Source of the DNA: an uncultured Pelagibacteraceae bacterium
GTDB taxonomy: Bacteria; Pseudomonadota; Alphaproteobacteria; Pelagibacterales; Pelagibacteraceae
Assembly (NCBI GenBank): GCA_902595125.1
Contig: CACJOY010000007.1
Span: 1-35,980, forward strand
DNA length: 35,980 nt
Direction of reading: 5' to 3'
Shown here: positions 1 to 35,980 of the stretch, piece after piece
Numbering within the stretch: position 1 is the first letter of the stretch
Layout: the number at the start of each line of letters is the position of its first letter
Position numbers and translations under genes: made by a program
Notes under the pieces: generated by a model
Told to the model about the DNA's origin: nothing
The model's input: the letters and a program-made list of their open reading frames with translations, nothing else
Database searches by the model: none

Positions 1-277
1 TTTGAGGGTTATTTCCATTAGCAGGCATAGGCATTAGTTCATTTTCACCTAAAATTCTTGCTACTCTTGTTGTTGGTTGTGCTCCTTGACCTAACCAATA
101 TTTAATTCTCTCAGCCTCTAGTCCTATTCTTTCTTTTTTCTCTTTAGGAAGTAATGGATTGAAAAAACCTACTTTTTCAATAAACCTTCCGTCTCTTGCA
201 AAACGACTATCTGCTACAACAAGCTTGTAAACAGGTCTCTTCTTTGTTCCGCCTCGTGATAACCTTAACTTTAACAT
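1..277 (-). CDS. rpsP: 30S ribosomal protein S16 (partial, C-terminus beyond window)
   Basis: Ribosomal protein S16 of the small subunit. Translating the reverse strand from the ATG at 275-277 gives about 92 residues beginning [20 protein letters not shown], with the family's RGGxKKRPxYxxVVADSR opening, the [12 protein letters not shown] segment and an RIxYWLxxGAQPTxxV helix. The frame is still open at base 1, so the C-terminal tail is missing. An AGGAG Shine-Dalgarno sits 7 bases upstream of the ATG. It lies 19 bases downstream of ffh on the same strand and is probably cotranscribed with it; ffh-rpsP is a common bacterial order. The identification is secure. Confidence 0.97.
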
Positions 278-284
278 TTATACT

Positions 285-289
285 CTCCT
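285..289 (-). promoter_or_regulatory. Shine-Dalgarno of rpsP
   Basis: Minus-strand AGGAG (within AAGGAGAG, 283-290), 7 bases before the rpsP ATG at 277. It is one of the few strong ribosome binding sites in the window and fixes the rpsP start. Confidence 0.8.
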
Positions 290-296
290 TTTTTAT

Positions 297-1655
297 TTAT
301 TTTAATTGATTAAGTAATTCTGGTGGTATTCCTTTATCAGACATACCTTTCAGGTTTCCTTTGGACATCTTTTTCATCATTTCAGACATCATTTTAAATT
401 GCTTTAGCAATTTATTGATAGTGGCTGGGTCTGTACCAGAGCCATTGGCAATTCTTTTTTTTCTAGAACCATCAATTATTTTTGGGTTCTCTCGCTCCTT
501 CATTGTCATAGATAAAATTATTGCTTCATTTTTTGTAATAACGCTTTCATCTACACCCGCAGCGTCCATTTGAGACTTAACTTTAGATACGCCTGGCATA
601 AAAGACATCACTCCCTCTATTCCGCCCATTTTCTTCATTTGTCTTAATTGAGATAAATAGTCTTGCATTGAAAACTGTCCTTTTTTTAAATTTTCTTCAG
701 CCTTTTTAATATTTTCTTCACCAAGATCTTGTGCAGCTTTTTCTACAAGCGATACAATATCTCCCATTCCTAAAATTCTATTTGCAATTCTATCTGGATG
801 AAATACTTCGAGGTTTTCAACTTTTTCACCAACTCCTAAAAATTTAATTGGAACTTGAGAAACAAATTTCATACTTACAGCTGCTCCACCTCTAGCATCA
901 CCATCAGCTCTAGTTAAAATTATTCCTGATAGATTTACTGTATTTTTAAATTCTTTTGCAACGGATGCTGCCACTTGCCCTGTAAGTGAGTCTGCCACCA
1001 AAAAAATCTCTGCTGGATTAATTGTTTTTTCGATTTGTTTAATTTCGCTCATCATTTGCAAATCAATCTGAGTCCTACCCGCAGTATCAAATAATATAAT
1101 GTCAGCTCCGTTTAAATTAGCTGCACTTATGGCTCTTTGACAAATATCAGCTGGTTGTTGTCCTTCAATTATAGGAAGTGTTAAAATATTACTTTGCTCA
1201 CCTAGAGATTTTAATTGTTCTTGAGCAGCTGGCCTATAAATATCTAGGCTAACCATCATAACCTTTTTCTTTTTTACATTTTCTAAATAACTTGCAAGTT
1301 TAGCGGTTGTGGTTGTTTTACCAGAACCTTGTAGTCCTACTAGCATCATTGGTACCGGTGGAACTGCATTTAGATTTACATCAATATTTTTTTCACCTAG
1401 TAAATTAACTAATTCATCGAAGACAATCTTAACCACCATATCTCCAGGTGATGTTGATCTAATTATCTCTTGTCCTAATGCTTTTGGTTTAACTTTTTCA
1501 ATAAATTCTTTTGCAACATCTAAAGAAACATCTGCTTCAAGTAAGGCCTGCCTTATATTCCTTAAACCCTCATCAACCTGATTTTCATCAAGTGAAGGTG
1601 CTTTTTTTAAAGAAGAAAAAATTTCTTCAAATTTATTTGTTAAATTATCAAACAT
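297..1655 (-). CDS. ffh: signal recognition particle protein Ffh (SRP54 GTPase)
   Basis: Ffh binds the SRP RNA and signal sequences of nascent membrane and secreted proteins, and delivers ribosomes to FtsY at the inner membrane. The 452 residues match the usual length. The N domain is about 1-90. The G domain shows the P-loop GLQGSGKTT (107-115), DIYRPAAQEQL (about 138-148), DTAGR (190-194) and TRADGDARGG (249-258). The methionine-rich M domain starts near 320 and carries the RNA-binding SRKKRIANGSGT (397-408) plus an MMSEMMKKM cluster. The start is ATG at 1653-1655. A structured RNA lies just upstream. The receptor gene ftsY is about 1 kb away on the opposite strand. Confidence 0.98.
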   Translation of the reverse strand: MFDNLTNKFEEIFSSLKKAPSLDENQVDEGLRNIRQALLEADVSLDVAKEFIEKVKPKALGQEIIRSTSPGDMVVKIVFDELVNLLGEKNIDVNLNAVPPVPMMLVGLQGSGKTTTTAKLASYLENVKKKKVMMVSLDIYRPAAQEQLKSLGEQSNILTLPIIEGQQPADICQRAISAANLNGADIILFDTAGRTQIDLQMMSEIKQIEKTINPAEIFLVADSLTGQVAASVAKEFKNTVNLSGIILTRADGDARGGAAVSMKFVSQVPIKFLGVGEKVENLEVFHPDRIANRILGMGDIVSLVEKAAQDLGEENIKKAEENLKKGQFSMQDYLSQLRQMKKMGGIEGVMSFMPGVSKVKSQMDAAGVDESVITKNEAIILSMTMKERENPKIIDGSRKKRIANGSGTDPATINKLLKQFKMMSEMMKKMSKGNLKGMSDKGIPPELLNQLK

Positions 1656-1669
1656 ATTTATTACACACA

Positions 1670-1763
1670 GCAGTTATCGCACTAGTGGGCGAACCCTCGC
1701 TGACTAGTGTCGATCTCTTTGTTTCCAAAGACACCGCAAATTTAACGTTTTTGCGGAAACTGC
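1670..1763 (-). ncRNA. structured ffh leader RNA (four-way junction)
   Basis: On the minus strand, 1758-1763 (GCAGTT) pairs with 1670-1675 (AACTGC) to close a junction of three perfect hairpins. These are 1750-1756 with 1734-1740 (CCGCAAA/TTTGCGG), 1726-1731 with 1716-1721 (UCUUUG, GAAA tetraloop, CAAAGA), and 1703-1709 with 1680-1686 (CACUAGU/ACUAGUG, holding an inner GCGA/UCGC helix). The GNRA tetraloop appears only when the minus strand is read, which sets the orientation. The closing helix ends 14 bases before the ffh ATG, and there is no obvious Shine-Dalgarno, so folding could affect translation initiation. From memory, an ffh-associated RNA motif has been described in Pelagibacter; I could not check that this is the same element. 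It lacks the SRP RNA domain IV core, so it is not 4.5S RNA. Confidence 0.8.
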
Positions 1764-1776
1764 CTCAAACTATAAT
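1748..1776 (+). promoter_or_regulatory. possible dapF-ftsY promoter
   Basis: A perfect TATAAT at 1771-1776 lies 40 bases before the dapF ATG. The hexamer 17 bases upstream, TTTTTG (1748-1753), is a weak -35 match. This promoter would overlap the 5' part of the ffh leader RNA and the minus-strand promoter, so the two divergent units may share this DNA. Confidence 0.4.
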
Positions 1777-1794
1777 AGAGGTTCAAAAAGTCAA
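1769..1794 (-). promoter_or_regulatory. possible ffh leader promoter
   Basis: Minus-strand TTGACT (1789-1794) is a good -35, and TATAGT (1769-1774) or the overlapping TATTAT (1772-1777) could be the -10. The 14- or 11-base spacer is shorter than the usual 16-18, so confidence is low. Transcription from TATAGT would begin about where the leader RNA's closing helix starts (1763), which fits. Confidence 0.35.
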
Positions 1795-1816
1795 TAAATA
1801 AGTTAAATAACTATAT

Positions 1817-2641
1817 ATGGACTTTAAAGCTTTTAAAATGGATGGATTAGGTAATGATTTTGTTATCATTGATAATAGACAAAAGATTACTGATTTATCA
1901 AGAGAACAGATAATTAAAATTTGTGATAGAAATTTTATTGGGTGTGATCAATTAATACTTATTGAAAATGACAAAACTGCAGACGCTCGTTTAAAATTTT
2001 TTAATTCTGATGGTGGTGAGTCAGAAGCATGTGGTAATGGTACAAGATGTGTTGCTGATTTAATTTCAAAAGAAAATGGTAACAAAACTATAATTTTAAC
2101 TACTCTATCTGGAAATTTAAAATCTGAAATATTAGGGAACAACTTAGTTACAACCGAAATTGGAAATCCAAAAATTAAGTGGAATGAAATCCCTCTTTCT
2201 GACGAATTAGATACAAAAAATTTAAATATTAAGATTAATGATTTAAATAACAATGAGCATTCTGGAGGTACTGCTGTTAATGTTGGTAACCCCCATGTTG
2301 TTTTTTTTGTAGATGATATTGAAAATTTTGATATTACAAAAATCGGTCCACAAATTGAAAATCACAAAATGTTTCCAGAAAAATGTAACGTAACAATAGG
2401 AAAAGTTATAAATAAAAATTTAATTAAAGTTAAAGTCTGGGAGAGAGGTGCTGGGCTGACAAAAGCTTGTGGTACTGCAGCATGTGCAACTGCATTTGCC
2501 GGATCATTAAATAATCTTACTGATAAAAAGACAGATATAGAATTCAGGAATGGAAAGTTATCTATTTTTATAGATGAGAAAAATTCTATTCATATGAAAG
2601 GTCCTATTTCAGATATAAAGGAAATTTCGATTAAATTATAA
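1817..2641 (+). CDS. dapF: diaminopimelate epimerase
   Basis: Interconverts LL- and meso-diaminopimelate for lysine and peptidoglycan synthesis, using two cysteines and no cofactor. Both catalytic cysteines are visible: C72 in ACGNGTRC and C218 in TKACGTAAC. The N-terminal FxKMxGLGNDFVIID motif and the GNPH substrate-binding segment (157-160) are also present. The 274 residues are normal for the family. The stop codon overlaps the ftsY start by one base (TAATG), so the two genes are probably translationally coupled. The ATG at 1817 has no clear Shine-Dalgarno. Confidence 0.97.
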   Translation: MDFKAFKMDGLGNDFVIIDNRQKITDLSREQIIKICDRNFIGCDQLILIENDKTADARLKFFNSDGGESEACGNGTRCVADLISKENGNKTIILTTLSGNLKSEILGNNLVTTEIGNPKIKWNEIPLSDELDTKNLNIKINDLNNNEHSGGTAVNVGNPHVVFFVDDIENFDITKIGPQIENHKMFPEKCNVTIGKVINKNLIKVKVWERGAGLTKACGTAACATAFAGSLNNLTDKKTDIEFRNGKLSIFIDEKNSIHMKGPISDIKEISIKL

Positions 2642-3558
2642 TGGGAATATTTGATAAATTTAAAAAAGGTTTTCAAAAAAGTGCTTCAGCGTTTTCGTCT
2701 GGTCTTAAGGAAATAATTATAAAAAAAGAAATAGATGACGAAAATTTGAATAAAATTGAGGAATTTTTAATCCAATCAGATGTTGGGATTGAAGCAGCTT
2801 CCGAAATAAAAGAGATAATTTCAACAAAAAAAGTTGATCCTAATAAAGAATTAAAAACTGAGATAAATCTTATTCTAAAAGAGTATATTATTACATTAAT
2901 GGAACCACTGGAAAATAGCTCTTTTTTTATGAAAAAAGAAAAACTTAACGCAACTTTAATTTCTGGAGTAAATGGAGTTGGTAAAACAACAAGCATTGGT
3001 AAAATTGGTAAAATTTTGAAAACTAATGGTAATAAAGTTATGTTTGCAGCATCAGATACTTTTCGAGCTGCTGCAATTGAACAATTGGAAAATTGGGCTA
3101 ATAAAATAAATGTTCAAATAACTAAATCATCACAAGGATCCGACCCCGCTTCTGTTGCATATAAAGCTATAGAGGAGGCAATAAATAATGGTTTTGATCA
3201 AGTTTTGATTGACACAGCTGGAAGACTTCAAAATAAAAAAAATTTAATGGAGGAATATAAAAAGATAGCTAATGTGACCAAAAAAATTGATCCAGATGCT
3301 CCACATAATGTTATTTTAGTTTTGGATGCTACATCAGGTCAAAATGTAATTAATCAAGTTGAAGAATTTAATAAGATCATACCAATTACAGGAATAATTA
3401 TGACAAAATTAGATGGCACTGCAAAAGGTGGCATTCTTCTAGCTCTTGCTAAAAAATATAAATTACCAATTATTGCTTTAGGCTTAGGTGAAAAAGAAGA
3501 TGACTTACAAATATTTGAAGCTGAAAAATTTGCTGAGGCTTTCATCCAAACTAATTAA
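2641..3558 (+). CDS. ftsY: signal recognition particle receptor FtsY
   Basis: The membrane-associated GTPase that receives Ffh-ribosome complexes. It has the SRP-GTPase set: P-loop GVNGVGKTT (109-117), DTFRAAA (139-145), DTAGR (191-195) and TKLDGTAKGG (255-264). At 305 residues it is a short FtsY without the long acidic A domain; the lysine-rich amphipathic N-terminus (MGIFDKFKKGFQKS) is the probable membrane-targeting helix. Its last 8 bases overlap the convergent gene at 3551-4114, leaving no room for a separate terminator. Confidence 0.97.
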   Translation: MGIFDKFKKGFQKSASAFSSGLKEIIIKKEIDDENLNKIEEFLIQSDVGIEAASEIKEIISTKKVDPNKELKTEINLILKEYIITLMEPLENSSFFMKKEKLNATLISGVNGVGKTTSIGKIGKILKTNGNKVMFAASDTFRAAAIEQLENWANKINVQITKSSQGSDPASVAYKAIEEAINNGFDQVLIDTAGRLQNKKNLMEEYKKIANVTKKIDPDAPHNVILVLDATSGQNVINQVEEFNKIIPITGIIMTKLDGTAKGGILLALAKKYKLPIIALGLGEKEDDLQIFEAEKFAEAFIQTN

Positions 3559-4114
3559 TTAAATTACTTGATATTAGTGGTTTATAGAAACTACACTTAT
3601 AATTATCTTTAAATTCAAAATGACCACATTTTTTTGCAAAAGAAGAGATGATAAAATCAAACTTACCAGTAGTTGGGTATAATTCTAATTTTTTCTCTAT
3701 AATATCAAATTTAAAATTGGCATTTAGACTTTTCACTGCACTTATCATAACCAAAGTTTTGTTATCTTTTAAAAGATAATATGCGAAATCATCTGGAAAT
3801 ACCGGGAAATCATATTCTTCTAAATAAAATTTTGCATGAGATGGGAACCACTCATATGAAATTAATGGAGATGAAATTTTAGTTTTATAATCATAAATAT
3901 AAAGATCTTTTGGATAATCGTTAATATAGTTGCTAGTTTCGCCTCTTGCTAAAATTGATTTTTCTCTACCCTTAAAATATAAAGAAAAACTTTTATTATG
4001 TGAATTCATTTGATCTATATAGAATAAATCATCAGCTGAAAAATCATTATCTTTTGCTGTAGCAATTGTATTTAATGAAAAAATAAAAATGATTAATAAA
4101 AAAGTTCTGCCCAC
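3551..4114 (-). CDS. hypothetical secreted protein
   Basis: I do not recognise this 187-residue protein. It has a clear N-terminal signal peptide (about residues 1-20, ending ATA-KD), then a soluble region rich in Tyr, Phe, Asp and Lys. The only cysteines are C163 and C174 near the C-terminus, possibly a disulphide. The start is GTG (4112-4114), needed to keep the signal peptide. A minus-strand TATAAT at 4123-4128 lies only 8 bases from the GTG, so the mRNA could be almost leaderless. Its 3' end overlaps ftsY by 8 bases. A periplasmic or outer-membrane location is inferred. Confidence 0.75.
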   Translation of the reverse strand: MGRTFLLIIFIFSLNTIATAKDNDFSADDLFYIDQMNSHNKSFSLYFKGREKSILARGETSNYINDYPKDLYIYDYKTKISSPLISYEWFPSHAKFYLEEYDFPVFPDDFAYYLLKDNKTLVMISAVKSLNANFKFDIIEKKLELYPTTGKFDFIISSFAKKCGHFEFKDNYKCSFYKPLISSNLIN

Positions 4115-4163
4115 ACTAAAAAATTATAGAATAATATTGAATTTTATTTGGTAAGAATGTGGC

Positions 4164-4982
4164 TTAATTTAAACTTTTGAGAAATGATTTAATTGCTAAA
4201 ACTAACTTTTCATCATATTCCATCATATGATCGTCATATTTTGTAAAGTATGCGTATTTAGGTTCATTTGCTATGTCATAAATTTTTTTTCCCATTGAGA
4301 ATGGAACAATTTGATCTACTTCTCCATGCATAACTAAAATAGGTGAATTTATATTCTTAATTTTTTTTAAATTTTCGAACCTATCTTTAAGTAATAATTT
4401 AACTGGAATGTATGGATAAAACTTTTTTGCAGTATCTATCATTGAAGTAAATGGAGTTTCTAAAATTATACCTGCATAATTTTTATTTTGAGCAAGATGA
4501 GTAGCTACACCTGTTCCTAAAGATTCTCCATATAAAATAAGATTTTTTTCATCCACTCCTTTTTTGGCTAACCAATTAATTGCACTTTTGCCATCTTCAT
4601 AAAGACCTTGTTCGGTGGGTTTTCCATTGTTACCACTAAAACCTCTCCATGCTATAATTAAGAAATTAATATTCATATCTTGAAAATGATTAAGTTTATG
4701 AATTCTATTTTCTAAAGATCCAGCATTACCGTGAAAATAAAGTAAAGTTTTAAAATCCTTAAGATTTTTTTCATGATACCATCCAAGTAATTCAATATTA
4801 TCTAAAGTTTGTATTTTAACTTTTTTAATATCCACAGAAATTTTATCGCCTGAATAGTTATTTTCATTTGGATGATAAAGTAAATTTCGTTGATAAAAGT
4901 ATAAAAATACTAAGACAAAAAAATACAAAAAAAAGATGATTAAAACTAGTTGCAATAAATTCTTCCTAAATTTTTTGAACAT
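4164..4982 (-). CDS. alpha/beta hydrolase, membrane-anchored (Bem46/ABHD13-like)
   Basis: Serine hydrolase of the alpha/beta fold. Residues 8-30 form one hydrophobic helix that probably anchors the protein in the inner membrane. The oxyanion motif HGNAGS is at 84-89, the nucleophile S154 is in YGESLGTG, and the likely acid D223 (GEVDQIVP) and base H252 (DDHMM) follow in the usual order. The 272 residues and the WxRGxSxNxGxPTExG segment fit the Bem46/YfhR-like group, whose substrates are mostly unknown. It overlaps the 3' end of the upstream EamA gene by 17 bases and is probably cotranscribed. Confidence 0.88.
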   Translation of the reverse strand: MFKKFRKNLLQLVLIIFFLYFFVLVFLYFYQRNLLYHPNENNYSGDKISVDIKKVKIQTLDNIELLGWYHEKNLKDFKTLLYFHGNAGSLENRIHKLNHFQDMNINFLIIAWRGFSGNNGKPTEQGLYEDGKSAINWLAKKGVDEKNLILYGESLGTGVATHLAQNKNYAGIILETPFTSMIDTAKKFYPYIPVKLLLKDRFENLKKIKNINSPILVMHGEVDQIVPFSMGKKIYDIANEPKYAYFTKYDDHMMEYDEKLVLAIKSFLKSLN

Positions 4983-5871
4983 TTTTTTTCTTTGCTAAGT
5001 ATACGCCAATAAATACTAAAACTGTCCCAATCAAATGATAATTTTCTAATTTTTCTTCAAATAAAAAATATCCATAAATTGCTCCATAAATTGTAAAAAT
5101 ATATAGAGTAAAACCTGTCAAAGATGCACCCAGTTTTTTTTGAGCTATCGTGTAAAGAGTGAATGCAATTATTCCTGGCGAAATTGCTGCAAATATCACC
5201 CACATAAAAAATTCTTCATTAAAGTAAGTTTTTTCAAAAAAAATTTCCTCACCCACATAAAAAGGAAGCAAACTAACTGCTCCAAAAAATGAGATTAATG
5301 TGAATCTTTGAAAAATCTCAAGTTTTGTTTTCCAATAAAATAAATAAACTGAGTATAATGCCCACCCAATTGCAGCAGCCAACATCCAAAGATCGCCAAT
5401 ATTAAAATTAAGATTTATTAATAAATAAAGATCACCCTTAATAATAATTGCAAAGACTCCTATTAAACAAGATATAAGCCCTATAATTTTTGTAATATTG
5501 ATTTTTTCATTAAAAAAAATACTAGAAATTAAAATAATAAAGATTGGTGATGAAGTATAAATAATTCCCATATTTGTAACAGTGGTAGTTTGGCCTGCCA
5601 AAAAAGGAAAGGCACCACAAACACCACAGCCTGTTGCTCCTAAAAAAAAAAGTTTTTTATATTCCTTTTTCATAATTTTATAATTTTTTTTCAATGATAC
5701 ATAAGTAAAAGGTAAAAGAATTGTAAAAACTAATGTCCATCTCCAAAATGCTAAAGAAATTGGTGGGACGTATTCAACGCCACCTCGAGCTACAACCAAA
5801 TTTGATGCCATAAAAATAGGTTGAATAAATAAAAGCGAGAGTGCAAAAAGATTGTTAATTTTAGAGCTCAA
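4966..5871 (-). CDS. DMT superfamily EamA transporter
   Basis: A 301-residue inner-membrane protein with about ten hydrophobic helices in two EamA repeats, typical of drug/metabolite exporters. The first repeat opens with FMASNLVVARG and an SLAFWRW segment; the second begins near residue 150 (GDLWMLAAAIGWALYSVY) and ends with GTVLVFIGVYLAKKK. The substrate cannot be read from sequence; family members export amino acids or other metabolites. The start is ATG at 5869-5871. Confidence 0.9.
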   Translation of the reverse strand: MSSKINNLFALSLLFIQPIFMASNLVVARGGVEYVPPISLAFWRWTLVFTILLPFTYVSLKKNYKIMKKEYKKLFFLGATGCGVCGAFPFLAGQTTTVTNMGIIYTSSPIFIILISSIFFNEKINITKIIGLISCLIGVFAIIIKGDLYLLINLNFNIGDLWMLAAAIGWALYSVYLFYWKTKLEIFQRFTLISFFGAVSLLPFYVGEEIFFEKTYFNEEFFMWVIFAAISPGIIAFTLYTIAQKKLGASLTGFTLYIFTIYGAIYGYFLFEEKLENYHLIGTVLVFIGVYLAKKKNVQKI

Positions 5872-5890
5872 TGATTTACTTTTAGATTAT

Positions 5891-6067
5891 TTATTTTTTA
5901 TCAAAAAAAGCTTCATAAACCATCATGAAGATTGCAATACCCATTAAAATATAAACAGGCAATACATCAAAGAAACCAATCATTGATGATCTTGTTAATG
6001 TAAATGCAAGACCCACCAAAAAAGCAATAGCAAGTAGAGAACCCAAAAATGTTGTAAACTTTTGCAT
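5891..6067 (-). CDS. small two-helix membrane protein (58 aa)
   Basis: A short gene read directly from the DNA: ATG at 6065-6067, TAA at 5891-5893, 58 residues beginning MQKFTTFLGSLLAIAFLVGL. Two hydrophobic segments (about 5-24 and 34-51) flank a short TRSSMIGFFDVLP link, and the C-terminus is charged (EAFFDKK). The ATG lies one base after the amidase stop codon, so it is very likely translated with the TRAP-amidase operon as its last gene. I do not recognise the family. An accessory role in the transporter unit is inferred from position only. Confidence 0.7.
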   Translation of the reverse strand: MQKFTTFLGSLLAIAFLVGLAFTLTRSSMIGFFDVLPVYILMGIAIFMMVYEAFFDKK

Positions 6068-6068
6068 T

Positions 6069-7394
6069 TTAATTATTACATTCTTTTTCTAGCCAATTAG
6101 CAACCCCTAAAAATCTATGATCATCATAACGATCTCCTATTAGCTGAACTCCTAATGGTAAATTATTTTCACCTTCAAGCAATGGAAGAGAAATACAAGG
6201 TGTTCCTAGATAAGACCATACTTTATTAAATTCTGCTGTTCCAGTACTTTTCAAACCTTTGGGTGCCACTCCAGGACTAGAGGGGGATAGCACACCATGG
6301 TAGTCCTCAAAAACTTCTTGGTAAGACTCATAGCTTCTTTTTTTAAAATCAATTGCTTCAGCATATTCTTTTGCTGAATGCTTATTGCCTTTTGCTATTG
6401 CTGTTTGCATATATTTAGATAATTTTGATTTATACTTTTTATAATACGTTGCAAAATTATTAGCTAAATCTGTTTCGTGAATAATTTGATGATATTTATG
6501 AATATCTTTAAAATATGATGGAGTGTCAAATACCTCAATATTTTTAAATGACTTGATAAAATATTCAAAGGACTCCCTTGATTTTTTATCAACTATTTTC
6601 CAATAATCTGACTTGTAAAAAATGAATTTAGGGTCATATGCCGGACCTTTTTTTATTTCTTCTAAAATATTTTCTGCTGAGTAATAAATAGTTGCTGGAT
6701 CATGATGATCTTTTTTAATCAAAACTTTCCCTAACAAGGCTACATCTTCAACAGTTCTACCAAACAAGCCTATATGATCTAAGGAGTATGAAGTTCTTAA
6801 AACACCATTTCTTGAAATTAGACCATAGGTTGGTTTATATCCAACAACACCACAATAAGAGGCTGGTCTAATAACTGATCCACCAGTTTGTGACCCAATG
6901 GAAAGTGGTGCCATAAGAGATGCAACGCATGCAGCTGAACCGCTAGAAGAACCTCCGGGTGTTCTTGAATAATCATGAGGATTAGTTGTTTTTGGTGGTC
7001 CAAGATAAGCTAATTCTGATGTAGCTGTTTTACCCATTATAATAGCACCAGCAGAATATAAAAGTTCAACTATCTCGGCATTTTGAGAGTAAGATTTACC
7101 TTTTCTAATAGGTGTTCCACACTCTGTTGGCATATCTACAGTTCCTATTATATCTTTTAATGCTACTGGAACTCCATGTAATAAACCTACAGGTTTTCCT
7201 GATTTTCTATGCTCATCCGCATCTGTAGCTTTTTCTAATAAAACTTTTTTATCAAAGTGAGCCCATGCCTTAATATCTTTTTCAAATTTATTTACTCTTT
7301 CAATATATTTTTCACAAAGCTCAACTGAGCTTAAATGACCTTCTTTAATTTTTAAAGCCATCTCTTCAACACTTAACGAAAATATATCAATCAT
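6069..7394 (-). CDS. amidase signature family protein (GatA-like)
   Basis: Amide hydrolase with the Ser-cisSer-Lys triad: K80 in VALKDIIG, the cis-serine S149 in GGSSSGSAA (147-155) and nucleophile S173 in QTGGSVIRP. The 441 residues cover a full amidase domain. No gatB or gatC is nearby, so a stand-alone metabolic amidase is more likely than the tRNA amidotransferase subunit. It begins 5 bases after dctM on the same strand, which suggests the imported compound is, or is converted through, an amide. The actual substrate is unknown. Confidence 0.92.
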   Translation of the reverse strand: MIDIFSLSVEEMALKIKEGHLSSVELCEKYIERVNKFEKDIKAWAHFDKKVLLEKATDADEHRKSGKPVGLLHGVPVALKDIIGTVDMPTECGTPIRKGKSYSQNAEIVELLYSAGAIIMGKTATSELAYLGPPKTTNPHDYSRTPGGSSSGSAACVASLMAPLSIGSQTGGSVIRPASYCGVVGYKPTYGLISRNGVLRTSYSLDHIGLFGRTVEDVALLGKVLIKKDHHDPATIYYSAENILEEIKKGPAYDPKFIFYKSDYWKIVDKKSRESFEYFIKSFKNIEVFDTPSYFKDIHKYHQIIHETDLANNFATYYKKYKSKLSKYMQTAIAKGNKHSAKEYAEAIDFKKRSYESYQEVFEDYHGVLSPSSPGVAPKGLKSTGTAEFNKVWSYLGTPCISLPLLEGENNLPLGVQLIGDRYDDHRFLGVANWLEKECNN

Positions 7395-7399
7395 CTTTT

Positions 7400-8761
7400 T
7401 TAGTCAGCAAACAATACATCTGGCAACCATAAAGCAATGCCAGGAAACATATACATTAAAAACATTCCAAAAATAACAATACCTAAAAATGGCATGATGC
7501 CTTTAAATATCTCTAATAACTCAACGTTCGTTTTTTGAACTCCTTTTAAATAATAAGCCGACATGGCCATTGGAGGAGTTAAAAAGGATGTCTGTAAATT
7601 TAAAGCAATTAACATAGCAAAAAAATATGGGTTAACATTAAATATTTCAAGCAATGGTAAAAATATCGGTACAAATATAATTAAAATTTCTGTCCACTCT
7701 AATGGCCATCCTAAAAGAAAGATTATTATTTGAGTTATTATTAAAAATTGCCATGTAGTAATGTTTATTGATGTAAAGAAATGTTCAAATACTTCATGAC
7801 CTCCTAAATAAGAAAAAACAGAAGAAAAAGTCCATGATCCAATAAACAACCACATAATCATAGCAGTTGTCTTTGCTGTTAAAAAAACAGACTCTTTAAA
7901 ATTTTGCCATTTAAGAGTTTTATAAAACCAAGATAAGATTAATGCTCCAAAAGCTCCTGCTGCTGCAGCTTCTGCAGGGGTAGCAATGCCTGCTAAAATT
8001 GTACCAAGGACTAACATGATCAAACCAAACAAAGGTACAAAAGAAACTAATACTTCTTTTAAAATTTCTGCTCTTGGTGGAATATCTTCAGCTGGTGGCC
8101 TTGGTGCTATAGATGGGTTTAACCATGCTCTTGTAACTGCATATGCAATATATAATCCAGCTAACATTAATCCTGGGAAAATTGCAGCAGCGAATAATCT
8201 TAAAGGAGATAACTGTGCAATCACAGAATAAACAATCAACATAATACTTGGTGGAATTAAAATTCCCAAACAACCGCCACTACAAATTATTCCTGATGCA
8301 AATTTTTTATCATATCCTGCTTTGACCATAGCTGGCCAAGCTAATAAACCCATTAATGTTACTACAGCTCCAATAATTCCTGTTGCAGTGGAAAATAAAG
8401 TACATGTTATAAGTGCAGCTACCGCCATTGATGCTGGCAATCTATGTGCTGCTAATCTTATTGCAAAAAATAATTTAGCTACTATTCCTGCTCTCTCAAC
8501 CAAATATCCCATAAATAAAAAAAGTGGTACAGCTGTGAGCACGTTATTATCCATGACTGTGTAAGTGTTTTTTACAAATAAAGAAAATATTCTATTGTCA
8601 AAAAGGTGATCCATTAAAACTGGATCGTAATAAGCATAATAGCCAAAACCTATTCCCATAGCCATTAAAGTAAATGCTATAGGGAAACCTAATAACACCG
8701 CAAATAAAAACACTCCCATCATAAGAATTGCTACTTCTGGATTAGTAAGACTAAATAACAT
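7400..8761 (-). CDS. dctM: TRAP transporter large permease (DctM)
   Basis: The sodium-coupled translocation subunit of a tripartite ATP-independent periplasmic transporter. The 453 residues show about 12-13 hydrophobic helices and DctM signatures such as VPLFLFMGYLVERAGI, the GGCLGILIPPSIMLIVY loop and the ATPAEAAAAGAFGAL segment. The start (ATG 8759-8761) overlaps dctQ by 11 bases, indicating translational coupling, and the gene runs directly into the amidase gene. Confidence 0.95.
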   Translation of the reverse strand: MLFSLTNPEVAILMMGVFLFAVLLGFPIAFTLMAMGIGFGYYAYYDPVLMDHLFDNRIFSLFVKNTYTVMDNNVLTAVPLFLFMGYLVERAGIVAKLFFAIRLAAHRLPASMAVAALITCTLFSTATGIIGAVVTLMGLLAWPAMVKAGYDKKFASGIICSGGCLGILIPPSIMLIVYSVIAQLSPLRLFAAAIFPGLMLAGLYIAYAVTRAWLNPSIAPRPPAEDIPPRAEILKEVLVSFVPLFGLIMLVLGTILAGIATPAEAAAAGAFGALILSWFYKTLKWQNFKESVFLTAKTTAMIMWLFIGSWTFSSVFSYLGGHEVFEHFFTSINITTWQFLIITQIIIFLLGWPLEWTEILIIFVPIFLPLLEIFNVNPYFFAMLIALNLQTSFLTPPMAMSAYYLKGVQKTNVELLEIFKGIMPFLGIVIFGMFLMYMFPGIALWLPDVLFAD

Positions 8762-9335
8762 TGTTCTTATCCTCTGCTTGCGAAGTTCTCATTAAAATTT
8801 TATCTGTTTCCTCAGCAACAACCATTCTCGAAGGCCAAATGCCAGTCTTGATACAAATTATTGATCTGAACACTTCACTTACTCCCTGAATAATTAGCAT
8901 AACACCTGCTGCAGGGATCATAGATTTTACCATATAAATTTGAATTTGTGCTGGACTACTCCAGCTGGTCTCTTTAATTTTCCAAGCCTGTGCTGCATAT
9001 TCATAACCATAAAAAGCTAATGCTATAACTCCTGGAAAAAAGAAAATGAAATAGAGGACTAAATCTATCCATGCCTGAGTTCTTTGACTAAATAATCTAT
9101 AAATTACATCACCCCTTACATGAGCTTCTGTCGCTAAACAATATGCCCCTGACATCATTAATATTGCTCCATACATTTGCATACTAAAATCAAAATTCCA
9201 TAATGTAGGTGCATTAAAAGCATATGCCATTACTACTTCATAAACTGTACCTCCCATTAAAATAACAATGCACCAAGAAAAGGCCTTACCCATTGAGGTG
9301 CTTAATGTATCAGCAAATCTAATGTAGGATTCCAT
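8751..9335 (-). CDS. dctQ: TRAP transporter small permease (DctQ)
   Basis: Small membrane subunit of the same TRAP system: 194 residues with four predicted helices, the conserved E-A-H-V-R-G-D motif after helix 2 (about 81-87) and a C-terminal cytoplasmic tail. It lies between the binding-protein gene and dctM, with a hairpin terminator separating it from the binding protein. The start is ATG at 9333-9335. Confidence 0.92.
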   Translation of the reverse strand: MESYIRFADTLSTSMGKAFSWCIVILMGGTVYEVVMAYAFNAPTLWNFDFSMQMYGAILMMSGAYCLATEAHVRGDVIYRLFSQRTQAWIDLVLYFIFFFPGVIALAFYGYEYAAQAWKIKETSWSSPAQIQIYMVKSMIPAAGVMLIIQGVSEVFRSIICIKTGIWPSRMVVAEETDKILMRTSQAEDKNNVI

Positions 9336-9364
9336 ATTAATTTATAAGTATCTTAAATTTTGGT

Positions 9365-9399
9365 AAAAAAAAAGGGGGTTTTTCAACCCCCCTTTTTTT
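9365..9399 (-). terminator. hairpin terminator/attenuator between dctP and dctQ
   Basis: The repeat A-tract-GGGGGTT-loop-AACCCCC-C-T-tract spans 9365-9399, with GGGGG at 9374-9378 and the C6 run at 9387-9392. Read on the minus strand it is a GC-rich stem flanked by an A-run and ending in at least seven Ts. It lies 18 bases after the dctP stop and 29 bases before the dctQ start. It is symmetric enough to act on both strands. The likely effect is strong dctP expression with partial read-through into dctQM. Confidence 0.88.
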
Positions 9400-9417
9400 A
9401 AATCAATTTAAAGTTAA

Positions 9418-10575
9418 TTAGATTTTAACTTTTGCAATTGGACCAAACTCATTTTCATAAGCTAATTTGTAGTTCGGTTGATTCATCAACAGATACTTCA
9501 TTGTTCTCTTAGCATATGCTTTTTGAGATGCGATGATTTTCTTAAAGAAAGGATCTTTCTTAGAAAAATCACCAACAATTTTATCCCAACCTTTTAACTG
9601 TTCAGCTAAAATTGCATCAGATGTTTGGTATACGTTAACCTTGTGCTCGTTCATTAACTTAGCTAAATCTTGTGAATATCTAACTAAAGCTTTGAAATAG
9701 TTATCTGAGTTTGCAGCATAAGCAGCATTTTTCAAGATAGCTTGATGAGCAGGTGAAAGGCTATTGTATCTTTTCTTGTTCACCGGTATCTCAAACATTT
9801 CTTGAGACTGGTGGAAACTACCTAAATGGTAGTGTTTAGATACATCTTGCATTCCAAACTGTGAGTCTGATGTTGGGTTGTTAAATTCAGCAGCATCAAT
9901 CAAACCAGTTTTCATTGCTGGTTGAATTTCACCACCTGGTAATTGTCTTACGACCATTCCCATAGCAGTTAAAACGTTAGTCGCTAAACCAACTGTTCTA
10001 TACTTCATTCCTTTAACATCAGATACTTTTGTTACATTCTTTTTGAACCAACCAAAAGGCTGTGCTGGCATAGGCATATGAAAGAATCCGATATAATCGA
10101 ATCCTACAGAAGCTACTGCTTCATCATATAATTTTCTTCCTCCGCCATACTCCATCCATCCCATAACTTCTTGAGATGACATTCCGTATGAAGGACCAGT
10201 TCCAAAAAGTGAAGCAGCAGGATTTTTACCATACCAATATGCAGTCACCCAGTGACCCATATCTAGGTTACCATCACTGACAGCAGCTCCTATTTCTGAA
10301 GTTTTTACAACTGAACCTACTGGTTGAAGGTCAATCTTAAGTGAACCTCCAGACATTTCTTTTACCATATTACAGTAGTCACCAGCCATTTCAAAAAAGA
10401 TGTTAGCGCCTGAAGGCCAAGCTGCTTGCATCTTTAATGTTACATGACCGTCTGCTCTTGCAATGTTTGGCATTGCAACAGTAGCTGCAGCAACAGCTCC
10501 AGCTTTAGCAGCAGTTTTAAAGAACTTTCGTCTTGAAGATGTTTTAATCTTCAATGATTTATTTTCTTTTGTCAT
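9418..10575 (-). CDS. dctP: TRAP transporter solute-binding protein (DctP family), Tat-exported
   Basis: Periplasmic substrate-binding subunit, 385 residues. The N-terminus carries a twin-arginine signal (SRRKFF, arginines 15-16, then an Ala-rich stretch and cleavage near ARA-DG at 41). The mature part has the DctP fold signatures KMQAAWPSGANIFFE near the start, YRTVGLATNVLTAMG and the GEIQPAMKTGLIDAAEF hinge segment. It resembles the TakP-like group that binds 2-oxo or 2-hydroxy acids, which fits the neighbouring hydroxy-acid enzymes; the ligand is inferred. A good AGGAG sits 5 bases before the ATG. Confidence 0.94.
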   Translation of the reverse strand: MTKENKSLKIKTSSRRKFFKTAAKAGAVAAATVAMPNIARADGHVTLKMQAAWPSGANIFFEMAGDYCNMVKEMSGGSLKIDLQPVGSVVKTSEIGAAVSDGNLDMGHWVTAYWYGKNPAASLFGTGPSYGMSSQEVMGWMEYGGGRKLYDEAVASVGFDYIGFFHMPMPAQPFGWFKKNVTKVSDVKGMKYRTVGLATNVLTAMGMVVRQLPGGEIQPAMKTGLIDAAEFNNPTSDSQFGMQDVSKHYHLGSFHQSQEMFEIPVNKKRYNSLSPAHQAILKNAAYAANSDNYFKALVRYSQDLAKLMNEHKVNVYQTSDAILAEQLKGWDKIVGDFSKKDPFFKKIIASQKAYAKRTMKYLLMNQPNYKLAYENEFGPIAKVKI

Positions 10576-10580
10576 TATTT

Positions 10581-10602
10581 CTCCTCTAATAGTTAATTAA
10601 CT
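10581..10602 (-). promoter_or_regulatory. dctP ribosome binding site and upstream palindrome
   Basis: Minus-strand AGGAG (10581-10585) is a strong Shine-Dalgarno 5 bases from the dctP ATG. Just upstream is a perfect 12-base palindrome, AGTTAATTAACT (10591-10602). The palindrome could be an operator, but its AT-rich sequence makes chance likely. The whole 10576-10693 gap probably contains the dctP promoter; no convincing -35/-10 pair was found. Confidence 0.45.
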
Positions 10603-10693
10603 AAAATAATTTAAACATAGAATTGGTAGAGAGTCTTTCTAAAAAAAAGCGTAGATGTCGCAGAAACTGAATTTTTTACAATCTGAGGTAGTA

Positions 10694-11647
10694 TTAATTT
10701 ACTTTATTTACACAATTTCCTGATTTAAAAAATTCGTCGATATTATCTATAGCTAAATTAGCCATTGCAATTCTTGTATCCTTTGTTGCGCTTCCAAGAT
10801 GAGGCAAAATAAAAGCTGATTTTATTTTTGAATAACCTGGATTTAAATTTGGTTCATTTTTATATACATCTAATCCAACTGCATAAATTTTTCTTCTATT
10901 CAAAGCATCAATAAGAGCTTCATCATCAACTATATCACCTCTAGCAACGTTAGTAATGACTGCACCTTTTGGAAAATGCTCCACAGTTTCTTTATTAATC
11001 ATATTCTCTGTCTCTTTTGTTGCAGGACAACAGATAGATAGTACATCTGAAACAGCAAAAAGACTTTTTATGTTGTCGTGATAGATTGCGCCATTTTCTT
11101 TATCATCTTTTAATTTTGATCGATTGTGATAATGAATTATCATTCCTAATGATTTAGCAATCTTAGCAATTTTTTGTCCAATTCTACCCATTCCTAAAAT
11201 ACCTAATCTTGTGCCAGTTAACTGTTTACCAATTAAGTAGTCTGCTGACCATTTCCAGCCACCTTCTCTCGCAGACTCTATTCCTTCTGCAGCTCTTCTG
11301 CATGCACCCAAAATCAATAAAATTCCAATTTCAGCTGTAGCATCAGATAGTACTTCTGGGGTGTTTGTAACTATAATGCCTCTTTTTTTTGCAGCTTCTA
11401 AGTCTATATTTCCAAAACCCACTGCAAAATTTGAAATAATTTTTATAGTGTCAGGTAATTTATTAATAGTTTCCTCATCCATCTTGTCAGTTAGTGATGT
11501 TAATATTCCATCACAACCATTGCTCATCTTTATTACTTTGGACTGTGAATAGAGTTCATCATTTGGATTAAATGTTGGTTTAAAGGTTTTTAAAGCTTTG
11601 TCTTCACTTTCTTTAATTAATTTTCGAGTTATCAAAATTTTTTTCAT
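10694..11647 (-). CDS. D-2-hydroxyacid dehydrogenase (glyoxylate/hydroxypyruvate reductase-like)
   Basis: NAD(P)-dependent oxidoreductase that reduces 2-keto acids to D-2-hydroxy acids, or the reverse. The 317 residues show the nucleotide-binding GILGMGRIG (149-157) and the catalytic trio R236 (NVARGDIVDD), E265 (KNEPNLNPGY) and H283 (LPHLGSAT). The arginine shortly after the glycine motif that favours NADPH may be R177 in YHNRSK. It lies 13 bases downstream of the GlcD-like gene. Glyoxylate, hydroxypyruvate and 2-ketogluconate are possible substrates. Confidence 0.9.
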   Translation of the reverse strand: MKKILITRKLIKESEDKALKTFKPTFNPNDELYSQSKVIKMSNGCDGILTSLTDKMDEETINKLPDTIKIISNFAVGFGNIDLEAAKKRGIIVTNTPEVLSDATAEIGILLILGACRRAAEGIESAREGGWKWSADYLIGKQLTGTRLGILGMGRIGQKIAKIAKSLGMIIHYHNRSKLKDDKENGAIYHDNIKSLFAVSDVLSICCPATKETENMINKETVEHFPKGAVITNVARGDIVDDEALIDALNRRKIYAVGLDVYKNEPNLNPGYSKIKSAFILPHLGSATKDTRIAMANLAIDNIDEFFKSGNCVNKVN

Positions 11648-11660
11648 GAATTTGTATTGT

Positions 11661-13034
11661 TTAATTTAAATCAAATATTTTACCTGGATTCATTATATTA
11701 TTTTGATCGATACTTCTTTTTATTGATTTCATTAATGGAATATTGTCACCGTGCTCTTTTAATAAGTAGGTTTTTTTATGCAAACCAATTCCATGCTCAC
11801 CTGTTACTGTGCCATTTAATTCTAGAGTCTTTTTTATTAATAAGTCACTAAAATCTCTAATCATTTTATATGTTTCTTTCTGAGCTGGATCATAGGGCAA
11901 AAGCACATGAAAATTCCCATCTCCTAGATGGCCAACCATAGGTGCCCTTAATCCAAATTTTTTTGTTTGCTCCTCTGCAAAATTAACACACTCAGTAATT
12001 TTGGAGATCGGGAGACATACGTCTGTAGAATAAACTCTTCCATTATTTATTAATGCTTTAACAGAGTAGTAAACATCCCATCTGGCTCTCCAAAGTTTAT
12101 TTCTTTCCTCTAAATCTTTAGCCCATTTAAATGAACTTCCATTATTTTCATTTGAAATTTCCTCTACAACTTTAATATTTTCTTTATTCGATAATTCGGA
12201 TCCATGAAATTCAAAAAATAATGTAGGCACTGCTTCAACATCTTTCAAATTCGAATATTTTATACTAATGTCCATTTGATCTTTATTTAACATTTCAATT
12301 CTTGCTATTGGTACACCGTATTGGATTACTTGTTGAGCAGTCTGCACTGCATTCTCTAACGATGGGAAGTGACATACTGCACTCATGATGCTTTCTGGAA
12401 TCGGAGATAATCTTAATTGAACTTCAGTTATAATACCTAGAGTGCCTTCTGAACCAATAAAAAGATTTGTTAAATTATAACCTGCTGAAGTTTTTTTCGT
12501 TCTACTTCCGGTTTTAATTATGTCACCATTTGGCAGCACAACAGTAAGACCAGTTATCACTGTTTTCATTGTACCGTATTTGACTGCCATAGTGCCTGAG
12601 GCTGATGTAGCCGCCATTCCACCTATTGCTGCATTAGCACCTGGATCAATTGGGAAAAAAACTCCATCCTCTCTTAGATAGTCATTTAGTTGTTCTTTAG
12701 TGACACAAGCTTGTACTCTACAATCAAAATCGTCAACATTAACATCTAAAATTTTATTCATTTTTTCCAAACAAATAGTTATTCCTTTATCATTACCAAC
12801 TACATTTCCTTCTAAAGATGTTCCTGTGCCAAAAGGAACTACAGGAATTTTATGTTCATTACATAATCTTAATATTTTTGAAACTTCCTCATTTGTTTCA
12901 GGAAATACCACTGCTTTAGATAAAACAGGATCATAAGTATCTTCTCCTCTTGCATAATTAGTTCTTGTGGATACGGAAGTTGAGTATCTTCCATTGAAAA
13001 TTTTTTTTAACTCAATTTCTACTTGTTCAAACAT
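11661..13034 (-). CDS. FAD-linked oxidase, GlcD / D-lactate dehydrogenase type
   Basis: Flavoprotein of the vanillyl-alcohol-oxidase fold that oxidises D-2-hydroxy acids (glycolate, D-lactate, D-2-hydroxyglutarate). In 457 residues it has an N-terminal FAD-binding domain with VPFGTGTSLEGNVVG and the DPGANAAIGGMAATSASG loop, and a C-terminal FAD-oxidase domain ending with GEHGIGLHKKTYL and MNPGKIFD. No glcE or glcF is adjacent, so it is probably a stand-alone LDHD-type enzyme. It is located between the aminotransferase and the D-2-hydroxyacid dehydrogenase. Confidence 0.92.
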   Translation of the reverse strand: MFEQVEIELKKIFNGRYSTSVSTRTNYARGEDTYDPVLSKAVVFPETNEEVSKILRLCNEHKIPVVPFGTGTSLEGNVVGNDKGITICLEKMNKILDVNVDDFDCRVQACVTKEQLNDYLREDGVFFPIDPGANAAIGGMAATSASGTMAVKYGTMKTVITGLTVVLPNGDIIKTGSRTKKTSAGYNLTNLFIGSEGTLGIITEVQLRLSPIPESIMSAVCHFPSLENAVQTAQQVIQYGVPIARIEMLNKDQMDISIKYSNLKDVEAVPTLFFEFHGSELSNKENIKVVEEISNENNGSSFKWAKDLEERNKLWRARWDVYYSVKALINNGRVYSTDVCLPISKITECVNFAEEQTKKFGLRAPMVGHLGDGNFHVLLPYDPAQKETYKMIRDFSDLLIKKTLELNGTVTGEHGIGLHKKTYLLKEHGDNIPLMKSIKRSIDQNNIMNPGKIFDLN

Positions 13035-13072
13035 AATAGTAATATTAGTAAAAAATAGTTTAAAAATACAGC

Positions 13073-14239
13073 TTATTTAGTCAGCATTTTCTTTACGTTT
13101 TCTAAAGCTTGGGAAATATTATCTCTGGATGCTGCAAAACTAAATCTAACATAATCATTACAAGTTTTACCAAATGCAGTTCCAGGAACAATTGCTACTC
13201 CTGCTTCATGCATTGCTTTTTTACAAAACTCAGCCCCTGTCATTCCAGTACCTTTTACATTTGGAAATGCGTAGAAAGCACCACCAGGTAAACTGCATTC
13301 AACTCCTGGAAGATCATTTAAACCTTTGTGAATTAAGTCTCTTCTTTGAGTAAATTTTACCATCATAGCGTCAATTGAATCATCTGGTCCATCAAGAGCA
13401 GCTATGCCTGCAAATTGTGCAGCAGCATTTACACATGAAACACTGTTGATTAAAAGTTTATTTACATGTGGAACTAACTCTTTAGGCCAAAAACTCCAAC
13501 CCAATCTCCATCCTGTCATTGAATAAGCTTTGCTCCATCCTTCTAACACTATTAATCTTTCTCTTAATTCTGGATAATTAAAAAATGTTGGCATTTCCTT
13601 ATTATCAAAAATTTGTCTACTATAAATTTCATCACTAAGAATAGTAACATGAGGGTATTTTTTTAATCCTTCAGCTAGTACATCTATGTCGGATTTTTCA
13701 ACAAAACTTCCAGTTGGATTATTTGGATTAATTAAAATTAATAATCTGGTTTTATCTGTGATTAGAGATAAAATTTTTTCAGGATTAAATCTTAAATCTT
13801 TATCTTCTGTTAAATCATAAGGAACAGGTGTTGATCCTGTATAATTAATCATGGACTCATATATTGGAAAAGCAGGTGTTGGGTGAATAATTTCTGCACC
13901 AGGCTCACCAAAACATTGAATTGCGTAAGTCATTGTTGGTTTTCCACCCGGCATGATTAGAATTCTCTCAAAATCTACATCTGTGTTGTAACGTTTTTTA
14001 ATCCATCTTGTTACAGCTTGTCTACATTCAGGAATACCATTTGACATTACATACCCATGATGACCATCATCTAAGGCTTTTTTTGCAGCATCAACAACAT
14101 GTTTAGGTGTTTTGAAATCGGGCTGACCCAAGCCTAAATGTATCATTGGATTTCCTTTTGCTTCCAATGCTTTCGCTTCAGCCAATACACTAAATGCAGT
14201 TTCTGTTCCCAAGTTTTCTAAATTTTTTGCTAATTTCAT
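13073..14239 (-). CDS. class I/II PLP aminotransferase
   Basis: Fold-type I aminotransferase, 388 residues. The Schiff-base lysine is K237 in GWSKAYSMTGWRLGW. NPNNPTG (171-177) and D203 in SDEIYS bind the cofactor, and a C-terminal arginine in YVRFSFAAS should bind the substrate carboxylate. It resembles AspC-like and alanine/2-oxo-acid aminotransferases. In this operon it probably transaminates the keto acid made by the flavoenzymes, for example glyoxylate to glycine or pyruvate to alanine; that is inference. It starts 15 bases after the FMN dehydrogenase gene. Confidence 0.92.
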   Translation of the reverse strand: MKLAKNLENLGTETAFSVLAEAKALEAKGNPMIHLGLGQPDFKTPKHVVDAAKKALDDGHHGYVMSNGIPECRQAVTRWIKKRYNTDVDFERILIMPGGKPTMTYAIQCFGEPGAEIIHPTPAFPIYESMINYTGSTPVPYDLTEDKDLRFNPEKILSLITDKTRLLILINPNNPTGSFVEKSDIDVLAEGLKKYPHVTILSDEIYSRQIFDNKEMPTFFNYPELRERLIVLEGWSKAYSMTGWRLGWSFWPKELVPHVNKLLINSVSCVNAAAQFAGIAALDGPDDSIDAMMVKFTQRRDLIHKGLNDLPGVECSLPGGAFYAFPNVKGTGMTGAEFCKKAMHEAGVAIVPGTAFGKTCNDYVRFSFAASRDNISQALENVKKMLTK

Positions 14240-14254
14240 TTTAATGTATCCCTT

Positions 14255-15406
14255 CTATTTTCTATAAATTAATTTTGAATTATCTAATTCTTTTAAATTT
14301 TTACAACCCATCAATACCATATTTCTACTAATTTCATCATGCATGTTTTTCAATAAATGTTCAACTCCTTGCTGTCCACCTGCGGCCAAAGAGAACAAAA
14401 ACATTTTTCCAAAACTACATGCAGTGGCACCAGCTGCAATTGCTTTTAATACATGAGTACCTCTTCTTACGCCTCCATCTAATATTATCTCTAATTTATC
14501 TCCAACAGCATCGGAAATAGCTTTAATTTGGTCAAATGGTGCTCTAGAACCGTCTAGTTGTCTACCCCCATGATTTGAAATCATTATAGCAGTACATCCA
14601 ATATCAATAGCTCTTTTTGCATCCTCTACTGACATCACACCTTTTAAAGCAAAAGGTCCATTCCATTTTTTTGCACAATATTCTGCATCTTTCCAACCCA
14701 TTGCAGGATCATATTGCTCATTAATATATTCAATAACCGATTTAGAAATACTAGTTCCTTTGTCTGTTTTTTTTTTAACATTTGATAATTCAAATTTTTT
14801 ACCTGTTAAATAGTTAAAAACCCATCTAGGACGCATTGCAAAACTCATTAAACTTCTAAGTGTAAGTTTTGGTGGGGTGGTAAATCCTGTTCTATGATCT
14901 TTTTCTCTATTACCAGCAACTAACGTATCTACTGTTAGACACATGGCATCAAAACCTGATCTTCTTGATCTATCTATTAAATCATCTGAAATCGATCTAT
15001 CTTTATGAACATAAAGTTGGAATAACTTTGGTCCGCTGGATATATTAGATACCTCTTCAATAGTGTTATTCCCCATTGAAGACATACTATAAAAAGTATT
15101 GAATTTTTCAGCTGCTCTAGCTGAAGCTCTATCTCCATCTGGATGATAAAGTCTTTGCATAGCTGCTGGCGAAAGAAAAATAGGCATATCTATTTTACGT
15201 CCAAACAATGTAGTTGATAAATCAGGTTTACCTACGCTTGCCAGAATATTTGGAACTAAGTCACAATCTTCAAATGAATTAGTATTTCTTCTAAGAGTTG
15301 ACTCATCATCAGCGCCTCCATCTATGTAATGAAAAATTGGTGCCGGTAGTTTTTTTTTTGCTATCCTTCTAAAGTCTTCAAAATTATAGCAATTTTTTAA
15401 ACTCAT
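14255..15406 (-). CDS. FMN-dependent alpha-hydroxy-acid dehydrogenase (LldD/glycolate oxidase family), copy B
   Basis: TIM-barrel flavoenzyme that oxidises L-2-hydroxy acids to 2-keto acids. The 383 residues carry the full active-site set by comparison with glycolate oxidase: Y27 (HYIDGGADDE), Y132 (LYVHKDR), D160 (LTVD), K255, H279 and R282 (SNHGGRQLDG), and the FMN-phosphate loop DGGVRRGTH (310-318). Its ATG overlaps the stop of the upstream copy by one base (TAATG). The two proteins are the same length and align without gaps in the stretches compared, so this is a tandem duplication. Confidence 0.94.
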   Translation of the reverse strand: MSLKNCYNFEDFRRIAKKKLPAPIFHYIDGGADDESTLRRNTNSFEDCDLVPNILASVGKPDLSTTLFGRKIDMPIFLSPAAMQRLYHPDGDRASARAAEKFNTFYSMSSMGNNTIEEVSNISSGPKLFQLYVHKDRSISDDLIDRSRRSGFDAMCLTVDTLVAGNREKDHRTGFTTPPKLTLRSLMSFAMRPRWVFNYLTGKKFELSNVKKKTDKGTSISKSVIEYINEQYDPAMGWKDAEYCAKKWNGPFALKGVMSVEDAKRAIDIGCTAIMISNHGGRQLDGSRAPFDQIKAISDAVGDKLEIILDGGVRRGTHVLKAIAAGATACSFGKMFLFSLAAGGQQGVEHLLKNMHDEISRNMVLMGCKNLKELDNSKLIYRK

Positions 15407-16557
15407 TATTTTCTAAATCTCAAATTACCTCGATTTAGATCACTAATTTTTGTACAACCCATTAATTTCATATCTCTTACTAATTCTGCCTTATATTTTT
15501 CTATAGCTCTTTCAACACCGGCTTGACCTCCGGCTGCTAAAGCATAAAGATATAATCTTCCCCCTGAACAAGCTTTGGCACCTAATGATAAAGCTTTAAG
15601 CATATGTGTGCCTCTATGAATTCCACCTTCACATATCACGTCTAATTTATCACCAACTGCATCAACAATTTCTGCAAGTTGATCAAAAGGCGCTCTAGAT
15701 CCATCTAACTGTCTTCCACCATGATTTGAAACCATTATGCCTGTGCATCCTATGTCTACAGCTCTTTTTGCATCTTCTACACTCATAATTCCTTTGAGTG
15801 CGAAATGACCTCCCCATTTAGAACAAAGATTTTCAGCGTCTTTCCAATTCATAGATTGATCCAACATAGTTGAAAAATAATTTCCGATTGATGAGTTAAC
15901 ATCGGTTCCTTCTTTCACAAAATCTTGTAAATGAGGTAATTCAAACTTACCTTTTGTTAAATAATTAATTCCCCACATCGGTTTAGTAGCAAAACTATAT
16001 AAACTTGCTAAAGTTAACTTTGGTGGAGAAGTAAATCCTGTTCTTAAGTCTCTCTCTCTATTTCCTCCAGTAATAGTATCAACTGTTAAAGCCATCACAT
16101 CAAAATTTGCAGCTTTTGCCCTCTCTAAACAAGAGTCGTTTAAACCTCTGTCTTTATGAAAATAAAACTGAAACATTTTTGGAGTATCAATCATTGATGA
16201 TATCTCTTCTACGCTAACCGTTGCTAGCGCTGAAACACCAAACATAGTATTGAATTTTTTTGCTGCTTTACCAACTGCTCTCTCGCCATCATAATGAAAA
16301 AGCCTTTGAAGTGCTGTTGGAGAAAGGTAAAATGGTAAATCTAATTTTTTACCAAATATAGTTGTTGATAAATCTACATTCTCAACTCCTCTCAAAACAT
16401 TAGGAACTAAATCAACATCATCAAAAGCACTTGTATTTCTAGCATAAGTGATTTCATCATCTGCTGCGCCATCAATATAATGGAAAATAGGTGATGGTAA
16501 TTTTTTTTTTGCTAGCTTTCTAAAATCACTATAATTGTGACAATTGTTTAAATTCAT
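15406..16557 (-). CDS. FMN-dependent alpha-hydroxy-acid dehydrogenase (LldD/glycolate oxidase family), copy A
   Basis: First of the tandem pair, 383 residues. It has Y27, Y132, D160, K255, H279 and R282 at the same positions as its neighbour, and SNHGGRQLDGSRAPFDQ is identical. It differs in the FMN-phosphate loop (EGGIHRGTH, with Glu and His where the neighbour has Asp and Arg) and in the barrel segment around 108-115, suggesting a different substrate. It lies 9 bases downstream of the PagL-like gene and opens the hydroxy-acid gene run. The start is ATG at 16555-16557. Confidence 0.94.
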   Translation of the reverse strand: MNLNNCHNYSDFRKLAKKKLPSPIFHYIDGAADDEITYARNTSAFDDVDLVPNVLRGVENVDLSTTIFGKKLDLPFYLSPTALQRLFHYDGERAVGKAAKKFNTMFGVSALATVSVEEISSMIDTPKMFQFYFHKDRGLNDSCLERAKAANFDVMALTVDTITGGNRERDLRTGFTSPPKLTLASLYSFATKPMWGINYLTKGKFELPHLQDFVKEGTDVNSSIGNYFSTMLDQSMNWKDAENLCSKWGGHFALKGIMSVEDAKRAVDIGCTGIMVSNHGGRQLDGSRAPFDQLAEIVDAVGDKLDVICEGGIHRGTHMLKALSLGAKACSGGRLYLYALAAGGQAGVERAIEKYKAELVRDMKLMGCTKISDLNRGNLRFRK

Positions 16558-16566
16558 CTTAGGATA

Positions 16567-17076
16567 CTAAAATTTTTTGAGAAAATTAAACATATAACTA
16601 TTTGCCCCAGGATTTTTACTTCCTAAGCTTGCATTAGACAAATGGTTGTATGAAAAACCAAGCTGGCTATCTTTAGGTAATTCTAATGATAATTGAACTT
16701 CACTCTTAAATTCCAAAGCATGTCCTAAGTCTTTACCATCACCTTGATTATAATAGCCAGGGGTAAAGCTAGGTGTAAAATTCATTGCTCCAAGTTTATA
16801 ATTAGCTTGAATCCCTGTATAAAAATATGTTGCACTATCTGCTGTTATCATTGCACCTGTTATAGGTGATAAGTTTCCTAAAAATGTATCTTTGTTTAAA
16901 TTTTCGTTTTGATGTTGTAAACCAATTAATGTTGACCTTTTTCCATCATCACTAAAATCAAACATACCAGTGAAAACATTGAATTCTGTATTATTCTCTA
17001 ATTTCACTTCTTCAGCTGTTGCAGTGAAATTGAGTAAAAAAAGGATCAAAATTAAATTAAATTTTTTAAATCTCAT
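16567..17076 (-). CDS. PagL-like outer-membrane protein (lipid A 3-O-deacylase family)
   Basis: A 169-residue protein with a signal peptide (about 1-21, ATA-EE), alternating beta-barrel strands and a C-terminal Phe, as in outer-membrane proteins. The YNHLSNASLGSKNPGANSY stretch (143-161) matches the PagL active-site region, with H145, S147 and N148 in the HxSN motif and NPG at 155-157. The catalytic Glu I expect two residues after NPG is Asn (N159). The family removes a 3-O-acyl chain from lipid A; with this substitution activity is uncertain. It sits between ccmH and the hydroxy-acid genes. Confidence 0.75.
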   Translation of the reverse strand: MRFKKFNLILILFLLNFTATAEEVKLENNTEFNVFTGMFDFSDDGKRSTLIGLQHQNENLNKDTFLGNLSPITGAMITADSATYFYTGIQANYKLGAMNFTPSFTPGYYNQGDGKDLGHALEFKSEVQLSLELPKDSQLGFSYNHLSNASLGSKNPGANSYMFNFLKKF

Positions 17077-17089
17077 GTGCGCAATATAC

Positions 17090-17455
17090 TTAATTTTTTT
17101 TTATAATAAATAATTTAAATATTATTGCACCACCAAATATAAACATCAAGATAGGTAATAACCAAAGAAAATAGGTGTTTTTATTAAATTCTGGCTCATA
17201 AAGAATCCATTCACCATATTTTATTTTTACAAAACTATATATTTGTTCCTCGCTCATACCTTGTTGAATTTTATTCTTAATTACTAATTTTAGACTTATT
17301 GCAAATTCTGAATCTGAGTCATAGACAGATTGGCCCTGACAGATTAAACATCTCAAATTTTTTGCTATTTTATTTTCAGTTTTTACATCATCAGCTTTAA
17401 GGAAATTAGAACTTAAAAAAATACTTACAATTAAAAATATATGAACAAATTTCAT
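17090..17455 (-). CDS. ccmH: cytochrome c maturation protein CcmH
   Basis: Thiol-disulphide protein that reduces apocytochrome c for haem attachment in the periplasm. The 121 residues have a signal peptide or N-terminal helix, the signature LRCLICQGQSV with two cysteines, the IKxKIxQGxSEEQIYxFVKxKYGEWIL helix pair and one C-terminal membrane helix. It is the short form without the TPR domain (CcmI); no ccmI gene is seen here. It overlaps ccmG by 4 bases. Confidence 0.94.
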   Translation of the reverse strand: MKFVHIFLIVSIFLSSNFLKADDVKTENKIAKNLRCLICQGQSVYDSDSEFAISLKLVIKNKIQQGMSEEQIYSFVKIKYGEWILYEPEFNKNTYFLWLLPILMFIFGGAIIFKLFIIKKN

Positions 17456-17967
17456 TTAATTATTTTCTGAATTTCTAATAAATCGTCATTACTAATTGGT
17501 CCAATAAATGTTTTTATAATATTATTTTGATATATTAAAAAGCTTTCTGGCACACCATAAGCGCCCCAATCAATTGAAGATGTGCCATCCTTATCTAAAA
17601 CAATTAAATCGTAGGGATTCCCTAAGTCTTTCAAAAAACTTGAAGCATTTTTAAAGTTATCTTTGTAATTAAATCCTATTAATTCTATTTTTTGATTTTT
17701 ATTTAATTCCATTAAAAATTCATGTTCCTCTCTACAGGGGATACACCATGATGCCCAGATATTCATTAAATAATATTTATTGTTCTTAAAAATTTTTTCT
17801 GAAATAATATTATTATTCTCAAAAGATTTTAGCTCAAATGATGGAACTTTTTTTTCCAGATTAGTGTTCGGAGTATAAATATTTGAATTCTTTAAACCTT
17901 TAAAAAAGATCACAAAGATAAGAAAAAAAATTGAGATTAAAATTAGTGGAATGACTTTAAACTTCAT
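17452..17967 (-). CDS. ccmG: thiol:disulfide interchange protein CcmG/DsbE
   Basis: Periplasmic, membrane-anchored thioredoxin-like protein that passes electrons to CcmH and apocytochrome c. The N-terminal helix is about 5-24. The active site WASWCIPC has C75 and C78, and the cis-Pro loop YGVPESFLI lies near residue 136. The 171 residues are normal. It overlaps ccmF by 11 bases and ccmH by 4, giving a coupled ccmF-G-H block. Confidence 0.94.
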   Translation of the reverse strand: MKFKVIPLILISIFFLIFVIFFKGLKNSNIYTPNTNLEKKVPSFELKSFENNNIISEKIFKNNKYYLMNIWASWCIPCREEHEFLMELNKNQKIELIGFNYKDNFKNASSFLKDLGNPYDLIVLDKDGTSSIDWGAYGVPESFLIYQNNIIKTFIGPISNDDLLEIQKIIK

Positions 17968-19834
17968 ATCTTTTTTTAAAAAAACTTAAAAAACCCCCAA
18001 AACTTATTAATATTACTGAAATCCATATCCAAATCATAAAAGGCTTAACTTGATATCTAACATTAAAGTATTCCTGGTTCTGAATATAATTCATTGTAAT
18101 AAATTTATCTGTAAGTAAGTTAGTTTTAATGTCAGCTTCACTTGTGATTATATTTGGTTGATTGTATATTCTTAACTCAGGACTGAGGATATCTGATGAA
18201 CCGTCCATATATTGTACATTAAATTTTCCTATAATTGCCTTGAAATTTTTTTTTTCTTCTTGCTCAATGTTTTCAAAATTTATTGTAAATTTTTCAGACT
18301 TAAATGTTTCACCAATTTTTAAATTGGTAATTACCTCATTAGAAAAAATATTATTCAATAAAATACTCAAAATTAATAAACTAAATCCAAAATGTGCAAT
18401 GTTTTGTGATAAATTTTTAAATCTTTTAATAAAAAATTCTCTCAAAGTAGTAAAAAATAAAAAAAAAGCTGAAGTAACCAGAATTGTGTTAATCAAGAAA
18501 CTTATATTAAATTCTTTAATAACTAATACTGATAATAAAAGTGATATTATTAGGAATATGACCATATAAAACTTATCTTTAAAATCTGATTTTACCCAAT
18601 TTAATTGTGGTCCAATTGCCATAGCAAGTAAAAATGGAATTAAAAAAGGTATTATAAGTTTGTTATAAAAAGGTGGTCCAACAGATATCTTATTTGCAGT
18701 TATAACTTCCAAAAATATTGGATAAATTGTTCCTATTAAAACTACTGATAAGAAATACATCATAAACCAATTATTAACTAAAATAGATGTTTCTTTACTA
18801 AGCCAAAAAAAACTATTTTCTATTTTTTCTTTCTCCGAATAAAAAAAGATGAAAATAAAAATTGATAAAAAAATAAGTGTAAAAAGAAAAATTAAAATAA
18901 ATAAACCTCTCTCTGGATCATTGGCAAATGTATGAACTGAATTCAAAATCCCAGACCTTACTAAAAAAGTACCACTCATGCTCAAAGCAAAAGTTGCAAT
19001 TGAAAGTATCATGGCCCATGAGGTTAATATTTTCTTCTTCTCTAAAACTAATATACAGTGAAGCAGAGTCGTTAGTGCAAACCATGGCATTAAAGATACA
19101 TTTTCAACAGGATCCCAAAACCAAAAACCACCCCAGCCTAATTCGTAGTATGCCCAAATTGATCCAAGCAAAATTCCTAATGTTAAAAAAACCCAAGATA
19201 CTAAAACCCATTGTTTAATATGTTTTGCCCATTCTTTTGTCACATAAGATGTAACCATAGCAGCAAGAGCGGAAGAGAATATTATCGAAGAACCCACATA
19301 ACCTAAATATAAAATAGGTGGATGTATTGCTAAAGCAGGGTCTTGTAAAATTGGATTCAAACCTAAACCCTCACTTGGTGTAGGAAAAATATAATTAAAT
19401 GGACTGGAGCTTTTGATCAAAAAAATAAAGAAACCTATAATTATTATTTGTTGAAATAATAAAGTAAAAATTCTGTATTTTTTTGGCTGTTGATTAGATT
19501 TCAGCAAAAAAATTAGGATAAACAGAGTTAATACTAGCAACCATAATAATAAACTCCCCTCATGGTTACCCCAGGTTCCTGAAATTTTATAAAATAATGG
19601 TTTAGTTGTGTGAGAGTAATTAAAAACAGTTTCATTGCTAAAATCAGATTTAATGAAAGACGTAATTAATCCAAGAAAACTAATAACTACAAAAAAAAAT
19701 TGAATGAATGTAAAAGATATTATTTTTTTATTTAAAATTTCAGAATTTTTTAAATTTCTAATTGAAAAAAAAATAATAAATACTGAAAAAAAAAGTCCAA
19801 AACCTAATGAATAAGAACCTATCAAACTTGGCAA
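17957..19834 (-). CDS. ccmF: cytochrome c haem lyase subunit CcmF
   Basis: Polytopic membrane protein that receives haem from holo-CcmE and attaches it to apocytochrome c. The 625 residues have many helices, the KISGTWGNHEGS segment (83-94), the tryptophan-rich WWD signature WGGFWFWDPVENVSLMPW (234-251), conserved histidines such as H171 (AIHPPILYLGYVG) and a large periplasmic loop before the last helix. The start is TTG (19832-19834), two bases after the ccmE stop; AGGAG 8 bases upstream supports it, and no ATG or GTG lies between that stop and the TTG. Confidence 0.95.
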   Translation of the reverse strand: MPSLIGSYSLGFGLFFSVFIIFFSIRNLKNSEILNKKIISFTFIQFFFVVISFLGLITSFIKSDFSNETVFNYSHTTKPLFYKISGTWGNHEGSLLLWLLVLTLFILIFLLKSNQQPKKYRIFTLLFQQIIIIGFFIFLIKSSSPFNYIFPTPSEGLGLNPILQDPALAIHPPILYLGYVGSSIIFSSALAAMVTSYVTKEWAKHIKQWVLVSWVFLTLGILLGSIWAYYELGWGGFWFWDPVENVSLMPWFALTTLLHCILVLEKKKILTSWAMILSIATFALSMSGTFLVRSGILNSVHTFANDPERGLFILIFLFTLIFLSIFIFIFFYSEKEKIENSFFWLSKETSILVNNWFMMYFLSVVLIGTIYPIFLEVITANKISVGPPFYNKLIIPFLIPFLLAMAIGPQLNWVKSDFKDKFYMVIFLIISLLLSVLVIKEFNISFLINTILVTSAFFLFFTTLREFFIKRFKNLSQNIAHFGFSLLILSILLNNIFSNEVITNLKIGETFKSEKFTINFENIEQEEKKNFKAIIGKFNVQYMDGSSDILSPELRIYNQPNIITSEADIKTNLLTDKFITMNYIQNQEYFNVRYQVKPFMIWIWISVILISFGGFLSFFKKRYEV

Positions 19835-19836
19835 AT

Positions 19837-20256
19837 TTATTTCTCCTCTAATGCAGCCTTAACTTCTGGTGGCATATAATTTTCGTCATGTTTAGCTAAA
19901 ATTTTTGTAGCCAAAAAAAAATTTTTATCTTTTAGATATCCCTCTGCAACAACTCCCTTTTCCTCAGCAAAAAGATTTGGCACAACCCCAGAATAAACAA
20001 CGTTTATTTCATTTTTAAAATCTGTAACAATAAATTTTACCTCTTTTGAAATTGTTGATATAGAATCTTTTTTAACCATTCCACCTATCCTAATTTTTTT
20101 TTTTTCAATTACACTCAAAGTTTTAATCTCAGTTGGAGATTTAAAAAAGATAACGTTTTCTTCTAAAGACTTAACTAATAAAAAAACTGATAATGCTAAG
20201 GTTGATAGTATTAGTAATACAAAAAAAAATCTTAATTTAACTTTTCGCCCATACAT
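19837..20256 (-). CDS. ccmE: cytochrome c-type biogenesis haem chaperone CcmE
   Basis: Membrane-anchored periplasmic chaperone that binds haem covalently and hands it to CcmF. The 139 residues have an N-terminal helix (about 8-28), an OB-fold with [10 protein letters not shown] near 56-65, and the haem-binding H123 with Y127 in [13 protein letters not shown]. It lies 10 bases after ccmD and 2 bases before ccmF. Confidence 0.96.
19843..19847 (-). promoter_or_regulatory. Shine-Dalgarno deciding the TTG start of ccmF
   Basis: Minus-strand AGGAG inside TAGAGGAGAAATAAAT, 8 bases before the TTG at 19832-19834 and within the last codons of ccmE. It is the reason for accepting a TTG start rather than a later ATG. 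Confidence 0.7.
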
Positions 20257-20266
20257 TTTTCAAAAG

Positions 20267-20494
20267 TTAAATATTTGAAGTATTTAACAAAATTTCTTTA
20301 TTAATACTTTGAGATTTTGCATAAGCTGCTCTCTCAGAATTTAATGATCCAAATTTTTCTAAAAATTTATTTTTTTCTTTGATGTATTGATTTTTGATAA
20401 TTAAAAAAAGTGTCAAGAAACTTACCAAAGTAAATGAGAATGCTGACCAAACATATATTCCGTATCCATTCATAAAAAATAAATTTTCAATCAT
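20267..20494 (-). CDS. ccmD: haem exporter protein CcmD
   Basis: Small single-helix protein that stabilises CcmC and helps release holo-CcmE. The 75 residues have one helix near 12-32 in the typical MNGYGIYVWSAFSFTLV context (CcmD proteins usually start with a Gly-Tyr-W segment) followed by a charged tail. The assignment rests mainly on this pattern and the position between ccmC and ccmE. Its ATG overlaps the ccmC TGA by 4 bases. Confidence 0.82.
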   Translation of the reverse strand: MIENLFFMNGYGIYVWSAFSFTLVSFLTLFLIIKNQYIKEKNKFLEKFGSLNSERAAYAKSQSINKEILLNTSNI

Positions 20495-21198
20495 AATCTA
20501 TCTAACCCTTTGTTTTTAATTTTTATCAGTTCTGTATTATATTTCATTAAAAAAATCAGTAGAGAAAATAGGGCAAATGCCGCAGTCATCGTCAATAAAG
20601 GGAAAAGCATTGATATGTGAATTGAAGACTTCGAGAGTATATTAATTGAAGCGGGTTGATGTAATGTATTCCACCAGTCTACAGAATATTTTATTATAGG
20701 AACATTAATGATTCCCAAAATTGTAATAATTGATGTGACCTTAAATACTTTGTCATTATCTTCAAAAATTCTCCATGCAACAAGATACATTAAGTAGAAC
20801 AGTGCTAATATTAACATTGAGGTTATTCTTGCGTCCCAAGCCCACCATGTTCCCCAGGTAGGTTTCCCCCATATTGAGCCAGTTATAAGAGCTATTATAT
20901 TGAATACTAATCCAGAGGGTGCCAAACTTTTTGCGATTAAAAAAAAATTTCTTAATTTAAAAATGTATCCAACAATAGATAAAAAAGTAATACCAGAAAA
21001 AATTCCAAGCGAGATCCAAGCTGCTGGCACATGAACATACATAATTCTTACAGAGTGACTTTGTTTATAATCTTCGGGCGACAAAATTAATGCTTCTGTT
21101 AATCCTATCGAAAGAATTGTAATAAATAAAAACAAAACATACTTGGGAGCTCTCGATGTTATTGAAAAAATTTTATTTGGTTCAAAATACTTAAACAT
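20491..21198 (-). CDS. ccmC: haem transporter/lyase CcmC
   Basis: Six-helix membrane protein that loads haem onto CcmE. The 235 residues include the WWD motif WGKPTWGTWWAWDARITS (110-127) and the two haem-ligand histidines H56 (YVHVPAAW) and H180 (NTLHQPAS). It is first in the ccmC-D-E-F-G-H block. The ABC subunit genes ccmA and ccmB are not next to it and would have to be elsewhere. The start is ATG at 21196-21198. Confidence 0.96.
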   Translation of the reverse strand: MFKYFEPNKIFSITSRAPKYVLFLFITILSIGLTEALILSPEDYKQSHSVRIMYVHVPAAWISLGIFSGITFLSIVGYIFKLRNFFLIAKSLAPSGLVFNIIALITGSIWGKPTWGTWWAWDARITSMLILALFYLMYLVAWRIFEDNDKVFKVTSIITILGIINVPIIKYSVDWWNTLHQPASINILSKSSIHISMLFPLLTMTAAFALFSLLIFLMKYNTELIKIKNKGLDRL

Positions 21199-21249
21199 AT
21201 TTATTTTTATAATATTTTATTTTAAGATTTTTTATTATGAAATAATTAT

Positions 21250-21356
21250 CTGATCAAGAATGTTGAGGGAGATAATAACGAAGGGTCAATAAGTAACACC
21301 CTTGATCAGAATTAATTTAGCTTAAGAAAATGCTGTGTCAAAGATTTGAGCTAAAT
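21250..21356. ncRNA. candidate structured RNA between hspQ and ccmC
   Basis: The 178-base gap 21199-21376 holds two strong inverted repeats: CTGATCAAG (21250-21258) with CTTGATCAG (21301-21309), perfect over 9 pairs, and ATTTAGCT (21315-21322) with AGCTAAAT (21349-21356), perfect over 8. Inside the first, TGTT (21261-21264) pairs with AACA (21295-21298). The first loop is much richer in G/C than the surroundings, with GAGGGAGA on the plus strand (CUCCCUC on the minus strand). The strand is undecided: minus would make it a ccmC leader or a processed sRNA; plus would put a T-run about 15 bases after the second hairpin. I do not recognise a known family. Confidence 0.5.
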
Positions 21357-21376
21357 GTGTTTAAAAAGTGATTTTT

Positions 21377-21697
21377 TTAATTTGAAAGCTTAAAATAGCT
21401 TGAACCCTTTTTTCCAGAGAAAATTTCCTCAATCAACGGGTGTTTTATTGGTTCGTCAGAGTCATCCATTAATAAATTTTGCTCTGAAACATATGCCTCA
21501 TATGTAATTTCGTCATTTTCTGCCAATAAATGATAAAAAGGTTGATCTTTTCTAGGTCGGACATTTTTTGGAATAGATTGATACCATTCCTCAGAATTAT
21601 TAAATTCAAAGTCAACATCGTAAATTACACCTCTAAATTCAAAGTGTTTATGTTTTACTATATCTCCAATTGAAAATTTTGCTTTTTGAATTGCCAT
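21377..21697 (-). CDS. hspQ: heat shock protein HspQ
   Basis: Small protein of the HspQ / hemimethylated-DNA-binding YccV family, described in enterics as a specificity factor for Lon and a heat-shock protein. The 106 residues carry AKFSIGDIVKHKHFEFRGVI, the DVDFEFNNSEEWYQSIP segment, PFYHLLAENDE and YVSEQNLL, which are the conserved family landmarks. It is encoded alone on the minus strand, upstream of the RNA-bearing gap before ccmC and divergent from yciB. Confidence 0.93.
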   Translation of the reverse strand: MAIQKAKFSIGDIVKHKHFEFRGVIYDVDFEFNNSEEWYQSIPKNVRPRKDQPFYHLLAENDEITYEAYVSEQNLLMDDSDEPIKHPLIEEIFSGKKGSSYFKLSN

Positions 21698-21784
21698 TAG
21701 GTTTAGTATGGGTATTTAAAAATAAAAATCAATAAGAAAAATTTTAAATTTTTATAAAATTTAATTTATGTTAATATCTTTATA

Positions 21785-22336
21785 GTGAATAAATCTTTTT
21801 TGAAGTTTCTTACTGATTTTGGGCCCTTAGTAATTTTTTTTTACTACTACTACGATAGTGGAAAAGATTTGAAAATTGCAATTCCGCCATTTATTGTTGC
21901 GACAATCATAGCATTGGCTATAATGTGGTATTTAGAAAAAAAAATTCCAAAAGTTCCCTTGTTAAGTGGAATATTAATTACCTTTTTTGGAGGATTAACC
22001 ATTTATTTTAATAATCCTGTTTTTATATATATAAAGCCTACTATAATAAATATATTATTTGGGCTTGCGTTGATATTTGGAAGATATTTCACAAACGAAC
22101 CGGTGTTAAAAAAATTGATGGGAAAATCAGTTTCTCTAACTAATGAGGGCTGGGAAATATTAAATAAAAGATGGGTATATTTTTTCTTTGGACTAGCAAT
22201 TTTAAATGAATTAGTTTGGAGAACTCAATCTGAAGAATTTTGGGTAAATTTTAAAGTTTGGGGTTTATTACCTATAACTTTCATTTTTACAGGATTCCAA
22301 ATAGGATTAATAAACAAGTATAAAACAAATGAATAA
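21785..22336 (+). CDS. yciB: YciB / IspZ-type septation protein A
   Basis: Inner-membrane protein linked to cell-envelope synthesis and septation. The 183 residues have about five or six helices and the family motifs FLxDFGPLVIFF near the N-terminus, GLALIFGRYFTNEP (about 91-104) and the EGWEILNKRWVYFF stretch (about 137-150). The start is GTG (21785-21787) without a clear Shine-Dalgarno. It overlaps the DUF2794 gene by 8 bases, so the two are coupled. Confidence 0.9.
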   Translation: MNKSFLKFLTDFGPLVIFFYYYYDSGKDLKIAIPPFIVATIIALAIMWYLEKKIPKVPLLSGILITFFGGLTIYFNNPVFIYIKPTIINILFGLALIFGRYFTNEPVLKKLMGKSVSLTNEGWEILNKRWVYFFFGLAILNELVWRTQSEEFWVNFKVWGLLPITFIFTGFQIGLINKYKTNE

Positions 22337-22670
22337 TAATTTACGATTAGTGGTAAACAATATTAATGACAAAAAATTAGAAGATAAGCATTTTTTTGAA
22401 AAAGATGAGTTAAAAATTATTTTAAATTTATATGCAAAAATGGTCTCCGAGGGTTCTTGGAAAGATTATGGGCTTAGCATATCAAGTAAACAGGTGGGTT
22501 TTAGTGTTTTTAAAAATGCAGCTGAAAATGCACTTTATAAAATATGCAAAAACTTTAAACCCAAAAATAAAAACCTTAAATATCTGATAACTGACACTAA
22601 TGGCAAAATATTAAAAAATTCTTTTGATTTAAATATACTTTTAAAAAATACTAATTGGAAAAAACTCTAA
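22329..22670 (+). CDS. DUF2794 domain protein
   Basis: A 113-residue cytoplasmic protein of the alphaproteobacterial DUF2794 family, recognisable by FEKDELKIILNLYAKMVSEG, W-K-D-Y, the FSVFKNAAENALYKI segment and the ITDTNGKILKNSFDLNILLK ending. Function is unknown. It overlaps yciB by 8 bases at the start and ends 6 bases before the convergent Bax-inhibitor-like gene. Confidence 0.85.
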   Translation: MNNNLRLVVNNINDKKLEDKHFFEKDELKIILNLYAKMVSEGSWKDYGLSISSKQVGFSVFKNAAENALYKICKNFKPKNKNLKYLITDTNGKILKNSFDLNILLKNTNWKKL

Positions 22671-22676
22671 AAGTAA

Positions 22677-23438
22677 TTATCTTCTTTGACCGAAAAGTCT
22701 TAAAAGCATAATAAATAGGTTAATGAAATCTAGATAAAGAGTTAAAGCACCCATGACTGCTTTTTTACCAATTATTTCTCCTGAGTCTGAGGCTGTATAC
22801 ATATTCTTAATTTTTTGAGTATCATATGCAGTCAGACCAACGAATATCAAAACTCCTAAAATTGATATAACAAAGTACATCATTGATGATTTCATGAATA
22901 TATTTACTATTGAAGCAATAATTATTCCTATTAAACCCATCATTAAAAAGGAGCCTAGTTTTGTAAGATCTCTTTTAGTCGTGTAACCATATATACTCAT
23001 TGCACCAAATGTAGCTGAACAAATAAAGAAAACCCTAGTCACACTCATTCCTGTATAAATTAATAATATTGAGGATAAAGATAAACCCATTAATGCTGCA
23101 AAAACCCAAAAAGTTGTTTGAGCTTTTGATGCACTCATTTTGTTAATTCCGAAGCTCATATAAAAAACAATTCCTAAAGGTGCCAACATTACAAGCCACT
23201 TAAGTCCAGACATATATATTGCATTGCCTAATTGAGTTAAACCAACAATAGATCCAGCGTCATTTGTAACTACTGACATCTTAAAAGTTAAAAGAGCCAC
23301 TATACCAGTTAACAATATTCCTGTTGCCATGTAGTTATAAACTTTAAGCATGTAGGCTCTTAAGCCTTCATCCATTGCTACTGTTGATTGTTGAGCTGCT
23401 TTAGCTCTTCCTAAAATACCTTTTTTATCAAATTCCAT
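22677..23438 (-). CDS. Bax inhibitor-1 / YccA family membrane protein
   Basis: Seven-helix inner-membrane protein of the BI-1 (TMBIM) family, 253 residues. Landmarks are the N-terminal RAYMLKVYNYMATGILLTG, the FWVFAALMGLSLSSIL helix and the C-terminal LTAYDTQKIKNMY with the GALTLYLDFINLFIMLLRL helix. Family members are proposed calcium-leak channels, and bacterial YccA binds FtsH; the role here is not known. Transcribed alone, convergent with DUF2794 and divergent from the aldo/keto reductase. Confidence 0.93.
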   Translation of the reverse strand: MEFDKKGILGRAKAAQQSTVAMDEGLRAYMLKVYNYMATGILLTGIVALLTFKMSVVTNDAGSIVGLTQLGNAIYMSGLKWLVMLAPLGIVFYMSFGINKMSASKAQTTFWVFAALMGLSLSSILLIYTGMSVTRVFFICSATFGAMSIYGYTTKRDLTKLGSFLMMGLIGIIIASIVNIFMKSSMMYFVISILGVLIFVGLTAYDTQKIKNMYTASDSGEIIGKKAVMGALTLYLDFINLFIMLLRLFGQRR

Positions 23439-23517
23439 AGAGCCTATATATATGGTCTTTTATAATTATTCAAGATACCTTAAAAGACTAATAAAAAATT
23501 AACACTGTAAAACCTCA

Positions 23518-24558
23518 ATGAATTACAAAAAATTAGGAAATACTAATCTTGACGTAAGTACAATTTGTCTCGGTACAATGACTTGGGGAGAGCAAAATAC
23601 TCAAGACGAGGGTTTTGAGCAAATGGATTATGCAATAGACCAAGGAGTTAACTTTTGGGATACAGCTGAAATTTATTCTATCCCAATGAAAGAGGAAACT
23701 TATGGAGAAACTGAGAGAATCATCGGAAATTGGTTTGAGAGAACAAACAAAAGAGACAAAGTAGTATTGGCAACTAAAGTTTGTGGAAATACTTCTAACA
23801 AATATATCAGGGGTGGTGGATATAATTTTGGGAAGGAAAAAATTACTCAAGCCCTAGATGAAAGTCTTAAAAGATTAAAAACTGACTATATAGATTTATA
23901 TCAACTACATTGGCCTGAAAGAAATACAAATTTTTTTGGAATGTATGGTTACGAGCATGATGAAAATGATAATGATTGGACCCCTTTTGAAGAAATCCTA
24001 GAAAGTCTTCAAAAATTTATTAAACAAGGAAAAATAAGACACATTGGTTTATCTAATGAAACTGCATGGGGTTTATCGAAGTTTCTTGAAATATCTAAAA
24101 TAAAAAAACTTCCAAAAATGATGTCTGTTCAAAATCCATACAATTTACTCAACAGAACTTATGAGGTCGGATTAGCTGAAATATCAGTTAGAGAAAAAAG
24201 TGGATTATTGGCTTATTCACCATTAGCTTTTGGTTATCTGACAGGAAAATATAGAAATAACAATCTACCAGATAAATCAAGAATGAAATTGTTTAAAGAT
24301 TTTACAAGATATAAAAACGATAACGGTCAAAAAGCTATTGAGGAATATTATAATCTATCAAAAAAATTCAATATAAGCTTTACACAAATGTCTTTAAAAT
24401 TTTGTGAAATACAGCCATTTGTGACTAGTGTAATTATTGGTGCAACTACAATGGAACAGTTGAAAACAAATATAGAAAGTGTAAATGTAAGCTTATCAAA
24501 TGAAATCATAAATGAAATTAATAATATTCAAAAAAAGTATCCAAACCCATGTCCTTAA
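23518..24558 (+). CDS. NADP(H)-dependent aldo/keto reductase (Tas-like)
   Basis: TIM-barrel reductase of carbonyl compounds. The catalytic tetrad is D48 (FWDTAEIY), Y53, K87 (LATKVCG) and H131 (YQLHWPER). The 346 residues and the long insert after the histidine match E. coli Tas-type reductases. Substrate unknown. The 79-base gap upstream (23439-23517) is the divergent promoter region with the BI-1 gene. Its last 10 bases overlap the IalB-like gene. Confidence 0.93.
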   Translation: MNYKKLGNTNLDVSTICLGTMTWGEQNTQDEGFEQMDYAIDQGVNFWDTAEIYSIPMKEETYGETERIIGNWFERTNKRDKVVLATKVCGNTSNKYIRGGGYNFGKEKITQALDESLKRLKTDYIDLYQLHWPERNTNFFGMYGYEHDENDNDWTPFEEILESLQKFIKQGKIRHIGLSNETAWGLSKFLEISKIKKLPKMMSVQNPYNLLNRTYEVGLAEISVREKSGLLAYSPLAFGYLTGKYRNNNLPDKSRMKLFKDFTRYKNDNGQKAIEEYYNLSKKFNISFTQMSLKFCEIQPFVTSVIIGATTMEQLKTNIESVNVSLSNEIINEINNIQKKYPNPCP

Positions 24559-25061
24559 TTAAAAAAATTTTATTTTTATCTATTTTAATTTCAATTACTT
24601 CTGTTTCTAAAATTTATGCAGAAAATTTAAAAAAAGTCGGTAAATACAAGGATTGGGAAGTAATGGTTATGTCCGAGGCTTCAGGTAAAGTGTGTTTTGC
24701 ACAATCAACCCCAGTCCTACAGGCACCTAAAAAAAATAAAAGAGATGCAAGATTATTCGTTACTTTTAGACCTGGTGAAAAAATTTCAAATGAAATTAGC
24801 ACCACTGCAGGTTATGAATTTAATAAAAATAATTCTGTTTTAGCAACTTCTGGAAATAATAAATTTAAATTTGATATCAAACAGCAAGGTTTTGCTTGGA
24901 TGACAAGCACTAAAAAAGAAAAAATAATGGTCAATGTTATGAAGAAAGGATCAAGAATAATGGTTGCAGGATATAATGAGAAAGGTTCTCAAACTATAGA
25001 TCACTATTCGTTGTTAGGGTTTACGAAAGCTTACAATACTGCCAAAAAAGCTTGCAGTTAA
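24549..25061 (+). CDS. invasion-associated locus B (IalB) family protein
   Basis: Periplasmic protein, 170 residues, with a signal peptide (about 1-24, IYA-EN). It shows the IalB pattern: KYKDWEVMVM, then CFAQS (C49), an RLFVTFRPGEK strand and the FAWMTST segment, with a second cysteine at 169 that could pair with C49. Named after a Bartonella virulence locus, but the family is widespread in free-living alphaproteobacteria and no virulence role is implied. It starts inside the aldo/keto reductase and ends 3 bases before argG. Confidence 0.82.
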   Translation: MSLIKKILFLSILISITSVSKIYAENLKKVGKYKDWEVMVMSEASGKVCFAQSTPVLQAPKKNKRDARLFVTFRPGEKISNEISTTAGYEFNKNNSVLATSGNNKFKFDIKQQGFAWMTSTKKEKIMVNVMKKGSRIMVAGYNEKGSQTIDHYSLLGFTKAYNTAKKACS

Positions 25062-25064
25062 GAA

Positions 25065-26252
25065 ATGAAATCAAAAAAAAGAATTGTGTTAGCTTACTCT
25101 GGTGGCCTAGATACATCCATTATACTTAAATGGCTTCAAGAAAATTACAATGCGGAGGTAATTTGTTATACTGCAAATATTGGTCAAGAAATAGATAAAA
25201 AAAAAATTATTTCAAATGCTAAAAAATTTGGTGTTAAAAATATAATTATAAAGGATTTAAAAAATATATTTATAAAAGATTATATTTTTCCGATGTTGAG
25301 AGGTCATGCAGTATATGAGGGAGTTTACCTGTTGGGAACTTCAATAGCGAGACCCCTTATTGCAAAAGATCAAATAAAAGTTGCAAAAAAATACAAAGCA
25401 TATGCTGTATCCCACGGATCAACTGGAAAAGGGAATGATCAAGTTAGATTTGAACTTGGCTATCATTACTTTGACCCAAAAATAAAAATAATTGCTCCAT
25501 GGAGAATATGGAAATTAAAATCAAGAACAGACTTAATAAATTATGCAAAAAAAAATAAAATTTCTATTCCAAAAGATAAAAAAGGTGCTCCACCTTTTTC
25601 AGTTGATGATAATTTATTTCATACTTCAACTGAAGGTAAGGTTTTAGAAAACCCAAAAAACTCTGCACCAGAATTGATTTTTCAAAGAACTGTTTCACCA
25701 GAAAAAGCACCAAATAAGCCAACGTTTGTTTCAATTAATTTTAGAAATGGAGATCCAATAGGGGTTAATGGAAAAAAATTAACTCCAGCAAAGTTGCTTG
25801 AAAAACTTAATCAATTAGCTGGAAAAAATGGAGTGGGGAGAGTTGATCTTGTTGAAAATAGATTTTTAGGAATTAAGTCGAGAGGAGTTTATGAAACTCC
25901 TGGAGGAACTTTGTTAATTCATGCTCATAGAGCAATCGAGTCTGTTACTTTAGATAAAGAAACAATGCATAAAAAGGAAAATATAATGCCAAGATATGCT
26001 GAGCTTATCTATAATGGTTATTGGTATTCAAAAGAAAGATTTAAACTTCAGAAAATTGTCGATTTAAAAAAAAATAAAGTTAATGGAACTGTTAAACTTA
26101 AACTTTATAAAGGAAATATTACTATAATTTCTAGACAAACTAAAAGTTCTGCTTACTCATTAAAAAAAGTTTCTTTTGAAGAAAATAAAACATTCAATAA
26201 ATTCAATGTTGAAAAATTTATTAATTTTCATAAGAAAAAACTACGTTCTTAA
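25065..26252 (+). CDS. argG: argininosuccinate synthase
   Basis: Condenses citrulline and aspartate with ATP in arginine synthesis. The 395 residues start with the PP-loop VLAYSGGLDTSIILKWL (8-24) and contain the family motifs ARPLIAK, the SHGSTGKGNDQVRFE citrulline/aspartate-binding loop, APWRIW, and GVGRVDLVENRFLGIKSRG. The C-terminal part from about residue 290 is shorter and more lysine-rich than in E. coli. The ATG is 3 bases after the IalB gene; the 57 bases after it hold no visible terminator. Confidence 0.97.
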   Translation: MKSKKRIVLAYSGGLDTSIILKWLQENYNAEVICYTANIGQEIDKKKIISNAKKFGVKNIIIKDLKNIFIKDYIFPMLRGHAVYEGVYLLGTSIARPLIAKDQIKVAKKYKAYAVSHGSTGKGNDQVRFELGYHYFDPKIKIIAPWRIWKLKSRTDLINYAKKNKISIPKDKKGAPPFSVDDNLFHTSTEGKVLENPKNSAPELIFQRTVSPEKAPNKPTFVSINFRNGDPIGVNGKKLTPAKLLEKLNQLAGKNGVGRVDLVENRFLGIKSRGVYETPGGTLLIHAHRAIESVTLDKETMHKKENIMPRYAELIYNGYWYSKERFKLQKIVDLKKNKVNGTVKLKLYKGNITIISRQTKSSAYSLKKVSFEENKTFNKFNVEKFINFHKKKLRS

Positions 26253-26309
26253 TAAGGTTTAGGTCAATTTATCATTTGTTTAATTTGTTAGAAACTATAT
26301 CTTGTAATC

Positions 26310-26768
26310 ATGGAATCATTTAAAAATTGGATGAAAGAAGCAGCAAATATTTTATTTGATGATAGTAAAAATGATTTAAGAGCTCTTCCAAAGACTGTCA
26401 GATTGCAAATTCTGTTAGTCTTAAGTTTTATTTGGACTACTGTTTTTAGTTTATATGTATTTTCATACACCACTTTTGCATTTGGTTGGGCAGGACTTTT
26501 TGTGGCCCACGTTGGATTAATATTTGCAGTTTATATGACATTTAAACATTTTCATAGAGCTGAGGAAAGTTCTGCTAGTGTTTTCAAAACAAAAAATTTT
26601 GATCCATTTAAAATAATGGTTATTGTTTTTGTGGTTGTGTTTATCTTCGTTTTTTCAAAAGGGATTGAAGTATTAACAAGTCCTAACCCCTACTCTTATT
26701 CAATTCCTTACGATGGTTCTTCAAAATCAGTGTTTGAAAAATGGCTACCATTTAGTAAAGATAAGTAA
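26310..26768 (+). CDS. hypothetical three-helix membrane protein
   Basis: A 152-residue protein I do not recognise. A charged N-terminal region (about 1-30) is followed by helices near 31-52, 55-77 and 97-116, then a short periplasmic or cytoplasmic tail with NPYSYSIPYDGSSKSVFEKW. Its stop overlaps the psiE-like start by one base (TAATG), so the two are almost certainly coexpressed. Confidence 0.75.
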   Translation: MESFKNWMKEAANILFDDSKNDLRALPKTVRLQILLVLSFIWTTVFSLYVFSYTTFAFGWAGLFVAHVGLIFAVYMTFKHFHRAEESSASVFKTKNFDPFKIMVIVFVVVFIFVFSKGIEVLTSPNPYSYSIPYDGSSKSVFEKWLPFSKDK

Positions 26769-27148
26769 TGGAAAAAATTGCCAAAAATTTACAACTAGTT
26801 TTAATGGTAATCATTTTAATTAGCACTGTTATAGCTGTTGGAATTGAAATGAATAAAATGTTTCTTGCTAAGTCAGTAACTTTAGCTGATTTACTTTTAA
26901 TGTTTCTTTACTTAGAAGTATTGGCAATGGTTAGAGTTTTTTGGGATCAACAATCGATTAGCATAACCCTGCCACTTTTAATAGCAATCACTGCACTTGC
27001 ACGATTTATTATTCTTCAAGGAAAAGAAATGGATCCAACAGCATTAGTTTATGAGGCAGTAGCTATAGTTCTCATCGCTGGCGCGATTGTTATTTTAAGA
27101 TTAAGACATAGTGATAAATTAGGTCTTAAAAGAAAAAAAAATAAATAA
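26768..27148 (+). CDS. psiE: PsiE-like phosphate-starvation-inducible membrane protein
   Basis: Four-helix inner-membrane protein of the PsiE family, 126 residues. The landmarks are ADLLLMFLYLEVLAMVRVFW and the ITALARFIIL segment followed by a last helix and a basic tail. E. coli psiE is induced by phosphate starvation; its biochemical function is unknown and no Pho box was found here. Coupled to the upstream membrane-protein gene. Confidence 0.82.
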   Translation: MEKIAKNLQLVLMVIILISTVIAVGIEMNKMFLAKSVTLADLLLMFLYLEVLAMVRVFWDQQSISITLPLLIAITALARFIILQGKEMDPTALVYEAVAIVLIAGAIVILRLRHSDKLGLKRKKNK

Positions 27149-27153
27149 TCTTA

Positions 27154-28044
27154 ATGAATTTTGGGACGTCAAGAGCTTCGGCTATCGAAAATCTTAATAG
27201 ATTTGTAGACCAAAATTTGTTTGAATATTCTAAGTTAAGAAATTTTGATTATGGTCCCGACAATAGATCAAATATTTCGTGCCTTTCACCTTATATTACT
27301 CATGGAGTTATATCGGAATTAGAAGTAATCAAGAAATCATTAAGCAAATTTTCATTCTCTAAAAATGAAAAATTTATTCAAGAAGTTTTATGGCGAACAT
27401 ATTGGAAGGGTTGGTTAGAATTAAGACCTAATGCTTGGACTGATTATTTAAATGAATTAAAAAAAATTCGTGAAGAATTTAAAAACAATCAAAACTATAG
27501 AAATGCTATTGAGGGTAACACAAACATCGAGTGTTTTAATGAATGGATAAAAGAATTAAAAGAAACTAATTATTTACACAATCACGCAAGGATGTGGTTT
27601 GCAAGTATCTGGATTTTTACTTTAGATTTGCCTTGGCAACTGGGTGCAGAGATTTTTATGAAACATCTTTATGATGGAGATGCCGCATCCAATACTTTAG
27701 GATGGAGATGGGTTGCCGGAATTCAAACACAAGGAAAAAATTATCTGGCTAGTGAATGGAACATTAAAAAATTTACCAACAACAGATTTAGTAATATCAA
27801 ACTTAATGAAAATGCTCCTCCAAAAACAAGCGATAAGACTTATGCTGCATCAAAATTAGAGTTTAACAGTCCACAAAATCTTGAAGAAAAAAATCTTCTT
27901 ATTTTTGAGAATAATCTGTCTTTTGAAATAAGTGATTTTAAAGATCAAAAATTTAAAAAGGTTTTTTTAATTTCCAATAAAAATGAAAACCGAACCATAG
28001 AGCTCAGTGAAAAAATTGGTAAAATTCAAGTCTCAATTAATTGA
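27154..28044 (+). CDS. photolyase/cryptochrome-type FAD-binding protein, frame broken near its C-terminus
   Basis: The 296 residues contain a photolyase FAD domain without the usual N-terminal antenna domain. NRSNISCLSPYITHGVIS (38-55), EVLWRTYWKGW (77-87), NHARMW (143-148), DGDAASN (174-180) and GWRW (183-186) follow the family order. After about residue 240 comes an alpha/beta-like region (LLIFENNLSFE, KKVFLISN) resembling the start of a photolyase antenna domain, but placed after the FAD domain. The frame ends at 28044. Removing one A from the A6 run at 28010-28015 joins it to 28045-28297 as one 380-residue protein. It lies 5 bases after psiE. DNA repair or light sensing is plausible but untested. 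Confidence 0.85.
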   Translation: MNFGTSRASAIENLNRFVDQNLFEYSKLRNFDYGPDNRSNISCLSPYITHGVISELEVIKKSLSKFSFSKNEKFIQEVLWRTYWKGWLELRPNAWTDYLNELKKIREEFKNNQNYRNAIEGNTNIECFNEWIKELKETNYLHNHARMWFASIWIFTLDLPWQLGAEIFMKHLYDGDAASNTLGWRWVAGIQTQGKNYLASEWNIKKFTNNRFSNIKLNENAPPKTSDKTYAASKLEFNSPQNLEEKNLLIFENNLSFEISDFKDQKFKKVFLISNKNENRTIELSEKIGKIQVSIN

Positions 28045-28297
28045 AGATCAAAAAAAGAGATTGGAAGAAAAATCAATCAATACTGAAATTATAGATTTAA
28101 GTGAGATACAGAATATTAATGAAACTTCTTATGGTTTATATCCTACAGTTGGTGAAAACCTAGATTTTATAAATACAAATAATTTAAAAATAGAATTTCT
28201 GTATAGAAAATTAGACCAATTTTCTTGGCAATATTGTAATAAAGGTTTTTTTAATTTTAAAAATTATATTCCAAAAATAATTACAACTTTTAATTAA
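28007..28297 (+). pseudogene. out-of-frame C-terminal remainder of the photolyase-type gene
   Basis: This frame gives 96 residues from a GTG at 28007 and overlaps the end of the FAD-domain gene by 38 bases. It reads as a continuation: KLVKFKSQLIEDQKKRLEEK follows on from LSE in the first frame if one A is dropped at 28010-28015, giving a long helix, a TEIIDLSEI strand and a YPTVGENLDFI segment. It has no Shine-Dalgarno or independent family identity, so I treat it as the separated tail of the same gene. The break may be a sequencing error, a real mutation or a slippage site. Confidence 0.7.
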
Positions 28298-28303
28298 AAC
28301 CAC

Positions 28304-28516
28304 CTAAACATTCCGATAATTCCAGCTGTCGCATAAAAGAATTGTAAAAAATAATATTCCTCTATGACCACCCCTATAAGCCCAAATTCCAATTAAGATT
28401 GCAGATATAAGTAATAAACAAAAACCAAAGAACTCTATACCAATATTCATAGCTACAAATAATGAGTATAATATTGCCGTAATAACCCCTGCCCACTCAA
28501 AAAATTTATTGTTCAT
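28304..28516 (-). CDS. small membrane protein, 3' end frameshifted
   Basis: As read, 70 residues with helices near 8-28 and 30-46 and a YRGGHRGILF motif, then an implausible DSWNYRNV end. Dropping one T from the T6 run (28346-28351) extends the frame to a TAA at 28294-28296 with the ending FLQFFYATAGIIGMFRWF, a third helix and a much more protein-like terminus. The intact product would be about 73 residues with three helices. Its ATG overlaps the glutamine amidotransferase stop by 4 bases. I do not recognise the family. Confidence 0.7.
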   Translation of the reverse strand: MNNKFFEWAGVITAILYSLFVAMNIGIEFFGFCLLLISAILIGIWAYRGGHRGILFFTILLCDSWNYRNV

Positions 28517-29232
28517 ATTATTTTTTTAAAATTTTCATAAAGAATCTTAGAATAATTATTCATATCAGTCATATTATCTTTAGCAGCACCATCAAATTTT
28601 TCTAATGCTCCATCTCCTAATTGATCTTCAAGAGCCTTTTTATACTCTGGCACACATCCCCATTCGTTGACTGTTGTGTCTCTAATTTCGATATGAAACT
28701 GAATACCATAAGCATGATTTTGATATTTAAAAATTTGATACTTAGTAACTGGTGATGAAGCTAATAAAGTTACATCTTTATTATTCTCAATGCCCTGCAC
28801 TTCATAAGAATGCCATTGTAAACTTTTTATTTTATTTGGAAATTTAGAGAATAAATTATCATTATCTTTTTCTTTAGAAAAATTAATATCCATAATCCCT
28901 ATTTCTGCTGGCTGAGATTTGACTACTTTACCGCCAACAACTTCACCTAACAACTGACACCCCAAACAAAAACCCAAATAAGGTTTTTTTAAATTAATAA
29001 TAAATTCTTTGATTGCTTTTTTTTCCTCAATTAACCAAGGATAATCTTTTTCCATAAACGTATCCATTGGGCCACCCATACAAAACATCCCATCAAATTT
29101 ACTAAGATCATTTGGAATTTTTTCACCTTCATCGAGTTCTATAGTGGTTAAATTTAATCCATCAGCCAACATTAAATCTTTAATGTAACCAGGGTCTTCA
29201 ATTTTAATGTGTTGTAATACAATTATGTTCAC
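28513..29232 (-). CDS. class I glutamine amidotransferase-like protein
   Basis: A stand-alone GATase1 domain of 239 residues with the Cys-His-Glu triad: C89 in GFCLGCQLLGE, H180 and E182 in GIQFHIEI. Such proteins (GuaA N-domain-like) release ammonia from glutamine or act as gamma-glutamyl hydrolases, often for an unidentified partner; no synthetase partner is adjacent. The start is GTG (29230-29232), 5 bases after the DUF2256 gene, with no clear Shine-Dalgarno. It lies in the minus-strand run photolyase-DUF2256-GATase-membrane protein. Confidence 0.88.
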   Translation of the reverse strand: MNIIVLQHIKIEDPGYIKDLMLADGLNLTTIELDEGEKIPNDLSKFDGMFCMGGPMDTFMEKDYPWLIEEKKAIKEFIINLKKPYLGFCLGCQLLGEVVGGKVVKSQPAEIGIMDINFSKEKDNDNLFSKFPNKIKSLQWHSYEVQGIENNKDVTLLASSPVTKYQIFKYQNHAYGIQFHIEIRDTTVNEWGCVPEYKKALEDQLGDGALEKFDGAAKDNMTDMNNYSKILYENFKKII

Positions 29233-29237
29233 TAAAA

Positions 29238-29366
29238 TTAGCTTAGCTTAGAACACTTCTTAGAACAATATTTTACTCTATCCCAATTTAGTTTCCATTT
29301 CTTTCGCCAAACAAAAGGTCTTTTGCAAATTGGACAAGTTTTGGATGGTAAATTTTCTTTTCTCAT
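29238..29366 (-). CDS. DUF2256 zinc-ribbon-like protein (42 aa)
   Basis: A short gene read from the DNA: ATG at 29364-29366, TAA at 29238-29240, 42 residues with CPICKRPFVWRKKW and VKYCSKKCSK. Four cysteines (11, 14, 34, 39) form a probable zinc site. This matches the DUF2256 family, small proteins that often sit beside, or are fused to, photolyase/cryptochrome genes. Its ATG overlaps the TGA of the photolyase-related gene by one base (TGATG), indicating coupled translation. Function is unknown; a role with the photolyase is inferred from linkage. Confidence 0.88.
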   Translation of the reverse strand: MRKENLPSKTCPICKRPFVWRKKWKLNWDRVKYCSKKCSKLS

Positions 29367-30856
29367 CAAATTGTATTTTGTTTAATAAATTGATCAGCTT
29401 CCGATAAAATCAATTTTTTTCTATCCGTTTTCATTTTATCAAAAATTCTTACCATCATTGATAGTCTAGGATTGGTTAAAAAAAATTTTCTGTTTCGATC
29501 TATAAATCTCCAATAAAGACCATCCATTGTATTACACCACTCTCCTTTTTTAAAATCCATCATTTTCATAAAATAAGCAGATCCACAGATATAAGGCTTG
29601 GTTGCAAATATTCCACCATCACTGAATAATCCCATGCCATAAACATTTGGTACCATTACCCAGTCAGAAGAGTCTACAAACATTTCCATAAACCATTTGT
29701 AAACTATAATTGGTTTAATCTCACAAAGGTTCATGATGTTAGATAAAATCATTAGTCTTTCAATGTGATGAGACCAGCCGTGGTTTAATGCATTCTTGAT
29801 TGCATAATCTAATGGCGGCAAACCTGTCGTTCCATCATACCAAGACTTTTTCATTTTTCTATTTTGTTTAAAAAAATTTTTTGTTTCCATTTGCTCTGAA
29901 TAACTTTGATAAATACCTCGCATAAACTCTCTCCAACCAATTATCTGACGGATATAACCTTCCAAGGAGTTCATTCTTATTTTATTTTTTTTATGAAAAT
30001 CTAAAACTTTTTGAATAATAAACTCAGGAGTTATTAAACCTAAATTGATATAAGGGCTTAAAGCACTATGAAATAAAATGTTGTCTTTTTGATTTACTGC
30101 GTCCTCATAATCACCAAACAAATTTGATTTTTCTTTTATAAAAAAATTTAGTAATTTAACCACGTCATCAAATTCTGTTGCCAACCAAAAATTATCTGTA
30201 CTACCTGGATGATCTTTAAATAATTTTTCTACGATAGGCTTTAATTTTTTTGTATGATTAGTTTCATTAATTTTAGGAAATTTTGGTATTGAAATATTTT
30301 TTGGTAATTTATTTCTATTGTCCTCATCAAAGCTCCATTTTCCGCCGATTGGATTTCCATCAGCTCCCATCAATATTCCTGATTTTTTTCGAACCTCTTT
30401 GTAAAACGTTGCCATAAAGGGTTTTTTTGATTTTCCTAGATAATTTTTGAATTCACTTCTTGAATTTAAAAACATAGGAGTTTGAACAACATTCCAATTA
30501 ATTTTTTCTTTTTTTAAGAATTGAGAAATTTTTTTTTCAAAAAACTTATCTTCAATTTCAAAACTAGAAATCTCTTTAATTTTTTTTGAATTAATAATCT
30601 TTTTTAATTTTTTAAGATAATCGTCCTTAAATTCTTTATCTTCAATTTTTGTATACTCTAATTTAAATTTATTCTTTTTGAGTTTGTCTGCATAAGATCG
30701 CATAGAAGACAAGAATAATAGTATTTTCTGTTTATGATGTTTTTCATAAGTACATAAACCATTGTCTTCTGCCATAAAGAATATATGGTCTTTTTTGAAG
30801 CGGTCGAGGTATTTTGATGGAAATAATTGATTACCAAGTATAAAAAATAACTTCAT
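29366..30856 (-). CDS. deoxyribodipyrimidine photolyase-related protein (DPRP/PhrB-type)
   Basis: A 496-residue flavoprotein of the prokaryotic (6-4) photolyase/cryptochrome group. It has the DPRP N-domain (LFFILGNQLFP, MAEDNGLCTYEKHHKQK), then an FAD-binding region with FWLATEFDD, the SPYINLGLITP segment, REFMRGIY, the active-site pair H363/H364 in GWSHHIERLMI, and FSDGGIFATKPY. Relatives such as Agrobacterium PhrB bind a 4Fe-4S cluster through four cysteines. Here the loop after KPY lacks the expected C-x-x-C, and P349 stands where I place the first ligand; remaining cysteines are 35, 378, 424 and 441. Cluster loss is an inference from memory of the family. Divergent from the SDR gene by only 27 bases. 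Confidence 0.9.
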   Translation of the reverse strand: MKLFFILGNQLFPSKYLDRFKKDHIFFMAEDNGLCTYEKHHKQKILLFLSSMRSYADKLKKNKFKLEYTKIEDKEFKDDYLKKLKKIINSKKIKEISSFEIEDKFFEKKISQFLKKEKINWNVVQTPMFLNSRSEFKNYLGKSKKPFMATFYKEVRKKSGILMGADGNPIGGKWSFDEDNRNKLPKNISIPKFPKINETNHTKKLKPIVEKLFKDHPGSTDNFWLATEFDDVVKLLNFFIKEKSNLFGDYEDAVNQKDNILFHSALSPYINLGLITPEFIIQKVLDFHKKNKIRMNSLEGYIRQIIGWREFMRGIYQSYSEQMETKNFFKQNRKMKKSWYDGTTGLPPLDYAIKNALNHGWSHHIERLMILSNIMNLCEIKPIIVYKWFMEMFVDSSDWVMVPNVYGMGLFSDGGIFATKPYICGSAYFMKMMDFKKGEWCNTMDGLYWRFIDRNRKFFLTNPRLSMMVRIFDKMKTDRKKLILSEADQFIKQNTI

Positions 30857-30883
30857 AATTAAATATAACTAATAAAATTTTTT

Positions 30884-31594
30884 ATGTCAGAAAAATATAT
30901 TGTTTTTGGTGCGACAGGTTCAATCGGATCAAGTTTAGCAGAACAGTTAGTAGGTTCGGAAAAAAGCGTTCATTTAGTTGCAAGAAATGAAGCTGAGCTT
31001 AAAAATATTTCTGACAAACTAGGATGTACATCTACTGTGGCAGATGTTTTAGAGGAAGGATTTATTGATAAAGTTAAAAATGATATCGAAGAAACCAAAG
31101 GTATTGCTTACTGCGTAGGTTCAATTGATTTAAAACCTTTAAGAATGGTTACAGAACAAGATTTTAACAAATGTATGAAACTAAATCTTTATTCTGCAGT
31201 TGAGGCTATAAAAGGATACCAAGAAAGTTTAAAAAAAAATAAAGGATCAGTAGTTTTATTTTCTACAGTCGCTGCTCAAAGAGGATTTACTAATCATGCT
31301 ATAATCGCTTCTACAAAAGCTGCAGTTGAAGGGTTGACTGTTTCTTTAGCAGCTGAATTTGCACCAAACATCAGAGTCAACTGTATAGCTCCTAGTCTGA
31401 CAAATTCTAAAATTGCTGAACCAATGTTAAAAAATAAAGCTCTAGCTGATGGAATAGCAAAAGCTCATCCACTTAAAAGATTGGGTGAGGGAAAAGATTC
31501 TGCTTCACTAGCAAAGTTTCTTATTACTGATGATAGTTCTTGGGTCACAGGACAAATAATTGCAGTAGATGGTGGAAGATCTAAACTTTCTTAA
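30884..31594 (+). CDS. SDR-type oxidoreductase lacking the catalytic tyrosine
   Basis: A 236-residue Rossmann-fold protein of the short-chain dehydrogenase family. GATGSIG (9-15) is a cofactor-binding variant, N101 and S127 are in normal positions, and the C-terminus keeps VTGQIIAVDGG. In the YxxxK motif the lysine is K145 (ASTKAAVEGL) but position 141 is Ile, not Tyr. Related SDRs with this change are found near photolyase genes in marine bacteria (from memory). It may be a non-classical reductase or a binding protein. It begins 27 bases from the divergent photolyase-related gene. Confidence 0.88.
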   Translation: MSEKYIVFGATGSIGSSLAEQLVGSEKSVHLVARNEAELKNISDKLGCTSTVADVLEEGFIDKVKNDIEETKGIAYCVGSIDLKPLRMVTEQDFNKCMKLNLYSAVEAIKGYQESLKKNKGSVVLFSTVAAQRGFTNHAIIASTKAAVEGLTVSLAAEFAPNIRVNCIAPSLTNSKIAEPMLKNKALADGIAKAHPLKRLGEGKDSASLAKFLITDDSSWVTGQIIAVDGGRSKLS

Positions 31595-31595
31595 A

Positions 31596-32660
31596 GTGAA
31601 AAAAGTTTTATTTTTAACACTATTAATTTTTTTTTTTATCTCAAAATCTTTTTCTCAAAATTATAGTTTTCAAAAATTAACAAAACTTGATGGACCATGG
31701 GGCTCGTCATTTTTGAATGAAAATGAATTAATAATTACAGAGAAAAGTGGAAAAATAAAAATTGTAAATATCAAATCAAATAAAATTTCTGAAGTTGATC
31801 ATAATTTAAATTTTTTAGATTATGGCCAAGGAGGATTATTAGATATTCTATTTAAAGATAATTTTGTTTATATTTCCTATTCTGAAAATAGAGGTAATTG
31901 GAAGTCAAGTACCTCAATTGCAAAAGCAAAATTTGATAAAATCAAACTAAACTTTGAAAACATTTTTCAAGCTGAACCCCCAATAGACTCGGGTTATCAT
32001 TTTGGTTCAAGATTAGTAATTAAAGATAATTACCTTTTTGCATCAGCTGGAGAAAGAGGACAAGGTATGATTGCACAAGACCCTACAAATCACCCAGGGA
32101 GCATTATAAGAATTCATTTAGATGGAAGTATTCCTAATGACAATCCTAAGTTTAAAGGTAATCCGAACTGGCTTCCTGAAATTTATCAAATTGGAATTCG
32201 AAACCCTCAAGGCTTATCTTTATCACCTTTTGATGGAAAGATTTATATGAGCAACCATGGTGCAAAAGGAGGTGACTGGTTTGGAGAGGTAAAAAAAGGT
32301 GAAAACTATGGTTGGAAAATATTAGGCTGGGGAGGAAAAAATTATACTGGAACTAAAATTGGACCTAAATGGAAACCAGGCTTTACAAAAGCAATTCAAT
32401 ACTGGATACCTTCTATCGCTACTAGTGCAATTACTATTTATAAAGGTGATGAGTTTAAGGAATGGAACAGCCATGCTTTAATTACGTCTCTTAAGGATAA
32501 ATCATTAAGAAAATTAATATTTGATGATAAATCAAATGTTAAGGAAGAGATAATTTTTAAAGACAAAATTGGAAGAATAAGAGATATACAAGTTCACCCA
32601 ATGAATGGAAAAATTTATTTTTTAGCAGGAGATAATTTGTGGCTAATGGAAAAAAGTTAA
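31596..32660 (+). CDS. PQQ-dependent sugar dehydrogenase-like beta-propeller (GSDH family)
   Basis: Secreted six-bladed propeller of the glucose/sorbosone dehydrogenase family (soluble aldose dehydrogenase, YliI-like). From the GTG at 31596, one base after the SDR stop, it has 354 residues and a clean signal peptide (1-20, SFS-QN). A longer frame from an ATG at 31569 would put charged residues ahead of it and overlap the SDR gene. Landmarks are LDGPWGSSFL, SGYHFGSRLVI, DPTNHPGSIIRIHLDGSIP, EIYQIGIRNPQGLS and GENYGWKILGWGG. PQQ binding and sugar oxidation are family knowledge; the true substrate is unknown. Confidence 0.9.
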   Translation: MKKVLFLTLLIFFFISKSFSQNYSFQKLTKLDGPWGSSFLNENELIITEKSGKIKIVNIKSNKISEVDHNLNFLDYGQGGLLDILFKDNFVYISYSENRGNWKSSTSIAKAKFDKIKLNFENIFQAEPPIDSGYHFGSRLVIKDNYLFASAGERGQGMIAQDPTNHPGSIIRIHLDGSIPNDNPKFKGNPNWLPEIYQIGIRNPQGLSLSPFDGKIYMSNHGAKGGDWFGEVKKGENYGWKILGWGGKNYTGTKIGPKWKPGFTKAIQYWIPSIATSAITIYKGDEFKEWNSHALITSLKDKSLRKLIFDDKSNVKEEIIFKDKIGRIRDIQVHPMNGKIYFLAGDNLWLMEKS

Positions 32661-33721
32661 TAATAATTTTATGTCTTTTAATTGGGATAACTTCATATAA
32701 TCATATTGGATTAACAATGGAAAAAAAACCTTATCATCACGTTTCGGATGGAACATTTAGAAATCCAGAGGGATCTCCTGAAAGAAATACAAACTTTAAA
32801 TGGTCATATAAAGTTTTTAATAAAGAAAAAAAGAAACTTGATATGACAGTTCCAGAAGAGCATGTTGTTAAAAAAGAAAAAGTACTATCAGATTTATCAA
32901 AGTTGAAAAATGACGATTACATTGCTTGGATTGGTCATGCTACATTTATTATCAAACTAGGAAATACTACGATTATAACTGACCCTGTCTTTTCTAAAAA
33001 TGCAGGACCGTTAATATTTGGTCCAAAGAGATTTACTGAACCAGCATTAAAATTAAATGAAATACCTAAAATTGATTTGTTTTTACTTACACACAATCAT
33101 TATGACCATCAGGATATGATGACAATTCGTAGGTTTCCTTTTAAAAATGCTAAAGTGATGCTACCGCTTAAACTTGGAAAATATTTTACAAGGAATGGGT
33201 ATAGAGATGTAAATGAAATGGATTGGTATGATGAAATAAAGATTAATGAAAAATTAAAAATTACCTTTCTTCCTGCAGTTCATTGGTCCAAAAGAAGTTT
33301 AACCGATACTAACAAAACTTTATGGGGTAACTTTTTAATTGAATACGATGGAAAAAAGATTTTATTTGCATGTGACACTGGCGTTGGAAATATTTATAAA
33401 GATTTAGGAAATAAATATGGCCCAATAGACATCTCTTTTATTAACATTGGTGCTTACAATTTTTATCCAATTTCACCTTATAAAGACAAATCTGCTTATC
33501 ACACTAATCCTGAAGAAGCTTTAAGTATAGGCAGAGATTTGAAAAGTAAAAAAGTTGTTGGGACACACTGGGGTACGTTTGTTTTATCTTTGGAGCCAAT
33601 AATGGAACCACCTGTACGGTTTAAAAAAAATGCTGAAAAATATGGATTTAAAAAAGAAGATGCTGTGATTTTTAAAATAGGTGAAATGACTACTCTTAAA
33701 GATTTAATAAATAAAGATTAA
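32639..33721 (+). CDS. metallo-beta-lactamase-fold hydrolase (NAPE-PLD/UlaG-like)
   Basis: Metal-dependent hydrolase, 360 residues from a GTG at 32639. The metal-binding motif is THNHYDHQD (H152, H154, D156, H157), followed by VHW (H215), ACDTG (D246) and GTHWG near the C-terminus; the order and IAWIGHATFIIKLG resemble N-acyl-phosphatidylethanolamine phospholipase D-like proteins. A hydrophobic N-terminus (about 6-20) suggests a membrane anchor or signal. It overlaps the propeller gene by 22 bases; an alternative start is the ATG at 32717. Its last 4 bases overlap the convergent SHOCT gene. Confidence 0.9.
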   Translation: MANGKKLIIILCLLIGITSYNHIGLTMEKKPYHHVSDGTFRNPEGSPERNTNFKWSYKVFNKEKKKLDMTVPEEHVVKKEKVLSDLSKLKNDDYIAWIGHATFIIKLGNTTIITDPVFSKNAGPLIFGPKRFTEPALKLNEIPKIDLFLLTHNHYDHQDMMTIRRFPFKNAKVMLPLKLGKYFTRNGYRDVNEMDWYDEIKINEKLKITFLPAVHWSKRSLTDTNKTLWGNFLIEYDGKKILFACDTGVGNIYKDLGNKYGPIDISFINIGAYNFYPISPYKDKSAYHTNPEEALSIGRDLKSKKVVGTHWGTFVLSLEPIMEPPVRFKKNAEKYGFKKEDAVIFKIGEMTTLKDLINKD

Positions 33722-33972
33722 TTATCTAAAATTTTCTTTTTAGCTTTTTCAAACTCTTCTTGGGTTAAAACACCACTTTTTAAAAGTTCATTTAATTTAT
33801 TCAATTCTTCAGTTAAATTCTCAGAATTGTCTGCGTTATTATTTATTTCTATTTCTGAGTCAGATTTATTGGAGCTCTTGGCACTAAAACCTGTCTTTAT
33901 AGCTCTACCACCCAAGTATAATACAAAAATTAATATAGGAATTATTAACCCAAAAAAAATTATTTTTTCCAT
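33718..33972 (-). CDS. SHOCT-domain membrane protein
   Basis: An 84-residue protein with one N-terminal helix (about 4-22), a Ser/Asn/Asp-rich linker and a C-terminal SHOCT domain (LNKLNELLKSGVLTQEEFEK, then AKKKIL). SHOCT domains are short oligomerisation or binding modules of unclear function. It lies 3 bases after the upstream small membrane-protein gene and overlaps the convergent hydrolase gene by 4 bases. Confidence 0.85.
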   Translation of the reverse strand: MEKIIFFGLIIPILIFVLYLGGRAIKTGFSAKSSNKSDSEIEINNNADNSENLTEELNKLNELLKSGVLTQEEFEKAKKKILDN

Positions 33973-33975
33973 TAA

Positions 33976-34179
33976 TTAATCCTCATCATCTTCTCTCCAC
34001 TTTTTTTCATACATTAACCACGCTGCATATATTACTGAAAATGTTCCAGCTATCATACCATAATCAAAACCTGTCTGCATATCATATAAATACCAACCAA
34101 GTTGAGTGGCACCTATCGGAGGCACGGTAAGTATTAGCATGAGGATTGCTATTCTATATGGATACTTAGGTTTTTTCAT
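33976..34179 (-). CDS. small two-helix membrane protein
   Basis: A 67-residue protein from the ATG at 34177-34179 (MKKPKYPYRIAI). A TTG two codons earlier is a weaker start. Helices lie near 9-27 and 39-57, with an acidic tail KKWREDDED. I do not recognise the family. It sits between folD and the SHOCT gene on the same strand, 37 bases after folD. Confidence 0.75.
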   Translation of the reverse strand: MKKPKYPYRIAILMLILTVPPIGATQLGWYLYDMQTGFDYGMIAGTFSVIYAAWLMYEKKWREDDED

Positions 34180-34216
34180 AAACAATCATATCAAATTAAA
34201 CTTATTGGTATAATTG

Positions 34217-35062
34217 TTAAACTTGCGATCTTTTGAAACAGTCAATAGTATTTTTCAGTAAACATGCAATAGTCATGGGACCCACTCCACCGGGCACTGG
34301 TGTTAGTGCTTTTGCATTTTTTGAAACTTCTTCAAACGCTACATCGCCTACAATTCCTTTATCAGTTTTATTTATACCAACATCAATAACTATTGTATCT
34401 TTCTTAATCCAATCACCCTTAACAAGTTCTGGTATTCCAACCGCTGCAACAATAATATCTGCTTCTAAGCATTCTGCTTTTAAATCTTTTGTTTTTGAAT
34501 GTGTAATAGTAACTGTACAGTTTTCTTTTAAAAGGAGTTGAGTCATTGGCTTTCCATTTAGGTTAGACCTTCCAATTATAACTGCTTTTTTTCCGTTCAA
34601 GTTCGGTTCAATTTTCTTTATCAATAAATAACATCCTAAAGGTGTACAAGGTATTGAGCTTTCATAGCCTGATGAAAGATTACCAACATTCATTGGATGA
34701 AAACCATCAACATCTTTAGAAGGATGAATAGCTTCAATAATTTTTTGCTTATCAATATGTTTTGGAAGTGGTAATTGAACTAAAATTCCAGAAACTGTTA
34801 CGTCATTATTTAATTCTTCAATTTTGTCTAATATTTTTTTTTCTTCAACAGTGTCTGGGTATTTGATTACATCTGAATTCAATCCAACTTCATTAGCTGA
34901 TTTTTCTTTATTTCGAACATAAATTTGACTTGGTGTTAAGTCACCAATTAAAATTACAGTCAAGCCTGGCACCTTGTTGTATTTAGCTTTTAGATCAGAA
35001 ACTTCTTTTTTAAGTTCCCCTCTAAGTTCTGCAGCAGCTTTTTTTCCGTCAATTAAAATCAT
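34217..35062 (-). CDS. folD: methylenetetrahydrofolate dehydrogenase/cyclohydrolase FolD
   Basis: Bifunctional enzyme of one-carbon metabolism, converting 5,10-methylene-THF to 10-formyl-THF with NADP. From the ATG at 35060-35062 it has 281 residues, the usual length. It shows Y48 and K52 (YVRNKEKSA), VQLPLP (95-100), KDVDGFHP (116-123), VIIGRSNLNGKP (161-172) and TPVPGGVGPMT (254-264). An upstream in-frame start at 35119 would add 19 unconserved residues and overlap yggT by 52 bases, so the shorter start, 5 bases after yggT, is preferred. Confidence 0.96.
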   Translation of the reverse strand: MILIDGKKAAAELRGELKKEVSDLKAKYNKVPGLTVILIGDLTPSQIYVRNKEKSANEVGLNSDVIKYPDTVEEKKILDKIEELNNDVTVSGILVQLPLPKHIDKQKIIEAIHPSKDVDGFHPMNVGNLSSGYESSIPCTPLGCYLLIKKIEPNLNGKKAVIIGRSNLNGKPMTQLLLKENCTVTITHSKTKDLKAECLEADIIVAAVGIPELVKGDWIKKDTIVIDVGINKTDKGIVGDVAFEEVSKNAKALTPVPGGVGPMTIACLLKNTIDCFKRSQV

Positions 35063-35067
35063 ACAAT

Positions 35068-35358
35068 TTAGAATATCTTTGGTGCAATGTAGAGCTTCAT
35101 ACACATTTCTATAAACCAAATCAATAGAAGTAAAATTATTGGTGAAATATCTAAAGAACCTAAATTGGGTAAAAAACGTCTGATTTTATTTAATATTGGA
35201 TCAGTAAGACGATAGCTCAATTCTAAAACAGAATAAACAAACCTATTCTGGGTATTTAAAATGTTAAAAGCTATTAGCCAACTAACAATTACATTGGCAA
35301 TGACGACGTAAGAATAGAGTTTAAGTATTTGTAAAGCTAAATAAAAAATAGCTATCAT
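35068..35358 (-). CDS. YggT family membrane protein
   Basis: A 96-residue inner-membrane protein with two hydrophobic regions and the YggT signature: VIVSWLIAFNI, then YRLTDPILNKIRRFLPNLG and a DISPIILLLLIWFIE helix. Proposed roles are in cell shape, osmotic response or cofactor loading; none is proven here. It overlaps the upstream mechanosensitive-channel gene by 4 bases (ATGA) and leads into folD. Confidence 0.92.
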   Translation of the reverse strand: MIAIFYLALQILKLYSYVVIANVIVSWLIAFNILNTQNRFVYSVLELSYRLTDPILNKIRRFLPNLGSLDISPIILLLLIWFIEMCMKLYIAPKIF

Positions 35359-35980
35359 TTTTTTTCAATATAAATTGAAGAGCTTGGAAATGCGAATGAA
35401 GCTTTATTATTTTCTACTATTTGTTTTATTGCTATTGCTAATTTTTCTTTTACTGAAAGCCAATCATTCCAACTATTTGAATTAGTAAAACAACGAACAT
35501 ACATATCAATTGAACTATCAGAAAATTTATCCACTCTCACAGCAATTCCTATACTTGTGTTAAAATCTTCACTTTTTTTAATATGTTCTTCAATTTGATT
35601 TCGAATAGTTTTTAATTGATCTACTGTCGTGTCATATTGAAGAGTTATAATCCAACTTATTAACCAATTTGAAGTTTCACTAACGTTTACAACTGCATTT
35701 TCCGCGAATTGAAAATTAGGAATTATTGCTAAGGATTTATCAAATTTCCTTATTGTTGTTGATCGAAAGCCAATTTTTTCAACTATACCTTCAATAATTC
35801 CATCAACAGATATCCAGTCACCAATTTTAAATCTTTTTTCAACAAGAACTAAGATCCCTGAAATTAAATTTTTAAATAAATCTTGAGCTCCTAATGCAAC
35901 AGCCACACCAAATAAACCTAATCCAGCTATAATCGGTCCAATTTTTATTCCCCACAATTCAAGAACTGCTGCAAGACCAA
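35355..35980 (-). CDS. MscS family mechanosensitive channel (partial, N-terminus beyond window)
   Basis: C-terminal part of a small-conductance mechanosensitive channel. The frame is open through 35980, where residues such as GLAAVLELWG continue upstream, so the gene starts outside the window; a TTG at 35957 is not a real start. Visible are the pore helix TM3 (GLGLFGVAVALGAQDLFKNL), the beta domain with FKIGDWISVDGIIEGIVEKI and the RSTTIRKFDKSLAIIPN segment, and the cytoplasmic alpha/beta end. The stop overlaps yggT by 4 bases. Confidence 0.93.
   Translation of the reverse strand, partial: GLAAVLELWGIKIGPIIAGLGLFGVAVALGAQDLFKNLISGILVLVEKRFKIGDWISVDGIIEGIVEKIGFRSTTIRKFDKSLAIIPNFQFAENAVVNVSETSNWLISWIITLQYDTTVDQLKTIRNQIEEHIKKSEDFNTSIGIAVRVDKFSDSSIDMYVRCFTNSNSWNDWLSVKEKLAIAIKQIVENNKASFAFPSSSIYIEKK

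What the first reader, a model, noticed from the sequence alone, without database searches (positions are those of the whole stretch)
27154..28297. Photolyase-type protein with a possible C-terminal antenna-like domain (domain permutation)
The FAD domain begins near the N-terminus with no antenna domain before it. After residue 245 come LLIFENNLSFE, a KKVFLISN strand and, after frame repair, a long helix and a TEIIDLSEI strand. That order resembles the first elements of a photolyase antenna domain (LxWFRxDLRxxD, VxPVFIxD), but located after the FAD domain. If right, this is a circularly permuted photolyase-family protein.
Basis: inference. Interest (0 to 1): 0.72.

Follow-up and report, generated by a model that had tools for sequence, protein, structure and literature searches.

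The report
Photolyase with reversed domain order
This likely SAR11 ocean-bacterium gene, broken by a frameshift in this assembly, belongs to a family of photolyase-type (predicted light-driven DNA-repair) proteins whose second domain, predicted to fold like the "antenna" domain that usually comes first, sits at the back instead; that reversed order is already described (the NewPHL class), and some relatives keep a predicted antenna-like domain as a separate gene next door.

Summary

The reversed order is not new: text in print describes "NewPHLs or SPLs" with "inverted domain topology". This gene fits: alphaproteobacterial family, Trp dyad instead of triad, conserved catalytic residues. In its order, 136 of 197 genomes searched carry the C-domain.

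What may be new: all 8 FAD-only "short photolyase-like" (SPL) genes seen among 289 alphaproteobacterial genomes are followed at once by a small gene resembling a photolyase antenna domain. In Deinococcus and others the two are fused, FAD first; in one such protein Pfam's antenna model passes its cut-off at the C-terminus. So SPLs probably do not lack that domain; it is encoded behind them, split or fused.

The parts
27154..27822 (+). FAD (catalytic) domain, residues 1-223
27823..27888 (+). linker, residues 224-245
   Evidence: loop in the model of the intact relative
27889..28044 (+). first part of the C-terminal antenna-like domain (strands 1 and 2), read in the first frame up to the frame break
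   Evidence: C-domain profile A3 matches 27793-28077, E 3.7e-17
28007..28044 (+). overlap of the two reading frames; the frame changes somewhere here
   Evidence: ORFs 27154-28044 and 28007-28297; intact copies exist in relatives
28007..28297 (+). rest of the C-terminal antenna-like domain (long helix, strands 3-5, end motif WQYCNKGFFNFKNYIPKI) in the second frame, with stop
   Evidence: A3 matches 27947-28294, E 3.6e-31

Best explanation
The gene is a frame-broken copy of a photolyase-family gene whose FAD domain comes first and whose C-terminal domain is predicted to fold like the antenna domain that normally comes first, so it is likely a member of the NewPHL class. It most likely works as other photolyases do: reduced FAD, re-reduced through a two-tryptophan chain (W184, W161), absorbs blue light and passes an electron to a pyrimidine dimer held by E77, W80, N143, M147, N180 and W186, probably in single-stranded DNA as reported for NewPHLs. 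The C-terminal domain likely packs on the FAD domain from the other end of the chain, closing the FAD pocket and perhaps holding a light-harvesting chromophore. Shown here: domain order, family conservation, conserved residues, and the neighbouring-gene arrangement in relatives. Predicted: the folds. Inferred: FAD binding, repair activity, substrate, chromophore, packing, and that the order arose by fusion of adjacent FAD and antenna genes.
Confidence: 0.85

Rival explanations
1. The C-terminal domain is a generic Rossmann-like or universal-stress-like domain recruited independently, not the photolyase antenna domain.
Against: Photolyase-superfamily chains hold ranks 1-10 and 30 of 50 rows (19 of them one enzyme), most aligned over 127-140 of 146 residues, helices after strand 5 included, against 94-126 for the others. 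Profile comparison with the antenna-like proteins, which themselves match photolyase N-domains (prob 98), gives prob 78. In P0305 and P0360 the window-family profile runs on from the FAD domain into the antenna-like part, and in P0355 it covers that part too.
Confidence: 0.1
2. The protein is a light sensor (cryptochrome-like) that no longer repairs DNA.
For: The third Trp of the triad is absent (0 of 107); R342 of the E. coli enzyme is His in 107 of 107; the genome has two other photolyase-family genes.
Against: Residues known (recalled) for dimer binding and catalysis are conserved in 107 of 107 (E274, W277, N341, M345, N378) and 105 of 107 (W384); [quoted passage not shown]
Confidence: 0.1
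3. The 296-residue first frame is the real product and the second frame is not used, as in short photolyase-like proteins.
For: The window's first frame ends at 28044, and some relatives (SPL) are FAD-domain only.
Against: 134 of 136 genomes of the order with this C-domain have it in an unbroken frame; the second frame is conserved (E 3.6e-31); the break leaves half of the C-domain.
Confidence: 0.03

Closest known systems
NewPHL photolyases (Emmerich et al. 2020, NAR; paper not held, known from passages in PMC13274461, PMC8948257, PMC12083526 and recall)
   Same: Inverted domain order; the four named examples (D. shibae, M. mesophilicum, E. litoralis, R. centenum) are alphaproteobacteria (D. 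shibae: the others recalled), the class in which the family here was found; Trp dyad; conserved flavin-site Asn.
   Different: Here from SAR11-type genomes, about 380 residues; named members could not be aligned; repair not tested.
Short photolyase-like proteins, SPL (Xu et al. 2021; paper not held, known from passages in PMC9178010, PMC9498864, PMC9649867)
   Same: FAD domain without an N-terminal alpha/beta domain; separated from class I together with the window family on the unrooted FAD tree.
   Different: SPL are described as lacking the alpha/beta domain; the window family has one at the C-terminus, and the SPL genes seen here have an antenna-like one in the next gene or fused behind.
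Class I CPD photolyase (E. coli, 1dnp)
   Same: FAD domain and catalytic residues.
   Different: Antenna domain in front, Trp triad (recalled), 471 residues.
Prokaryotic (6-4) photolyases and related bacterial cryptochromes (8ijy, 3zxs, 4dja)
   Same: Their N-terminal domain is the best structural match of the C-domain.
   Different: Order antenna-FAD; a gene of the related DPRP type (29366-30856) lies nearby in this window.

Membership tests
NewPHL | Catalytic FAD domain N-terminal, second domain C-terminal | tested here: met
NewPHL | Trp dyad rather than triad (reported for D. shibae NewPHL, PMC8948257 passage) | tested here: met
   W359 and W382 equivalents in 107 of 107; no W in the W306 column in 107, and W in the surrounding stretch in 4 of 107
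NewPHL | Asn at the flavin switch position (PMC12083526 passage) | tested here: met
   N180, equivalent to E. coli N378, in 107 of 107; that N378 is the same position as the N395 of the passage is recalled
NewPHL | Sequence clade with the named members A8LJA9, M7YZC8, Q2N8F4, B6IPR5 | tested here: inconclusive
NewPHL | Light-dependent repair of CPD in single-stranded DNA | not testable with these tools
   Needs protein; active-site residues are conserved
SPL | No N-terminal alpha/beta domain | tested here: met
SPL | Short protein without any alpha/beta domain | tested here: not met
   C-terminal alpha/beta domain in the model and in the aligned family
PF00875 DNA photolyase antenna domain | Curated profile score for the window family's C-domain | tested here: not met
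   0 of 10 members at E <= 10
PF00875 DNA photolyase antenna domain | Same fold | tested here: met
PF00875 DNA photolyase antenna domain | Curated profile score for the standalone and fused SPL-type antenna-like proteins | tested here: met
   Met by some only. Standalone: 0 of the 8 of the SPL loci pass, 3 of 8 weak; of 3 homologues picked because the database flagged PF00875, 2 pass 26.6 bits (P0135 26.7, P0142 27.0). Fused: of 4 picked the same way 1 passes (P0253 26.9; P0319 26.4, P0322 24.8, P0359 24.3); of 3 further, 2 weak, 1 none; of 10 further, 4 weak, 6 none
Class I CPD photolyase | N-terminal antenna domain | tested here: not met
   Protein begins with the FAD domain
Circularly permuted photolyase in the strict sense | Same interface between the two domains as in a photolyase | not testable with these tools
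   No model coordinates were available for superposition

The most novel reading that the evidence does not exclude
Short photolyase-like proteins are not antenna-less ancestors of photolyases: they are one half of two-gene photolyases whose antenna domain is made by the next gene, and the inverted photolyases of SAR11, other alphaproteobacteria, Deinococcus and Bacteroidota are fusions of that gene pair in operon order. The photolyase lobes were thus once separate proteins that met in trans and were joined more than once, in both orders.
Probability: 0.5. Interest if true: 0.68.

Novelty: new member of a known kind. Interest (0 to 1): 0.45.

Why it matters
Inverted photolyases are described but few papers held here mention them (4 hits for 'NewPHL', one of them off topic). 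Finding one in most SAR11-type genomes searched (136 of 197 of the order) would make it a very common photolyase gene of the sunlit ocean (SAR11 abundance recalled). The by-product matters more: short photolyase-like proteins have been proposed as ancestors of the photolyase/cryptochrome family and are described as lacking the alpha/beta domain (passages). If that domain is the next gene, the argument changes, and a split photolyase would give a direct test of what the antenna lobe contributes, by adding or leaving out the second protein.

Tried and rejected
Rejected or set aside: (1) The order of matches of the family profile on class I photolyases (C-domain columns on residues 8-126 of L033) as evidence of inversion: domain E-values 1.1, 13, 78 and 140. 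(2) Filing the C-domain under PF00875 by its profile: not met. (3) A first profile comparison held one junk row (an upstream stretch of L024) among the photolyase N-domains; redone without it, 26 rows, 25 after thinning. (4) A first tree used the wrong ORF for L029; corrected. Rows were thinned before the tree: 8 Pelagibacteraceae rows kept, and about every fourth of P0244-P0361. (5) Of 12 weak hits of the antenna-like profile in 289 genomes, 10 lie in ORFs with a photolyase FAD domain behind; of the other two, one (G213) reads as a photolyase by eye and one (G071, 222 aa) was not identified. The 9 hits in the order lie in frames of 486-506 aa that I did not check further. (6) Phage records: 10 matches to an SPL protein, 57-64% coverage, 26.6-31.5% identity; not followed. 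(7) Outside the class: a phylum survey of 299 genomes gave matches covering the C-domain in the same class only, one row (447) running to profile column 265 apart. (8) Literature, search listings, passages: none of what I saw describes a separate antenna gene beside SPL; the two primary papers (Emmerich 2020; Xu 2021) are not held, so this absence is weak.

Full report
What is there. The window carries ORF 27154-28044 (296 aa) and, in another frame, ORF 28007-28297 (96 aa). The gene thus belongs to a family that is intact elsewhere and is broken here by a frame change. In the order, 136 of 197 genomes searched carry the C-domain (125 of 149 that are at least 90% complete and at most 5% contaminated); only the window's genome and G727 show it in a broken frame.

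A known class. [quoted passage not shown] 2020 (passages of PMC13274461). It lists NewPHLs of Dinoroseobacter shibae, Methylobacterium mesophilicum, Erythrobacter litoralis and Rhodospirillum centenum. Another paper says that D. shibae NewPHL has 'a mere Trp dyad' (passage of PMC8948257), which is what the window family shows. A protein of Ruegeria sp. TM1040, in the same bacterial family as D. shibae, matches the family profile over its whole length with 486 bits. I therefore file the gene as a likely NewPHL. The best PDB sequence match to the intact relative was 58 bits, so no solved close relative is in that copy.

The separate antenna-like gene. Among 289 alphaproteobacterial genomes, 21 carry the C-domain (strong hits, all in frames with the FAD domain, counting the window's broken one) and 8 others carry the FAD-only SPL genes L025-L032. 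The two sets do not overlap. In all 8 SPL loci the next gene on the same strand is a small protein of about 131-153 residues that starts like a photolyase antenna domain; 7 overlap the SPL gene by 1-8 bases and one starts 14 bases behind (the start in L030 is uncertain). A profile of these 8 proteins finds, besides themselves (E < 1e-50), no other strong hit in the 289 genomes, and then 12 weak places (2e-6 to 0.008), 10 of them in ORFs that also hold a photolyase FAD domain further on. In the order it finds 9 places (E <= 1e-6) in frames of 486-506 aa, the length of photolyases; these were not checked. Profile comparison with 25 photolyase N-domains gives prob 98 over 141 columns. Pfam's antenna model passes its cut-off in 2 of 3 standalone homologues picked because the database flagged them (P0135, P0142), and in 0 of the 8 themselves, 3 of which match weakly.

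Fused SPL-antenna proteins. On plasmids, three Deinococcus records carry SPL and antenna-like domain in one protein (456, 472 and 457 residues) and a fourth, Deinococcus sp. QL22, carries them as two genes overlapping by 4 bases. The antenna-like profile hits the C-terminus of the three at E 1e-24 to 1e-27, the separate QL22 gene at 3e-18, and a 404-aa Persicobacter (Bacteroidota) frame at 1.3e-4 overall, best single piece only 0.1. The 122 proteins P0242-P0363 were found or chosen through that part, and all match the profile; 121 also have the family's FAD match. The antenna-like part lies behind the FAD match in 118; in the other 3 (P0305, P0355, P0360) the family profile itself reaches into it; in none does it lie in front. 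In P0253 Pfam's antenna model passes its cut-off at residues 286-383, behind PF03441 at 87-204; in the 3 other flagged proteins it stays just under (24.3-26.4 bits) and in the unflagged ones it is weak or absent.

Link to the window family. The window family's C-domain against the enlarged antenna-like set gives prob 78 and score 37.4 over 99 columns, with 60 shuffles at most 16.6 (with the smaller sets prob 16 and 39). On the FAD-domain tree of 98 rows the window family (100/100), all SPL together (96/93) and class I (100/100) are each one side of a branch, and split and fused SPL are mixed, needing 4 changes between split and fused, the window family counted as fused. Persicobacter and QL22 are long branches, so their places are unsure.

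How it likely works and arose. Inferred: a FAD photolyase that repairs pyrimidine dimers, with the C-terminal lobe closing the FAD site as the antenna lobe may do from the front in other photolyases. The order FAD-antenna in both the gene pairs and the fusions makes gene fusion the simplest route; the tree is unrooted, so fission of a fused ancestor is not excluded, and the starred branches alone do not force more than one change for the split or the fused label.

Noticed in passing
L025-L032, directly behind each SPL gene: A separate small gene for a photolyase antenna-like domain follows all 8 of the 8 SPL genes seen.
   Followed up: yes
P0278-P0281 (688-709 aa): FAD domain, antenna-like domain and a uracil-DNA glycosylase (PF03167) in one predicted protein, in 4 listed proteins; P0278 was scanned.
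   Followed up: partly
window 29366-30856 (-): A DPRP (PF04244) photolyase-type gene lies about 1.1 kb behind, on the other strand; such a gene is also within the flanks of 43 of 80 Pelagibacteraceae loci.
   Followed up: partly
G000 contig 4, 38498-39886 (-): The same genome has a photolyase with PF00875 in front of PF03441, so at least three photolyase-family genes.
   Followed up: no
G727 contig 40, 28683-29187: A second genome of the order with this gene in a broken frame.
   Followed up: no
L200 versus L196, L197, L199: Deinococcus plasmids hold both split and fused forms of the same gene pair.
   Followed up: yes
residue 144 of P0001: E. coli Arg342 is His in 107 of 107 members of this family.
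   Followed up: no
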